DNA of 64,000 bases from Synechococcus sp. KORDI-49 (GTDB lineage: Bacteria > Cyanobacteriota > Cyanobacteriia > PCC-6307 > Cyanobiaceae). The notes under the pieces were generated by a model. The model searched no databases. It was not told where the DNA came from and saw only the letters and a list, made by a program, of their open reading frames with translations. Where the stretch lies: assembly GCF_000737575.1 (NCBI RefSeq), contig NZ_CP006270.1, positions 995,163-1,059,162 of the forward strand, written 5' to 3'. Below are positions 1-64,000 of the stretch, piece by piece; within the stretch, counting starts at the first letter, position 1, and each line of letters begins with the position of its first letter. The position numbers and the translations under genes are program-made.

Positions 1-411
1 ACCAGCAGCTGATGCGTTGCCAACACGGCGCGCTGCAGAGCAACCATCACAAGACTTCACTGTGTCTTGCTTTTGATAGCAATAGAGCCATGGCATTTCA
101 TCCAATCCCAACAACACCAACCAATTGATTACGGCTTTACATCAACACACAACCCGTTTAGTACAGATCGAGCATCTTCCAGGAAATTAACTTGACAACG
201 ACCCAAGAGGCACTAATCGTTTATCAAACATTTGGCTTGGAAAGCCTTGTCTGGACGAGCTTTTCAGCTGTCGATACGACCACTCAACCGCCAACAATGG
301 TCAATTCATTGATCATCAAGCCTTGGGTTATGCAATAGCCAATCACACAATCGGTTCAACCAACGCACCAACCCCGTCAAAGATCCTCAAAATCAGAAAG
401 GTACTTCTCAG
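1..411. other. AT-rich intergenic leader
   Basis: This stretch holds no convincing gene on either strand and is visibly richer in A and T than the GC-rich remainder of the window. It contains an imperfect hairpin near 51-68 (CAAGAC against GTCTTG) followed by CTTTT, which could be a weak terminator for a gene to the left. The rest probably carries the promoter and 5' leader of the outer-membrane protein that follows. AGAAAGG about 10 bases before the start is a possible ribosome binding site. Confidence 0.5.
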
Positions 412-414
412 TTG

Positions 415-1827
415 ATGCGGGTTCCCGATCGTTTACTGCGCTGTCTGTCGCTGCTGCCCACCAGCGGCGCCATCCTGCTGGCGCTCACGGTGACCCAAGC
501 GGAGAGCGCTCTTGCCGAGACCTGCATCACGGATCCCTTCGGGGCGGAGGTGTGTCTGCCGACATCGGATCCTGACGATCCGCCAGCCCCCCCCGTCGAT
601 CCCTCAGGGCCGCCACCCGTCATCGTTCCCCCGTGCTTTGGGGCCTGCACACAGTTCCCGCCTCCACCGCCCTACCGCCAGTACGAGGAAACCCCGGAGC
701 CAGAACCCGAGCCCGAGCCTGAGCCCACTCCAGAACCAACTCCAGAACCCACGCCGGAACCCACCCCGGCGCCTGTGGAGCCGATCCGGCCGCTGTGGTT
801 GAAGAGCGATGCCCTCGATCAGGCCACCGCCGAGGCCTATCTCGAGCAAAAGCTGCGCAACGACTACCTCGCCCAGAGTCAGAACCCCACGGTTGATTTC
901 AACGACGCTCCCGTCGTGATCTTCAACGGTGTGCGCTACCTCGAGATCCTCGAACCCAACACCGCCCTGCTCTCCGGCAGCAGCAATGAGCCCGGCTTCA
1001 ACGTTTGGGTGCGCGGCTTCGGCGGAGAAGACTCCGTTGGCGCCAGCCGCGGGCGTTACGCCGACTTCAGCAACGGTGGTGCCCAACTTGGCTTTGACAT
1101 CCCCCTCAGCCGCTCCACCCGCATCGGCCTGTTCGGCACCTATGCCGTGATGAATGGCAACGACGGCTCCCGCGGCAGCTGGGATGCCGACGGCTGGGGT
1201 GGTGGCGGTTATGCCGAGTACTGGACCGACAATTTCTACCTGCGCGGCATGCTCAGCGCCGGTGGTTTCGACGGTGAACACAGCCGCTCCATCAACGGCG
1301 ACCGCGCCCGCGGTGACCGCAGCGGCAACTCCTGGACCGGTGTGCTCAGCCTCGGCGCACCGTTTGATTCCGGCGACTGGATCATCGAACCCCAGGCCCA
1401 GCTCAGTTACACCAACACCAGCCTCGATCGCTTCAGCGAACACGGCGCTGACCGCGACGAGCGGCTCCAGTTCCACGCCATGGAACTCGACCAGTTCGGG
1501 TCCGAACTGACCGTGACATTCACCCATCCCATCCGCGATGGCCAGGCCTCCCTGTTCATGCCATCCCTGCGGCTGGGCTGGGTCGCCGACTGGGGCCGCA
1601 GCGGCGACAGCCAGAAGGTGACCTTCCTGGAATCCGGTGACAGTGACCGCATCAGCATCAACGGCGATGCCGATCACGGCGCCCTGATCGAACTCGGCCT
1701 CGACTACACCACCTTCAACTTCACCGACACCTCCATGGGCGTCTACGCCCGCAGCGGAGTGGTGCTCTGGGGTGGTGATCGCGGCACCTCCTGGCAGGTG
1801 CAGGGCGGACTCAACTTCCGGTTCTGA
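415..1827 (+). CDS. Autotransporter-like outer-membrane beta-barrel protein
   Basis: This predicted outer-membrane protein of about 470 residues has an N-terminal signal peptide (hydrophobic stretch about residues 12-35, with ALA before the mature chain). A short Cys-containing segment follows, then a Pro/Glu/Thr-rich linker at about residues 90-125 made of PEPEPEPT-like repeats. The last ~270 residues are Gly/Asp/aromatic rich with alternating hydrophobic residues and end in Phe, as in autotransporter barrels. The passenger is very short, so it may be a barrel porin or adhesin rather than a true secreted-passenger transporter. An in-frame TTG lies one codon before the chosen ATG. The 3' end overlaps pyrF on the other strand by 17 bases. 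Class is fairly clear; cargo and role are unknown. Confidence 0.75.
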
Positions 1828-2566
1828 GTTCAGCGCAGCAGGCGGCAAACGCAGCGCTGGGATCATCCGCCCTGGTGATCGGCCGCCCGATCACCAGCTG
1901 GCTCGCCCCAGCAGCCATCGCCTCCGCCGGCCCCATCACCCGGGCCTGGTCGCCCACCGCCGCTCCTTTGGGGCGTATCCCCGGCGTCACCAAGGCAAAC
2001 GGCACGGGGTGCTGGGCCCGCAGCGCCGCGGCCTCTAGCGGTGAACACACACAGCCGCCGATGCCGGCATTCGCCGATAGCTGCGCCAACGCCGGCACCC
2101 GTTCGCCGATGCCCTGAGCAATGGCGAGTTCCCGTTGCAGTCGCTGCTCCTGCCAGCTGGTGAGCACCGTCACCGCCAGCAGAGTGGGGGAGGGTTGACC
2201 GGCACGTTGCGCACCTTCCATCGCCGCGGCCTGGGCTGCCTTGAGCGCTTCGCTGCCGGCGCAGGCATGCACGGTGATCAGCTCCGCCCCCAGCGCCGCC
2301 GCCCGCCGGCAGGCCCCGGCCATCGTGGCCGGGATGTCGTGAAATTTGAGATCCAGAAACACCCGCAACCCCTGCTCGCGCAACCGGGCCACCACCTCAG
2401 GCCCCGCCTGCACGAACAGCTCCAGGCCCACCTTCACCCAGCGCAACCCCTCCACCTGAGCCGCAAAGGCCAGGGCCTGGTCCGGGTCCATGCCATCGAG
2501 GGCCACGATGATCCGATCAGCGGGATCGCCAGAGCCCCCCATCAGCGACAACGCAGGTCCATCCAC
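1811..2566 (-). CDS. pyrF: Orotidine 5'-phosphate decarboxylase
   Basis: PyrF removes the carboxyl group of OMP to give UMP, the last step of de novo pyrimidine synthesis in the cytoplasm. The TIM-barrel signature is clear: IIVALDGMD near the N-terminus, the catalytic block [10 protein letters not shown] at about residues 70-80 with the Lys/Asp pair, and a C-terminal phosphate-binding segment (LVTPGIRP, then VIGRPI). Length (about 250 residues) is normal. The start used is a GTG with GAGG upstream; an ATG eight codons in (position 2542) is an alternative. It converges with and overlaps the barrel-protein gene and is divergent from the AraC-type regulator. Confidence 0.93.
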
Positions 2567-2631
2567 CGCACCTCAGCCCTTGCCTTGATCCTGGCAAAGG
2601 GCCGATGACACTTCCATGACACGCATCAATC

Positions 2632-2647
2632 CATTCCTTAAGGAATG
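2632..2647. promoter_or_regulatory. 16-bp perfect palindrome, candidate operator
   Basis: CATTCCTTAAGGAATG is a perfect 16-base palindrome lying 31 bases before the GTG start of the AraC-type regulator and 66 bases before pyrF. Its position in a divergent promoter region suggests a binding site for a dimeric regulator. No binding is demonstrated. Confidence 0.4.
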
Positions 2648-2678
2648 AATAAAGTCCGAGTGTTGAAAGCCGGAGCAG

Positions 2679-3617
2679 GTGAATCCACAACAACGATTCA
2701 GCTTTCGCTCCGCAGGCGAACTGGTCGACATCGTCAAGCGATTCGGCATTCACTGGCAGGTGGCCCAGATCAGCAGGGGGCCTCTGTTGGGCACCGTGTC
2801 GCTGCAGCGCCGCAGCGACATCGCCGTGCTGCAGCTCAGCACCAACCAGATCATCACGGTGTTGGGGGCCAGACCCAGTTCCATCACCTGCATCGCCCTC
2901 GAACGCACCAACCATCTGAGCGATCACGCCATCCGCGGCGAACCCGTTATCCCGTTCAGCATTCACGGCTTCACGCCCTCGATCACCGAAAGCTTCTTCA
3001 AGATCTCGGCAGGGGCCGAGATGACCATCCTGATGATGGGCCTGGAGCGATTCCTCAAACTGATCGCACTGGACTCCGCCAGCCGCCTGCCGGACACGAT
3101 CAACAGCAACAACTCGCTCACCCTGCTGCCGGAGCAGTTCCAGCGGCTGATGAACCTGCTGGATCCCAACCAGGAGCCGCCGCCCCCGGAACTGCTGGAT
3201 GCGCTGCTGGTGGAGTGCTTCAGCCGCGATGCTCACTTTCAAAGCCAAGGCGTGACGCTGTCCACCCGTGCTGCCCTGATGCGCGATCTGCTGGCGTGGG
3301 GCCTCGAGCATTCCGACACACCGATCAGCCTCGATCAGCTCACCAGCACCCTGTTCGCCTCACGTTCGTCGATCGTTCAGGCCTGTCGTGAAACCTTCGG
3401 CGTCGGCCCGACGACCCTGCTCAAGCAGATCCGACTGCACGAGGTGCATCAGACCCTGCGCGATCCGCGCCGCCGCACCCACCTCAACGGCCAAGCCTCC
3501 GTTGGCATCATCGCCGGACTGCATGGCTTCAAGAGCCCGAACCACTTCGCCCGCGATTACCGCCTGATGTTCGGAGAGCTCCCCCGCAAGACCCTGCAGC
3601 GCGCACGCGCAGCCTGA
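2679..3617 (+). CDS. AraC-family transcriptional regulator
   Basis: This 312-residue DNA-binding regulator ends in an AraC/XylS-type double helix-turn-helix at about residues 215-310. That domain includes the segment QIRLHEVHQTL between the two HTHs and the family-typical GFKSPNHFARDYRLMFGELP near the end. The N-terminal ~200 residues are an uncharacterised sensor-like domain with no clear cupin motif. Translation starts at a GTG with GGAG just upstream, and no upstream ATG fits. It is divergent from pyrF, and a perfect 16-bp palindrome sits just ahead of it, so autoregulation is possible. The effector and targets are unknown. Confidence 0.85.
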   Translation: MNPQQRFSFRSAGELVDIVKRFGIHWQVAQISRGPLLGTVSLQRRSDIAVLQLSTNQIITVLGARPSSITCIALERTNHLSDHAIRGEPVIPFSIHGFTPSITESFFKISAGAEMTILMMGLERFLKLIALDSASRLPDTINSNNSLTLLPEQFQRLMNLLDPNQEPPPPELLDALLVECFSRDAHFQSQGVTLSTRAALMRDLLAWGLEHSDTPISLDQLTSTLFASRSSIVQACRETFGVGPTTLLKQIRLHEVHQTLRDPRRRTHLNGQASVGIIAGLHGFKSPNHFARDYRLMFGELPRKTLQRARAA

Positions 3618-3620
3618 TCC

Positions 3621-4868
3621 TCAGCCCACCAGGCGACGGAACGTCTTCTTGCCCAGCTGCAGCACCTTGCCCTCCAGGTCCGCTGCGGCGGTGAACTCCT
3701 GGTTGGGATCGGTGATCTTCTCTCCCCCCAGCCGCACGGCACCACCCTTGATCTGACGCCGCGCGTCGCTGCTGCTGGCACAGATGCCTACGGCACTGAG
3801 CAGGTAGAAGGCCTTGGCCGGGAAATTCACCTCCGCCAGCGACGCCTCCGGCACCTCCGCCGCCGCGTCAGCAGCTCCCCCCACAAGGGTGGCGGCATCG
3901 GTCTGGGCTTTCTCGGCCACGGCCAACCCATGGCGGCTGGCGGTGACCGCCAGGGCCATCGCCTTCTGCTTCTCGCGCGGATTCTCCGGCAACGTCGCCA
4001 GATCCAGATCCGTCAGCAACGTCACGTAGTCGTTGATCGCCGCATCGCCGACTTTCTCGAGCTTGGAGTACATCGACAGAGGATCCTCCTCCAGACCCAC
4101 CGTGTTGCCGAGGCTCTTGCTCATCTTCTGCACCCCGTCCAGACCCACCAGGATCGGCAGCAGCAGCCCGAACTGGGTTCCCTTGCCGAAATGGCGCTGC
4201 AGATCGCGGCCCATGGCCACGTTGAACTTCTGATCGGTGCCCCCCAGCTCCACATCAGCATTCACAGCCACCGAGTCGTAGCCCTGCAGCAGCGGATAAA
4301 GGAATTCATGCAGGGCGATCGGCGTACCGCTGCCGTAACGCTTGGAGAAATCGTCCTTGGCCAGCATCTGCCCCACCGTTCCGGTGCCCAGCAGTCCAAT
4401 CACCGCCGGCAGATCCATCCCCTCCAGCCATTCGCTGTTGTATCGCACCTCAAGGCGTCCGGGGGTCTCGAAATCGAGCAGCGCCGTTTCCTTGGGCTGG
4501 TCCTGCCCCAGCTGACGCAGATAGGTGGAGGCGTTGGCGGCCACATCCGCCTTGCTCAGCTGCACCCGGGTGTTGCTCTTACCGGTGGGATCGCCGATGC
4601 GGGCGGTGAAGTCACCGATGATCAGCACCGCCGTATGGCCTGCGTCCTGAAACGCCCGCAGTTTGCGGAACAGAATGCTGTGCCCCAGATGGATGTTGCT
4701 GCCGGTGGGGTCGATGCCCAGCTTCACCCGCAGCGGCCGACCCTCGCGCTCGGCTGCGGCGAGCCTGGCCTCCAGGGCCTGGTCGGCATCCTTGGGATCC
4801 CCCGCCGGGAACAGATCGGCCATGCCGCGCGCCAGCCAGCTCGGCAGGGACGGGGTGGACTCCGGCAT
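3621..4868 (-). CDS. tyrS: Tyrosyl-tRNA synthetase
   Basis: TyrS charges tRNA-Tyr with tyrosine. The class I signatures are present: the HIGH-type motif HLGH at residues 60-63 and KMSKS in the segment [10 protein letters not shown] about residue 247. An S4 RNA-binding domain occupies the last ~65 residues ([18 protein letters not shown]). Length of 415 residues matches the bacterial TyrZ-like branch. The start is the ATG giving MPESTPSLP. It converges with the AraC-type gene, ending three bases after it. Confidence 0.96.
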
Positions 4869-4934
4869 GGGGCGCTGAGGGCGTGCGCTGGCGATCGTAC
4901 GGGTGCTGCGCCGCTGGCCTCAGCTGGGGCTATT

Positions 4935-5264
4935 TCAGCTGGAGGGCGGCAATTCGATCTGAGCCTTCATCCGCTCCAGCGTGGTGTGCATCTGCTCGAA
5001 CATCTGCTCGGGGGTGATGCCGAACTGGCTCAGCTGCGTGCGCAGCTGCTCCACGGTGAGCTTCGCCTGGAAATCCTCCGACAACTCAAAGCGCTTCATG
5101 AACACCCGGTAGCGCTCCATCAACTCCTCCATGGTGTCGATGAACTTCTTCTTGCCCTCGCGATCGAACTTGCCGTAATCACTGCCCAGCTGCATCAGCT
5201 GCTGGTAATCGCCGAACAGCCGCTTGGCCTCGTCCTGGACGATGTCGGAATCGAAGAAAGCCAT
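4935..5264 (-). CDS. DUF1825 family protein
   Basis: This small helical protein (about 109 residues from MAFFDSDIV) belongs to DUF1825, a family essentially restricted to cyanobacteria. The sequence is rich in charged helices, with a region around VEQLRTQLSQFGITPEQMFEQMH near the C-terminus. No catalytic motif or membrane segment is visible. An in-frame ATG five codons upstream (5279) exists, but the chosen ATG matches the family N-terminus better. It sits between tyrS and a divergent regulator gene. Function is unknown. Confidence 0.88.
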   Translation of the reverse strand: MAFFDSDIVQDEAKRLFGDYQQLMQLGSDYGKFDREGKKKFIDTMEELMERYRVFMKRFELSEDFQAKLTVEQLRTQLSQFGITPEQMFEQMHTTLERMKAQIELPPSS

Positions 5265-5373
5265 CCCCGCAGATTTCATTCTTTAGAGGAGAATTCTGCA
5301 GACTTCCGGCAGTCCGTGGCAGTTCGGTTTCACTCCATGGGCAGGTTGCAGAAAGTGCGGATCGCCCCACGTT

Positions 5374-6102
5374 GTGAATCTCACCGGCCAGCTGCCGCTC
5401 ATGCGTGAGCACCTTCACCGCAGTCGCCCTGTCCTGCGTCGACGGCGCACGGTGATCGCCAGCGCTGATCGGGTGCTGATCGCCGGTCTGGTGCATCTGT
5501 TTGATGACATCGGCCCGCTGGTGGGGGCCACCACCAGCGAACAGGACGCCCTCGCCTGCCTCGACAGCAGCCAGGCCGATCTGCTGATCTGCAGCGATCT
5601 GCTCGAGAGCGGCAGCGGGCCATCGCTGGTCGCAGCCGCCAAGACCCTCCAGCCGGAGCTGCACTGCCTGATGCTGATTCAACGCCCGTTGCTCAGCACG
5701 ATCGAGGCGGCGATCGCCGCGGGCTGCAACGGACTCTGCAGCCGCGAACTGGTGGGCAACGGCCATCTGCTGCGCAGTGTGCAGGCGATGGAAAGCGACG
5801 GCATGGTGATCGATCCCACCATCAGCGGCGTGCTGCGCCACAGCCGCCTCAGCCGCGGCACCCCAAGCCCCCTCTCCGATCAGCTGAGTGTGCGCGAAGA
5901 GGATGTGCTGCGCGGTCTCTGCCGCGGCCTCACCAACCAGGAGATCGCCGAGCAGCTGCACCTCGCGATCGACACGGTGAAGCATGTGGTGAGTGCGGTG
6001 CTGCGCAAGCTCGACGCCCGCGATCGCACCCAGGCGGTGCTGATCGCCTTCCGCAATGATCTGGTGGACCTGCCCACCCCGATGCCCCGCTGGAGCTCCT
6101 GA
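5374..6102 (+). CDS. LuxR/NarL-type response regulator, atypical receiver
   Basis: This 242-residue protein has a receiver-like N-terminal domain and a LuxR-type HTH at about residues 170-235 (LSVREEDVLRGL, LTNQEIAEQL, then DTVKHVVSAVLRKL). The receiver has an Asp near residue 75 (LLICSDLL) at the expected phosphorylation place, but the conserved Lys after strand 5 looks replaced (LCSREL). It may therefore be a pseudo-receiver. The start is a GTG; the ATG at 5401 is an alternative. Its stop overlaps the start of the next gene by one base (TGATG), so the two are probably co-transcribed. No partner kinase is adjacent. Confidence 0.85.
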   Translation: MNLTGQLPLMREHLHRSRPVLRRRRTVIASADRVLIAGLVHLFDDIGPLVGATTSEQDALACLDSSQADLLICSDLLESGSGPSLVAAAKTLQPELHCLMLIQRPLLSTIEAAIAAGCNGLCSRELVGNGHLLRSVQAMESDGMVIDPTISGVLRHSRLSRGTPSPLSDQLSVREEDVLRGLCRGLTNQEIAEQLHLAIDTVKHVVSAVLRKLDARDRTQAVLIAFRNDLVDLPTPMPRWSS

Positions 6103-6434
6103 TGCGCTGCACAGCTTTTCGGTTCACAGCCATCGGTCTGCTGACCGCCCTGGCCATCGCCGGGCTGGCGGGCGCTTCCGTCAGGGCCCAGCAGCCGGAT
6201 GCCACCACCATCTCCGTCGCCGTCGCCCAGGGCAATGCCCACTGCCTGATCAAGACCGGCACGATGAAACCGGAGAAAGCCCAGTCCATCGCCGATGGGT
6301 TCCTGGCTCAGCAACAGATCAGTCCTCAGGCCAGTGACGCGGTCAAGAACACCGCTGGCTTCAGCGATCTGATGAACGCCTACATCGCCGACCAGGGCGG
6401 ATGCTCGGCGCTGGTGGAGGCTCTGCAGCGGTGA
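6102..6434 (+). CDS. Small secreted protein of unknown function
   Basis: This 110-residue protein begins with a clear signal peptide (hydrophobic core about residues 8-27, cleavage likely after VRA). The mature chain has two Cys residues (AHCLIKTG and GGCSALV), which could form a disulfide in the periplasm. No catalytic motif is recognised. It is translationally coupled to the upstream LuxR-type regulator by a 1-base overlap. Function unknown. Confidence 0.75.
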   Translation: MRCTAFRFTAIGLLTALAIAGLAGASVRAQQPDATTISVAVAQGNAHCLIKTGTMKPEKAQSIADGFLAQQQISPQASDAVKNTAGFSDLMNAYIADQGGCSALVEALQR

Positions 6435-6488
6435 CGACCGCATGGGCGCTGGTTAAGGTCGGCGCACGTCTCGAGTCCGAACGGCCCG

Positions 6489-7037
6489 ATGCCCCGCAGC
6501 CACTGGTTGGATCCACTGGCGAGGAAGGTGCTGCAGGCCACCGGTCAGTTGCCCGCCAAGCCGCCTGCGGCCCCGCCTCCTGCTCCGGCCTGGACCATGG
6601 ATGTGAACCGGGCCAGCCGCGAGGAGTGGCGTCAGCTGCCTGGCTGCCCTGAGGACACCGCCGATCTCCTGGTGCGTCTGCAGCGGGGCGGCGTTCAGTT
6701 CAGCGCCGCAGCCGATCTGTTTCAGCTGCTCGAACTTCCCGATGAGCTGCGCAGGCTCTGGGAGCCCCACCTGATCTTCCGCTGGCATGGCGACGCTCCG
6801 CCCCAGCCCGCAGCCGCCCCACTGGATCTGAACAACGCATCAACCGAGGAACTTCACAGCCTCCACTGGCCCGAGCAACGTCTGCAGGGCCTGCTGCGGG
6901 AGCGCCGCCGCGCCGGTTTCCGCGATCTGGCCGATCTGCAGGAGCGCCTCTGCCTTCCCGCCAGCGCTGTGGAAGCCCTGATCGGACGGGTTTGCTTCAC
7001 GGCGCGCCGATCCGGCCCCTCCCTGCCCCTCAACTGA
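6489..7037 (+). CDS. Helix-hairpin-helix (ComEA-like) protein
   Basis: This 182-residue protein has two regions resembling ComEA-type helix-hairpin-helix units. One is at about residues 38-80 (VNRASREEWRQLPG) and the other at about 115-160 (DLNNASTEELHSLHWPE). A Pro/Ala-rich segment separates the first from a short N-terminus. Such motifs bind DNA without sequence specificity. There is no signal peptide or membrane helix, unlike competence ComEA, so a cytoplasmic role is more likely. Its stop codon overlaps the start of the GIY-YIG gene (TGATG). The pairing suggests DNA metabolism, but that is inference. Confidence 0.7.
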   Translation: MPRSHWLDPLARKVLQATGQLPAKPPAAPPPAPAWTMDVNRASREEWRQLPGCPEDTADLLVRLQRGGVQFSAAADLFQLLELPDELRRLWEPHLIFRWHGDAPPQPAAAPLDLNNASTEELHSLHWPEQRLQGLLRERRRAGFRDLADLQERLCLPASAVEALIGRVCFTARRSGPSLPLN

Positions 7038-7612
7038 TGCAGGGGGATCTGTTTGCCACCACCGCCCTCGGCGGTTCTGGCCCCGATCCGGATCTGCCTC
7101 TTCAGCAGGATCAACTGCTGCGCTGGCAGCAGCAGTTGCACGCCCATCAGGCCCCCCTGTTCCGTGGGGAGCCGGCAGCGGCCGGGCAGGTGAGCCTGTT
7201 CCCGGACGCCCCCGCAGACAACGCCGCCGCCTTCGATCCGCTGGCCCTCACACCGCTGCCGCTGAGTTTCTGGCGCTGGCCGGTCAGCCCCCATCAGGGG
7301 GCTGCGATCTATCTGGTGCTCGACCGTCCCGCCAACCTTGAGCAGCCGCTCCTGCTTTACGTGGGCGAAACGATGGCCGCCGATCGCCGCTGGAAGGGGG
7401 AGCACGACTGCAAGGCCTACCTGGCCGCCTACGGCGAAGCTCTCCAGCGCTGTTCGCTCAGCCCCTGCCTCAGCATCCGATTCAGCAGCGATGTGCCCCG
7501 CAGCACCCGGGCCCGTCGCGCCCTCGAGCAGCAACTGATCCAGCGCTGGCTTCCCCCGTTCAACAAGGAGACCCGCCAGCGCTGGAGCACCCCCTTCACC
7601 GCAGAGGTCTGA
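7037..7612 (+). CDS. GIY-YIG nuclease-family protein
   Basis: The protein is about 191 residues from MQGDLFATT. Residues 95-185 resemble a GIY-YIG fold: AIYLVLDRP, then LLYVGET about 12 residues later, followed by a basic segment and a C-terminal helix ending in QRWLPPFNKE. The family contains nucleases that cleave DNA. The first ~80 residues are Gln/Pro-rich and poorly conserved. The start was chosen because its ATG overlaps the stop of the upstream helix-hairpin-helix gene. An upstream in-frame start would extend well into that gene. Confidence 0.75.
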   Translation: MQGDLFATTALGGSGPDPDLPLQQDQLLRWQQQLHAHQAPLFRGEPAAAGQVSLFPDAPADNAAAFDPLALTPLPLSFWRWPVSPHQGAAIYLVLDRPANLEQPLLLYVGETMAADRRWKGEHDCKAYLAAYGEALQRCSLSPCLSIRFSSDVPRSTRARRALEQQLIQRWLPPFNKETRQRWSTPFTAEV

Positions 7613-7616
7613 ACGA

Positions 7617-8099
7617 ATGCGCCGCTGTGATCGCCTGATGCGGGCCCTGATCCCGCTCACGGGCCTGCTGCTGCTGCCGTTTCACGCGATCGCCCATGCC
7701 GCGACGATCGACGCGCTGCTGCAGACCCTGCAACGGCACGGCTTCCGCATCGAACAGCGCCATCCCCCGAACCGGACGGCCTACGGGCAGTTCATCGCCG
7801 CACGCAAACTGCTGCTGATCTCACCGCTGGCGACTGAACTCGGCGTCGCCCGGGCGGTGCTGCTTCATGAAGCTGTTCATGCCGCCCAGAGCTGTCCCAG
7901 CGGCCAGCTGCGACCCCTCGGGCTGACCCTCTCGGCAGCACCGGCCGTGGAAAGCAGAATTCGCTACCTGCTGACGCATCACTACGCCCAGAGTCAGGTG
8001 GTGCTCGAGGAAGAGGCCTTTCAGGTGCAGGCCCAGCCCAATGCCGTGGCGTTGATCATCGACGCTCTCAATCGCCGCTGTCAGGGTCCCGGGGGGTAG
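7617..8099 (+). CDS. Secreted HExxH (zincin-like) protein
   Basis: This 160-residue protein carries a signal peptide (hydrophobic residues 9-28, AHA then ATI). The motif HEAVH, in LLHEAVHAAQ at about residue 83, fits the HExxH zinc-binding signature of metallopeptidases. A later Glu-rich helix (VVLEEEAFQVQ) could supply the third zinc ligand. The size is small for a full peptidase. It begins 4 bases after the GIY-YIG gene and ends inside a possible small antisense gene. Peptidase activity is a motif-based suggestion only. Confidence 0.65.
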   Translation: MRRCDRLMRALIPLTGLLLLPFHAIAHAATIDALLQTLQRHGFRIEQRHPPNRTAYGQFIAARKLLLISPLATELGVARAVLLHEAVHAAQSCPSGQLRPLGLTLSAAPAVESRIRYLLTHHYAQSQVVLEEEAFQVQAQPNAVALIIDALNRRCQGPGG

Positions 8100-8170
8100 A
8101 GGATCACCCACACCAGCGGCGTCACCCCGATCAGCGCCGCAAGGGCGAGCAAGGCCACATTGGCGATCAC
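8081..8170 (-). CDS. Possible 29-residue single-span membrane peptide
   Basis: A GTG-started frame reads MIANVALLALAALIGVTPLV and then WVILYPPGP. This is one hydrophobic helix plus a short tail, in the size range of photosystem small subunits, though I cannot match it to a named one. AGGTGGG lies 8 bases before the GTG. It overlaps the 3' end of the HExxH gene on the opposite strand. It could be chance in GC-rich DNA. Confidence 0.3.
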   Translation of the reverse strand: MIANVALLALAALIGVTPLVWVILYPPGP

Positions 8171-8246
8171 ATCAGCAGCCCACCTGTTGAAACGGTACCG
8201 GCATAAAGGGGATCGCTACGATCAATCTTTGTGCAGCGGGCGATTG

Positions 8247-9722
8247 ATGCGGCTCTCCCTCTCTTCCTCCGGCCTGAAGAACTGGGACGGAGATGTGCTT
8301 GTGGTGGGTCTGCTGAAGGAGGAGTCGGAACCGCATCGCGCCGAACTGAGTGAACGCTTTCCAGGGCTGGAAGCGGTGCTGGAGCAGCAGGCGTTCCAGG
8401 CCAAGCCCTCCGATCAGGTGGTGCTGCATCCCCTGCAGGAAAGCGGCCCGAGCCGACTGATCGTGCTCGGACTGGGAGAAGCCGCCGCCCTCAGCCTCGA
8501 TGGTCTGCGAGCAGCGGCAGCCCGGGCGGCCAAGGCCTCCATCGGCTGCAGCGGCAGCCTCGGCCTGCTGCTGCCCTGGGGGGATCTGGAGGCGGAAGCG
8601 GTCGCGCAGGCCACCGCCGAAGCTGTGCTGCTCGCCAGCTACAAGGATCAGCGCTTTCGCAAGGACCCGGAACCACGCCGTGTGCCGGAAGCCCTCGAAT
8701 TGCTCGGTCTGCCGGAGCAAGCCGCCTCGGGGCTGACACCGGTGGCGGCCAACTGCGCCGGGGTGGATCTGGCCCGTCAGCTGGTGGCTGCCCCCCCGAA
8801 TGTGGTCACCCCGGCCGCCCTGGCGGACACCGCAGCGGAACTGGCCCGTGACTACGGGCTCGAACTCACCGTGCTGGAGCGGGCCGACTGCGAAGCCCGC
8901 GGCATGGGTGCCTTCCTGGCGGTGAGTCAGGGCTCCGATCTGCCCCCCAAATTCCTGCATCTGATCTACCGGCCCGCCGGTGAGGTGAAACGCCGGCTGG
9001 CCCTGGTGGGCAAGGGGCTCACCTTCGATTCCGGTGGGTACAACCTCAAAGTGGGGGCGGCCCAGATCGACATGATGAAGTTCGACATGGGTGGCAGCGC
9101 CGCCGTGCTGGGCGCGATGCGCAGCATCGCTGAACGCAAGCCCGAGGGCGTGGAGGTGCACATGATCGTGGCCTCCTGCGAAAACATGGTGAACGGCTCG
9201 GCGGTGCATCCGGGCGACATCGTCACCGCGGCTGACGGCACCACGATCGAGATCAACAACACCGATGCCGAGGGGCGCCTCACCCTGGCCGATGCCCTGC
9301 TCTACGCCTGCGAGCAGCAGCCCGATGCCGTGGTGGACCTGGCCACCCTCACCGGCGCCTGCGTGATCGCCTTGGGCGATGAGATGGCGGGCCTGTGGAG
9401 CAACGACGATGATCTGGCGACAGCGCTTGACACCGCTGCCGGCACGGCTGGGGAAGGCCTCTGGCGCATGCCGCTGCGCAAGTCCTACAAGGACGGGCTC
9501 AAATCGCTGCTGGCCGACACCAAGAACACCGGTCCCCGTCCGGGAGGGTCGATCACCGCTGCCCTGTTCCTGCAGGAATTCGTGGCCAGCGGCACCGCCT
9601 GGGCCCACATCGACATCGCTGGTCCGGTGTGGAGTGACAAGGGCCGTGGACTCGATCCGGCCGGCGCCACCGGCTATGGGGTGCGCACGTTGGTCAACTG
9701 GGTCTGTCAGCAAGCCGCCTGA
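8247..9722 (+). CDS. pepA: Leucyl aminopeptidase
   Basis: PepA is an M17 family, two-metal cytoplasmic aminopeptidase that releases N-terminal residues from peptides. The C-terminal catalytic domain is intact: GKGLTFDSGGYNLK with the metal and catalytic Lys/Asp residues, KFDMGGSAAV, and the family signature NTDAEGRLTLADAL. The protein is about 491 residues, normal for the family. The start is the ATG giving MRLSLSSSG. An in-frame ATG 29 codons upstream gives a basic, unrelated extension and was rejected. Confidence 0.95.
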   Translation: MRLSLSSSGLKNWDGDVLVVGLLKEESEPHRAELSERFPGLEAVLEQQAFQAKPSDQVVLHPLQESGPSRLIVLGLGEAAALSLDGLRAAAARAAKASIGCSGSLGLLLPWGDLEAEAVAQATAEAVLLASYKDQRFRKDPEPRRVPEALELLGLPEQAASGLTPVAANCAGVDLARQLVAAPPNVVTPAALADTAAELARDYGLELTVLERADCEARGMGAFLAVSQGSDLPPKFLHLIYRPAGEVKRRLALVGKGLTFDSGGYNLKVGAAQIDMMKFDMGGSAAVLGAMRSIAERKPEGVEVHMIVASCENMVNGSAVHPGDIVTAADGTTIEINNTDAEGRLTLADALLYACEQQPDAVVDLATLTGACVIALGDEMAGLWSNDDDLATALDTAAGTAGEGLWRMPLRKSYKDGLKSLLADTKNTGPRPGGSITAALFLQEFVASGTAWAHIDIAGPVWSDKGRGLDPAGATGYGVRTLVNWVCQQAA

Positions 9723-9725
9723 TCG

Positions 9726-9965
9726 ATGAGCAGCTCCCCCACCCGCTGGTACCTCAAGGCCCAGATCGGCGTGCTGCTGCTCCCTGTCGGCCTCTGCCTG
9801 TTCGGGGAGGCGGTCAGCCGCCGGGTCGTTCAGCTGCTGGGGCAGGACGGTGGCCCCTGGTTCTGGACGGGCACCCTCAGCCTGATCTGCATCAACGCCG
9901 GCATCGGCCTGATGATCGACAGCGGCATGAGTCGGGGTTTTCCAGGCCGGCAGCGCTCCTCCTGA
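9726..9965 (+). CDS. Small two-helix membrane protein
   Basis: This 79-residue protein has two hydrophobic segments (about residues 12-28 and 45-65) joined by a polar loop, so it is probably an inner or thylakoid membrane protein. It starts 4 bases after pepA and is probably co-transcribed with it. No family is recognised with confidence; function unknown. Confidence 0.65.
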   Translation: MSSSPTRWYLKAQIGVLLLPVGLCLFGEAVSRRVVQLLGQDGGPWFWTGTLSLICINAGIGLMIDSGMSRGFPGRQRSS

Positions 9966-9987
9966 TCGGACGTCAGCGCCCTACCGC

Positions 9988-10179
9988 TCAGGATGCGATG
10001 GCATGGAAGCGGGAGGCTTTGCCGGCCCGCTCGGGGGTCTCCAGCGCGTGAATCTGCCAACGGGCACGCTCGGAACATGTCTGAAGCACGCGCTCGAGAT
10101 CGTCGGACGCGTGCTTCGGTGACGGGTAGGGACCGATATGGCGAGTCCCCAAACCATCCTTAATGGTCAGCAGATACAT
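9988..10179 (-). CDS. Small hypothetical protein
   Basis: This 63-residue protein starts MYLLTIKDGLGTRHIGPYPS. It is compact and charged, with no membrane segment. In-frame starts further upstream add a basic, low-quality extension through a non-coding-looking stretch, so the later ATG is preferred. It follows msrA on the same strand after about 150 bases and converges with the pepA-side genes. Function unknown. Confidence 0.55.
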   Translation of the reverse strand: MYLLTIKDGLGTRHIGPYPSPKHASDDLERVLQTCSERARWQIHALETPERAGKASRFHAIAS

Positions 10180-10330
10180 ACATCTTCCCCCCATCTCGAT
10201 ACAGATGGTACGCATGCCGGATGATGACACAACCCCCCCAGAACCCTTCTGTTCACTGAGAACTTCCTGAAACGACCGCCGCCGGTCTCTTAATCTTTTT
10301 CTCAGGTTGATGATCGGCTTCTTAAGGATT

Positions 10331-10969
10331 TCATTCGGAATTCCGTTGCGATCGCCACGGAACTCCACTCCGGGCCGCGCTGTTCCACACCGCATCCAGG
10401 CGACGGTCCCGGCCGCAGCTGAGGCGATAGAAGTTGTACTTCAACGCATTGTTTTCGGCGTAGTTCTGGTGGTAGCCCTCCCCAGGCCAGAAGCGGGCTG
10501 CGTCACGCAGCTCCACCTTCAGGGCCGATCGGGGCTGCCCCAGTTCCCGCGCTGCGGCCTGGGCACTGGCTTCGGCCTCCTGAGCCTGTGCCGCATCGGC
10601 GGTGAAAATCACCGGCCGGTAGGAATCGCCGCGATCGCAGAACTGACCGCCCCCGTCCAGCGGATCCACGTTGCGCCAGTAACTGCGCAGCAAGGTGCTG
10701 TAGCTGATCCTGGCCGGATCAAAACGCACCTCTACCACCTCCTGATGGCCTGTGGTTTCGCTGCTCACCTGGCGGTAGGTCGGTTGGTCCACGTGGCCAC
10801 CGCTGTAACCGCTGGTGGCCTCCACCACCCCCGGCAGATGCTCAAGATCGTGCTCCAGGCACCAGAAGCAGCCACCGGCCAGCACCGCGGTCTCGATCTC
10901 CGCCGCCACAGCTGCCGACGGCGCGATCGCCAGCAGCAGCACAAGAACCAACGCCAGCATCCGTTTCAT
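10331..10969 (-). CDS. msrA: Peptide methionine sulfoxide reductase MsrA, exported
   Basis: MsrA reduces methionine-S-sulfoxide in proteins. The active-site motif GGCFWC is present at about residues 32-37, followed by typical MsrA blocks ([22 protein letters not shown]). An N-terminal hydrophobic stretch (about residues 3-22, ending AVAAE) looks like a signal peptide. The enzyme is therefore probably periplasmic or lumenal, unlike most cytoplasmic MsrA. Its start overlaps the end of lpxB by 4 bases, so it appears to be the last gene of the envelope operon. The C-terminal ~20 residues are basic and beyond the usual core. Confidence 0.93.
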
Positions 10970-12147
10970 TCGCTCACCTGATCCAGGATCGCCCGCGCCG
11001 CCCGGTCCGTGACGCCCGGCTGGCCCAGCGTGGTGCGCAGCCGTTGATAGCCATCCAGCATCCGCTGGCGCTCAGCCCCGCCCTCCAGCAGGGGCAGCGC
11101 CTGGGCCACCAGGGCTTCGGCACTGAGTTCGTCCTGAAGCAGCTCCGGCACCAGCCGCTCCTTCAGCAGCAGATTCACCGGGGAGATGTGGTCCACCTGG
11201 AAGCGCAGCAGGTGCCGGGCCACGAACGCCGTCATGCGGCTGACGCGGTAACCCACCACCTGAGGAACCCCCATCAGGGCCAGTTCCAGATTCACCGTTC
11301 CGGATTTGCCCAGAGCCAGATCCGCTGCCGCTCCGAGGGTCGTCTTCAGAGCGTCCGCCTCCTTAGCCGCGATCACCCGACCGCGGCGCACTCCCGCCTG
11401 CTCCAGGGCCTCGGCCAAGGGCTGCTCGAAGCGGTCCAGTCCTGCCGGCACCAACACCTGAAGCGAGGGATCACGCTGTTGCAGCAGCGCCGCCGCCCGG
11501 GCCAGGTGCGGCATCAGATAGCGCAGTTCCTGGGGCCGGGAGGCGGGCAGCAGCAGCAGAACCGACCCCTTCGGATCCAGCCCGAGCCGCTGGCGGGCCT
11601 CGAAGCGACTTGGCAGGTTGGTGACACTGTCCAGCAGCGGATGGCCCACCCAGGTGACCTCGGCGCCGCGGGCCGCATAGAACTCCGCCTCCGCCGGAAA
11701 GATCGAGAGGATGCGATCGGTGAAACCCAGCAGCTCGGTGGTGCTGCCGTCACCGAAGCGCCAGGCCCACTCCTGCGGGGCGATGTAATAAATGATGGGC
11801 AGGTCAGGATGCTGATGCCGCAGCTTGCGACCCAGGCGCACGTTGGCGCCCACGTAGTCGATCAGCACCACAGCATCGAGCGGGCGATCCTGCAGCAAGC
11901 GGTCCACCCGGGCCTGCAGCTGCAGGGTCGGCAGGATCAGGGGCACGGCCTCCCACAGCCCGATCGCACCCATCGGCGCCGTGTCCGCCAGCAGCTCCGC
12001 TCCGGCGGCCTGCATCCGCGATCCCCCCAGGGCCAGCAGCTCCAGGGGCAGGCCCCGCCGCTCGGCCTCCCGCTTCAGCGCAGCGATGAGCAGGCTGCCC
12101 TGCAGATCACCGGAAACCTCTCCGGTGCTGATCAGCAGTCGCACCAT
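10966..12147 (-). CDS. lpxB: Lipid-A-disaccharide synthase
   Basis: LpxB joins UDP-2,3-diacylglucosamine and 2,3-diacylglucosamine-1-phosphate to form the lipid A disaccharide. Family blocks are visible: the N-terminal [11 protein letters not shown], the segment [25 protein letters not shown], and a C-terminal region with [12 protein letters not shown] typical of this glycosyltransferase. Length of 393 residues is normal. It overlaps lpxA by one base and msrA by four, within the bamA-lpxC-fabZ-lpxA-lpxB run. Confidence 0.95.
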
Positions 12148-12971
12148 CAGCGCGTTGTCAGGGCGGGCATCGGTCCCCGACGACCTCGACCGATCGACGC
12201 TTCCAGGAAGCTGCAGAGATGCTCCGCGGCAGGCAACAGGGTGTGGGTCCGGGCCTGCTTCAGCCCCTCGGCGATCACCAGGTCCGATCGGTAGATCAGG
12301 GTCCAGATCTCCTGCAGCTGCCGGAATTCCTGACCGTCGTGAAGATCAGCCAGTCCTCTGCGGCGCAGACCCACCTTGTTGAGCCCCCGCACCCTGCCGG
12401 GGTGCCCCTCCACCAGGCAGTACGGCGGCACATCGCGATCAACCCGGGTCATGCCACCCACCATCGCCATCCCGCCGATGTGCACGAACTGATGGATGCC
12501 GAGGCAGCCGCCGATCACCGCCCGGTCTTCGATGATCACGTGCCCGGCCACCTGGATGGCGTTGGACATCACGATGCTGTTGCCCAGCTCGCAGTTGTGC
12601 CCGAGATGGCAGTAGGCCATCAGCAGGTTGCGATCACCAATGCGGGTGCATTCCCCTTCATCGGTGGCGCGGTTGATCGTGACGCACTCGCGGATCGTGT
12701 TGCCGTCTCCGATCACCACCTCGGTGGGGGCACCGCGATACTTGAGGTCCTGCGGCTCCTGGCCGAGGCAGGCCCCGGGGAAGATGCGGTTGTCGCGGCC
12801 GAGGGTCAGCCGACCCTCCAGCACCACATTCGGACCGATCCAGCAGTTCGCGCCGATCTGCACGTCCGGTCCCACCACCGCACCGGGTCCGATCACCACG
12901 CCACTGGCCAGCTCCGCCTTGGGATCGACCACTGCCTGGGGATGAATCTGCACCGACCGGGTTTCGTTCAT
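12147..12971 (-). CDS. lpxA: UDP-N-acetylglucosamine acyltransferase
   Basis: LpxA adds the first 3-hydroxyacyl chain to UDP-GlcNAc, the first step of lipid A synthesis. The protein is a left-handed parallel beta-helix built from hexapeptide repeats ([IV]-G-x-x-x-x) from about residue 10 to 190, including [14 protein letters not shown]. The catalytic His region is recognisable as [12 protein letters not shown], and a helical C-terminal domain follows. At 274 residues it has the usual size. It follows fabZ by five bases and precedes lpxB with a one-base overlap. Confidence 0.95.
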
Positions 12972-12976
12972 CTCTC

Positions 12977-13432
12977 TCAGTCCACCAGGGAGAACATCAG
13001 CTCACCGGCGCAGACCCGTTCACCCTCCACCGTCGCCTCGGCCTTCACCTTGCCGAAGCGCTTGCGTTTGAGGCTGAGAAGTTCGCAGTGAATCAACAGC
13101 TGATCGCCAGGCACCACAGGGCGGCGGAAGCGTACCCCGTCAATGCCGGCGAACACGAACAGGCCCTTGGGCAGATCGGGCATCTGGGTGACGATCAACC
13201 CACCCACCTGAGCCATCGCCTCAACGATCAGCACCCCCGGCATCAGGGGCCGCTCTGGGAAATGCCCCTGAAACTGCGGCTCATTGAGCGTCACGTTCTT
13301 GATCGCCGTCGCTGAAACACCCGGTTCATGGGCGATCACCCGATCCACCAGTGCAAAGGGGTAACGGTGCGGCAGCAGCCCGGCGATCTGCTCACTGCTG
13401 AGCACGACGGCGGAGGTGGGGGAATCAGTCAC
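12977..13432 (-). CDS. fabZ: 3-hydroxyacyl-ACP dehydratase FabZ
   Basis: FabZ dehydrates 3-hydroxyacyl-ACP in fatty acid elongation and so competes with LpxA and LpxC for the same acyl pool. The hot-dog fold active site is intact: [20 protein letters not shown] contains the catalytic His and Glu at about residues 55-73. Length of 151 residues is normal. It overlaps lpxC by four bases and is followed closely by lpxA, the common bacterial order. Confidence 0.96.
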
Positions 13433-14253
13433 AGGGCAGCGGCGAGCTCGGTATGGAGCCCGTGAGAGCCCCGGTAGACCAGCACCTGTGCCTGTGGGAA
13501 GCCCACCAGGGCCAGATCGCCGATCAGGTCCAAGAGCTTATGGCGCACCGGTTCATCCTCGAACCGCAGCGGTGGATTCAGCCAGTGATCGCCATCGCAG
13601 ACGAGGGCATTGTCGAGGGCCCCACCCTGAATCAGGCCAGCAGCCCGCAGCTGCTCCACCTGGTCTCGGAAGCCGAAGGTGCGGGCCGGGGCGATCTCCT
13701 CCACGAAGCGTTGCGGCGTCAGCTCGATCGCCAGTTGCTGCCGGCCGATGGCGGGTTGAGGAAAGTCGATCATGCCCACGAGGCTGAACCGCTCCGCCGG
13801 CGTGGCCGTGATCACGCTGCTGCCGCGATGGCGCACAAGAGGGGCGTCGAGAGTCGGGGCAGCCGGGCGTGGGGTGGCCGCGGGTTGCAGGCCGGCTTCG
13901 GCGATCGCCTCCACCCAGTTCAGAGCTGAACCATCCAGCAGCGGCACCTCCTCGCCGTTCACGCGGATCTCCACATGGCTGAGGCCGCAGCCGGCCAGGG
14001 CCGCCAGCAGGTGCTCAACCGTGGCCACACGCCGCTCGCCGAGCACCAGGGTGGTGCACAGCGGACTGTCGAGCACCTGATCCGGACGCAGACGGATCGG
14101 CTCATCGCCGTCCACACTCAGATGGAATCCAGGCCGTTCACTGGGACGCAGCTCCACGACGCTGTCTCCGCCGCTGTGCAGACCGATGCCTGAACGACCG
14201 GTCTCAGCAGCGAGGGTCCAGGCTCCCGTGTAGTCCTGCGGCCAGTTGGTCAC
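13429..14253 (-). CDS. lpxC: UDP-3-O-acyl-N-acetylglucosamine deacetylase
   Basis: LpxC is the zinc enzyme that commits the cell to lipid A synthesis. The zinc-binding motifs are visible: TVEHLLAAL at about residues 77-85, and near the C-terminus [12 protein letters not shown], which carries the second His and the Asp. At 274 residues it is slightly shorter than the E. coli enzyme, in line with cyanobacterial forms. Its start overlaps the end of bamA by one base and its end overlaps fabZ by four. Confidence 0.95.
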
Positions 14254-16442
14254 TAGAACTTCCAGCCGACTCCGAGATTGAAACGCCAGTCGCCGGTGAA
14301 GTCCTTGCTGGCCACCTCCATCCGCAGGGGGCCCACCGGTGTCTTGACGATCACGCCCGTGCCCACCGAAACACCCGAACCGTCCTTGCCCAGCAGCAGT
14401 CCGGGCTTGCCGGGAACGCTGCTCTGGGTGTCGAAGTCGGTGCCGGCGTCCACGAACACCTCACCCTGGAAGATGCTGATGATCGGGAAGCGGTACTCGA
14501 GGGTGACTTCCCCGAAGGCTTTGGAGACGGCCAGATCACAGTCGTACCAACCACGGATCGAGTTCGATCCGCCCATGCAGAAGGCTTCGTAGGCGGGCGC
14601 TTCACCAAGGATCTTGCCCCCCTTCACCTGGAAACCGATCGCCTGCGGGCAGTCGGCCTGCTCACCGGGCTTGGGACGGCAACCCTTGTGCAGCTTCAGC
14701 CAGTTCACCGGGAAGAAGCGGGTGTAGCTGCCCCGAAGCCGGTTGAAGGTGGGGGAGTCTTCATTGACACCGATGAACTGTTCGGTGCTGAGGGTGAAGA
14801 AGCTGCCCTCGGTTGGATTGCGGGCGTCGTTGAGGTTGTTGTAGGTGGTAGCCAGGCGCAGGCCCACCAGATCATTGGAATCAGCGCAGTTGAAACCAAC
14901 GCAGATGATGTCCTTGTTCTTGACCTTTCCGTTCTTGAAGTTGCTGGTCGAAACGCCGTAAGGGCGGGACTCTCCGGCGAAATTGATCGGCCGCACATTG
15001 GCGATGGACAGTCCGGCCAGGGCACGCCATGGGGTCGACTTGAAGGGATCTCCACCGTTCAGCGGACGGCTGAAGGAGAAGCTGCCGCCGATCCGCCGCA
15101 GGGCGACCGCATCACCTTCGTAATCGAACCAGCTGCGGTCGGGGAACTCCTTCTCAGCCTTGTTGACCGAGTTGAACGTGTCGTCCGCCGGATTGTTGTC
15201 CTGGTTGATGTTGTACGCGTACTTGTTTCCGTTATCGGCGTAACCGTCAACGGTGCGGATGTTGCCGCTGTCCTCGCTCTGGAACACCTGGGGCACCTGC
15301 TGACTGATGAACAGTGAGCCGCGGAAGGAGGTGCGGTGGCTGTCGCCGTAGATCCAGGGGTCGGTGAAGTTGACGTTGGCCAGTGCCCCGTACTGGCCGT
15401 AGGTGACATTCAGGCCCAGATTCCAGGCTCGGCCCAGCAGGTTGGTGTCCTGCAGCTGCACCTGACCGAACACGCCCTGGCTCTGGCTGTAGCCGAGACC
15501 GCCGGAGACCTGGCCGGTGGACTGCTCGACAATGCCGAGCACGATGACGACGTCGCCGGGCTGCTCTGGCACAGGACGCAGAGACACCTTGATGTCACTG
15601 AACAGCTGGGTGCCGTAGAGGCGCTTGATGTCCTTCTCCAGCAGGTTGCGGTTGAAGGGGTCTCCCGGCTTGATCGAGATCTCCCGCGTGACCACCCAGT
15701 CCTTGGTCTTGCCGCCGATCGGGTTGCCGTTCTCGTCGGTGGTTTCGCCTTCCTTGTTGACGAACTCCACCTCGATGCCGGCCACCTCACCCTGGGTGAG
15801 CTTCAGGGTCACTTCGCCTTCGGGACTCACCCGCTCCGGACCGGAGATACGGGCCAGGGAGTAGCCCTGATCGGAGAACCATTTCTGGAGCTCCTTCATC
15901 CGCTTCTGCAGATCGTTGAGGTTCAGCGTGCGGCCGTAATCGGCCCCGAAGGTGTCCTCGATCTGCGACTCCGGCAGGCCCTCGAAGTCGGGCGACAGCA
16001 CCACGCTGCTGAGGGTGGGGAAGGGCTCCACCTGCACGACCACCCGAACACCCAGAGGGCTGTTCTCCGGGGTGATTCGAACATCGGAGAACCAGCCCGT
16101 CGCCTGCACCGCATTCAGGTCGCGCTGCAGTTCAGCGCGGGTGACGCGACGTCCGGGACGCACCTGCATCGCCTCGTAGGCCTCCACCTGCAGGCGTTCT
16201 TCCTCCGGATGCTCGCTGAGGCCGACGATCAGCACCTCGGAGATCAGCACCCGTGGCTCCTCGATCACCGTCGTCTCTTCAACCTCCACGGAGGTGACGG
16301 GATCCTCGGCGACAGGCACGGACTCCTCTACCGGAGTCTCCTGGGCCTGCAGAGGGGCCGACAGCAGCGGCAGCAACAGGGCCAATCCCACCACACCCTT
16401 CCGGACGGAAACCGAGGAGTGGCGGGGGAGGCGTCGGATCAT
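14253..16442 (-). CDS. bamA: BamA/Omp85 outer-membrane assembly protein
   Basis: This 729-residue protein folds beta-barrels into the outer membrane. It has a signal peptide (about residues 15-33) and a Glu/Val/Pro-rich segment up to about residue 65. POTRA domains follow to about residue 320 (for example RRVTRAELQRDLNAVQATGW), and then a surface-antigen barrel ending in the typical C-terminal Phe (NLGVGWKF). Within the barrel GGSNSIRGWYDCDL corresponds to the conserved GG..S(I/L)RG(W/Y) region. It is the first gene of the reverse-strand lpx operon. Cyanobacterial Omp85 proteins commonly carry acidic/Pro-rich extensions of this kind. Confidence 0.95.
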   Translation of the reverse strand: MIRRLPRHSSVSVRKGVVGLALLLPLLSAPLQAQETPVEESVPVAEDPVTSVEVEETTVIEEPRVLISEVLIVGLSEHPEEERLQVEAYEAMQVRPGRRVTRAELQRDLNAVQATGWFSDVRITPENSPLGVRVVVQVEPFPTLSSVVLSPDFEGLPESQIEDTFGADYGRTLNLNDLQKRMKELQKWFSDQGYSLARISGPERVSPEGEVTLKLTQGEVAGIEVEFVNKEGETTDENGNPIGGKTKDWVVTREISIKPGDPFNRNLLEKDIKRLYGTQLFSDIKVSLRPVPEQPGDVVIVLGIVEQSTGQVSGGLGYSQSQGVFGQVQLQDTNLLGRAWNLGLNVTYGQYGALANVNFTDPWIYGDSHRTSFRGSLFISQQVPQVFQSEDSGNIRTVDGYADNGNKYAYNINQDNNPADDTFNSVNKAEKEFPDRSWFDYEGDAVALRRIGGSFSFSRPLNGGDPFKSTPWRALAGLSIANVRPINFAGESRPYGVSTSNFKNGKVKNKDIICVGFNCADSNDLVGLRLATTYNNLNDARNPTEGSFFTLSTEQFIGVNEDSPTFNRLRGSYTRFFPVNWLKLHKGCRPKPGEQADCPQAIGFQVKGGKILGEAPAYEAFCMGGSNSIRGWYDCDLAVSKAFGEVTLEYRFPIISIFQGEVFVDAGTDFDTQSSVPGKPGLLLGKDGSGVSVGTGVIVKTPVGPLRMEVASKDFTGDWRFNLGVGWKF

Positions 16443-16485
16443 CGAGGCGGGTTCCGGGCTGGAGCCACAAAAACGTCCGCCGAAC

Positions 16486-17238
16486 TTACATGCAGTTGCG
16501 GGGGTCGGCGCAGGAGGCTTGGACCCGTTTGAGGACCTCCCCGTAGGCCTCCATCACACCGCCGAGGTCCTGTCGGAATCGATCCTTGTCGAGGATGCGG
16601 TCCTGGGCATCGCTGCTGCGTCGGTCCCAGAGCCGGCAGGTGTCAGGGCTGATCTCATCCGCCAGCAGCAGCTGACCCGCAGCGTTGAAGCCCAGCTCCA
16701 GCTTGAAGTCCACCAGCTGCAGATCCAAATCGGCGAAAAACGGCTGGAGCACATCGTTCACACGGCGCGCGAGTTGTTCGATCGCTGACAGTTGCTCGGG
16801 TTCAACCACCCCCAGCAGTCGCACCCGGGCTTCGCTGAGCAACGGATCCCCGAGGCCATCGTCCTTGTAGTAGAGGTCGAGCAGGGCTGGATCGATCACC
16901 GTGCCCTCGGCGATCGGGGTCTCACGGCAGAGGGAGCCGGTGGCGATGTTGCGCAGCACCACCTCCAGCGGAATGATCGCGACCCGCTGCACCACCATCC
17001 AGGTCTCTGAGGCCAGACCCAGGTAATGGGTGGGGATGCCTTCGGCTTCCAGTCGCTCGAACAGCCGGGCTGAAATCTGACAGTTCAGTCGGCCCTTGTC
17101 CGCAAGCTGGGCCCGCTTCTGAGCATTGAAGGCGGTGGCATCGTTCTTGAACTCCACCAGCACCCGGTCCGGCTGGGAGGCCGCATACACCCGCTTCGCC
17201 TTGCCCTCATAGAGCAGATCTCCGTGATCAGGGGTCAT
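16486..17238 (-). CDS. purC: SAICAR synthetase
   Basis: PurC ligates aspartate to CAIR in purine synthesis. Family features include the N-terminal [15 protein letters not shown], the segment [16 protein letters not shown], and VDFKLELGF with [12 protein letters not shown] near the C-terminus, which are ATP and substrate-binding blocks. The start at MTPDHGDLL is preferred because upstream in-frame residues belong to the adjacent coding sequence. It overlaps the end of the gene behind it by four bases, and purD lies beyond on the other strand. Confidence 0.95.
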
Positions 17239-18104
17239 GGCGCGGGGGCATCGCTGGTGTCTCCTACCGCAGCATGACCACCGCTCTGGCGGCGCCAATA
17301 GCCCTCGTGGTCATCCAACCGTGCCGTCAGCTGTTCCAGCCGCTGACGGGGACGGGCTCCATCCCCACCACCCGCCAGCTGCAGCCTCAGTTGCAACTGC
17401 AGCAGCTCCACCGCCAGGCTCCAGGCCTCCTCCGTGGCGGCCAGTTCGATCGCCTGCTCCAGCAGCTGGTCGGCCTGGCTGGCCTCCTCATCCAGCGACT
17501 CCGTTTCCGCCAGCAACTCCGCTGCGCGGGCCAGCCGCCGTGCTCCGGCCACACCTGTGCTGCTGCCGCTGAGCAGCACATCCACCGCCGCCTGCGGACG
17601 TCCGGACGCCGCTTCATGCTCAGCCAGTTGCACCAGGCCATTGCCGCCGGGAAGCGTCTCGCGTTCCAGAGCAGCCAGGTCTCCCTTCACCAGCCGCCGC
17701 AGTGCCAGCGCCGCCTGGCGGTGATCCAGCGCGGCCGAGGCCGCCTGCCAGCGCAGCAGCAGCCAGGGTCGCCATTCGTCTCCCTGGCCAGGGCTGTAGC
17801 GGTTGAGCACCACCCCGGCGCTCTGCGGCGAACGGCAGGTCATCAGGGCACCGGCATTGGCCAGCACCAACTCCAGCGTCTCGGGCGTGGGATGCAGCCC
17901 GAGCAGTCGGTCGCGCAGCTGCTGCAGCCGTTGGTCGAGGCCGAAATCCAGGGCATCACGACAGGCCTGCTCCAGAGCGATCAGATCCCCCTCCAGCAGC
18001 AGCTGTTGAAACTCCGGCTCCGCCATCGGAGCGGCAGGCGCCGCCGGAACAGCAGGCACGGCCGCCATCAGCGTCAGAACCAGCGGCAGAGCGGGCATCC
18101 CCAT
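17235..18104 (-). CDS. Exported helical-repeat (TPR-like) protein
   Basis: This 289-residue protein starts [20 protein letters not shown], a likely signal peptide. The rest is Leu/Ala/Gln-rich helices with a repeat-like spacing (for example [20 protein letters not shown] and [17 protein letters not shown]) that suggests TPR-like hairpins. There is no catalytic motif. The frame stays open far upstream through purD antisense, so only the part from 18104 is accepted. It is divergent from purD and overlaps purC by four bases. Function unknown; a periplasmic scaffold is possible. Confidence 0.7.
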
Positions 18105-18161
18105 GGCGGGCTGCGGTTTACAAAGGAAACCTACGAGGCCCTTCTCGTCCCCCCAGCGCCC

Positions 18162-19469
18162 ATGGCCATGTCGACAGCCCGTCCCAGCACACTCCCCGAG
18201 CTGCAGCGCCTGCTCGTTGTCGGTGGAGGCGGTCGGGAACACGCGCTCGCCTGGGCCCTGGGGCGTTGCCCGGGCATCGAGACGGTCTGGGTCAGCCCCG
18301 GCAACGGCGGCAGCGGCCCCCATCAGGCGGCGGTGGCCGAAGACGACGCGGAGGGGTTGATCCAGCACTGCCGGGAGCAGGCGATCGATCTGGTGGTGGT
18401 GGGGCCGGAGGCACCGCTGGCGGCCGGTGTCGCCGATGCCCTGCGGGCAGCCGGTCTGGCGGTGTTCGGTCCCGGGGCCGACGGCGCCCTGCTGGAGGCG
18501 AGCAAGGCGTGGGCCAAACAGCTGATGCAGGACGCGGGCGTCCCCACCGCCGGCCACTGGGCGGTGGACAGCGAAGCGCAGGCCCTCGCGGTGCTGGAAC
18601 AGGTGAATCGTCCGCTGGTGGTGAAGGCCGATGGACTCGCCGCCGGCAAGGGCGTGACCGTGGCGGAGACGGTGGCGGAGGCGGAGGCGGCGATCCGTGC
18701 GGCCTTCGCCGGCCGCTTCGGCAACGCCGGCTCCCATCTGGTGCTGGAAGAGCGGCTCAGCGGCCCGGAGGTGTCGGTGTTCGCTCTCAGCGATGGCGAG
18801 CGTCTGGTGCTGCTGCCGACGGCACAGGACCACAAACGGCTCGAGGAGGGAGACAAGGGGCCCAACACGGGCGGCATGGGGGCCTATGCACCGGCGCCGC
18901 TGCTGGATGCAACCGGCCTGGAGCAGGTGCGCCGCAGCGTGCTCGAGCCCACCCTCGCTGCCCTGCGCGCGCGCGGCATCGACTACCGCGGCGTCATCTA
19001 CGCCGGACTGATGCTCACCGACGACGGACCGCAGGTGATCGAATTCAACTGCCGCTTCGGCGACCCCGAATGCCAGACGCTGATGCCGCTGCTGGGACCG
19101 GAGCTGGCTCGGGTGCTGCAGGCCTGCGCCCTCGGTCGTCTCGACCTGGCCCCCGAACTGAGCATCTCCGCCGCCTGCAGCGCCTGCGTCGTGGCTGCCG
19201 CTGCTGGTTATCCGGAGTCGCCACGCAAAGGCGACCCGATCCGGCTGAATCTGATCACCGATGAGCAGCGCCAGCTGTTTCATGCCGGCACCAGCCGCGA
19301 CGCCGCCGGTGCCCTGCACAGCTCCGGCGGCCGGGTGCTGGCGGTGGTGGCCCAGGGCGACAGCTTCGATGCGGCCTTCGCGAAGGCCTACAGCGGGTTG
19401 GAGCAAGTGGACTTCGAGGGAATCACCTACCGTCGGGACATCGGTCATCAGGTGCGAACGGACGCATGA
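18162..19469 (+). CDS. purD: Phosphoribosylamine-glycine ligase
   Basis: PurD makes GAR from phosphoribosylamine and glycine using ATP. The ATP-grasp enzyme is complete at about 435 residues: the N-terminal LLVVGGGGREHALAWAL, PLVVKADGLAAGKGVTVAE, the family block NTGGMGAYAPAP and IEFNCRFGDPECQ. The start at MAMSTARP is used because the upstream frame is antisense to another gene; an alternative ATG lies two codons later. The stop overlaps the next start by four bases (ATGA), coupling it to the sensor kinase. Confidence 0.95.
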   Translation: MAMSTARPSTLPELQRLLVVGGGGREHALAWALGRCPGIETVWVSPGNGGSGPHQAAVAEDDAEGLIQHCREQAIDLVVVGPEAPLAAGVADALRAAGLAVFGPGADGALLEASKAWAKQLMQDAGVPTAGHWAVDSEAQALAVLEQVNRPLVVKADGLAAGKGVTVAETVAEAEAAIRAAFAGRFGNAGSHLVLEERLSGPEVSVFALSDGERLVLLPTAQDHKRLEEGDKGPNTGGMGAYAPAPLLDATGLEQVRRSVLEPTLAALRARGIDYRGVIYAGLMLTDDGPQVIEFNCRFGDPECQTLMPLLGPELARVLQACALGRLDLAPELSISAACSACVVAAAAGYPESPRKGDPIRLNLITDEQRQLFHAGTSRDAAGALHSSGGRVLAVVAQGDSFDAAFAKAYSGLEQVDFEGITYRRDIGHQVRTDA

Positions 19470-21517
19470 GCGACGGCAACGCAGCCATCGCGGACTGGGC
19501 CCTTCCCCCGTCAGGTGGGCCTCCCAAGGGTCCTGACACCTTCTGGCGGCGCATGTCCGACTGGTGGGATGAATTCAGCCTGCAGACCAAGCTGCTGGCG
19601 ATCGCCACCCTGGTGGTGAGCCTGGTGATGACCGGCATCACCTTTCTGGCCCTCAACGGCATCCAGCGGGACGCCGTGATGAACGACACCCGCTACGCCC
19701 GCGATCTCGGTCTGCTGCTCGCCGGCAACGTCACCGAACTGGTGGCGCAGGAGCAGGACCGGGAACTCGCGAATGTCGCCGAGAAGTTCTGGCGGTCCAG
19801 CCGCAGCGTCCGCTACATCTTCTTCGCCGACCCTGATGGGGTCATCTACCTCGGCATTCCGATCAGTGCCACGCCCACCAGCGGGGAGGGGGAGCTCAGG
19901 CTGAGCCGTCGGCTGGAGTTGCCGGAGGAATTGCGCCGTCGCCCTCAGAACCCGCTGGTCAGGCAGCACCTCACCCCCCAGGGACGGGTGACCGATGTGT
20001 TCGTTCCGCTGATCCGCGACAACCACTACTACGGCGTGCTGGGGCTGGGCGTGAACCCCAACGAGACGGCCCTCGCCAGCGCGGCCCTCACCCGCGAAGT
20101 GACCGTGGCGGTGTTCATCTCCATCTGGGTGCTGGTGATCCTCGGGGCGGTGTTCAACGCCCTCACCATCACCCGCCCGGTGAAGGAGCTGCTGCGCGGC
20201 GTGCGCTCGGTGGCCGCCGGCAACTTCCAGGCCCGCATCGATCTGCCGGTGGCAGGCGAGCTGGGGGAACTGCTCACCGGATTCAATGCCATGGCCTCCC
20301 AGCTGGAGGCCTATGACGAAGCCAACATCGAAGAGCTCACAGCCGCTCAGGTGAAGCAGCAATCCCTGATCGCCACCATGGCGGATGGGGCCGTGCTGCT
20401 GGATGCCGCCGGCTGCATCGTGCTCGCCAATCCCACCGCCCGCCGCCTGTTCCGCTGGGAGGGCCGCAACCTGGAGAACCGGGAGCTGGTGGCGGAGCTT
20501 CCGGATCTTCTGGCGATCGAGCTGCACTCACCCCTCGATGCACTGCTCGCCGGCAACGTCGACAGCGAAGATCTGCGCTGCAGCGTCGGGGAGCCGGCCC
20601 GCACCCTGCGCATCGTGATGCAGGCCGTGCGCGATGCCAGCGGTGAAAGCCTCAAGGGCATCGCCGTCACCGTTCAGGATCTGACCCGCGAAGTGGAGCT
20701 GAACGCTGCTCAGAGTCGTTTCATCAGCAACGTCTCCCACGAACTGCGGACACCGCTGTTCAACATCAAGAGCTATGTGGAGACCCTGCATGACCTCGGC
20801 GATCAGCTGACTGAGGAGGAGAAAAAGGAATTCCTCGGTGTTGCCAATGCCGAGACCGATCGCCTCACCCGCCTCGTCAATGATGTGCTCGACCTCTCCC
20901 GTCTGGAATCGGGCCGGGCCATCCAACTCGAACCGGTGAACATCCGTCCGGCGATGGAGCAGACCCTGCGCACCTACCGGCTCAATGCCGACGACAAAGG
21001 CGTCAAGCTGGAGCTCGACGCCCGAGCCGACCTGCCGGAGGTGGTCGGGAACTGGGATCTGCTGCTGCAGGTGCTCGACAATCTGGTTGGCAACGCCCTG
21101 AAATTCAGCCGCAGCGGTGGTGTGCTGGCGATGCGCGCCTACCTATGGCCCGACACCTGTCAGGTGCGAGCGCTGAACGGCGTCACCGATGACGGGCCCA
21201 CATGCCCGCTCAGTTCCCCACTGCCACGGCTGCGGGTGGAAGTGGCCGACACGGGCTGCGGCATCAGCGATGCCGACCAGGTGCGCATCTTCGATCGCTT
21301 CTTCCGGGTGGAGAACGCCGTTCACACAGAGGTGGGCACAGGGCTGGGGCTCTCGATCGTGCGCGGCATTCTCGAAAAGCACAGCGCCCGCGTGTTCATG
21401 GCCAGCGAGCTTGAGGTGGGCACCACCTTCTGGTTCGACCTGCCCCTGCAGCAGTCGGATCTCGACGAGCTCCAGCTGCAGGCCGATCGGCGCAGCAGCA
21501 TGGAGCAGCTGGTCTAG
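19466..21517 (+). CDS. nblS: NblS/Hik33-type sensor histidine kinase
   Basis: This 683-residue membrane kinase resembles NblS/Hik33 (plastid Ycf26), which regulates phycobilisome turnover and high-light, cold and osmotic responses in cyanobacteria. Order: membrane helix about residues 48-70, an extracytoplasmic sensor domain to about 205, a second helix about 210-232, HAMP to about 285, PAS about 300-400, HisKA with the phospho-acceptor His425 in SNVSHELRTPLFNIKSYVE, and HATPase (GNALKFSR, DTGCGIS, GTGLGLSIV). It starts inside the end of purD. Its stop shares the palindrome CTAG with the stop of kaiC on the other strand. Confidence 0.88.
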   Translation: MSDGNAAIADWALPPSGGPPKGPDTFWRRMSDWWDEFSLQTKLLAIATLVVSLVMTGITFLALNGIQRDAVMNDTRYARDLGLLLAGNVTELVAQEQDRELANVAEKFWRSSRSVRYIFFADPDGVIYLGIPISATPTSGEGELRLSRRLELPEELRRRPQNPLVRQHLTPQGRVTDVFVPLIRDNHYYGVLGLGVNPNETALASAALTREVTVAVFISIWVLVILGAVFNALTITRPVKELLRGVRSVAAGNFQARIDLPVAGELGELLTGFNAMASQLEAYDEANIEELTAAQVKQQSLIATMADGAVLLDAAGCIVLANPTARRLFRWEGRNLENRELVAELPDLLAIELHSPLDALLAGNVDSEDLRCSVGEPARTLRIVMQAVRDASGESLKGIAVTVQDLTREVELNAAQSRFISNVSHELRTPLFNIKSYVETLHDLGDQLTEEEKKEFLGVANAETDRLTRLVNDVLDLSRLESGRAIQLEPVNIRPAMEQTLRTYRLNADDKGVKLELDARADLPEVVGNWDLLLQVLDNLVGNALKFSRSGGVLAMRAYLWPDTCQVRALNGVTDDGPTCPLSSPLPRLRVEVADTGCGISDADQVRIFDRFFRVENAVHTEVGTGLGLSIVRGILEKHSARVFMASELEVGTTFWFDLPLQQSDLDELQLQADRRSSMEQLV

Positions 21518-23052
21518 TCCTCGCTGGAGACGCCGCGGGCGATGCGGGAGAGCTCACTGCGCTCATCGGTGCTCACCCGATGGGGGACACCCGAGATGAT
21601 CCGCTCGAAGTTGGAGAAGGAATCCTTGATCTGCGGGCCGTTGCCCGTGATCACGAACTCGCGGATGCCCTTGTCGTGCCAGGAGCCGCGCATCTTGAAC
21701 ACGTTCAGGGCCCGGGCCATCTCACCGCGGATCTCCACGTACTGCAGCAGCAGGATCGTGTCTGTGATCGTGGAGATGTGGGAGTCGGTGATCGAATGGC
21801 TTCCCATGAACTCCTCGGAGGTGTTCGTGAAGAAGCCGGCGATCTCCTCCTGCTTGGCGTAACCGGTCACGCCGATCACGAACTGGCGGAAGGCGTTGTG
21901 GCTGACACCCCGAGCCAGAGCGGAGAGCGAATCGATCGCCATCCGCGAGGGCTTGAACTGGCTGATCTCGGTCTTGATGATCTGGAGGTGATCCTCCAGG
22001 CCCGTGGATTCGGGATAGGCGCAGATGATCTTGAGCAGACCGTCCTGCTCCATCTGCTCGAAGTCGATGCCCCAGCTGGTGCCGTTACGCAGCAGCTGAG
22101 CCCGGGATTCCTCGTAGGCGAACAGGATCGCCCGCTCCTTGTTCCGGCAGGCATCCTCGATGAATTTCGAGACCAGCAGCGTCTTGCCGGTCCCTGTGGC
22201 ACCGGTGGCGAGGATGATCGAATCCTTGAAGAAGCCGCCGCCGCACATGTCGTCGAGCCGCGGCACGCCGGAACTGACCCGCACGTTCGAGGAGCGCTGG
22301 GTGAGCCGCATCGCCCCGAGCGGGAAGACGCTGATGCCATGGGTCCCCATCGTGAAGGGGAATTCACCCTTCATATGGGTGGTACCACGCAACTTGAGGA
22401 TCTCCACCGTGCGCCGCCGCCGCTCACCCTCCAGCACATTGCGCAGGATCACCACATTGTCGGAGACGAATTCCTCGACCCCATAGCGGGCGATCGGGCC
22501 GTATTCATCGATCCGTTCGGTGGTCATCACCGTGGTGACGCCGATCTCCTTGAGTCTTGCGATCAGCCGGAAGATCTCACGACGCACGACGAACACAGCG
22601 TCGTACTGCTGGAACACAGCCGTGATCGAATCGATCGCCACCCGCTTCGCCTTGTACTTGCGGATGGCGTAGTTGATCCGTTCGATCAGACCGGAGAGGT
22701 CGAAGCTGCCCGCCACATCCTGACCATCGGGGTCGGGGGAGGCATCGAGGATGAACAGCTTGTCCTGCTCCACCATCTCTTGCAGGTTCCAGCCGAAGCT
22801 GGCGGCGTTGCGCAGGATGTCGAGGGGCGACTCCTCGAAAGTGACGAAAATGCCCGGCTCGTCAAAGTGCTTGACGCCGTTGTGCAGGAAATGGAGCGAG
22901 AAAACGGTCTTGCCGGTACCGGAGGTGCCGCTGATCAGCGTGCTGCGTCCGATGGGGAGACCGCCCTGGCAGACATCATCGAAGCCCTCGATCCCTGTCG
23001 GGAGCTTCTGAACCTGCATCTGAGTCGAGCCGCTGGCTGGAGGGAACTGCAT
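21514..23052 (-). CDS. kaiC: Circadian clock ATPase/kinase KaiC
   Basis: KaiC is the hexameric core of the circadian oscillator, alternating autokinase and autophosphatase activity under KaiA and KaiB. The 512-residue protein has two RecA-like domains. CI has Walker A GTSGTGKT at 42-49 and Glu pair 73-74; CII has Walker A GATGTGKT at 284-291 and Glu pair 314-315. The two phosphorylation residues correspond to Ser427 and Thr428 in HISTITDT, so the cycle machinery is intact. The C-terminal tail is slightly shorter than in S. elongatus. kaiB lies 65 bases upstream on the same strand. Confidence 0.98.
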   Translation of the reverse strand: MQFPPASGSTQMQVQKLPTGIEGFDDVCQGGLPIGRSTLISGTSGTGKTVFSLHFLHNGVKHFDEPGIFVTFEESPLDILRNAASFGWNLQEMVEQDKLFILDASPDPDGQDVAGSFDLSGLIERINYAIRKYKAKRVAIDSITAVFQQYDAVFVVRREIFRLIARLKEIGVTTVMTTERIDEYGPIARYGVEEFVSDNVVILRNVLEGERRRRTVEILKLRGTTHMKGEFPFTMGTHGISVFPLGAMRLTQRSSNVRVSSGVPRLDDMCGGGFFKDSIILATGATGTGKTLLVSKFIEDACRNKERAILFAYEESRAQLLRNGTSWGIDFEQMEQDGLLKIICAYPESTGLEDHLQIIKTEISQFKPSRMAIDSLSALARGVSHNAFRQFVIGVTGYAKQEEIAGFFTNTSEEFMGSHSITDSHISTITDTILLLQYVEIRGEMARALNVFKMRGSWHDKGIREFVITGNGPQIKDSFSNFERIISGVPHRVSTDERSELSRIARGVSSED

Positions 23053-23117
23053 GGCTGGGACTTATGAACAGAACGTAGTGAGATCCAACCGGCGAAGGCG
23101 AGTGATCACCATCTCGC

Positions 23118-23480
23118 TTAAGAATCCACGCCGGATGTGACGTCGTTCTCATCGACGGTGTCGATCAATCCGGACCCGAGCGCGTTGTCGGTGAGCTCGT
23201 CGTACAGAAGATCGAGTCCGATCAGAACCCGCTCCCGGTCGGAGAGGTCACCGATGATGCGACGCACCGGTGGCGGCAGGATCTTCGACAGCGTTGGTGT
23301 GGCGAGGATCTTGTCCTCCTCCGCCAGCTGCGGATTCTTCAGAACATCAATCACCTTCAGGGCATAGACACCGCGGAATTCCGTTTCGAGGATGTTGCGC
23401 AGCGTCTTGAGCGCCCGCATCGAATTGGGCGTGTTGCCGGCGACATAGAGCTTGAGGATGTAGGTCTTGCGGGGACTCAT
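23118..23480 (-). CDS. kaiB: Circadian clock protein KaiB
   Basis: KaiB is the thioredoxin-like, fold-switching clock protein that binds KaiC CI and sequesters KaiA. The core [16 protein letters not shown] through [20 protein letters not shown] is well conserved. The 120-residue length exceeds the 102 of S. elongatus because of an acidic C-terminal tail (about residues 100-120). Its ATG overlaps the stop of kaiA (ATGA), so kaiA and kaiB are translationally coupled here. Confidence 0.97.
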
Positions 23481-24355
23481 GTCGACACCTCCGGCGCCTC
23501 AGGGAGATCAGGCTCCCGACGGAAGCGGGAGGATCCCGTACCGCTGAGAGGGATGTCCGGCGGGATGGAGCGCCGATACATCTCACAGAGATGGGCCATC
23601 ACATCCAGAAGCGCAAGGCGGTAATCCTGTAGAAAGTCGTTCTTGTGGCCTTCCAGCCGCAGCTGTTTCCAGAACTCATCAATCAGATCCACGTGGATCT
23701 CCACCGTGCGGGTGATCGGCAGATCAATGAAGAACGCGGTGTTCACAAAGCTTTCCAAGGCCTGGTTGGCGGCTGCCGGATCGCTGAAGTAGCTGATCAG
23801 CAGATCCCGGTAGGTGCGTTGCAGCGACTCCAGCAGCTCATGCCGTTCGTCCGGCGGCAGGCTGCCGAGGAAGCGGGCCGGATCCCGCTTGTAGAAGACC
23901 CCCAGATAGCCGAGCCGCTCCTGCAGGCGACGGGACAGCGTTCCCACCGCCCGTGAAGCCGCCTCATCGGGCCGGCCATCCACCCGCGCCTGGCGCAGAT
24001 AGCGGGAGATGGCGGCATCGATGTTGTAACCGAGCTGCGCCAGCTGATCACTGGCCAGATGCAGCTCCTCGGAGTGGTAATCCACACCCCCCTTCAACTC
24101 ACCCACCACCACGGCTGGGAACAGCAGCCCCGTGCTCATCAGCTGGTCCCGGGTATCGGGATCGAGCAGCTGCTGCTCCACCACCACGGCATCAATCGCT
24201 TCCCGTTGCTGCTCGAGTCGGGAGACCAGATCGGCCTCACCCTCCATCGGCAGCACCATCAACTCGTAACGGTTGCTGGGAAGCCACTGCCGACAGACAT
24301 CGACCAGTTCCGAGGTCTTCAGAAGCAGTGCGATGGTGAGGGCCGGCCCGGCCAT
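23477..24355 (-). CDS. kaiA: Circadian clock protein KaiA
   Basis: KaiA stimulates KaiC autophosphorylation by binding its C-terminal tail. The 292-residue protein is full length: an N-terminal pseudo-receiver (about residues 8-135, lacking the phospho-acceptor pattern) and a C-terminal helical KaiC-binding and dimer domain (about 175-280, including [19 protein letters not shown]). It is the first gene of kaiA-kaiB-kaiC on the reverse strand and overlaps kaiB by four bases. Its presence separates this genome from Prochlorococcus, which has lost or truncated kaiA. Confidence 0.96.
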
Positions 24356-24391
24356 TCGTCGTCAGGATCATTTCATCATCGGAATCTTGAC

Positions 24392-24467
24392 GGAGGGGAC
24401 CTCCAAGCACGAGGATCTTTGTTTGTCTTTCGATTGCGGCTCAGGCCGAATCGGCTTCGGCCGAGCC
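24392..24467 (+). promoter_or_regulatory. Structured leader upstream of rplU
   Basis: The 131-base gap between kaiA and rplU contains a small stem GGAGG/CCTCC at 24392-24404. A strong hairpin follows at 24438-24467: GGCTC plus GGCCGAA pair with TTCGGCC plus GAGCC across one bulged A. An alternative pairing TCAGGC (24441-24446) with GCCTGA (24465-24470) would exclude the outer part. The hairpin ends 19 bases before the rplU ATG. Such a fold is compatible with feedback control by a ribosomal protein, but this is inference. Confidence 0.4.
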
Positions 24468-24486
24468 TGACCGCGTCCTGCACTCC

Positions 24487-24984
24487 ATGGCCGAGACCAA
24501 ACCTGCTGCCGACGCAGCTGCGACGACCACCTCTGAAGAAGCACCGGTTTCTGCAGAGCGTCCTGAGATCCAGACGGAACCCACCGCCAAGAAGGCTGCT
24601 TCCAAGGTGAAGGCGGAATCCGCCGATGCCGAGGTCGCTCCCTCCTCATCCGATGCCTACGCGATCGTCGAGGCGTCGGGCACTCAGGTGTGGCTGCAGG
24701 CCAACCGTTACTACGACCTCGACCGCATCCATGCCGATGTGGACGCGACCATCACCCTGGACAACGTCCTGCTGGTGAAGAACGCCAAGGGCACCACCCT
24801 CGGGACGCCCTACGTGAAGGACGCCAGTGTCTCCCTGAAGGTCATGGCCCACCGCCGCGGCCCCAAGGTGATCGTCTACAAGATGCGTCCGAAGAAGAAA
24901 ACCCGTAGCAAGAATGGTCACAGACAGGAGCTCACCCGGGTGATGGTTGAATCCATCTCCGTGGGCGGCAAGTCCATCAGCTGA
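24487..24984 (+). CDS. rplU: Ribosomal protein L21 with N-terminal extension
   Basis: L21 is a component of the large ribosomal subunit. The conserved domain runs from about residue 57 (AYAIVEASGTQVWLQ) to the end, with the basic KVIVYKMRPKKKTRSKNGH near residues 125-145 that contacts 23S rRNA. The first ~56 residues are an Ala/Glu/Thr/Ser-rich low-complexity extension absent from most bacterial L21. The ATG at 24487 is the first in frame. rpmA follows after 42 bases, the usual bacterial pairing. Confidence 0.95.
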   Translation: MAETKPAADAAATTTSEEAPVSAERPEIQTEPTAKKAASKVKAESADAEVAPSSSDAYAIVEASGTQVWLQANRYYDLDRIHADVDATITLDNVLLVKNAKGTTLGTPYVKDASVSLKVMAHRRGPKVIVYKMRPKKKTRSKNGHRQELTRVMVESISVGGKSIS

Positions 24985-25026
24985 CGCTCCAACGACACCC
25001 CCCGCCCAACACCGCTTCCCCACCCC

Positions 25027-25293
25027 ATGGCACATAAGAAAGGCACAGGTTCAACCCGCAACGGTCGCGACTCGAACTCCAAACGCCTCGGCGTCAAGGC
25101 CTACGGCGGCGAGACCGTCACGGCCGGTTCGATCCTGATCCGTCAGCGCGGCAGCTCTGTTCTGGCCGGCGTGAATGTCGGCACCGGCAAGGACGACACC
25201 CTGTACGCCCTGACCGACGGTGTGGTGAAGTTCGAAAGCATCCGCCGCGGCCTGCGCAACCGCAAGCGCATCAACATCACCGCGGCTGTCTGA
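25027..25293 (+). CDS. rpmA: Ribosomal protein L27
   Basis: L27 lies near the peptidyl-transferase centre of the large subunit. The 88-residue protein begins [17 protein letters not shown], the standard N-terminus that reaches the active site, and contains [11 protein letters not shown] and ILIRQRGS. There is no Firmicute-type cleavable extension. It follows rplU and is succeeded by a weak inverted repeat without a clear T tract. Confidence 0.97.
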
Positions 25294-25349
25294 GCGGATA
25301 TCCGGATCGAAGAGCCCCAGCACCAGCCGGTGACTGGGGCTTCGTCGTG

Positions 25350-26102
25350 TCAAGCCGGTCTGTACAGACGGGCGGTGATCAACAGCGGATGGAACACCTC
25401 GAGGAACTGAGCCTGGAGGGTGCGGAAGAAGCGATCCACCAGCTCCGGATCATCGAAGTGGAAGGGGTATTCACCATTGTTCCCCTTGAAGAAATACCAG
25501 TTCAGCAAGGCGATCGCGTCGGGTGCCATACGCCCGTGAAATTCCAGCAGCTGCGCTGAGGGATCCGGCAGATGTTCCAGCACGTCGAGGCAGACCACCG
25601 TGTCGAACGCCACGTCACCGGTGCCGCTGAGGTCCCGGTGCACCGAGAGCTTGTGCGCCAGCCCCAGCGCTTCGGCCCGCTGCTGCACAAAGGCCTGGTT
25701 GTGGGGGTTGAGATCCACGAACCACACATGCTCCACCTGGGGCAACGCAGCCGCTGAGAGCGCATGGGTGCCGATGCCGCCTCCGAAATCCAGCACCTGC
25801 CCCCTGGCCGCCATCCCCTGGAGCCGCAGGGTGTCGGCGATGTAGTCCGCACTGGAGAGATGCCAGGCCGCCAGTTCCAGCAGATGACCGGTGCCGACCG
25901 TGTCCTCGTAGAACGTCGTCGCATCCTCGGCTCGAAACGCCCCGGGATGCAGATCAGCCAGGTCATCCGTGCTGCGCGGCAGCCGCTGCTCCACGACCTC
26001 CAGCGACAGATCCAGGTAGCGGCTCAGATGCTCCTTCACGGCCAGGGCGTCCTGGAGAAAGGAGCTGACGTCCACATCGCGGCTGCGACGAAGCTGAGGC
26101 AT
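25350..26102 (-). CDS. SAM-dependent methyltransferase
   Basis: This 250-residue protein carries a Rossmann-type class I methyltransferase fold. Motif I VLDFGGGIGTHAL lies at about residues 100-112, an acidic residue in VWFVDLNPHN ends strand 2, and VVCLDVLEHLPDP is the later strand-4 block. The first ~80 residues are helical and may recognise substrate. The substrate cannot be read from sequence. It converges with rpmA and is divergent from truB. Confidence 0.8.
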   Translation of the reverse strand: MPQLRRSRDVDVSSFLQDALAVKEHLSRYLDLSLEVVEQRLPRSTDDLADLHPGAFRAEDATTFYEDTVGTGHLLELAAWHLSSADYIADTLRLQGMAARGQVLDFGGGIGTHALSAAALPQVEHVWFVDLNPHNQAFVQQRAEALGLAHKLSVHRDLSGTGDVAFDTVVCLDVLEHLPDPSAQLLEFHGRMAPDAIALLNWYFFKGNNGEYPFHFDDPELVDRFFRTLQAQFLEVFHPLLITARLYRPA

Positions 26103-26159
26103 GGGGGCGGCGCACCGGCTGGATGCAACAGTCTGGAGTCACGCAGACCTGCAGCTCGG

Positions 26160-27044
26160 ATGGCCCCTGTGGATGGTCCCTTCGGCTTCGTGGTGATCGA
26201 CAAGCCGGCCGGTCTCACCTCCCATGCCTGTGTCGGTCGCCTGCGCCGCTGCTACGGCCTCCGACGCATCGGCCACGGCGGCACCCTGGATCCCGCCGTC
26301 ACCGGCGTGCTGCCGATCGCCCTCGGACCCGCCACCCGCCTGTTGCCGTATCTGCCCGGTGACAAGACCTACCGCGGCCAGATCCAGCTGGGGATCACCA
26401 CCAACACCGATGACCTGCAGGGCGAGCCGCTGCATCAGACGGCCTGGCCGGAGCTGCCGATCGCGGCCCTGGACGCGGCCCTGACGCCCTTCCGCGGAGC
26501 GATCCGGCAACGCCCCCCGCAGGTCTCGGCGGTGCACGTCGACGGGGAACGGGCCCACAACCGGGCCCGGCGAGGGGAGGTGATGGACCTGCCAGCACGT
26601 CCGGTGACGATCCATCGCCTGACGCTGCTGGCCTGGGATCCGGCGAACGGCCGACTCGAGCTGGAGGTGCACTGTTCCGCCGGCACCTACATCCGTTCGC
26701 TGGCCCGTGATCTGGGAGAGGCCCTGGGCTGCGGCGGCTGCCTCGCCCAGCTGCGCCGCACCCAGGCGCTCGGTTTCCATGACCGGCAGGCCGTGGCGCT
26801 GCCTGAGCCGGACGACGCCCCCCCTGCGCCTCTCTCACCGCTGCAGGCGCTTGCCCATCTGCCCCGACGCGATCTGACCGACGCGGAACTGACCGACTGG
26901 CGCTGCGGCCGCCGTCTGTGCATGCCGGACGGCCCGGGGGAGTCCATCGTGGTCTGCGACGCCGACGGGGAGATCGTCGGCATCGGCCTGCGGGAGCCGG
27001 GGGAGCAGCTGCGTCCAAAGGTGGTCTTCGGCGCTGCCGGCTAG
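26160..27044 (+). CDS. truB: tRNA pseudouridine-55 synthase
   Basis: TruB isomerises U55 in the T-loop of tRNAs. The active-site block GHGGTLDPAVTGVLPIALG contains the catalytic Asp at about residue 40. YRGQIQLGITTNTDD and the later GTYIRSLARDLGE are family-typical. The protein is about 294 residues from MAPVDGPFG. The upstream frame is antisense to the methyltransferase gene and was excluded. yebC follows after 58 bases. Confidence 0.95.
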   Translation: MAPVDGPFGFVVIDKPAGLTSHACVGRLRRCYGLRRIGHGGTLDPAVTGVLPIALGPATRLLPYLPGDKTYRGQIQLGITTNTDDLQGEPLHQTAWPELPIAALDAALTPFRGAIRQRPPQVSAVHVDGERAHNRARRGEVMDLPARPVTIHRLTLLAWDPANGRLELEVHCSAGTYIRSLARDLGEALGCGGCLAQLRRTQALGFHDRQAVALPEPDDAPPAPLSPLQALAHLPRRDLTDAELTDWRCGRRLCMPDGPGESIVVCDADGEIVGIGLREPGEQLRPKVVFGAAG

Positions 27045-27102
27045 AAACGTGCCGAAGCCCTGAGTACCCTGCGCAACCAGCGAACGCTCCTGCTCTGCAG
27101 CG

Positions 27103-27855
27103 ATGGCCGGCCACAGCAAATGGTCACAGATCAAGCGCACCAAGGCCGTGGTGGATGCCAAACGCGGCGCCGTGTTCACCCGGCTTGGGCGGGAGATCAT
27201 GGTGGCGGCGCGGGACGGGGCGGATCCGGCCGGAAATTTCCAGCTGCGCACGGCGATCAGCAAAGCCAAGACGGCCGGGGTGCCGGCCTCCAACATCGAG
27301 CGGGCGATCGCCAAGGGCTCGGGGCAGGGTGCTGAGGCGGCCCAGTTGGCGGAGGTCCGCTACGAGGGCTACGGGCCCGGCGGTGTCGCGGTGCTGGTGG
27401 AAGCCCTCACCGACAACCGCAACCGAACAGCGGCGGATCTGCGCCTGGCCTTCAGCAAGAACGGCGGCAACCTCGGGGAAAGCGGCTGTGTTGCCTACCT
27501 GTTCGAACACCGCAGCGAGGTGACGATCAGCGCCGATGGCGACGTCGAGGAAGCTCTGCTGGAGAGCCTGCTGGAGCTCGACGCCGACGGCTACGACCTG
27601 ATCGACGACGGTGTTGTGGTGCACGGCCCCTTCACGGTGCTCGAAGCCCTGCAGGATGGCCTGCGGCAGCAGGGCTGGACCGTGCGCGATTGGGGCCACA
27701 GCTGGCATGCGAGCACCAGCATCGACATGGCTGATGTCGACACCGCAGGTCAGTGTCTGAAGCTGCTCGATGCCCTCGATGGTCTGGACGACGTGCGCAG
27801 CGTCAGCTGCAATCTCGGGGAGATCCCTGAGCAGATCGGTGCGGGAGCGGCATGA
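27103..27855 (+). CDS. YebC/TACO1-family protein
   Basis: This 250-residue protein begins [20 protein letters not shown], the hallmark of the YebC/TACO1 family. Members were long called transcriptional regulators and are now linked to relief of ribosome stalling. The middle contains [20 protein letters not shown], a strongly conserved block, and the C-terminal domain is intact. There is no enzymatic motif. It lies between truB and a lipoprotein gene. Confidence 0.93.
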
Positions 27856-27877
27856 TGCGCGCAATGTCGTCGCCGTC

Positions 27878-28534
27878 ATGGGTGCATCGCGCACGATCGC
27901 GCTGGCCGCAGCGCTGCTGAGCCTGGCCGGATGCCAGTCCGAGCCCTCCTCCCCTCCGGAACAGGCTGATCCGATCAGCAGGGTCCGGATCGAACTCGAC
28001 GTCAATGCCCCGGCGAAGAGCACAGGGATTCTCAGTGGTGCCGGTCTCAACCACGCCTTCCACGTCGGCTACGGCAAATACGGCATCGCCTGTGAGGGAT
28101 CGCGCTTTGAGGAGGGCGTCACACCGCTCGGCACCTTTCGCGTCAACGCCGTGCTGAGCGACGACATCTTTGAGATGGAACCGGAGCTGATCGAACAATC
28201 CGGACGCACCCGGGACAATCTCAAGAGCACGCTGTTCCGCAACATGAGCGCCATCGACTTCAAGGGCGATGGTGAAACCGGCGAATACGGCAACGGCTAC
28301 ATCAGTCTCGCGCCGGTCCCGGCCACGCCGCAGCCCTTCGAATTCAACGAGTACGCCGGTCAGTTCCGCTGGTACAGCTTCGCCATCCATGGCACCAACG
28401 ACGAACGCCGTGTCGGCACCAAGGACACAGGTGGCTGCCTCAACGTCAGCGACAAGGATCTGAAGGTGCTGCTGGAGAATCTCTCCATCGGCGACGAAGT
28501 CGAGATCACCGCCAACGGACCCTGCAGCAGCTGA
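27878..28534 (+). CDS. YkuD-like (L,D-transpeptidase fold) lipoprotein
   Basis: This protein of about 218 residues has a lipoprotein signal with the lipobox LAGC at about residues 15-18. The C-terminal half resembles the YkuD domain: FAIHGTND, then TGGCLNVSDKDL, corresponding to the His and the HGC(x)(R/N) catalytic block. Here the usual SHGC is TGGC, so the residue before Gly differs, and activity on peptidoglycan is uncertain. Upstream in-frame starts overlap yebC and were rejected in favour of the ATG that gives the signal peptide. Confidence 0.72.
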   Translation: MGASRTIALAAALLSLAGCQSEPSSPPEQADPISRVRIELDVNAPAKSTGILSGAGLNHAFHVGYGKYGIACEGSRFEEGVTPLGTFRVNAVLSDDIFEMEPELIEQSGRTRDNLKSTLFRNMSAIDFKGDGETGEYGNGYISLAPVPATPQPFEFNEYAGQFRWYSFAIHGTNDERRVGTKDTGGCLNVSDKDLKVLLENLSIGDEVEITANGPCSS

Positions 28535-28540
28535 GGGGCC

Positions 28541-28708
28541 TCAGCGGAACTCCTGCCAGATCGCTCGCAACTCCTCCGGTTCCACCGTGAGCAGGTGAAT
28601 CCTGGCCTCATTGAGCACGGCCTTCAGGCGACGCTCCTGCCGGCACGGGAGCAGGTCCTCCATCCGATCGAGGATGTCGAGGTACATGGCAAAGGTGGAG
28701 ACGTTCAT
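28541..28708 (-). CDS. Small hypothetical protein (55 residues)
   Basis: A compact frame begins MNVSTFAMYLDILDRMEDLL and ends in LRAIWQEFR. It is amphipathic and helical, with one Cys and no membrane segment, and its amino-acid use looks like real coding. It sits between the YkuD-like gene and another small reverse-strand gene and ends 6 bases from the YkuD stop. No family recognised. Confidence 0.55.
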   Translation of the reverse strand: MNVSTFAMYLDILDRMEDLLPCRQERRLKAVLNEARIHLLTVEPEELRAIWQEFR

Positions 28709-28778
28709 GACAGAGACGGGCTGATCTCTGCAATCTCCCGACGCCGCCGCCGATTCACATCGCTCAGATGGGGGATCA

Positions 28779-29018
28779 TCACTCCTCCGCCGGACGCTGG
28801 CGAATCATCGTCGCCAACATCTCGAGCTTGGAGTTTTCCGATTCCGAGGCCCGGTTCGCCATCCAGGAGTTGGCGGCTTTCTGCTGCGACAGCTGCTGCA
28901 CGAGAGCCAGAGCGGCCTCCCGCAGCTGCTCGATGTCCTGACAGTCAAGGATGAAGCGGTTGAACCGCTCCATCTCGAAACTCTGCTCCAGGCGAGGCTC
29001 CAGCGGTTCGATGCTCAT
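28779..29018 (-). CDS. Small helical hypothetical protein (79 residues)
   Basis: The protein starts MSIEPLEPRLEQSFEMERFN. It is predicted all helical, with a Gln/Ala-rich middle (ALALVQQLSQQKAANSWMAN) that could form a coiled coil. No catalytic motif or membrane helix is visible. The start at 29018 is favoured over an upstream one that would extend into Pro/Gly-rich sequence towards nagB. It resembles small conserved cyanobacterial proteins, but I cannot name the family. Confidence 0.62.
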   Translation of the reverse strand: MSIEPLEPRLEQSFEMERFNRFILDCQDIEQLREAALALVQQLSQQKAANSWMANRASESENSKLEMLATMIRQRPAEE

Positions 29019-29053
29019 GTCAGGGCTGCCAGGCCAAGGTCTGAACGGCCCGA

Positions 29054-29827
29054 TCAAGCTAGGGGGGGTGCCAGGGCTGGTGCATCTGCCCACAGCCAGA
29101 CCCGCGAGTGACGCAGCAGCCAGGAGGCCGGCAGCTGTGGATCGGGCTGTGTCGCCGCCAGCAGCCGGCGCAGGATCGCCGCCTTCGCGGCTCCGGTGAC
29201 CACCAGATGGATCTCCTCGGCGGCGAGGATCTCCCGCAACCCCAGGGTGATCGCCGACGACGGCACCGCTGCGGGATCCCCGCCGAACATCCCGGCGTTC
29301 TGCTGTCGGGTGGCGCTGGAGAGAGACACCACCCGACAGGGCAGATCCGCTTCGCAGGGGGGTTCGTTGAACCCCACATGACCGTTGCTGCCCAGCCCCA
29401 GAAGCTGCACGCCGATGCCACCGCAGCGAGCCAGTGCGGCGCCGTAAGCGGCAGCGGCTCCATCGCCATCGGCGGCGGAGCCATCCGGCAGCCGTAAGGC
29501 GGCATCCGGGATCTGCAGCGGCCCCCCGAGCTGTTCGGCCATGAAGCGGCGGTAGCTGCGCGGATCCGAGGCCGCCAGGCCTCGGTACTCATCCAGGTTG
29601 AAACTGCTCCAGCAGGCCTTCAGAGCGGCCAGCTCGTCCGTGCGCCAACCCTGCAGACGCCGCACCAGGGCGGCGTACAGCGGCTCCATGGTGCGTCCAG
29701 TGGCCAGGCCCAGAGGGCGATCGCCGCAGCGCCGTGCCCGCAGCTGATCCTCGAGCCGTTCCGCCAGAGCGTCACACAGGGCTTCCGCGGTGGAGCGCTG
29801 CTCCAGCTGATGGGGGAATCCCGACAC
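29054..29827 (-). CDS. nagB: Glucosamine-6-phosphate deaminase (NagB family)
   Basis: NagB converts glucosamine-6-phosphate to fructose-6-phosphate and ammonia. The family shares a fold with 6-phosphogluconolactonase, but NagB markers are present here: FNLDEYRGL at about residue 75 and LGLGSNGHVGFNEPP at about residues 140-154, with the catalytic Asp and His. Length of 257 residues is normal. The start is GTG. It lies 15 bases after the SpoIID-like gene, so the two may share a transcript and a cell-wall amino-sugar link. Confidence 0.85.
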   Translation of the reverse strand: MSGFPHQLEQRSTAEALCDALAERLEDQLRARRCGDRPLGLATGRTMEPLYAALVRRLQGWRTDELAALKACWSSFNLDEYRGLAASDPRSYRRFMAEQLGGPLQIPDAALRLPDGSAADGDGAAAAYGAALARCGGIGVQLLGLGSNGHVGFNEPPCEADLPCRVVSLSSATRQQNAGMFGGDPAAVPSSAITLGLREILAAEEIHLVVTGAAKAAILRRLLAATQPDPQLPASWLLRHSRVWLWADAPALAPPLA

Positions 29828-29842
29828 GCCTGGGGGCCTGGC

Positions 29843-31261
29843 TCAACCTCTCCAGAGTGGCGCTGATGGCACCAGCTGCGCCATGGCGGGATCGTGATAC
29901 GGCTGGAAGGGCACCACATCAGCCCCCCGGTAGTAGTGCCCGAGGATCGCGCGGAAATCCGCACCCTGCTCCGCCAGGCCATGGGCTCCCCACTGACTCA
30001 TCCCCACGCCGTGCCCGAAGCCCTGACCGCGCACCAGCAACTGGCGGCCGGCCGCAGCAGGACGGGAGCGGGCGGCGGCGCCGAGCAGGTCCGGAGTCGA
30101 GGCCCTCAGCTGCCGCCTCGGCTGTGGACGTGACTCTTGTGGGTGTGACTCTCGTGGGCGTAAGCCCGTCGGCTGACGAGCGACGCTGGCGGTGATCCGA
30201 TCGATGCGGGAGCGACCGGAACCCGACTCTGCATCGGGGCTGGCGACCGCCGGCAGCGAAACAGGAGCCGGACGACTGCTGGCAGCGACCATCTCGAAGT
30301 TCACCAGCGTGCTCTTGAGGCCGAGGCGTCGGCGCAGCTCGTTCCCGGTGAGCATCAACGTGCCGCGGGGGCCACGCACCCTGGCCTGACGCACCCGGCC
30401 GCTGCGGCTGCGACTGAGCACCTCCACACCATCCAGGCCGCCGGTCTCCGGCCAGGTGCGGCGCAGCATCATCGGATCGAAGCGTTCCTGCCAGCGGTGG
30501 ACAGGGCTGTGCTGGTCGTGATCGGGAACACTCACCAGATAGGGCAGCTGGTTTCGCCACACCATGCCGCTGGCTTCCGTGACGCCGCCGGAACTGCTGT
30601 GGAACACCGCATCGATCAGCTTGCCGCCGTGCACGAGCACCAGGGAACGGGTGCTGGCCACCGCTTCACGGGTGCTGGCGGTCTCCGCCTCCACCCCGCT
30701 GTAGACCTGGCTGGCCACGGTGGCCTTCACATCCCAGCCACCGCCGCGGCTGCGCTGCTTCAAGGCATAGGTCCGAGCCGCCACCGCCTGGGCCTGCAGA
30801 GCGGCCAGGGGCCATGCATGGGGCATCTCGCTGCCCACCACACTCGCCAGATAGGTCTCGATCCCAAGCTCGTTCACCGCCCGCAGGGTGCCGCCGCGGC
30901 CACTGATGCGAAGTTCGCCCCGGTAGCGACGCTGACCGAGCCAGATGCCACGCGGGTCATCGTTCATCACCGACAACACAGCAGCAGCACCCAGCCAGCG
31001 CTCGTCGCCATCACAGTCGATCAGCAGGCGCCCCCCGCGCAGGCTCACCTCCAGACGCCTCCAGCTTCCCTCACCACCAGGCAGACCACGCACCCGCAGC
31101 AACTGCTCGCCATCAGCCCGCAGAAGCAGGCGCGGACCTTCATGCAGCAGCACCCGCATGCGCGGCTCCATCATCCGCGGCACGGCCACCGGCGGATGCA
31201 GCAGCGACAGTCCGGCAAGGCCTAACAGGGCGGCGGCGCCGAAGACTGGAGCGGATCGCAC
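29843..31261 (-). CDS. SpoIID/LytB-domain protein
   Basis: This 472-residue exported protein (hydrophobic N-terminus, about residues 5-25) contains a SpoIID/LytB domain. In SpoIID itself the domain is a lytic transglycosylase acting on denuded peptidoglycan. Recognisable blocks are GIETYLASVVGSEMPHAWPL, where the Glu corresponds to the catalytic position, AQAVAARTYAL, and the C-terminal GFGHGVGMSQWGAHGLAEQG. Between them lies a ~90-residue Ser/Arg/Pro-rich insertion (about 320-410). The start is GTG. Cyanobacteria do not sporulate, so the role is probably cell-wall remodelling. Confidence 0.85.
   Translation of the reverse strand: MRSAPVFGAAALLGLAGLSLLHPPVAVPRMMEPRMRVLLHEGPRLLLRADGEQLLRVRGLPGGEGSWRRLEVSLRGGRLLIDCDGDERWLGAAAVLSVMNDDPRGIWLGQRRYRGELRISGRGGTLRAVNELGIETYLASVVGSEMPHAWPLAALQAQAVAARTYALKQRSRGGGWDVKATVASQVYSGVEAETASTREAVASTRSLVLVHGGKLIDAVFHSSSGGVTEASGMVWRNQLPYLVSVPDHDQHSPVHRWQERFDPMMLRRTWPETGGLDGVEVLSRSRSGRVRQARVRGPRGTLMLTGNELRRRLGLKSTLVNFEMVAASSRPAPVSLPAVASPDAESGSGRSRIDRITASVARQPTGLRPRESHPQESRPQPRRQLRASTPDLLGAAARSRPAAAGRQLLVRGQGFGHGVGMSQWGAHGLAEQGADFRAILGHYYRGADVVPFQPYHDPAMAQLVPSAPLWRG
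30130..30159. repeat. Two-copy 15-bp tandem repeat inside the SpoIID-like gene
   Basis: Two adjacent 15-base units differing at two positions (GTGACTCTTGTGGGT and GTGACTCTCGTGGGC) encode the pentapeptide repeats ESHPQ and ESRPQ on the reverse strand. They lie within the low-complexity insertion and look like a local slippage duplication. Confidence 0.75.
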
Positions 31262-31343
31262 GGATCGATTCAGAGGCAGCCCAGTGTGCCCCGATCACCC
31301 CGGCGCTGCCAGATGGCAGCATGTCAACTGAGGATCAGCGGCC

Positions 31344-32303
31344 TTGCAGGTCACCTTTCTCGGTACGAGTTCCGGCGTCCCCACGAGGGCCCGCAACGTT
31401 TCAGCGGTTGCGCTGCGGCTGCCTCAGCGGGCTGAAATGTGGCTGTTCGACTGCGGTGAGGGCACCCAGCACCAGTTCCTGCGCAGTGACCTGCGGCTCT
31501 CCCAGCTGCGCCGGGTGTTCATCACCCACATGCACGGGGATCACGTGTTCGGCCTGCCTGGCCTGCTGGCCAGCCTCGGGCTGTCGGGCAGCTGCAACGA
31601 GGGAGTCGACCTCTACGGCCCCGATCCCCTGGAGACCTTTCTTCAGGGGGCCCTCAGCAGCAGCTCCACCCGCATCGGCTATCCGCTCCAGATTCACCGG
31701 GTGCGCCCGGCGGCTGAGCAGGGAACCCTCGTGTTCGAAGACGACGCCCTGACGGTGCGCTGCACACCGCTCACCCACAGGGTGCCGGCCTATGCCTACC
31801 GGGTCGAGCAGAAGCCACTCGCCGGCCGTTTCGACATCGAACGGGCCCGTGCCCTGGGGATTCCTCCCGGCCCGGTCTACGCGCGGCTCAAACGGGGTGA
31901 GACCGTCACCCTCGAGGACGGTCGGGTGATGGACGGCACCAGCCTCTGCGGCCCGGACCGCCCTGGGGTGAGCGTTGTGTACTGCACCGACACCGTCTTC
32001 TGTGAGGCCGCCGTGGAGCTGGCCCGCGGCGCCGATCTGCTGATCCATGAATCGACCTTCGCCCACGCCGAAGCGGAGATGGCCTTTCAGAAACAGCACT
32101 CCACCAGCACGATGGCCGCCCAGACCGCGGCAGAGGCTGGGGTCGGCCAGCTGGTGCTGACCCACCTGAGTCCCCGCTACGCCCATGGCAATCCGGTCAC
32201 ACCGGACGACCTGCTGGCGGAGGCGAGGGCGATCTTCCCGGAGACCCTGGTCGCCAAGGATTTCATGACCCTGGACGTGAAGCCCCGCTGCAACAGTTCG
32301 TGA
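31344..32303 (+). CDS. rnz: Ribonuclease Z
   Basis: RNase Z cleaves the 3' trailer of tRNA precursors. The metallo-beta-lactamase signature [15 protein letters not shown] at about residues 60-75 carries the zinc ligands. [18 protein letters not shown] at the start and the C-terminal [10 protein letters not shown] are typical of the short-form enzyme. Length of 319 residues is normal. Translation appears to start at TTG, since no ATG or GTG precedes the conserved N-terminus in a suitable place. Confidence 0.94.
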
Positions 32304-32377
32304 TTCCGCCACGGAGCGACTCTCCCCCGTGATACAAGGGCTTGGTGCGGTGAATCCGTCAGTCCCCGGCATCCTTC

Positions 32378-32890
32378 ATGGCCTCTCCTTTCTCCTCTCT
32401 CCGACGGTCCCTCAGCGGACTGCTGATCCTGGTGCCGGTGCTGATCGGCCTTTTTGTCGCGGCACCTGCTGAAGCGGCCCGCTGGGATGCAGAAACCCTC
32501 ACGGTCCCCAGCAGCCCCGACGGAGCTCTGGTGACCTTCAGCGAGCAGGAGATCAACGCCGGCCGCAAGGTGTTCAACACCAGCTGCGGCACCTGCCACG
32601 CCGGCGGCATCACCAAGACGAACCACAACGTCGGCCTCGATCCCGAGACCCTCGCGCTGGCCACCCCGGCCCGCGACAACGTCGATGCGCTGGTGGATTA
32701 CATGAAGGACCCCACCTCCTACGACGGTGAATACAGCATTTCGGAACTGCACCCCAGCATGCGCAGCGCCGAGCTGTACCCCGCCATGCGCGACCTCGAC
32801 GACGAGGATCTGCGCCTGATGGCCGGCTACATCCTCGTGTCTCCCAAGGTTCAGGGAACTGCCTGGGGCGGCGGCAAGATCTACTTCTGA
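32378..32890 (+). CDS. psbV: Photosystem II cytochrome c-550
   Basis: PsbV is an extrinsic lumenal subunit that stabilises the oxygen-evolving complex of photosystem II. A signal peptide (about residues 1-33, ending AEA) exports it to the thylakoid lumen. The haem c site is CGTCH at about residues 68-72, and a later His in ELHPSMRSAELYP is the likely second axial ligand. The protein of 170 residues ends WGGGKIYF, typical of the family. A strong terminator follows at once. Confidence 0.97.
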   Translation: MASPFSSLRRSLSGLLILVPVLIGLFVAAPAEAARWDAETLTVPSSPDGALVTFSEQEINAGRKVFNTSCGTCHAGGITKTNHNVGLDPETLALATPARDNVDALVDYMKDPTSYDGEYSISELHPSMRSAELYPAMRDLDDEDLRLMAGYILVSPKVQGTAWGGGKIYF

Positions 32891-32918
32891 TCCGGCTGCG
32901 TTCAAGCTGATCGGCTGA

Positions 32919-32949
32919 CCCCAGTGGCCCTCAGGCCGCTGGGGTTTTT
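32919..32949 (+). terminator. Rho-independent terminator of psbV
   Basis: An 11-base stem (CCCCAGTGGCC with GGCCGCTGGGG, one G-T wobble) closes a CTCA loop and is followed by TTTTT. It lies 29 bases after the psbV stop. The end of the reverse-strand gene at 32931 falls within it. Confidence 0.88.
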
Positions 32950-33323
32950 GATGGCTCAGCAGGGATGCAGTTGTCCGCCTGCATCGAGCGGGGAAGACGG
33001 CTGTACCACCACTCCTGCAGCTCGCGGCTGAAGGTCTGGGAGAACAGCGTCAGAACGGTGGCCGTGGGGCGCGAGCCCGGCTGAAGCAGCTCAACGGCAT
33101 AGGAGGGGCAGCGACGGGCCGCCAGATCGGGGACAAAACGCCTGCCGACGCGGCGCCAGCTCGGCTCCTTGCTGCGCCACGCCAGGCGGCAGCAGGGCCA
33201 GGGCAGTTCTTCGCGATCGAACAGACGGCAGCAGGGCCCGATCACACGGAAGCTGTACTGGCCTCCCGGACTGGTGTGAACACTGCCGCAGGCCAGCAGC
33301 TCCTGGGCTTCAGAACGGCTCAA
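32931..33323 (-). CDS. Cys-rich conserved hypothetical protein
   Basis: This 130-residue protein contains paired cysteines (GPCCRLF, WPCCRLAW, RRCPSY) that might bind a metal or cluster, though I do not recognise the family with confidence. A resemblance to YkgJ-type cysteine-cluster proteins is possible. It begins at a TTG, overlaps the psbV terminator at its 3' end and follows ferredoxin on the same strand. No signal peptide or membrane helix. Confidence 0.62.
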   Translation of the reverse strand: MSRSEAQELLACGSVHTSPGGQYSFRVIGPCCRLFDREELPWPCCRLAWRSKEPSWRRVGRRFVPDLAARRCPSYAVELLQPGSRPTATVLTLFSQTFSRELQEWWYSRLPRSMQADNCIPAEPSKTPAA

Positions 33324-33371
33324 GTCGACAGCTCTGCGATGAACTCATGGAAGACGGACAGGCAACAAAAA

Positions 33372-33391
33372 ACCACCCCCTTGGGGGTGGT
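33372..33391 (-). terminator. Rho-independent terminator of ferredoxin gene
   Basis: An inverted repeat ACCACCCCC/GGGGGTGGT with a TT loop centre is flanked by A residues on the left. On the reverse strand this gives a stem followed by a T run. It lies about 30 bases after the ferredoxin stop. TTTT also follows on the forward strand, so it may work in both directions. Confidence 0.85.
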
Positions 33392-33422
33392 TTTCCATCG
33401 GATCCCGATGGAGGTGAAGGGC

Positions 33423-33722
33423 TCAGTAGAGCTCTTCCTCGGCGTGGGTCTTGATGGTGCAATCGGAGGTGGGGTAAGCCACGCAGGTGAGCACGAAACC
33501 AGCTTCGATCTGGTCGTCGTCCAGGAAGCTCTGGTCGGACTGATCGACGGTACCGGCGGTCAGCTTGCCGGCACAGGTGGAGCAGGCGCCGGCGCGGCAG
33601 GAATAGGGCAGGTCGATGCCCTGCTCTTCAGCAGCATCGAGGATGTACTGGTCATCGGGCACTTCGATGGTCTTGTTCAGACCTTCGCTCTCGCTGACCA
33701 GGGTGACCTTGTAGGAAGCCAT
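33423..33722 (-). CDS. petF: Plant-type [2Fe-2S] ferredoxin
   Basis: This 99-residue protein is the photosynthetic electron carrier type that accepts electrons from photosystem I and feeds FNR, FTR and other reductases. The cluster ligands are in [13 protein letters not shown] (three Cys) and LTCVAYP (fourth Cys). The acidic C-terminus (EEELY) is typical of PetF. The start at MASYKVTLV is clear. It stands alone, with its own promoter region of about 140 bases and a terminator. A second ferredoxin occurs at the right end of the window. Confidence 0.95.
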
Positions 33723-33862
33723 GATTGGTGAATGCGTACAGGTCCCCGGAGATCCGAGCCTGCAGGACCAGACGTTTTTACTGCAAACGGAGCCTCTTGC
33801 AGCCGCTTGAACCACTCGGCGGGGCAAGGTCCAATGGGAGGCCATACACAGATAAGCCAGGC

Positions 33863-34765
33863 TTATGGCGTCTCCGGGCTCCGGCGGCGGATGCACAGCA
33901 GCCCCCAGCGGCCCTGAGAGGCGCTTTCAGTGACCTGCCATCCCAGCGCTGCCAGCACTTCCGTCAGCCGTGGCGCCTGGTCCACCAGCAGGCCGCTGAG
34001 CAGGGCCCGGCCACCGGGAGCGATCAGGCTCTCGAACCCCGGTGCCAGTGCCTCGATCACCGGCGCCAGGATGTTGCAGAGCAGCAGATCGGCCCGCTGG
34101 CTGCCGAGCAACTGCTGCAGGGTCTCCACCGAGCCGAGATCGACCGCCAGCTGCTCCGGCCTGCGCTGGTTCAGATCGCGGTTCTCTGCCGTGGCTCGCA
34201 CCGCCAGGGAGTCGGTGTCGGCGGCCACCACCCGCTGCGCCCCGAGGTGGAGAGCCGCCAGACCGAGCACACCGCTGCCACAGCCGAGATCTGCCACCAA
34301 GGCACCCTGGGGAGGCTGCTGCTCGAGGGCCTCCAGGCAGAGGCGGGTGGTGGGGTGACTGCCGGTGCCGAAGGCGCTGCCCGGATCCATGCGGATCACC
34401 AGACGCTCACGGTGCTCATCCGGCACCTCCAGCCACGCCGGCAGGATCAGCAGAGCGCGGCCCACGGGATCGGGCTGCCAGTGCTGCTTCCAACTCAGAC
34501 TCCAGTCTTCGTCGTCGACCTCATCCCAGTGTCCCTGCGGCAGGCTGAGGCCGAAGGGATGGGCCAGGGGCGCCAGGCTCGCCAGCAGTTCGTGTCGATC
34601 GGTCTCCGGCCATTCCGGCTGCGGCAACCACAGCAGCAGCGTGCGCTGCTCCGGAGTCTCCGGAGCATGCTGCACCGCATGGCGATGAAGCCCGAGATCA
34701 TCCAGCTTCCAGAGCAGCGATTCCTCGAGTTCCGCAGGACAGGGCAGCGACAGACGCCACCACAT
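33863..34765 (-). CDS. prmA: Ribosomal protein L11 methyltransferase
   Basis: PrmA trimethylates ribosomal protein L11. The SAM-binding motif [17 protein letters not shown] lies at about residues 160-176, preceded by [20 protein letters not shown], the family-specific substrate loop, and followed by [14 protein letters not shown]. Length of 300 residues is normal. The start ATG overlaps the stop of serA by one base, so the two are translationally coupled. Confidence 0.94.
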
Positions 34766-36351
34766 CAGAGCGTCACCGGATGGGCTTCCTGGATGCCCTC
34801 AATCGCCGTGATCGTCTGCAGCAGCGTCGCAGGAATCGGGTCATCGATGCTGAGCACCATCACCGCATCGCCGCGAACGATCTTGCGTCCCACCTGCATC
34901 GCCGCGATGTTCACGTTGTGCTCGCCGAGCATCGATCCCAGCTGGCCGATGATGCCGGGCATGTCCCGGTGGCGCGTGAACAGCATGTGGCTGCTTGGGG
35001 TCACGTTCACCGGGAATTCGTCGATGCTGGTGATCCGCAGATCTCCATCGGCGAACACGGTTCCCGTCACGCTGCGGCTGCCCTGATCACCACGACTGGT
35101 GATCTGCAGTGAGCCGCCGGCGAAATCGCGGCTGGCTTCGTCCTTCACCTCCAGCACGCGGATGCCACGGGCCTTGGCTTCGAGGGAGGCATTCACGAAA
35201 TTGATGCTGTCCCCCAGCACCGCTCCCAGCAGTCCCTTCAGGGATGCGATCAGCAAGGGCTGCGAGGGATGGCTGGCGAATTCACCCTGGAGCCGGAGCT
35301 CCAGCTCCTGCACCTGACCGCCGGACAGCTGACTGACGAGCCGGCCGACGGTTTCCGCCAACTGCAGGTGGGGCTTGAGCCGCTCCATGATCTCGGCACT
35401 CAGGCCCGGAATGTTGACGGCGCTGCGAGCCGGCAGCCCCAGCAGCACATCCCGGATCTGCTCGGCGACATCCACCGCCACGTTCTCCTGGGCTTCCTCC
35501 GTGGATGCTCCGAGGTGGGGCGTCAGCACCAGGCCGCGTTCCACCGCCCGCAGCGGCGAATCCTCCGCCAGGGGCTCGCTGGCGTACACATCCAGGCCGG
35601 CGCCGGCGATCACACCGTTCTGAATGGCCTCGGAGATGGCCGACTCATCGACAACGCCGCCGCGGGCGCAGTTCACGATGCGGGCCGTCGGTTTCATCGT
35701 GCGCAACAGCTCCGCATTCACCAGGTTCTCGGTGTCCTTGGTGCGCGGAATGTGCAGGGTCACGTAGTCCGCTGTGCGGAACAGCTCATCCAGATCGGTG
35801 AGCCGCACCTGCATCTGCTGGGCGCGGTCGGCGGCGATGAAGGGGTCGTAGGCGATCACCTCCATGCCCATGGCCCTGGCGACGCGGGCCACATGGGAAC
35901 CGATCTTGCCCAGACCCACCACACCGAGCGTCTTCTTGTAGAGCTCGTTGCCGACGTATTTCTTGCGGTCCCACTTGCCGGCCCGCATGCCCGCATGGGC
36001 CTGGGGTACATGCCGGGACAGCGAAAGCATCATCGCCAGGGCATGCTCCGCGGCCGCGATGGTGTTGCCCTCCGGCGAATTCACCACCAGGACTCCCCGC
36101 TGGGTGGCCGCGGGCACATCGACGTTGTCGACACCGACGCCGGCACGGCCGATGATCTTGAGCCTGGACGCCGCGGCGATGACGTCGGCCGTCACCTGCG
36201 TGCCCGAACGGATCATCAGAGCGTCGTAGTCGCCGATGCAGGCCTTCAGCTCCTCGGCCGACATGCCGGGGCGCTCATCCACCTGCGCCACCTGACTGAG
36301 AATGTCGATCCCGGCCTTGTCAATGGGATCGGAAACCAGAACTTTCGTCAT
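34765..36351 (-). CDS. serA: D-3-phosphoglycerate dehydrogenase
   Basis: SerA oxidises 3-phosphoglycerate in the first step of serine synthesis. The 528-residue long form has the NAD-binding Rossmann domain (LGVVGLGKIGSHVA at about residues 145-158) and the catalytic Arg/Glu/His set (CARGGVVDE, LTPHLGAST). A regulatory intervening domain and a C-terminal ACT domain (about 455-528) usually bind serine. It is the first gene of serA-prmA and divergent from the next gene. Confidence 0.95.
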   Translation of the reverse strand: MTKVLVSDPIDKAGIDILSQVAQVDERPGMSAEELKACIGDYDALMIRSGTQVTADVIAAASRLKIIGRAGVGVDNVDVPAATQRGVLVVNSPEGNTIAAAEHALAMMLSLSRHVPQAHAGMRAGKWDRKKYVGNELYKKTLGVVGLGKIGSHVARVARAMGMEVIAYDPFIAADRAQQMQVRLTDLDELFRTADYVTLHIPRTKDTENLVNAELLRTMKPTARIVNCARGGVVDESAISEAIQNGVIAGAGLDVYASEPLAEDSPLRAVERGLVLTPHLGASTEEAQENVAVDVAEQIRDVLLGLPARSAVNIPGLSAEIMERLKPHLQLAETVGRLVSQLSGGQVQELELRLQGEFASHPSQPLLIASLKGLLGAVLGDSINFVNASLEAKARGIRVLEVKDEASRDFAGGSLQITSRGDQGSRSVTGTVFADGDLRITSIDEFPVNVTPSSHMLFTRHRDMPGIIGQLGSMLGEHNVNIAAMQVGRKIVRGDAVMVLSIDDPIPATLLQTITAIEGIQEAHPVTL

Positions 36352-36452
36352 GAAAGGGCGCTGAACAGCCGCGCCGAACTGTAGTGATCAGCACCCACAC
36401 CCCCAGTCGTTCAAAGGACAGGGTTCAGAATTCAGCTTTCCGGTGTGAGGGG

Positions 36453-36953
36453 ATGGCGATCTGTGTGGTGGTGCTGGCCGATCAGGCTGCGGCGGATCAG
36501 CTGACCGAGCAGCTGAACGACCCGCAGCTCCGTCTGAGCAGGAGCATCACCATCCCGCCCGAGGGGGACAGCATCGACCGGGTCGAACTGCTCAGTCCCA
36601 ACCTCACGCGGCAGCGGCGGCAGAAGACGATGGCCCGCTGGCTGATGCCCTTCGGATTCCTGGCGGGGGTGACCTTCACCAAGATCACCAACCTGACCAC
36701 GTTCGCCAGCTTCGGTCCCTGGGGCGAGACCCTGATCGGCGGGCTGCTGGGCATGGGATCCGGCCTGATGGGCAGCTATGCGGCCGCCGCCAGCGTCAAC
36801 TCCGAGAACGAGGACGGTGTTCGGATCCTGCGCAACCGCCGCGAGGAAGGCCGCTGGCTGCTGCTGCTGGAGACACCGACCGGCATCGATCTGCCCTGGC
36901 AGACGGTGCAGCGCTGCCGGCCGCTGCAGGTGGTGCGCCTGAGCGAGCTGTGA
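36453..36953 (+). CDS. Conserved cyanobacterial membrane protein
   Basis: This protein of about 166 residues has two adjacent hydrophobic segments at about 62-80 and 92-115 (Gly-rich, LIGGLLGMGSGLMGSYAAA), an N-terminal soluble domain and a C-terminal soluble tail. It begins MAICVVVLAD; an upstream in-frame start is less likely because it lacks a ribosome binding site. Its stop overlaps the GTG of the next gene by four bases, coupling it to the S4-domain protein. Family and function not recognised. Confidence 0.72.
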   Translation: MAICVVVLADQAAADQLTEQLNDPQLRLSRSITIPPEGDSIDRVELLSPNLTRQRRQKTMARWLMPFGFLAGVTFTKITNLTTFASFGPWGETLIGGLLGMGSGLMGSYAAAASVNSENEDGVRILRNRREEGRWLLLLETPTGIDLPWQTVQRCRPLQVVRLSEL

Positions 36954-37729
36954 CGCTGCCGCGCGACCAACTGCTTGAGGGAAGTCAGGACCCGGAGGGG
37001 CTCGAGCCTCTGCTCGACCTGGCTGAGGAGGTGCTGCGCACCTGGCAACCCCGGTGGAGTGGATTTCTCTCCGCCCCGCTGCAGGAGGAGGCGCTCGAAC
37101 GGCTCGGCCACCTGAGTGAACTGCAGTGGGAGCGCCAGGGCGGCCATGCCGGCGCCGAGCGCTGCCGTCTGCTCTGTCACCGCCGCGATGCCGCTCCGGA
37201 CGAGCCCTTGCCGATCGAGGGGCTGCTGATCGAGGGCAACTTCCTGTTCGACCCCCTCAGCCCCGCCGATCTGCGTCAGGCCCTGCAGGCGATGGGGGCA
37301 CCGGCGGAGGGACTTGGGGACCTCTGGGTGCGCGGTGACCGCGGTGGACAGGGGCTGTGCACACCCCCCTGCGCCGAGCTGCTGGATGCTGGCCACGGCC
37401 AGGTGCGGGACGTGCCGATCCGGTGCGAGCGGCGTCCGCTGGAGCAGTTGCAACTGCCGGCCATCCGGGCGCCCCGGACGCTCAGCAGCGTGGAGGCCTC
37501 CTGTCGCCTCGACGCCATCGCCTCCGCCGGTTTTGGCATCTCCCGCTCGAAGGTGATCAGTCAGATCAAGGCCGGCCGGTTGCGGCACAACTGGCAGCCC
37601 ATCCGACTCGCCAGCCGTGAGCTGGTGGTGGGGGACCGGCTGCAGCTTCAGGACCGCGGCATGGTCGAGGTGCTCTCCCTGACGCTCACCAAACGGGAGC
37701 GCTGGCGCGTTGAACTGAAGCGCACCTGA
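36950..37729 (+). CDS. Photosystem II S4-domain protein
   Basis: This 259-residue RNA-binding protein has a C-terminal S4 domain at about residues 180-245 (SRSKVISQIKAGRLRHN) and a YlmH-like N-terminal domain. In cyanobacteria and chloroplasts the family is annotated as a photosystem II S4-domain protein, presumably acting on RNA in photosystem biogenesis. The start is a GTG overlapping the upstream stop. The tRNA-Val gene follows after 81 bases. Confidence 0.85.
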   Translation: MTLPRDQLLEGSQDPEGLEPLLDLAEEVLRTWQPRWSGFLSAPLQEEALERLGHLSELQWERQGGHAGAERCRLLCHRRDAAPDEPLPIEGLLIEGNFLFDPLSPADLRQALQAMGAPAEGLGDLWVRGDRGGQGLCTPPCAELLDAGHGQVRDVPIRCERRPLEQLQLPAIRAPRTLSSVEASCRLDAIASAGFGISRSKVISQIKAGRLRHNWQPIRLASRELVVGDRLQLQDRGMVEVLSLTLTKRERWRVELKRT

Positions 37730-37810
37730 GCTGAGGACTGCGGACCGACTGCTACTCTCCTAACTCGATCAAACGTCGATCCGAACAGGGACGAATTGTT
37801 GATCAGCTGC

Positions 37811-37882
37811 GGGCGATTAGCTCAGGGGTAGAGCACTACATTGACATTGTAGGAGTCACTGGTTCAAATCCAGTATCGCCCA
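37811..37882 (+). tRNA. tRNA-Val (anticodon GAC)
   Basis: The cloverleaf is complete. The acceptor arm GGGCGAT pairs with ATCGCCC, and the D arm is GCTC/GAGC. The anticodon stem CTACA/TGTAG encloses the loop TTGACAT with anticodon GAC, and the T arm ACTGG/CCAGT holds TTCAAAT. The discriminator base is A and CCA is not encoded. It reads GUC and GUU codons. Confidence 0.96.
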
Positions 37883-37907
37883 CTCCCCAGTCAGGGAAAC
37901 GTTTTTG

Positions 37908-39296
37908 ATGGATCGCACGATCGTTGTGGGGCTGGGACGCTCTGGCATCGGTGCGGCTCGTCTTCTGCACCACAACGGCATTCCCGTCAGCGTGATGGAG
38001 CGGGGAAACACCCCGCAGGATGAGGAGCGGGCTGCACCGCTGCGTCAGCAGGGAATCGAGGTGACTCTGGGGCTGCCGCTGAAGCCGGAGAGCTTCCAGC
38101 CCTGGCACGGACGTTTCGACACGGTGGTGATCGGCCCCGGCATCGCCTGGGATCACCCCACCCTCCACAACCTGCGCTCGCAGGGCATCCGGGTGCGCGG
38201 TGAGATGGACCTGGCCTGGCAGGCCCTGCGCCACCTGCCCTGGGTGGGCATCACCGGCACCAACGGGAAGACCACCGTCACCCATCTGCTCAGCCACGTG
38301 CTCGAGTGCGCCGGGCTGCGCGCCCCCATGGGCGGAAACATGGGGGTCTCCGCCGCCGAGATGGCCCTGCAGCTCAAGCAGGCATCCGGGCCGGAGCCTG
38401 ACTGGATGGTGATGGAACTCAGCAGTTATCAGATTGAAGCGACACCGGACCTGGCCCCCCGGATCGGTCTCTGGACGACGCTCACACCGGACCATCTCGA
38501 ACGCCACGGCACCCTCGACGCCTACCGGGCGATCAAGCGCGGCCTGCTGGAGCGCTCCGAACTAGCGATCTTCAACGCCGATGACCCCGACCTGCGCCAG
38601 CAGCGCGACAGCTGGCAGCAGCGGGGGATCTGGGTGAGCGCCGCAGGGCCCCGTCCCGATGGACAGGACGCCGATCTCTGGATAGATGCCCAGGATCAGG
38701 TTCGCGCTCCAGACGGACCGCTCTTCCCCGCCACAGCACTGGCCATGCCGGGGCTGCACAACCGCCAGAACCTGCTGATGGTCACGGCGGCCGCCCGGCG
38801 CATCGGCCTCCCTGCCACCGAGATCGAGGCTGCACTGCGCCGGTTCCCCGGTGTGCCCCATCGCCTCGAACTGCTGGGAACCGTGAACGGCCTGAGCGTG
38901 TTCAACGACAGCAAGGCCACCAACTACGACGCAGCGGAGGTGGGCCTGCGGGCGATGACGGCGCCGGTGGTGGTGCTGGCGGGGGGCGAGACCAAGCGGG
39001 GCGAAGCCGCGGGCTGGCTGGAGCAGTTGAAGCGGAGAGCATGCGCCGTGGTGCTGTTCGGAGCCGGAGCCGAGGAGCTGCACGAGCTGATCAACGCCAG
39101 TGGATTCCCCGGTGTGGTGCACCGGTGCAGCGACCTGCCGGAGGCCGTTCCGCTCGCCCTGGCGGAGGGCTGCCGCCTGAAAGCCGCCAGCCTGCTGCTC
39201 TCCCCGGCCTGCGCCAGCTTTGATCAATACACCGATTTCGAAGCGCGCGGCGACCATTTCCGCCACCTGATTCAGGCATCCACCGGGGTGAACTGA
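37908..39296 (+). CDS. murD: UDP-N-acetylmuramoyl-alanine-D-glutamate ligase
   Basis: MurD adds D-glutamate to UDP-MurNAc-L-Ala in peptidoglycan synthesis. The Mur ligase ATP loop GITGTNGKTTVTHLL is at about residues 113-127, with the downstream LSSYQIE and a C-terminal ligase domain containing VFNDSKATN. The length of about 462 residues is normal. An in-frame TTG precedes the chosen ATG by one codon. It starts 25 bases after tRNA-Val. Confidence 0.95.
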   Translation: MDRTIVVGLGRSGIGAARLLHHNGIPVSVMERGNTPQDEERAAPLRQQGIEVTLGLPLKPESFQPWHGRFDTVVIGPGIAWDHPTLHNLRSQGIRVRGEMDLAWQALRHLPWVGITGTNGKTTVTHLLSHVLECAGLRAPMGGNMGVSAAEMALQLKQASGPEPDWMVMELSSYQIEATPDLAPRIGLWTTLTPDHLERHGTLDAYRAIKRGLLERSELAIFNADDPDLRQQRDSWQQRGIWVSAAGPRPDGQDADLWIDAQDQVRAPDGPLFPATALAMPGLHNRQNLLMVTAAARRIGLPATEIEAALRRFPGVPHRLELLGTVNGLSVFNDSKATNYDAAEVGLRAMTAPVVVLAGGETKRGEAAGWLEQLKRRACAVVLFGAGAEELHELINASGFPGVVHRCSDLPEAVPLALAEGCRLKAASLLLSPACASFDQYTDFEARGDHFRHLIQASTGVN

Positions 39297-39365
39297 GCCG
39301 GATCGACCAGAAATTCAGCAGGTCCCCCCTCTCGATCCGATGATGTCGTCACCGACGCGGTTGTC

Positions 39366-39827
39366 GTGGCGTACTGGCTGATGAAGAGCGAGCCCGATGC
39401 CTACGGCATCGACGACCTGCGCCGGGAGGGCACCACCCTCTGGGATGGCATCCGCAATTACCAGGCGCGCAACTTCATGCGCACCATGACGGCTGGTGAC
39501 AGGGCCTTCTTCTATCACTCCAATTGCAAGCCGCCGGGAATCGTGGGGCTGATGGAGGTGACCGAAACAGCTCTGGTGGACCCCACGCAGTTCGACCCCG
39601 CCGCCAAGTACTACGACGCCAAGTCCAGTCCGGACGCTCCGCGCTGGGATTGCGCCCGGCTGCGCTTTCTCGGCGCCTTCGAGACCATGCTCAGTCTCGA
39701 TCAGCTGCGGGAGCTCTACGACGTCGATCAGCTGCCGGTGATCCGACGCGGCAATCGGTTGTCCATCCTGCCGGTGCCGGAGGAGACGGCCCTCGACCTG
39801 CTGGAGCGGCTTGGCCCCTTCCACTGA
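39366..39827 (+). CDS. EVE-domain protein
   Basis: This 153-residue protein is a near-complete EVE domain, a PUA-like fold that binds modified bases. It shows AYWLMKSEPDAYGIDDL at the start, then WDGIRNYQARNFMR and DRAFFYHSNCKPPGIVGL, the family hallmarks. EVE proteins bind modified cytosines in DNA or RNA. The start is GTG. The next gene begins within its 3' end, so the two may be expressed together. Confidence 0.92.
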   Translation: MAYWLMKSEPDAYGIDDLRREGTTLWDGIRNYQARNFMRTMTAGDRAFFYHSNCKPPGIVGLMEVTETALVDPTQFDPAAKYYDAKSSPDAPRWDCARLRFLGAFETMLSLDQLRELYDVDQLPVIRRGNRLSILPVPEETALDLLERLGPFH

Positions 39828-40530
39828 GCTGCCACTGCTGCGGGCCCTGCCCCGGGCCTGGGTCGCCTTCGGCCGAGCACCGTGGCGCTGCGTCGGCCTG
39901 GCTTCCCTGGTGCTGCTCAGCGGCGCCGGCCTGGCGGTGATCGGCGAGGACCTGAGACGACTGGGGCTGGCACAGCTGGGTGATCTCGCCGTGGTGCTCA
40001 GCCTGCTGCTGCCGCTGCTGCCCCTGCTGGGGCTGCTGCAGCTGGCCGATACCTTGCTGCCCCCCCAGCAACCGCAGCGTCCAGCGGGTCGCCGCAGCTT
40101 TCTGCTGCGGCAGTCCCTGGCACTGCTGCTGATGGAGATCCTGCTGCCTCTGGGAGGCATCGCCCTGATTCAGAGCCTCAGCTGGGTGATGGGGCGGATC
40201 AGCACGACCCTGGCCGGACTGGTGGTGATCGGAGGTGGCCTGCTGCTGCTGAGCTGGTTGTTCAGCCAGGTGCTGGCCCTGCCGCTGCTGGTGCACCGCC
40301 GTTGCCGGGCCCTGCAGGCCATGGATCAGAGCCTTCAACTGGTCCGCAGCAACTGGCTCAAGGTGCTGGCTCTGCTCGGCCTGCTCGGGGGGTTGAATCT
40401 GCTGGGTCTGCTGGTGGCCAGTGTCGGGCTGCTGATCACCCTGCCCTTGAGCGCGCTCGTCATGATGGCCTGCTGCAGGGCTCAGACGCCCGGCAGCAGC
40501 GATGCCCGGCGAAACATGTTGCCGACGTAG
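39811..40530 (+). CDS. Multi-span membrane protein
   Basis: This 239-residue, strongly hydrophobic protein has about five or six membrane segments (about 28-45, 55-80, 100-125, 130-155, 185-220) and a short charged loop LVHRRCRALQAMDQSL. It begins with TTG, overlapping the end of the EVE gene by 17 bases. The C-terminus overlaps the convergent DUF2811 gene by 49 bases. No family is identified with confidence. Confidence 0.62.
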   Translation: MAPSTELPLLRALPRAWVAFGRAPWRCVGLASLVLLSGAGLAVIGEDLRRLGLAQLGDLAVVLSLLLPLLPLLGLLQLADTLLPPQQPQRPAGRRSFLLRQSLALLLMEILLPLGGIALIQSLSWVMGRISTTLAGLVVIGGGLLLLSWLFSQVLALPLLVHRRCRALQAMDQSLQLVRSNWLKVLALLGLLGGLNLLGLLVASVGLLITLPLSALVMMACCRAQTPGSSDARRNMLPT

Positions 40531-40730
40531 ACGCGGGTGATCTCGCGGGAATCGACACCGTTCTGCACAAGAAAGCCGGCGAGCGCGGCCTGCACCAGGC
40601 GGTACTGGTCCCAGTTGGGGTGCTGCTCGATGAAGTGGAGCATCGCCTGCTGCAGGGGCAGCGGCAGTTCCGACTGAAAACTCACCACGCTTTCGCTGCT
40701 CACCTGAACTGAATCGAGCGTTGTCTGCAT
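40482..40730 (-). CDS. DUF2811 family protein
   Basis: This 82-residue protein belongs to DUF2811, a cyanobacteria-restricted family. Conserved features seen are LPLPLQQAMLHFIEQHPNWD and RVYVGNMFRRA. No catalytic motif or membrane helix. The ATG at 40730 is preferred to the GTG one codon upstream. It overlaps the convergent membrane protein gene, and its promoter must lie in the intergenic region with DnaA-box-like sites. Function unknown. Confidence 0.85.
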   Translation of the reverse strand: MQTTLDSVQVSSESVVSFQSELPLPLQQAMLHFIEQHPNWDQYRLVQAALAGFLVQNGVDSREITRVYVGNMFRRASLLPGV

Positions 40731-40733
40731 CAC

Positions 40734-41044
40734 CCCTCTCCGGAACGTCCACTACTTCTCCACAACTCGGAGAGCGCGTCAAGGGTGTCCCAGACAACAC
40801 CAGTCCAACCGATCTCCCCATGAGACTCCAGCTCTGACCGCACTCCTGCACAGGGAACTCAGGCGACCAGGCGGCAACTCAGGCCCCAGGGCCGCGCGTC
40901 AAGAGGAAGCCGCAGGACATCGCCACTTTCCACAGCTTCAAGGGAGCGAGCCGCTTTCGCGGTAAACCCTGTGGAAAACCTGTGCAGAGCGTGCGCCGAG
41001 GCCGTGGAGCAATCAATGGAAGCGTTTTCCATAAGCCCCGCTGA
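40734..41044. promoter_or_regulatory. 310-base intergenic region with DnaA-box-like sites
   Basis: No gene is supported here. Four sequences match the cyanobacterial DnaA box TTTTCCACA at 8 or 9 of 9 positions: 40756-40764, 40926-40934, 40970-40978 (reverse strand, perfect) and 41025-41033. A short GC hairpin (CCGC/GCGG) lies near 40951. The region is upstream of the DUF2811 gene and downstream of the DUF1818 gene. It is not next to dnaA or dnaN in this window. Confidence 0.45.
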
Positions 41045-41416
41045 TCAAGCCATGGTGTCCAACAGGGTTCTCATGGCCGCGACCATCGCCGCGGCCGCCG
41101 GCGCGGGCCAATGGCCTTCCGCCCCGCGGTTCTGTAGCGGTGACAGCAGCACGGTCAGCGCCCAGCTGTGGCGATTACCACTCAGGCAGCCCCACCAGAC
41201 GCCGCGTTCGAGCTCCAGCTCGATGGCCTCCTGCTCCATCAGTTGGTCCACCAGCTCGCGATGCTGACGCTCCAGATCCGACACGAGATTCCCCAGATCC
41301 CGCCACTCCGATTCGGTGAGCTCGATCGCCCACCCCTCTCCTCCGATGAGCACCGGGTAGGTGCCCCGGGAGGGATCCCTGGCCAGTCGCCAGCCGGGTC
41401 CCTCCTGCTGAACCAT
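41045..41416 (-). CDS. DUF1818 family protein
   Basis: This 123-residue protein matches the cyanobacterial DUF1818 family: GPGWRLARDPSRGTYPVLIGG, AIELTESEWRDL and ELERGVWWGCL are recognisable. It is predicted beta-rich and cytoplasmic. The start at MVQQEGPGW is chosen over an upstream one overlapping rpoZ. It lies 4 bases after rpoZ and is probably co-transcribed with it. Function unknown. Confidence 0.85.
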   Translation of the reverse strand: MVQQEGPGWRLARDPSRGTYPVLIGGEGWAIELTESEWRDLGNLVSDLERQHRELVDQLMEQEAIELELERGVWWGCLSGNRHSWALTVLLSPLQNRGAEGHWPAPAAAAMVAAMRTLLDTMA

Positions 41417-41420
41417 CGCC

Positions 41421-41648
41421 TCAGCCAGGCAGCAGGTCGGGCTGATCCTGCTCGTCGCTGAGCTCGACAATGGCGCGCTGCACAGGCTTCACGCTCGATT
41501 CCTCCAGCAGCCCGTCGAAGTCATCGAAACGGCGTTGCTTGGCCCGGAAAGCGATCCGAACGGTGGTCAGATAGCGGTTGCTGGACTGACGGATCAGGCT
41601 TTCTCCCCGCTTGGCGAGGTCCTGGGAATCCACTCCTGCAGAAATCAC
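41421..41648 (-). CDS. rpoZ: RNA polymerase omega subunit
   Basis: RpoZ is a small accessory subunit of RNA polymerase. The cyanobacterial pattern is clear: [40 protein letters not shown] and [20 protein letters not shown]. The length of 75 residues is normal. Start codon is GTG. DUF1818 follows almost at once. Confidence 0.93.
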
Positions 41649-41688
41649 AGCTGATCCACGAGTTAATGAATGATTTTAAAGGTTGATC

Positions 41689-41973
41689 TCAAGCCAGCTG
41701 ATCGCTGGTGAACGGAACGTGCATCGGGTAACTGCGCTGACGGGAGCCGGGAACCCTGAGCACGATCTGTCGTCCCAGCCCGAGGGCAGCCAACGGCAAC
41801 CGCAGGTAGGTCAGCAGATCACTCACCTCCTCCAGATGGGCCATGTCAAGACACTCGATCCGGATGCTGCCCCAGCTGCGACGCATGCGACAGTCCCGCA
41901 AAGGTTCCAGCAGCTCCTCCACACGGGGATCTTCGCGATAAAAGGAGAAGATCAGCTGCTGCAGACGGTCCAT
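41689..41973 (-). CDS. Conserved hypothetical protein
   Basis: This 94-residue protein starts MDRLQQLIFSFYREDP. It has mixed alpha/beta character, one or two Cys (RDCRMRRSW, IECLDM) and a basic C-terminus. No membrane helix or catalytic motif. It lies 40 bases upstream of rpoZ on the same strand and is divergent from the Hsp70-like gene. Family not recognised; the coding quality is good. Confidence 0.65.
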   Translation of the reverse strand: MDRLQQLIFSFYREDPRVEELLEPLRDCRMRRSWGSIRIECLDMAHLEEVSDLLTYLRLPLAALGLGRQIVLRVPGSRQRSYPMHVPFTSDQLA

Positions 41974-42009
41974 CTGACCCGATCCCCGTAATCTCGTTCT
42001 CACTTCAAC

Positions 42010-43590
42010 GTGCCCATCAGCACGGCTCTCGCCTGCGTGGGAGAAGAAAAGCTTCAGAATTCAATCCTCGCGACCCTGGCCATCGATCTGGGGAGCACCA
42101 CGACCGTGGTGGCCATCCAGCGTCAGGACGACCCACGCCCGCAGCTGCTGGACCTGCCACCCATCAGCCTTCGCCCCGGTGAGGTGCCCAGCCTGGTGTG
42201 GGCGGGTGAGCCCACGCCCCTGATCGGCCGGCAGGTGCTGGAGGCTGGCCTGGCGGACAGCAACGAGCCGGAGCTGGCCCGTGATTTCAAACGCGGCATC
42301 GGCGCCGGAGCGGTTCCGGGCGCTGCCGAACGAGCCGGGGAACAGCTGCTGTTGCAGATCTGGGACCGCCTGCCCCCGACCCTGACGATTCAACGCCTGG
42401 TGCTCACCGCTCCGGTGGAGACCTACCAGCCGTACCGAAACTGGCTGCTGCAGGCCTGCGCAGCCCTGCCTGTGCAGGAGATCGCCCTGGTGGATGAGCC
42501 GACGGCAGCGGCCCTCGGGGCGGGCCTGCCGGCCGGATCGCGATTGCTGGTGGTGGATCTCGGCGGCAGCACCCTCGACCTGGCGCTGGTGTCACTGGAA
42601 GGGGGCGAAGGCCGGGCTGCCCCGATCGCCCAGCTGCTGCGGCTCCACGGCCGCAGCCTCGGGGATCGCAGCCGCCAGAAACTCCGCACCGCCAGGGTGC
42701 TGGGCAAGGCGGGCCTGCGCCTGGGCGGCCGGGACATCGACCGCTGGATCGTGGCCGCCTGCTGCCCTTCATCCGCGCCGACCACAACCCTGCTGAATGC
42801 CGCCGAGCGGCTGAAATGCCGCCTGAGCGATCCGGATCTCGGCCTGGATCAGGACCTGCAGGAGCCCGCTGATGAACAGAGCCTGCAGCTCTCAAGGCGG
42901 AAGCTCGACAGGCTGCTGGAAGAGCGGGGGATGGACGACGCCTTGAAGCGGCTGCTGGAGGAGGCCCTGACCGGAGGGCGCCGCAACGGCTGCGATCTGG
43001 AGGATCTGCAGGGGGTGGTGGCCGTGGGCGGCGGTGCACAGCTGCCCTGGCTGCGCCGCTGGCTGCAGGAACACACGGCCCCGGCTCCGCTGCTCACCCC
43101 GCCACCGGTGGAGGCGGTCGCCCTCGGAGCCCTGCAGCTCACCCCGGGGGTGCAGGTGCGGGATGTTCTGCAACACGGCGTGTCCATGCGGACCTGGGAT
43201 CAACGCAGTGGGGCGCACCGCTGGCACCCCCTGTTCGTGGCCGGTCAGCCCTGGCCCAGTTCAGACCCCCTGGAACTGGTGATGGCGGCCAGCCGCAGCG
43301 GCCAGGAGCAGCTGGAACTGGTGCTGGCGGAGCCCCAGACCGAAGGGCGTCATGACGTGGTCTTCGTGGAGGGGATTCCCACCCTGCGCAGCAGCGACGC
43401 CGGGGAGGTCCGGCACCAGCCATGGCCCGGCAACCCTGCGGTGCTGCCCCTGGATCCACCGGGGGAAACGGGCCAGGACTGCCTGCGCCTGCGCATCAGC
43501 ATCGACGCGGATGCGGGACTGATCGCCGAGATCCACGATCTGCGCAGCGGTCGCGAGCTCCCGGCCCTGCAACTGGGAACCGTCCGCTGA
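42010..43590 (+). CDS. Hsp70-like ATPase with reduced C-terminal domain
   Basis: This 526-residue protein has an actin/Hsp70 ATPase domain: phosphate-1 LAIDLGSTTTVVAIQ at about residues 22-36, a phosphate-2 block LLVVDLGGSTLDLALVSLEGG at about 178-198, VDEPTAAALGAGL, and an adenosine motif VAVGGGAQLPWL near 338. The C-terminal ~150 residues keep part of a substrate-binding domain but lack an EEVD-type tail and are shorter than in DnaK. It starts with GTG and is followed after 59 bases by a membrane-anchored protein. It is probably a specialised chaperone; its client is unknown. Confidence 0.82.
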   Translation: MPISTALACVGEEKLQNSILATLAIDLGSTTTVVAIQRQDDPRPQLLDLPPISLRPGEVPSLVWAGEPTPLIGRQVLEAGLADSNEPELARDFKRGIGAGAVPGAAERAGEQLLLQIWDRLPPTLTIQRLVLTAPVETYQPYRNWLLQACAALPVQEIALVDEPTAAALGAGLPAGSRLLVVDLGGSTLDLALVSLEGGEGRAAPIAQLLRLHGRSLGDRSRQKLRTARVLGKAGLRLGGRDIDRWIVAACCPSSAPTTTLLNAAERLKCRLSDPDLGLDQDLQEPADEQSLQLSRRKLDRLLEERGMDDALKRLLEEALTGGRRNGCDLEDLQGVVAVGGGAQLPWLRRWLQEHTAPAPLLTPPPVEAVALGALQLTPGVQVRDVLQHGVSMRTWDQRSGAHRWHPLFVAGQPWPSSDPLELVMAASRSGQEQLELVLAEPQTEGRHDVVFVEGIPTLRSSDAGEVRHQPWPGNPAVLPLDPPGETGQDCLRLRISIDADAGLIAEIHDLRSGRELPALQLGTVR

Positions 43591-43649
43591 TCACGCCGTC
43601 CACAGGAGATGGGAGCGACGCCAGGAGATCCATAGAACAGTGGCAGTGC

Positions 43650-44513
43650 GTGACCTTGAGATCCTTGGCGCCCCGACGCCACCTGCTGCTTCGGCTCTGG
43701 GTCGTTGCCACCGCCGGTGTCGTGATGGCCATTGCGGCCGGTGCGTACTGGTGGGAGGGTCAGCTGCCCGGAAAGCTTCGACAGGCTTCCCGTGATGGTG
43801 ATCTGAACGCCTGCCTGCGCTACAGCGAGCAGTTGGCAGCCCTGCGCTGGCTGGGGAAGGGTGCTCCGGAGGAACAGGCCCTCTGCCGCCGTGAGCAGGC
43901 TCAGCGGCTGTGGGATCGGGGCGAGCGTCACGCTGCCCTGGCCCTGCAGCAGCAGCTGGTGCAGTCAGGCCACGGCGATGCAAGCCTGGATCGCAAGACC
44001 CTGAACCGCTGGCGCGACGACCTGCGTGAACAGGCACTGGAGCTGTTCCGCGACGGCGAGCTGGAGTCGGCCATCGCTCTGCTGGCCCCCCTCGACCAGG
44101 GCAGGCCCGCCGGCAGCGGACGCCTGGGTGAGCAACTGCAGGAGGTCTGGAACCGCAACCGTCTCGAGAACGATCGGCTGGAGCAGCTGATGGCCGATCA
44201 ACGCTGGTGGGAAGCCCTCGACAGCCTCAACCGTCTCGATCACCCCTGGTGGCAGGACCAGGCCAGCGGCAGCCGGCGCACGATCGAAAGCGCCATCAAC
44301 GCCCTGCGCAGCACCCAGGAACACCAGCAGCATGGCGCTTCCGATCCCGATGTGATCGCCGGCGCCGAACTCGATGAAGCGGTGCGCGACCGCCTCGTGA
44401 GCGGCATGGATCCCTGGGAAGCGTTCCAGGAAAGCTGCAGCAACCTGGGCGGAGCCGTGGAAGAGGACGGACCGGAGAGCTTCTGCCTGCGACGCCCTGC
44501 GGAGGGACCGTGA
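43650..44513 (+). CDS. Membrane-anchored helical protein
   Basis: This protein of about 287 residues has one N-terminal membrane helix (about residues 12-32, VVATAGVVMAIAAGAYWW) after a basic start. A long helical, Gln/Glu/Leu-rich region follows (TPR-like, for example LRYSEQLAALRWLGKG), then a Cys-containing C-terminus (ESCSNLGG, ESFCLRRP). The start is a GTG giving an Arg-rich N-terminus. It follows the Hsp70-like gene and precedes ftrV. The domain is probably exposed on one side of the membrane. Family not recognised. Confidence 0.65.
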   Translation: MTLRSLAPRRHLLLRLWVVATAGVVMAIAAGAYWWEGQLPGKLRQASRDGDLNACLRYSEQLAALRWLGKGAPEEQALCRREQAQRLWDRGERHAALALQQQLVQSGHGDASLDRKTLNRWRDDLREQALELFRDGELESAIALLAPLDQGRPAGSGRLGEQLQEVWNRNRLENDRLEQLMADQRWWEALDSLNRLDHPWWQDQASGSRRTIESAINALRSTQEHQQHGASDPDVIAGAELDEAVRDRLVSGMDPWEAFQESCSNLGGAVEEDGPESFCLRRPAEGP

Positions 44514-44543
44514 CAAAATGCACGAACTGACGACGCGACGACC

Positions 44544-44765
44544 ATGCAGGTGGGAGACAAGGTGACGGTCGACACATCGGTCGTGGTCTTCAACCACCCT
44601 GAACATCGCGGCGAGGCCTTCGACATGCAGGGCCAGAGCGGCGATGTGGTGAATGTGCTGAACGACTGGAAGGGGCGTGTGATCAGCCCGACGCTTCCGG
44701 TGATCGTGGCCTTCGGTCGCTACAAGGCCCACTTCCGCGCCGACGAGCTCAAGTCGGCCGGCTGA
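44544..44765 (+). CDS. ftrV: Ferredoxin-thioredoxin reductase variable chain
   Basis: FtrV is the non-catalytic subunit that clamps the iron-sulfur catalytic chain of ferredoxin-thioredoxin reductase, which passes electrons from ferredoxin to thioredoxins. The 73-residue SH3-like protein shows VGDKVTVDTSVVVFNHPEHR and GRVISPTLPVIVAF, typical of the family. The catalytic chain is not in this window. Its 3' end overlaps pyrR on the opposite strand by 17 bases. Confidence 0.93.
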   Translation: MQVGDKVTVDTSVVVFNHPEHRGEAFDMQGQSGDVVNVLNDWKGRVISPTLPVIVAFGRYKAHFRADELKSAG

Positions 44766-45309
44766 GCCGCCGCAGGAACACCCCTTCTTCCCCGTCCACA
44801 TCCCGCAACCGCAGCTCGATCGTCTCGCTGCGTCGGGTGGGCACGACCCGACCGCAGAAATCGGGCTGAATCGGCAGCTCGCGGTGGCCCCGGTCGACGA
44901 GCGCCAGCAACATCACCCGCTGCGGACGTCCCCAGTTCTGCAACGCCTCCAGGGACGCCCGCACCGTCCGTCCGGTGAAGATCACATCGTCCACCAGAAC
45001 CACCTGGCGATCCTCAACGCTGCTGGGCAGGGTGGTGAGCTGGGGCAAACGGGTGCCGATCCGTTCCAGATCATCCCGATGGAACGTGGGATCGATCGCG
45101 CCCTGGGCGATGGCATGGCCACTGAGCCGCTCCAGCTCGCGGGCCAGCACACGGGAGAGCTGGACTCCGCGGGTGGGAATCCCCAGCAGCATCAGGGTGC
45201 GGCTGTCCTCCACCGTCTCCAGGATCTGCGTGGCCAGCCGTGCCAGGGTCCGCCCCAGCTCCCGCTCGGAAAAAATCTCGATCCGTTCGTTGTCGGCCGT
45301 GGAAGACAT
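44749..45309 (-). CDS. pyrR: PyrR uracil phosphoribosyltransferase / pyr regulator
   Basis: PyrR binds pyr mRNA in many bacteria and has uracil phosphoribosyltransferase activity. The PRPP loop VVLVDDVIFTGRTVRASL lies at about residues 98-115, with the family-specific GHRELPIQPDFCGRVVPT following and GIPTRGVQLSRVLA upstream. Length of 186 residues is normal. No pyr attenuator is visible nearby, so its role here may be enzymatic. It overlaps ftrV convergently and is divergent from gpmI. Confidence 0.92.
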   Translation of the reverse strand: MSSTADNERIEIFSERELGRTLARLATQILETVEDSRTLMLLGIPTRGVQLSRVLARELERLSGHAIAQGAIDPTFHRDDLERIGTRLPQLTTLPSSVEDRQVVLVDDVIFTGRTVRASLEALQNWGRPQRVMLLALVDRGHRELPIQPDFCGRVVPTRRSETIELRLRDVDGEEGVFLRRLSRPT

Positions 45310-45408
45310 GAAACGGTGACGTTGTGGTGAATCCGGGAAAGTGAGGCCTGCAGACGGATGGAGCGTTAGGTTGATTCTGCAAAAGGTCTTAAGAACCCAC
45401 CGTCACGG

Positions 45409-47046
45409 GTGAACGTGAACAAAAGCTCTACCAGCGGTTCAGGCCAGACCGGAACAGTCGCTCCGGTGGTCCTCACCATTCTTGATGGCTGGGGCCATCG
45501 GGAGGACTCCGACAACAACGCCATCCGCTCGGCTGAGACGCCGGTGATGGAGGCCCTCCGCCATGCCTATCCCAGCACTCTGATCCAGGCCAGCGGTTCC
45601 CACGTCGGACTGCCGGACCAGCAGATGGGCAATTCCGAGGTGGGGCACCTCACTATCGGTGCCGGCCGGATCATCCGCCAGGAGCTGGTGCGCATCAGCG
45701 ACACCGTTCGCGATGACCAGCTTCGTCACACCCCGGCCCTGAAGGAGCTCGCCGAGCGGGTGAAGAGCAACGGCGGCACCCTGCATCTTCTCGGTCTCTG
45801 CTCCGACGGTGGAGTGCACAGCCATGTGGATCACCTCTGCGGCCTGATTCGCTGGGCCGCCGACAGCGGCATCAGCCGCCTGGCGATTCACGCCATCACC
45901 GACGGCCGCGACACGCCCACTCAGAGCGCTCTGGGGTACATCAACCAGGTGCAGGCGGCGATCGACGCCGCGGGTGTCGGGGTCGTCGCCAGCCTCTGCG
46001 GCCGTTACTGGGCCATGGACCGGGACAAGCGCTGGGAGCGCACGGAAAAGGCCTACGACCTTTACACCGATCCCGATCGCCCTCGGACCGACAGCAGCCC
46101 GGAACAAGTGCTCAGCGCCAGCTATGCCGGCGGAACCACCGATGAATTCCTCGAGCCTGTGCGCCTGCAGGACGTGGTGATGCAGGACGGTGATGCCGTG
46201 CTGCTCTTCAACTTCCGCCCCGACCGCGCCCGTCAGATTGTTCAGACCCTGTGTCTGCCCTCCCACGACGGCTTCCAGCGCCGCCACACCCCGAAGCTCG
46301 ATGTGGTCACCTTCACCCAGGTGGAGCAGGACCTGCCCGTGGTGGTGGCCTTCCCCCCCGAACCCCTCGACGACCTACTGGGTCAGGTGGTGGCCGGCCA
46401 GGGGCTGCGCCAGTACCGCACGGCTGAAACGGAGAAATACCCCCACGTCACCTATTTCATGAACGGGGGCATCGAGAAACCGCTGGCGGGTGAGGATCGC
46501 CACCTGGTGCCCTCCCCCCGGGTGGCCACCTATGACCTCTCACCGGCGATGTCCGCCGATCAACTCACCGACAGCTGCATCACCGCCATCGAGAAGGGGA
46601 TCTACACCCTGGTGGTGATCAACTACGCCAACCCCGACATGGTGGGGCACACCGGTGTGATGGAGGCCGCCACCGAAGCGATCGCCACGGTGGATCGCTG
46701 CATCGGCCGTCTGCTCGACGCTGTGGGCCGCATGGGAGGAACGATGCTGATCACCGCTGATCACGGCAACGCCGAACTGATGCAGGGTCCTGACGGTGCC
46801 GCCTGGACCGCGCACACCACCAACCCGGTGCCGGTGATCCTGGTGGAGGGGGAACGGCGCAAGCTGCCCGGCCATGGCAATTCCATCCAGCTGCGCGGTG
46901 ATGGTGGCCTGGCCGACATTGCCCCCACCCTGCTGGAGATCCTCAGCCTGCCTCAACCGGAAGCGATGACAGGCCGCAGCCTGATCGAGCCGATGGCTGG
47001 GGTCGACCGCGACGCCATCTCCGCCCGTCTCCCCCTGACCGTCTGA
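45409..47046 (+). CDS. gpmI: 2,3-bisphosphoglycerate-independent phosphoglycerate mutase
   Basis: GpmI interconverts 3- and 2-phosphoglycerate using manganese. The phosphorylated-Ser block [18 protein letters not shown] is at about residue 67, and the metal ligands appear in [11 protein letters not shown] near the start and [11 protein letters not shown] near residue 450. The length of 545 residues is usual. The start is GTG; a second GTG two codons on is possible. secG follows after five bases. Confidence 0.96.
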
Positions 47047-47051
47047 ACGCG

Positions 47052-47282
47052 ATGCTCATCACGATTCTGTCCTGGACCTGGATCGGCACCGGCCTGCTGC
47101 TCATCCTTCTGGTGCTGCTGCACAGTCCCAAAGGGGGCGGCATGGGCGGGCTGGCGGCGAGCGGCAGCTCGATGTTCAGCAGCGCCAGCAGCGCCGAAGC
47201 CACGCTCAACCGCGCCACCTGGACCTGCCTGGCGGTGTTCCTGAGCCTCGCCGTGATCCTCAGCGCCGGCTGGCTGGGTTGA
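47052..47282 (+). CDS. secG: Protein translocase subunit SecG
   Basis: SecG supports SecYE in membrane protein translocation. The 76-residue protein has two hydrophobic helices (about residues 4-22 and 52-74) separated by the family motif SPKGGGMGGLAASGSSMFSS. It is tightly linked to gpmI upstream and overlaps the sulfotransferase start by four bases. Confidence 0.93.
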   Translation: MLITILSWTWIGTGLLLILLVLLHSPKGGGMGGLAASGSSMFSSASSAEATLNRATWTCLAVFLSLAVILSAGWLG

Positions 47283-48127
47283 GCCGCTGCGAAGCCGGCA
47301 AGATCTTCCTGCTCGGGGTGGGAGCCCAGAAATGCGGCACCACCTGGCTGGAGTCGGAACTGTCGGGGACCTCCTGGTTCAGCAACGGCGGGATCAAGGA
47401 ATTCCACGTGTTCAACAAGCTGGTCGCCCAGCGCAGGAACAATCCGGCGAAGGCCATGATCCGGCGACGCCGCAAGGGAAAGCTGGACCTGATCCGGTTG
47501 CAGGAGGCGATGCGCCTCTCACCGGAGCTGTACTTCGACCATTTCGACTACCTGCATCTGCGGGAGGCCGCAGTCACCCATGTCGGCGATATCACCCCGG
47601 CCTACTCGATGCTTCCTCAGAGCAGCTTCGAGCTCATTCGCGAAGGGCTGACAGCCCGGGGATTCACGATCCGGGTGATCCTGCTGATGCGCGATCCCGT
47701 CGAACGGGCTTGGTCACAACTGCGCATGCGCAACCGGCTGCGGCATGAACGGCAGAACGCAGCCAGAGTCACAGCCGAGCAGGAAGTGAGCCAGCTGCGC
47801 AGCTTCTACCGCAAACCCAACTGCCGGTCGCGCACCACCTACGAGCGGATGGCCGAGACCCTCGAGGCGGTCTTTTCCTCGGAGGAGATCTTCTACGGCT
47901 TCTACGAAACATTGTTCCAACAGAGCGAGATCAACCGGCTCACCGACTTTCTCGAGGCTCCTGCCCTGACGCCTCAGTTCAACCGCGTCGTGCATGCCTC
48001 ACCCAAGCAGAGCGAAACAGTGGAGGGACTGGATGCGGTGTTGAACGACATGCGCGCCTTCTTCGCCCCCACCTACGACTGGGCCCGCCGACGGTTCGGC
48101 CCACGCGTGCCCACGGGCTGGCGCTGA
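47279..48127 (+). CDS. Sulfotransferase-family protein
   Basis: This 282-residue protein has the two PAPS-binding blocks of cytosolic-type sulfotransferases: LGVGAQKCGTTWLESEL (5' phosphosulfate loop) at about residues 11-27, and RDPVERAWSQLRM (3' phosphate block) at about 138-150. It would transfer sulfate from PAPS to a sugar or lipid, but the acceptor cannot be read. It begins at TTG overlapping secG by four bases, an unusual linkage; transcription may continue from gpmI-secG. No signal peptide. Confidence 0.8.
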   Translation: MSRCEAGKIFLLGVGAQKCGTTWLESELSGTSWFSNGGIKEFHVFNKLVAQRRNNPAKAMIRRRRKGKLDLIRLQEAMRLSPELYFDHFDYLHLREAAVTHVGDITPAYSMLPQSSFELIREGLTARGFTIRVILLMRDPVERAWSQLRMRNRLRHERQNAARVTAEQEVSQLRSFYRKPNCRSRTTYERMAETLEAVFSSEEIFYGFYETLFQQSEINRLTDFLEAPALTPQFNRVVHASPKQSETVEGLDAVLNDMRAFFAPTYDWARRRFGPRVPTGWR

Positions 48128-48141
48128 CGGCCGCAGCCATG

Positions 48142-48167
48142 AAAAAAGCCCCCGCAGAAGCGGGGGC
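48142..48167 (-). terminator. Rho-independent terminator of groESL
   Basis: The stem GCCCCCGC/GCGGGGGC closes an AGAA loop with AAAAAA on the left, which is a T run on the reverse strand. It lies about 30 bases after the groEL stop and converges on the sulfotransferase gene. Confidence 0.88.
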
Positions 48168-48195
48168 CGGATGATCACCAGGTTGATCGACTGGA

Positions 48196-51894
<3,699 letters not shown>

Positions 51895-51895
<1 letters not shown>

Positions 51896-52311
51896 TGAGC
51901 GGTTCTCTGACCCTGCGCGTTCTGGCCACGGACCAGAACGTGTTTGACGGCAGCGCTGATGAAGTGATTCTGCCCAGCACCACAGGCCAGCTCGGCATCC
52001 TGCCCGGCCATATCTCTCTGCTGACGGCGATTGATGTCGGTGTTCTTCGCGTCCGTACCAACAGCGGCTGGAGTTCCATCGCCCTGATGGGAGGTTTCGC
52101 TGAGGTGGATGCCGACGAGGTCACTGTTCTGGTGAACGGCGCCGAACTGGGCAGCAACATCGACGGCAACTCCGCCGAGGCAGAGTTCCAGTCCGCCAGC
52201 AGCGCGGTGGCCGGCATGGAAGGGAAGCCCGCATCTCCCGAGAAGCTGAAAGCCCAGCAGCAGCTCAATGTCGCCCGCGCCCGCATGCAGGCCAGCAAAG
52301 TTGCCGGCTGA
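51895..52311 (+). CDS. atpC: ATP synthase subunit epsilon
   Basis: AtpC is the small regulatory subunit at the base of F1. The 138-residue protein has the N-terminal beta sandwich (LTLRVLATDQNVFDGSADEV, GQLGILPGHISLL) and a C-terminal helical hairpin (about 90-138). Its ATG overlaps the atpD stop (TGATG). A strong terminator follows. Confidence 0.95.
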
Positions 52312-52337
52312 TCGTCCTTGCGTTCATTGATCTTGTC

Positions 52338-52366
52338 CCCGGGAGCGTTGCTTCCGGGTTTTTTTA
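52338..52366 (+). terminator. Rho-independent terminator of atpDC
   Basis: CCCGGGAGC pairs with GCTTCCGGG (one G-T wobble) around a GTT loop, followed by TTTTTTT. It lies 27 bases after atpC. Confidence 0.9.
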
Positions 52367-52398
52367 TTGGCCAAGATGCCAAGAACAAAAAAGAGCAC

Positions 52399-52431
52399 AA
52401 AAAAACCGGTCCACTGCAACAGCAGACCGGT
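52399..52431 (-). terminator. Rho-independent terminator of PSRP-3 gene
   Basis: ACCGGTC (52405-52411) pairs with GACCGGT (52425-52431) around a 13-base loop, with an A run on its left that reads as T on the reverse strand. It lies about 24 bases after the PSRP-3 stop. Confidence 0.8.
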
Positions 52432-52454
52432 GAAAGATCGTTGATTGCAAAGAA

Positions 52455-53788
<1,334 letters not shown>

Positions 53789-53796
<8 letters not shown>

Positions 53797-54955
53797 GGCG
53801 GCCGCGCGCCGCGACCGCTCCGGCAGCCTGCTGACCCTGCTGCTGCCGCTGCTGATCGGCCTGGGAGCCCTGGCTGCGATCGAACTCGGCGGAACCATGA
53901 CCTGGTTGCTCGTGCAGCCGACGGCGACGGTTCTCTCCGGCCTGGTGCTGCTGAGCAGCGTGGTGCTGCTGCTGTCGAACAGTGTGGCCGCCCAGGCGGA
54001 CCGGGTGGCCGAACTGGTGGGCCAGCCCTATGGAACCCTGGTGCTCACCGGGGCGGTGATGACGATCGAACTGGCCCTGGTGGCCAGCACGATGCTCACC
54101 GGCGAGGCCAACCCCACCCTGGCGCGGGACTCGATGTTCTCCGTGGTGATGATCGCGCTCACCGGCGTCACAGGCCTCTGCAATGTGATCGCCGCCCTGC
54201 GCAGCCGCAGCTTCTTCGTCAACGGTCGCCTCGACTCCAGCCAGCTGGCGGCCCCCAACATGCTCGGAGCCCTCACCTACTTCGACCTGATCACCACCAT
54301 GTGCGTGCTGGCGCTGGTGATTCCGAACTTCAGCCCGAGCACATCGGAGGCCAACTTCAGTCCGGCTGAGAACGCGGTGCTCGCCGTGGTCGCCCTCGGT
54401 GTCTACATCGTGTTCATCACGGCCCAGGTCGGCAGTTACCGCGACCTCTACACGGAAGTGGAGGGAGCGCAGGACGGGAACGCCGGCAGCGGCAAGGCGG
54501 AGGCGCCGATCGACCTGCCGCTGGGCCAGGCGACGCTTCTGCTGGCGGCGGGGCTGCTGGTGGTCTGTCTGATCGCCGAGTCGATGGGCCGCCTGATCGA
54601 GACCGGTATCCACGATCTGGGACTGCCCAGCTCCCTGGCCGGTGTGCTGGTGGCCCTGCTGATCCTGGCGCCGGAAGCGTTCAATGCCATCAGGGCCGCC
54701 TCCCAGGGGGAGGTGCAGCGCTCGATCAACACCCTTTACGGCTCTGTGGTGGCCACCGTCAGCCTCACGGTGCCGGCGGTGCTGCTGCTGGGAGCCATCA
54801 CCGGCACGGATGTGATCCTCGGCCTGGATCCCCTCAACATGGTGCTGCTGGTGCTCACCCTGATGATCCTCAATCCCCGTGCCCGCCTCACCGGCATCGA
54901 GGGAATGATGAAGCTGGTGATCTTCCTGTTCTGGATCCTGCTTCAGGTGGCCTGA
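53789..54955 (+). CDS. ChaA-like calcium/proton antiporter
   Basis: This 388-residue integral membrane protein has about ten hydrophobic helices in two halves. Each half has an acidic helix typical of the Ca2+/cation antiporter family: GTLVLTGAVMTIELALVAS in the first, and LVALLILAPEAFNAIRAAS in the second. A hydrophilic loop (about residues 225-245, DGNAGSGKAE) separates the halves. It would export Ca2+ or Na+ in exchange for protons. It overlaps the HAD gene by 8 bases and the convergent pepP by 13. Confidence 0.85.
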
Positions 54956-56277
54956 CGTTCCATGGCCGCCACGCTTTTGAGGGCCGCAGCCGTGAGCACC
55001 TCATGGCCCTCATCGGTCACCGCCACATCGTCCTCGATGCGGATGCCGATGCCCTTCCAGCGCGCTTCGATCGCCGGCTGACCCTCCGGCACCGCCAACC
55101 GGTCGCTCACATAAAGCCCCGGTTCCACCGTGAGCACCATCCCGGGTTCGAGCGTCGCGGGTTGCTCCCCGAGGCGGTAAGCCCCCACATCGTGCACGTC
55201 AAGCCCCAGCCAGTGGCCGGTGCGGTGCATGTAGAGATGCCGGTAGTCGCCGCGCTCGATGATCCCGTCGGGGTCTCCTGCCAACAGTCCAAGCTCCACC
55301 AGCCCCTCCACCAGAACCCGCAGAGCGGTGGCGTGCACCGCCTCCGCCGTTCCCTGGGGCTGCACGGTCTCCACCGCGGCTTCCTGGGCCTCCAGCACCA
55401 GGGCGTAGAGCTCCCGCTGCTCTCCGGAGAAGCAGCCGTTCACCGGGAAGGTGCGGGTGATGTCGCCGTTGTAGTAGTCCTCCAGCGAGCAACCGGCGTC
55501 GATCAGCAGCAGGTCACCGTCCTGCAACGGAGCGGTGTTGGCGGTGTAGTGCAGCACGCAGGCGTTGTCGCCGCCGGCCACGATCGAGCCATAGGCCGGT
55601 CCACGGGCCCCGCGGGCGCGGAAATGGGCTTCGATCGCCGCCTGCACCTCCGCTTCGTTCATACCCGGCCGGGTCATCTGCCGGGCCAGCTCATGGGCTT
55701 CAGCGGAGATCCCGCAAGCCTGACGCATCCGCTCCAGCTCATGGGGCTCCTTGCGCAACCGCAGGCGATGCAGGATCGGCGTCGGCGCCACCAATCCCAT
55801 GGCGGCCTCTCCGCTGCGGGAATAGCTGTCCAGCTGACGGCCCCAGGTGCTGAGCACCAGCGGTTCCACCGCCGGATGGCGGCCGACCCGGAAGGCGATC
55901 GCCTCGGCACCGGCCAGAAACTCGGGCAACCGGGCCGGGAGCTGATCCAGCGGATAGGCCATGTCGGCGCCGTATCGCTCGACAGCCCCCTCCGTTCCCC
56001 AGCGGAATCCCGTCCACACCTCAGCGGCAGGGTCCTTCGGCTGCACGAACAGCACGAACCGCTCCCCCTCGGGCCGATGCGGCAGCAGCAGGGCCACCGC
56101 ATCGGGTTCGTCGAAGCCGGTCAGGTAGAAGAAGTCGCTGTCCTGCCGGAACGGCCACTCGCAGTCAGCGTGATGGGTGGCCAGCGGTGCCGCGGGAATC
56201 ACGGCTGCCGCCTCCCCCAGATGCTCCAGAAAACGCTGGCGCCGGACGGCATGAATGCTGGGGTCGAACGCCATCAC
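54943..56277 (-). CDS. pepP: Xaa-Pro aminopeptidase
   Basis: PepP removes N-terminal residues preceding proline. The M24B metal-binding residues are in LLLIDAGCSLEDYYNGDITRTF (two Asp), HRTGHWLGLDVHDVG (His) and a Glu near LTVEPGLYV. An N-terminal AMP-N domain includes FRQDSDFFYLTGFDEPDA. Length of 444 residues is normal. Divergent from the CNNM-type gene by 86 bases. Confidence 0.95.
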   Translation of the reverse strand: MMAFDPSIHAVRRQRFLEHLGEAAAVIPAAPLATHHADCEWPFRQDSDFFYLTGFDEPDAVALLLPHRPEGERFVLFVQPKDPAAEVWTGFRWGTEGAVERYGADMAYPLDQLPARLPEFLAGAEAIAFRVGRHPAVEPLVLSTWGRQLDSYSRSGEAAMGLVAPTPILHRLRLRKEPHELERMRQACGISAEAHELARQMTRPGMNEAEVQAAIEAHFRARGARGPAYGSIVAGGDNACVLHYTANTAPLQDGDLLLIDAGCSLEDYYNGDITRTFPVNGCFSGEQRELYALVLEAQEAAVETVQPQGTAEAVHATALRVLVEGLVELGLLAGDPDGIIERGDYRHLYMHRTGHWLGLDVHDVGAYRLGEQPATLEPGMVLTVEPGLYVSDRLAVPEGQPAIEARWKGIGIRIEDDVAVTDEGHEVLTAAALKSVAAMERQAT

Positions 56278-56363
56278 ACCTGCGGTTGCTCAGGCCAATC
56301 AGGATGGCAGTTCAGCGACCGGATCGGACTTCGCCGATACGATGATCGCCACGTCATGCCTCA

Positions 56364-57362
56364 ATGCGTTCCGACCTGCTGGTGCTGCTGCTTCTGGTGG
56401 TGGTGGTGCTGCTCGGCTCAGCCCTCTGTTCCGGCGTGGAGGCAGCCCTGCTGACGGTCAACCCGATCCGGGTGCATGAACTGGCGGCCCGCAGCCGTCC
56501 GCTGGCCGGAGCCCGCCGTCTGGCCCAGCTGCGGCAACGGCTGGGACGCACCTTGTCAGTGCTGGTGATCGCCAACAACGGCTTCAACATCTTCGGCAGC
56601 CTGATGCTGGGGGGGTACGCCGCCTGGGTGTTCGAGCAGCGGGGCATCAGCGGCATCGCTTTGCCCCTGTTTTCAGTGGGCCTCACCGTGCTGGTGATGC
56701 TGCTGGGGGAGATCCTGCCCAAGGCGCTCGGCAGTCGCCTCGCCCTGCCGGTTTCCCTGGCGGCCGCGCCGCTGCTGCATTGGCTGGGACTGCTGCTCAG
56801 CCCGCTGGTGCTGCTGCTGGAGCGGTTGCTGCCGGCGATCACGGCCGAAGCGGAGATCACCACCAATGAAGAGGAGATCCGGCTGCTGGCCAGACTCGGC
56901 TCCCAGAAAGGCCAGATCGAAGCCGACGAAGCGGCGATGATCGGCAAGGTGTTTCAGCTGAACGACCTCACCGCCCGCGATCTGATGACACCGCGGGTGG
57001 CGGCACCGACCCTCGATGGCAGCCTCAGCCTCGAAGCACAGCGGACGGTGCTGCTGGGCAACAACGCCGACTGGTGGGTGGTGCTCGGCGATCAGGTGGA
57101 CAAGGTGCTCGGGGTGGCCAGCCGCGAGCGGCTGCTCACCGCCCTGCTTGAGAACCGTGGCCTGCTCACCCCGGTGGATCTGTGCGAGCCGGTGGAATAC
57201 GTGCCGGAGATGATCCGTGCCGACCGGCTGCTCACCGGATTCCGCCGCGACAGCGGCGGTGTGCGGGTGGTGGTGGATGAATTCGGTGGCTTCGTGGGAG
57301 TGATCGGTGCGGAATCGGTGCTCGCCGTGCTGGCGGGGTGGTGGCGCAAGCCGGCAGCATGA
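56364..57362 (+). CDS. CNNM/DUF21-type membrane protein with CBS region
   Basis: This 332-residue protein has an N-terminal DUF21 (CNNM/CorC-type) transmembrane domain of about four helices (residues 5-150, with LVIANNGFNIFGS and LLGEILPKALGSR). A CBS-like cytoplasmic region follows (about 190-320, with TARDLMTPRVA and DEFGGFVGVIG). Relatives take part in Mg2+ or Co2+ homeostasis. The C-terminal CorC_HlyC domain seems absent. Its stop overlaps the GTPase start. Confidence 0.85.
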   Translation: MRSDLLVLLLLVVVVLLGSALCSGVEAALLTVNPIRVHELAARSRPLAGARRLAQLRQRLGRTLSVLVIANNGFNIFGSLMLGGYAAWVFEQRGISGIALPLFSVGLTVLVMLLGEILPKALGSRLALPVSLAAAPLLHWLGLLLSPLVLLLERLLPAITAEAEITTNEEEIRLLARLGSQKGQIEADEAAMIGKVFQLNDLTARDLMTPRVAAPTLDGSLSLEAQRTVLLGNNADWWVVLGDQVDKVLGVASRERLLTALLENRGLLTPVDLCEPVEYVPEMIRADRLLTGFRRDSGGVRVVVDEFGGFVGVIGAESVLAVLAGWWRKPAA

Positions 57363-58663
57363 GGGGGATGAGCCAGGCCCTTCCGACACCGCCCTCCAGC
57401 ACCGTCCGCTGCCGCCAGCTGCTGCAGCGCTGGCGCAATGAGCTGTGTCTCGGCGCCCGTGAGCAGGCCTTGCTGGCGGGTGAACTGCGTCAGCTCGACA
57501 GGCAGCTGCAGCGCCTCGAGAGCCGCACCCTGCGGGTGGCCTTCTTCGGCCGGGTGGGCGTCGGCAAGTCCAGCCTGATCAACGCCCTGATCGGCGAGCA
57601 GCTGCTGGCCACCGATGTGGCCCACGGCTGCACCCGCCGCCAGCGGGCCGTCCCCTGGCCCCAGGCGATCGACGGGCTGGCGGCCGTGGAACTGGTCGAC
57701 ACCCCTGGCATCGATGAGATCGAAACCGCCGGGCGTGCCCGCCTGGCGACCCGGGTGGCGATGGGCGCCGATCTGGTGCTGCTGGTGATCGACAGCGATC
57801 TCACCCGCATCGACCGCGACGCCCTCGACACCCTGCTGAACTGCGGCAAACCGGTGCAGCTGGTGCTCAACCGCAGTGACCGCTGGTCGGAACAGGAGCT
57901 GCCGGCTCTGCTGCGCAGCATCCAGCAGCGTCTGTCCAAGGAGCTGCCGCTCACCGCCGTGGCCGCCGCCCCGCGCCGGCCGGTGCTGGATGGGGAAGGC
58001 CGCGCCCGCAGTGAGCAGGCGCCGCCACGCATCGCGACGCTGAGCCAGCGTCTGATCCGGCAACTGAGCGGGGAAGGGGAGCTGCTGCTCGCCCTGCATG
58101 CCCTGAGGCTGGCGGATCGCTTCCAGCAGGCCCACCAGCAACTGCGGCTGCGCCAGCATCGCCGCTCCGCTCAGGGGCTGATCGGGCGCTATGCCGCCGC
58201 CAAGGCCACCGGTGTGGCGATGAATCCCCTGATCGCGATCGATCTGGCGGGCGGCCTGGCCTGCGACACCGCCCTGGTGATGCAGCTCTGCCAGCTCTAT
58301 GGCCTGCCGATGGCGCCCAACTCAGCCCGCAGGTTGCTGCGCTCAGTCACGGCCCAGAACGCACTGCTGGGCGGAGTCCAGCTCGGTCTGAGTGCCCTGA
58401 AGCAACTGCTGCTGCTGCTGGTGCCGTTCAGCGGCGGAGCCAGCCTGGCGCCAGCGGCGCCGGTGGCTCTCGCCCAGGCAGCGGTGGCTGTGCACAGCAC
58501 CCGCCGCACCGGCGTGCTGGTGGCCGAACAACTGCTGCGCCGCCGCGGTGGTCAGCCCGGAGCGCTGCTGCAGCGCCTTGCCCAGGCCGATCCGGTGGTG
58601 GCCCACTGGTTGCAGCGCTGGCCAGCATCCGCAGCCTCCGATCTGCAGCCGTTGCTGCCCTGA
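57359..58663 (+). CDS. Era-like GTPase with hydrophobic C-terminal domain
   Basis: The protein is about 434 residues. The G domain has G1 GRVGVGKSSLINAL at about residue 62, G3 VDTPGIDE, and G4 LNRSD at about 175. The C-terminal ~150 residues are hydrophobic and Leu/Ala rich (LIAIDLAGGLACDTALVMQL), resembling DUF697-type membrane-associated domains. It starts within the end of the CNNM-type gene (ATGA); MSQ nine bases later is an alternative start. Role unknown; possibly membrane remodelling or stress. Confidence 0.82.
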   Translation: MRGMSQALPTPPSSTVRCRQLLQRWRNELCLGAREQALLAGELRQLDRQLQRLESRTLRVAFFGRVGVGKSSLINALIGEQLLATDVAHGCTRRQRAVPWPQAIDGLAAVELVDTPGIDEIETAGRARLATRVAMGADLVLLVIDSDLTRIDRDALDTLLNCGKPVQLVLNRSDRWSEQELPALLRSIQQRLSKELPLTAVAAAPRRPVLDGEGRARSEQAPPRIATLSQRLIRQLSGEGELLLALHALRLADRFQQAHQQLRLRQHRRSAQGLIGRYAAAKATGVAMNPLIAIDLAGGLACDTALVMQLCQLYGLPMAPNSARRLLRSVTAQNALLGGVQLGLSALKQLLLLLVPFSGGASLAPAAPVALAQAAVAVHSTRRTGVLVAEQLLRRRGGQPGALLQRLAQADPVVAHWLQRWPASAASDLQPLLP

Positions 58664-58669
58664 TCCGCC

Positions 58670-59248
58670 ATGGCCGACCCCATCGCCCTGCTCGGCACCA
58701 GCGCCGACCCTCCCACCCGCGGCCACCAGGCCCTGCTGGAAGGCCTGCTCGGGCTTTACGGAGAGGTGGCCACCTGGGCCAGCGACAACCCGATGAAACA
58801 GCACGGGGCCCCCTTGCGCCTGCGGGCCCAGCTGCTTCAGGCCCTGGTGAACGAGATCGGTGATCCCCGCCTGAGGCTGTGCCAGGAGCTGAGCAGCCCC
58901 TTTGCCCTCGCCACCCTGGAGCGGGCGCACACCCTCTGGCCCGGGAGGGATCTGATCTTCGTGGTGGGCAGCGATCTGGCCGGTCAGATCCCCCGTTGGC
59001 GGCAGGCTGAGCGATGGCTCCGCCTCTGCCGCCTGGCGATCGCCCCCCGCCAGGGCTGGCCGCTGCAACCGGCCGCGCTCGATGCCCTCAGAAGCCTGGG
59101 AGCCCAGATGGATCTTCTCGATCTGACGGTGCCTGCCAGCGCCAGCTCGGAGCTGCGGCAGGCACCGGAGCCCGGACAAGTGCCGACCTCCGTCTGGCCG
59201 CTGCTGCTGGAACACACTCTCTACGGCCTCACCCCAAGCCGCTGCTGA
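58670..59248 (+). CDS. nadD: Nicotinate-nucleotide adenylyltransferase
   Basis: NadD adenylates nicotinate mononucleotide in NAD synthesis. The nucleotidyltransferase start is LLGTSADPPTRGHQALLEG, a variant of the usual GGTFDPPHxGH, with conserved DLIFVVGSDL and PRWRQAERWL later. Length is 192 residues. It overlaps nadE by one base and precedes it, so the last two steps of NAD synthesis are coupled. Confidence 0.9.
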   Translation: MADPIALLGTSADPPTRGHQALLEGLLGLYGEVATWASDNPMKQHGAPLRLRAQLLQALVNEIGDPRLRLCQELSSPFALATLERAHTLWPGRDLIFVVGSDLAGQIPRWRQAERWLRLCRLAIAPRQGWPLQPAALDALRSLGAQMDLLDLTVPASASSELRQAPEPGQVPTSVWPLLLEHTLYGLTPSRC

Positions 59249-60921
59249 TGCGCCTCGCCCTCGGCCAACTCAATCCCCTGGTGGGCGATCTGGCCGGCAA
59301 TGCCCGCCGCATCCTGGAGGCCGCACACCAGGCCCAGAGGGACGGGGCAAGGCTGCTGCTGACGCCGGAACTGTCGCTGTGGGGTTACCCGCCACGAGAT
59401 CTGCTGCTGCAACCGGCCCGCCTGAACCGGCAGCGGCAGGTGCTCGACTGGCTCAGCCAGCAGCTCAGCGGCGAGCTGGGCCTGCTGGTGGGCATCGCCC
59501 TGGAAGCCGACGACGGACGCGCTCCTGCACTGCACAACGCCATCGCCCTGGTGGAGCCGGGCCGCTGGCGAGCGGTGGCCCGCAAGCAGCTGCTGCCCAG
59601 CTACGACGTCTTCGATGAACGGCGCTACTTCCGCCCCGGGGACGGCCCCTGTCTGCTGACCCTGTCGAGCGGCGAACGGCTGGGGCTGACCATCTGTGAA
59701 GACCTCTGGGTGGAGGACGCCCTGCAACGGGAACGGCTGGTGGGCCCGGATCCGATCGCCGCCCTGGCACCGGAACGGCCGGATCTGCTGATCAACCTGG
59801 CGGCGTCCCCCTTTGACCCGGCCAAACCGGCCTTGCGCCGTCAGCTGGCGGCGGAGGCGGCCCGGCGGCTGCACTGCCCCGTGCTGTATCTGAATCAGGT
59901 GGGCGGCAATGACGAACTGGTGTTCGACGGGGCCAGCTTCGTGCTCTCCGCCGATGGTCAGGCCCTTGTGAACCTGCCCAGCTGCATGGAAACCGTGATG
60001 GTCTGGGACACCAGCACCCCGGCCGCGCCCCCGGCGCCGCTGCCGGAGGAGCCGGAGCAGCTGTTCCGGGCGTTGGTGCTCGGCGTGCGCGACTACGCCG
60101 CCAAGTGCGGCTTCCGCCAGGCGCTGCTGGGGCTGAGCGGCGGCATCGATTCCGCCCTGGTGGCGGTGATCGCCGCTGCAGCACTGGGGGCGGAGCAGCT
60201 GAGCGCGCTGCTGATGCCCTCGCCATGGAGTTCCGCCAGCTCGATCGATGACGCCACGGCCCTGGCGGACCGCCTGCAGCTCAGCACCAGCACCCTGCCG
60301 ATCGCAGAGCTGATGCAGGGGTTTGACGCCACCCTCACCCCGGCCCTGGGACAGGAACCGGCAGGGGTGACCGCCGAAAATCTGCAGTCACGCATCCGCG
60401 GAACCCTGCTGATGGCGGTGGCCAACCAGCAGGGGCAGCTGTTGCTGACCACCGGCAACAAATCCGAGCTGGCCGTGGGGTACTGCACCCTGTACGGCGA
60501 CATGAACGGCGGCCTGGCGGTGATCGGCGATCTGTACAAGACCAGCGTCTTCGCGCTCTGCGACTGGCTGGACAGCGAAGCCGCAGGCCCCTGCCGCCGC
60601 GACCTGGGCTTGCCGCCGCAGGGGGAGCTGGTGGGACGGGCGATCCGGGGCAAACCCCCCAGCGCCGAGCTGCGGCCAGATCAGAAGGACAGTGACTCGC
60701 TGCCCGACTACAGCGAGCTCGATGCCCTGCTGCGGGCACTGATCCAGGAGCGCATCAGCGCTGAGGCGCTGGTGGAGGCCGGCCATGAGCCGCAGCTGGT
60801 GGAACGGGTTCAGCGGCTGTTGCAGCGGGCCGAATTCAAGCGGCGACAGGCTGCACCGCTTCTGAAAGTGAGCCCACAGGCATTTGGCAGCGGCTGGCGG
60901 CTGCCGATTGCTGCCCGCTGA
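59248..60921 (+). CDS. nadE: Glutamine-dependent NAD synthetase
   Basis: NadE amidates nicotinate adenine dinucleotide to NAD. The 557-residue protein combines an N-terminal nitrilase-type glutaminase (TPELSLWGYPPRD Glu, RKQLLPSYDVFDE Lys, LTICEDLW Cys) with a C-terminal synthetase (GLSGGIDSALVAV ATP loop at about residue 292, LTTGNKSELAVGYCTLYGD). The start at MRLALGQLN overlaps the nadD stop. ald follows after 40 bases. Confidence 0.95.
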   Translation: MRLALGQLNPLVGDLAGNARRILEAAHQAQRDGARLLLTPELSLWGYPPRDLLLQPARLNRQRQVLDWLSQQLSGELGLLVGIALEADDGRAPALHNAIALVEPGRWRAVARKQLLPSYDVFDERRYFRPGDGPCLLTLSSGERLGLTICEDLWVEDALQRERLVGPDPIAALAPERPDLLINLAASPFDPAKPALRRQLAAEAARRLHCPVLYLNQVGGNDELVFDGASFVLSADGQALVNLPSCMETVMVWDTSTPAAPPAPLPEEPEQLFRALVLGVRDYAAKCGFRQALLGLSGGIDSALVAVIAAAALGAEQLSALLMPSPWSSASSIDDATALADRLQLSTSTLPIAELMQGFDATLTPALGQEPAGVTAENLQSRIRGTLLMAVANQQGQLLLTTGNKSELAVGYCTLYGDMNGGLAVIGDLYKTSVFALCDWLDSEAAGPCRRDLGLPPQGELVGRAIRGKPPSAELRPDQKDSDSLPDYSELDALLRALIQERISAEALVEAGHEPQLVERVQRLLQRAEFKRRQAAPLLKVSPQAFGSGWRLPIAAR

Positions 60922-60961
60922 GCCACATTGAAGGGACCGTCCCATTGAGGGCACCGCGTCC

Positions 60962-62101
60962 ATGGCAGCCTCCGTTCTGACCGCCCCGATGGCCAGCATC
61001 GGCGTGCCGAAGGAGATCAAAGCCGACGAGCAGCGGGTGGCTCTCACGCCCGATGCCGTCCGGGATCTCGCCAGCCACGGACTGGAGGTGCGCATCGAGA
61101 GCGGTGCCGGAGCCGGGGCGGGCATCGGCGATGACGCCTACGCAGCGGCCGGCGCTCAGGTGGTCGACCGGGACCAGGCCTGGAGCGCCCATCTGGTGGT
61201 GAAGGTGAAGGAACCCCAGCCGGAGGAATTCGGCTTGCTGCGGGAGGACATGGTGCTGTTCACCTACCTGCATCTGGCCGCCTATCCCGAGGTGGGTGAA
61301 GCGCTGCTGAGCGCCGGTACCACCGGCATCGCCTACGAAACGGTGCAGCTGGAGAACGGCAGCCTGCCGCTGCTGGCGCCGATGAGTGAGATCGCCGGTC
61401 GACTGGCCGCCCAGGTGGGAGCCCATCTGCTCGAGCGCCCCCACGGGGGCCGCGGGGTGCTGATGGGGGGCTGCACCGGGGTGCAGCCAGCCCGGGTGGT
61501 GGTGCTGGGGGCCGGCACGGTGGGCTGGAATGCGGCCCGACTGGCGGCGGCGATGGACGCCGAGGTGCTGCTGCTGGATCGCTCACCGGTTCGGCTGCGA
61601 CGGCTGGAGGCGGATCGCCGCGGCCGGCTCACGAGCGTGGTGAGCAGCCGCGGGCTACTGGAGCGCCTGGTGCCGACGGCAGACCTGGTGATCGGGGCCG
61701 TGCTCACCCCCGGCGGTCGCGCTCCGACCCTCGTGGATGAAGGGATGGTGGAGCAGATGCGGCCGGGGTCGGTGATTGTGGATGTGGCGATCGACCAGGG
61801 GGGCTGCGTCGCCACCAGCCGCGAAACCACCCACACCGATCCGACCGTGAACATCCACGGCGTGCAGCACTACGCCGTCGGCAACATGCCCGGGGCCGTG
61901 CCGTTCACCTCCACCGAGGCGCTGGTGAGCGTCACCCTCCCCTACATCCTGGGCATGGCAGGACGCGGCCTTGAGGAAGCGGTCACCGAGAAACCGGAGC
62001 TGCTGTCGGGCCTGAACACGGTGCAGGGGGCCGTCTGCCACCCCGGCGTGGCCAGGGCCCTGGGGGTGCCGCCGCGCCACCCGATGGCCTGCCTGCGCTG
62101 A
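60962..62101 (+). CDS. ald: Alanine dehydrogenase
   Basis: Ald interconverts alanine and pyruvate with NAD. The 379-residue protein shows IGVPKEIKADEQRVALTP near the start, the NAD loop VVVLGAGTVGWNAARLA at about residues 178-194, and the family block DVAIDQGGCVATSRETTHTD. Length is normal. It closes a forward run of CNNM-type gene, GTPase, nadD, nadE and ald. Inverted repeats follow. Confidence 0.95.
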   Translation: MAASVLTAPMASIGVPKEIKADEQRVALTPDAVRDLASHGLEVRIESGAGAGAGIGDDAYAAAGAQVVDRDQAWSAHLVVKVKEPQPEEFGLLREDMVLFTYLHLAAYPEVGEALLSAGTTGIAYETVQLENGSLPLLAPMSEIAGRLAAQVGAHLLERPHGGRGVLMGGCTGVQPARVVVLGAGTVGWNAARLAAAMDAEVLLLDRSPVRLRRLEADRRGRLTSVVSSRGLLERLVPTADLVIGAVLTPGGRAPTLVDEGMVEQMRPGSVIVDVAIDQGGCVATSRETTHTDPTVNIHGVQHYAVGNMPGAVPFTSTEALVSVTLPYILGMAGRGLEEAVTEKPELLSGLNTVQGAVCHPGVARALGVPPRHPMACLR

Positions 62102-62104
62102 AGC

Positions 62105-62153
62105 AGCACGATATTTACACTAAATCGGAACAATATACTCACGATATCGTGCT
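62105..62153. repeat. Nested inverted repeats after ald
   Basis: AGCACGATAT (62105-62114) and ATATCGTGCT (62144-62153) form a perfect 10-base inverted repeat around 29 AT-rich bases. The right arm overlaps a 12-base perfect palindrome, CACGATATCGTG (62140-62151). They fill the whole gap between the convergent ald and YchJ-like genes. They may be an operator or a bidirectional terminator; there is no clear T run. Confidence 0.7.
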
Positions 62154-62589
62154 ACTCAAACGGTTCTTCGAGGGCGCGGATATACAGCCACGCGCCATCG
62201 GAGCGACCGTCGCGCCGCTGAAACAGAGAGGTCTCCCGCAGCACACCCCCTTGATGACGCGCCTCGAATCGCACGATGCCCTCCAGATCCTGGGGCCCGC
62301 CTGCGCGAACCTCCCGGATCGTCAATCCCAGCCAGCGCAGCTGGCGGCAGCTCCGCTGCAACTCCCGGCGGCGCCTGACCACCCCGAGCCCGGGCTCGGG
62401 GTGGGTCGCCAGCAGATAGTCGACCTCTCCGCGCACAAAGGCGGAATAGCGGGAACGCATCAGCTGCTCTGCCGTCAGAGCCTGACGCTCGCCGCGGTGC
62501 ATGGGGGCGCAGCAGCGCCCATAGCACCCTCCGCCGCAGGGACAGGGCTGCTGATCGCTGGCAGTGGCGTTGGCGAATCCTCCAGGCAT
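62152..62589 (-). CDS. YchJ-family protein
   Basis: This 145-residue protein has an N-terminal SEC-C-like Cys cluster (CPCGGGCYGRCCAPMH) likely to bind zinc, and a YchJ domain (EQLMRSRYSAFVRGEVDYLLAT) with a C-terminal beta-rich part. The family function is unknown. Its ATG overlaps the stop of the DUF3326 gene by one base, so it is at the end of a reverse-strand operon, converging with ald. Confidence 0.85.
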   Translation of the reverse strand: MPGGFANATASDQQPCPCGGGCYGRCCAPMHRGERQALTAEQLMRSRYSAFVRGEVDYLLATHPEPGLGVVRRRRELQRSCRQLRWLGLTIREVRAGGPQDLEGIVRFEARHQGGVLRETSLFQRRDGRSDGAWLYIRALEEPFE

Positions 62590-63653
62590 CAGCGCAGCCG
62601 GGGCAGCGGCCGCTGCAGCGACACCGGGGCCAGCCCCTCCCGCAGGGCCAGCACCAATCCGGCCGCCTCGCTGTAGCTGGCGGCCGGCAGCACAGCCTCC
62701 GCCAGCCCCAGCGCCTGAGGGGTCACCGCCAGCACCGAGGGATTGGCCACCGCGATCACCGGAACGTTCCGCGCCACAGCGGCCAGCAGCGCCTCGCCGC
62801 CGAGCGCCCCTTCCGGCACCACCACCGCCCCCAGTTGATCGGCAGCCACCTGATCGGCCTGCCGGCAACCGGCCGCCGCCGTCAACCGATCCGTCACCAG
62901 ATCCGGCGCCCGGCTCAGGCCCACCAGCACACAGGCCAGAAACGTGTACCCCAGCTCCTCCGCGGCGGCGCGGGGATCCAGATGCGGATCCAGAGGCAAC
63001 GGCCCCAGGGCGGGTGCATGGGCGCAGGGGATCTGCAGGTGGCGCACCAGCAGATGGCTGATCACCGCTTCCGCTCCTGCCAGGGCATCCACGCCGCTCC
63101 CCTGGCGGTAGGCCGCCAGCTCAGCACTCTGCGGATCCTCGGGGAAACGGGCCACCACGGCGATCGCCGTCGCCCCGGCATCTCGCAGACGCTCGCCCGC
63201 CCGCAGCAGCGCATCGGGGCGCTCCAGGCTGCCCCAGCTGGCTCCGCTGGCGCCCTGCTCCAGATGCACTCCCAGTGGCACATCGGTGCTCAGCACCGGA
63301 CCGATGTCCAGCCCCAGCGTCGCCCGGCAGGCCTCCGCCACCTGGATCTGGCGCTGGGCCAGCTCCGGCTCGATGCCGGCATCCAGCAGCAGGCCGATGC
63401 GCTGCCGCCGGACCGGCCGCAACAGCCACTCCCCAGCCGCGAAACGATCCAGGCCATATCCCTCCACGTAATGGATGCGGGGATCGCTCCAGTAGAGCGA
63501 CGCACCGTTCAACACATTCGGGTGGGTGATCAGGCAACCGCTGGCGGCGGCCAGCAGCCGGGCACTGGGCAGCGCGTCACCGGCGTAGCCGCCGATGGCA
63601 CAGCCGATGCCCGTGGGCACCAGCATCAGCGTGGGCATGGGCGCTGCGGTCAT
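62589..63653 (-). CDS. DUF3326 family protein
   Basis: This 354-residue protein belongs to DUF3326, common in cyanobacteria and of unknown function. Seen: LVPTGIGCAIGGYAGDALPS at the start, LITHPNVLNGASLYWSD, and YVEGYGLDRFA. A Rossmann-like C-terminal region is Ala/Val rich (VPVIAVANPSVLAVTPQAL). It may bind a nucleotide, but no definitive motif is visible. It overlaps its neighbours by one and four bases. Confidence 0.85.
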   Translation of the reverse strand: MTAAPMPTLMLVPTGIGCAIGGYAGDALPSARLLAAASGCLITHPNVLNGASLYWSDPRIHYVEGYGLDRFAAGEWLLRPVRRQRIGLLLDAGIEPELAQRQIQVAEACRATLGLDIGPVLSTDVPLGVHLEQGASGASWGSLERPDALLRAGERLRDAGATAIAVVARFPEDPQSAELAAYRQGSGVDALAGAEAVISHLLVRHLQIPCAHAPALGPLPLDPHLDPRAAAEELGYTFLACVLVGLSRAPDLVTDRLTAAAGCRQADQVAADQLGAVVVPEGALGGEALLAAVARNVPVIAVANPSVLAVTPQALGLAEAVLPAASYSEAAGLVLALREGLAPVSLQRPLPRLR

Positions 63654-63844
63654 GGGCCAACCAGCAGAACAGCCTCCAGCTGCAGCCGCCGCGTCCCGTC
63701 GGGCAGGGTCTGAACAGCGGTGATGGCCCAGCGCAGCGGCTCTCCTTCCAACTCCAGCTGCTGCTTCAGCCAGCCGTGCAGCTGCCGCGGAGCCACGTCA
63801 GCGGGCCATGGCCGTTCCAGAGCAACGCGGCGCAGCCCGCTCAC
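63650..63844 (-). CDS. Small conserved protein of the DUF3326 operon
   Basis: This 64-residue protein starts MSGLRRVALERPWPADVAP (GTG start) and has a compact beta-rich pattern (WAITAVQTLPDGTRRLQLEAV). Its start overlaps the stop of the ferredoxin gene (GTGA) and its end overlaps DUF3326 by four bases. Tight coupling supports real expression. Function unknown. Confidence 0.68.
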   Translation of the reverse strand: MSGLRRVALERPWPADVAPRQLHGWLKQQLELEGEPLRWAITAVQTLPDGTRRLQLEAVLLVGP

Positions 63845-64000
63845 TTCTGGTATTGACCGAACTGGGCTTCATAGAGGGCATCTTCCTGACCGGCCTTGAG
63901 GATCAGATCAGCCCTGGGGAACGACACGCACAGCAGCGCATACCCCTGCTGCTGCAGTTCCGCCTTCACCCCCATCGCATCCGACTGCTCGACGCTGCCT
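63841..64000 (-). CDS. [2Fe-2S] ferredoxin, partial (C-terminal part)
   Basis: The 3' portion (about 52 codons) is present; the N-terminal part lies beyond the window. The reading shows AMGVKAELQQQGYALLCVSF, where the Cys is the fourth cluster ligand, followed by a C-terminal segment ending ALYEAQFGQYQK. This matches plant-type ferredoxins with a longer C-terminus than PetF. It heads the small protein-DUF3326-YchJ operon. Partner reductase unknown. Confidence 0.85.
   Translation of the reverse strand, partial: GSVEQSDAMGVKAELQQQGYALLCVSFPRADLILKAGQEDALYEAQFGQYQK

Follow-up and report, generated by a model that had tools for sequence, protein, structure and literature searches.

A conserved DnaA-box array marks the putative control region of the small DUF2811 gene in cyanobacteria

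Results

The window, a stretch of 64,000 nucleotides from the chromosome of Synechococcus sp. KORDI-49, contains a non-coding region between the genes for DUF2811 and DUF1818. Four DnaA-box-like sites had been predicted at 40756-41033 in this region, and all four were confirmed there. The features of the locus are as follows.

40482-40730, minus strand: DUF2811 gene (PF10929, E = 1.3e-27), ATG at 40730-40728, 82 aa counted from that codon; the gene that the control region presumably serves
40756-40764, plus strand: DnaA box R1, TTCTCCACA, near the DUF2811 start codon; identical letters in 30/30 genus loci
40778-40782, minus strand: conserved TTGAC word that could serve DUF2811 as its -35 element, followed by R1 where the -10 element would fall
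40813-40825, plus strand: conserved TCTCC-N4-GAGA word between R1 and R2, from the genus alignment
40898-40902, minus strand: conserved TTGAC word adjoining R2 (GTCAAG on the plus strand), of presumed function
40926-40934, plus strand: DnaA box R2, CTTTCCACA, inverted arm, in the reading direction of DUF2811, of an inverted pair spaced 44 bp; 30/30 loci have it with no more than one mismatch
40970-40978, minus strand: DnaA box R3, TTTTCCACA, a perfect match; counterpart of R2 in the pair, forward in the reading direction of DUF2811; exact in 27/30 loci
40981-40986, minus strand: R4, weak tandem half-site TGCACA immediately behind R3
41025-41033, plus strand: fourth reported box, TTTTCCATA, not conserved
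41045-41470, minus strand: DUF1818 gene (PF08848), next gene upstream of DUF2811 and co-directional with it, 3' end toward the region

The DUF2811 protein of the window scored 96.3 bits against PF10929, for a curated cut-off of 26.6. Several of the predicted sites match the DnaA-box consensus of the clade, TTTTCCACA (PMC4674748, in excerpt). A strict promoter scan found no sigma-70 -35/-10 pair in the region, although the TTGAC word is conserved, and Rfam gave no match there at the gathering score, with one sub-threshold match at 40266-40342. An HSP70/MreB-like ORF (42010-43590, plus strand) lies close to the DUF1818 gene.

The density of boxes in the region had looked higher than chance, and this held for the clustering but not for the total. 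With at most one mismatch, the whole 64 kb contains 6 matches, a number reached by 17 of 100 shuffles and hence not unusual. The genome contains 287 such matches in 2,585,813 bp; when 287 sites were placed uniformly at random, with the whole genome rather than intergenic DNA alone as the null, four fell within 278 bp in 0.11% of trials and three within 223 bp in 7.6%. No second group of three boxes within 300 bp was found in 20 sampled 20-kb stretches and 60 kb of the window, where positions were read by eye.

We then compared one locus from each of 30 genomes of the genus, with the letters of R1 fixed exactly and one mismatch permitted in R2 and R3. The order, orientation and spacing of the trio were kept in all 30 loci, within otherwise diverged DNA: R1 and R2 are 168-171 bp apart, and R2 and R3 are 44 bp apart in 27 loci and 45 bp apart in 3. 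Behind R3, TGTGC was present in 30/30 loci and TGTGCA in 29/30. Three of the four predicted boxes are thus kept with rigid spacing in all 30 genus loci, which favours the original prediction. Only one of the 30 loci, that of KORDI-49 itself, had another box within 120 bp of R3. This box is probably a chance match, and the cluster would then consist of three conserved boxes and the weak half-site R4.

The genus alignment revealed further short conserved words, namely two GTCAAG, one TCTCC-GAGA and a palindrome near the end of DUF1818, separated by variable spacers. Conserved words in variable spacers are what a protein-binding control region would be expected to show. When the intergenic region was used as a nucleotide query, divergence of the spacers limited the result to short matches, in 4 other genomes of 151; for this reason the comparison relied on synteny and spacing. 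DUF2811 itself was found in 34/34 genomes of the genus, in G174 solely as a stop-containing copy.

Outside the genus, a locus with 43% GC showed the same layout, with R3 there a two-mismatch box. The strict trio was present in 56 of 300 genomes of the family (KORDI-49 included) and not in the other 244, compared with 0/300 for a reversed control pattern; across the phylum it was found in 20 of 386 genomes, all 20 from the family of the window, and the reversed control in none. Records with the strict trio include Synechococcus WH7803, UW105, UW140 and MU1642 and Prochlorococcus MIT 0701. A scan of named records gave 39 stretches, 34 of them cyanobacterial; the other five, in Olivibacter, Bergeyella, Saprospira (two) and Faecousia, appear to be fortuitous. 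Among 16 other loci of the family, at least two boxes lay upstream in 12 and a single box in four (L218, L220, L221, L222). The 44-bp inverted pair was kept in 5 of 7 small-genome loci (L211-L217), and 4 of 5 loci from genera g5 and g9 had a single box only.

Boxes were also found at additional copies of DUF2811. All 16 loci of second and third copies that were fetched, from 13 genomes, carried one or more boxes, exact or with a single mismatch, 281-403 bp before the start of the domain. When 34 genomes of the genus were searched for tandem box pairs, 19 places were found, 18 of them just upstream of a DUF2811 gene (the exception being G156:1728187); the reversed control gave 3 matches. One genome, G177, has five DUF2811 matches, with tandem pairs upstream of at least three.

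Of 145 genomes sampled from the class, 143 contained DUF2811. We sampled 20 class-wide loci from 16 families, mostly in closed genomes, and took 700 bp before the domain start as upstream DNA. At least two boxes lay upstream in 19 of these loci; the 14,000 bp of upstream DNA contained 74 boxes, 41 of them exact, compared with 12 boxes, none exact, in the other 46,020 bp. An array was seen in 15 of the 16 families, as well as in the window's own. Spacing peaked at 11, 21-22 and 43-44 bp for boxes on the same strand and at 44-46 bp for boxes on opposite strands, the latter as for R2 and R3 in the window. Typically, forward boxes stand mostly 11 or 21-22 bp apart, often with an inverted box 44-46 bp further, and the distance from array to gene differs between families. 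The longest upstream ORF, which is not always the immediate neighbour and lies on either strand, was identified for 10 class-wide loci. One matched no Pfam family and nine matched nine different ones: peptidase M41, photolyase-related, pentapeptide, AIR synthase-related, topoisomerase, Ycf66, amino acid permease, type IV leader peptidase and mechanosensitive channel. Since the boxes occur upstream of paralogs and across families with changing neighbours, the array belongs to DUF2811; by these comparisons the cluster goes with the gene and not with a position on the chromosome.

In the class-wide sample, 19/19 loci had TTGACA behind the array, at a restricted distance of 142-187 bp from its last forward box: 182-184 bp in eight, 171-175 bp in five, and 142, 149, 149, 152, 154 and 187 bp in the remaining six. 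This box was chosen manually, leaving aside lone boxes further downstream in L196, L199, L200, L201 and L205. By eye, a NANAAT-like word stands 17-19 bp past TTGACA in most loci. Helical phasing of the distance gave a mean resultant of 0.58-0.66, which for 19 non-independent loci is suggestive only. An HLR1-like (RpaB) repeat, scored on the consensus of PMC9241938 (in excerpt), reached 17-18 of 18 in L192, L193 and L198, where it lies between array and TTGACA, and 16 in L207 and L208, with 15 or less elsewhere; in seven loci the best site lay at +91/92, counted from the array's last forward box. No HLR1 above chance was present in L191, L196, L197 or L201, and none was noticed in the genus alignment. 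These repeats hint at an RpaB input to the DUF2811 promoter in some lineages.

Several cyanobacterial lineages gave up DnaA or their dependence on it, and initiation by DnaA at oriC is established in S. elongatus (PMC7198777, in excerpt). We looked at the fate of DUF2811 in 118 genomes of one family (f7), with dnaA called at the curated cut-off. All 109 genomes with intact dnaA carried an unbroken DUF2811. In the nine without intact dnaA, DUF2811 was missing from three that also lack dnaA (G228, G391, G791), a stop-riddled remnant in two without dnaA (G453, G807), truncated in one with a broken dnaA (G771), and intact in three: two with a broken dnaA (G519, G786), and one, an 89% complete assembly, in which dnaA was not found (G772). 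Fisher's test gave 2.5e-8 by genome and 0.002 by genus, with no tree correction and a signal that amounts to about three lineages. Upstream of DUF2811 there were at least two boxes, at least one of them exact, in 14 of 14 dnaA-intact genomes picked; one exact box persisted in each of G519, G771 and G772; G453, G807 and G786 had no exact box and no more than one with a single mismatch. Gene and dnaA thus tend to be lost together in this family, as judged from their presence and integrity. All sampled genomes of genera g73 (G228, G391) and g120 (G453, G791, G807) were without dnaA; these genera may be further cases beyond Cyanobacterium and Geminocystis, the dnaA-less free-living species of PMC7198777 (in excerpt).

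In a second family, f6, a DUF2811 match was missing from 6 of 30 genomes (one of them 78% complete), and was partial or contained stops in four more. The genomes without a match were G820 and G825 (1.4-1.5 Mb), G824, G829, G831 and G816. Among 20 full-length loci of this family, eight had no box within 700 bp, five had one and seven had at least two, while partial matches without stops (G817, G282, G827) retained boxes; the association of gene and boxes thus has exceptions. These may be the lineages that PMC7198777, as excerpted, calls DnaA-independent.

The DUF2811 protein, 82 aa in the window, is 63-74 aa long in 17 class-wide sequences with mechanically chosen starts, and 13 columns are invariant across 21 aligned sequences. 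Sequence searches of Pfam, NCBIfam and PDB gave no other significant match (best PDB profile E = 0.11), and an AlphaFold model built from 23 sequences (pLDDT 56, pTM 0.37) was too poor for a fold search. By eye the protein has a strand-helix-helix look, which is only a lead. By eye it may also resemble ribbon-helix-helix DNA-binding proteins; no Pfam or PDB sequence match to these was found, and the model is poor. The searches made of viral contigs and phage records found no relatives. No paper naming DUF2811 was present in the literature library searched, and among papers on cyanobacterial DnaA regulons, DnaA-box clusters and origins, no title or opening of an abstract described the locus.

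Discussion

Taken together, these findings suggest that the array is an ancient control region ahead of a small gene, DUF2811, that most sampled cyanobacteria carry. We put at about 70% the probability that the region in the window is a DnaA-controlled upstream control region or promoter of DUF2811, and that DUF2811 encodes a small protein dedicated to the DnaA pathway. This reading rests on comparative sequence analysis, and three other explanations have to be weighed against it.

The strongest of them is that the array titrates DnaA or switches its nucleotide state, as datA and DARS do, acting on DnaA itself and merely standing beside DUF2811. The cluster does form a conserved core of boxes outside oriC, dense and of fixed geometry. 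Moreover, the array lies at 20-24% of genome length from dnaN, on either arm, in 13 closed genomes of the genus, and the datA and DARS sites of E. coli, too, do not code for protein, are rich in boxes and stand at a conserved relative distance from oriC (PMC4585315, in excerpt). However, the second DUF2811 paralog keeps a similarly steady distance from dnaN (33-38%) in the same 13 genomes; ordinary conservation of gene order can therefore explain such distances, and we give the 20-24% little weight. The restricted distance from array to TTGACA and the loss of the DUF2811 protein gene itself together with dnaA also speak against a site that acts on DnaA alone. A titration locus, one of the possibilities first raised for this cluster, is thus conceivable but not favoured, because the boxes follow DUF2811 through paralogs elsewhere in the genome and through changing neighbours.

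A replication origin, main or secondary, is far less probable. The number of boxes and their inverted arrangement look origin-like, and, with up to one mismatch allowed, no more than two matches were counted in the 14 kb around dnaN of KORDI-49, a single one of which lies upstream of that gene. Yet an oriC is expected at the GC-skew minimum, usually by dnaN, and the cluster is at neither. In KORDI-49, dnaN lies at 1.612 Mb and the site at 1.036 Mb, 576 kb apart. From 0.52 to 1.58 Mb, 12 stretches were sampled, and GC skew was negative in 11 of them, the exception being a slightly positive stretch at 0.91 Mb; it was positive in 5/5 stretches from 1.69 to 2.23 Mb and in 2/2 from 0 to 0.15 Mb, and near zero or weakly positive in the remaining four. 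The sign therefore turns between 1.58 and 1.69 Mb, around dnaN, while the site lies within the negative arm with negative stretches on either side. The suggestion of a secondary initiation site thus finds no support from skew, whereas that of a regulatory locus, rather than the standard origin, agrees both with a skew that turns near dnaN and with boxes that follow DUF2811. In another genome, G654 (2,696,255 bp), 20 stretches contained a single group of four boxes within 300 bp, namely the DUF2811 array at 774 kb, and skew there was weak, with no clear switch. An AT-rich unwinding stretch was not evident by eye in the cluster region, and origins of Prochlorococcus have been assigned to the stretch from the threonine synthase gene to dnaN (PMC2836286, in excerpt). 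The corresponding thrC-dnaN region of KORDI-49 (L104, 1610543-1613911), where oriC is expected, has fewer boxes than the DUF2811 array; some relatives in the genus have four or five boxes near dnaN. A predicted origin of Thermosynechococcus elongatus is flanked by genes of unknown function (PMC4674748, in excerpt).

A chance cluster, or unrelated promoter words resembling TTTCCACA, is hardly credible: box density over the whole window is ordinary and three boxes within 223 bp arise somewhere in 7.6% of random genomes, but the rigid conservation across the genus already contradicts it, as do the 41 exact boxes upstream of DUF2811 class-wide against none elsewhere and the lack of any exact box there in the dnaA-less G453 and G807 and in G786 with its broken dnaA.

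If the region is indeed a DnaA-controlled promoter of DUF2811, a DnaA oligomer assembled on the upstream array would act on that promoter. R1, just behind the TTGAC word, would place DnaA on the -10 region, and DnaA could bridge R1 with R2 and R3. Repression of DUF2811 would be the most likely outcome, since R1 sits where a -10 element would lie behind TTGAC; confidence in this step is low, and the direction of the effect is a guess. The dose of DUF2811 would then report DnaA activity, and the protein may in turn feed back on DnaA-dependent replication. More tentatively, and with rather less confidence than in the promoter itself, DUF2811 might be a near-universal cyanobacterial regulator that works on DnaA or oriC, with a DnaA-sensing promoter that closes a feedback loop and, in some lineages, a light/redox input through HLR1 and RpaB.

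A conserved DnaA-box array, together with one small unstudied gene that tends to be lost along with dnaA, offers a concrete candidate component of DnaA regulation in those cyanobacteria that keep the protein.

Known systems provide three points of comparison. Bacillus subtilis has conserved DnaA-box clusters outside oriC, one of them at sda. As here, the sda cluster precedes a gene whose product is very small, and it is tied to the state of replication; cluster geometry and phylum differ, and DUF2811 matched no other family, Sda not being among those compared. Like the array described here, datA, DARS1 and DARS2 of E. coli are non-coding clusters of DnaA boxes away from oriC with conserved internal geometry and relative position (PMC4585315, in excerpt). 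In contrast to them, the cyanobacterial cluster tracks one gene and a TTGACA element, and no role of IHF or Fis is known here. Finally, the cyanobacterial oriC by dnaN uses the same box consensus, TTTTCCACA, as the cluster (PMC4674748, in excerpt), whereas the cluster stands away from dnaN, at a place where skew does not switch, and is linked to DUF2811.
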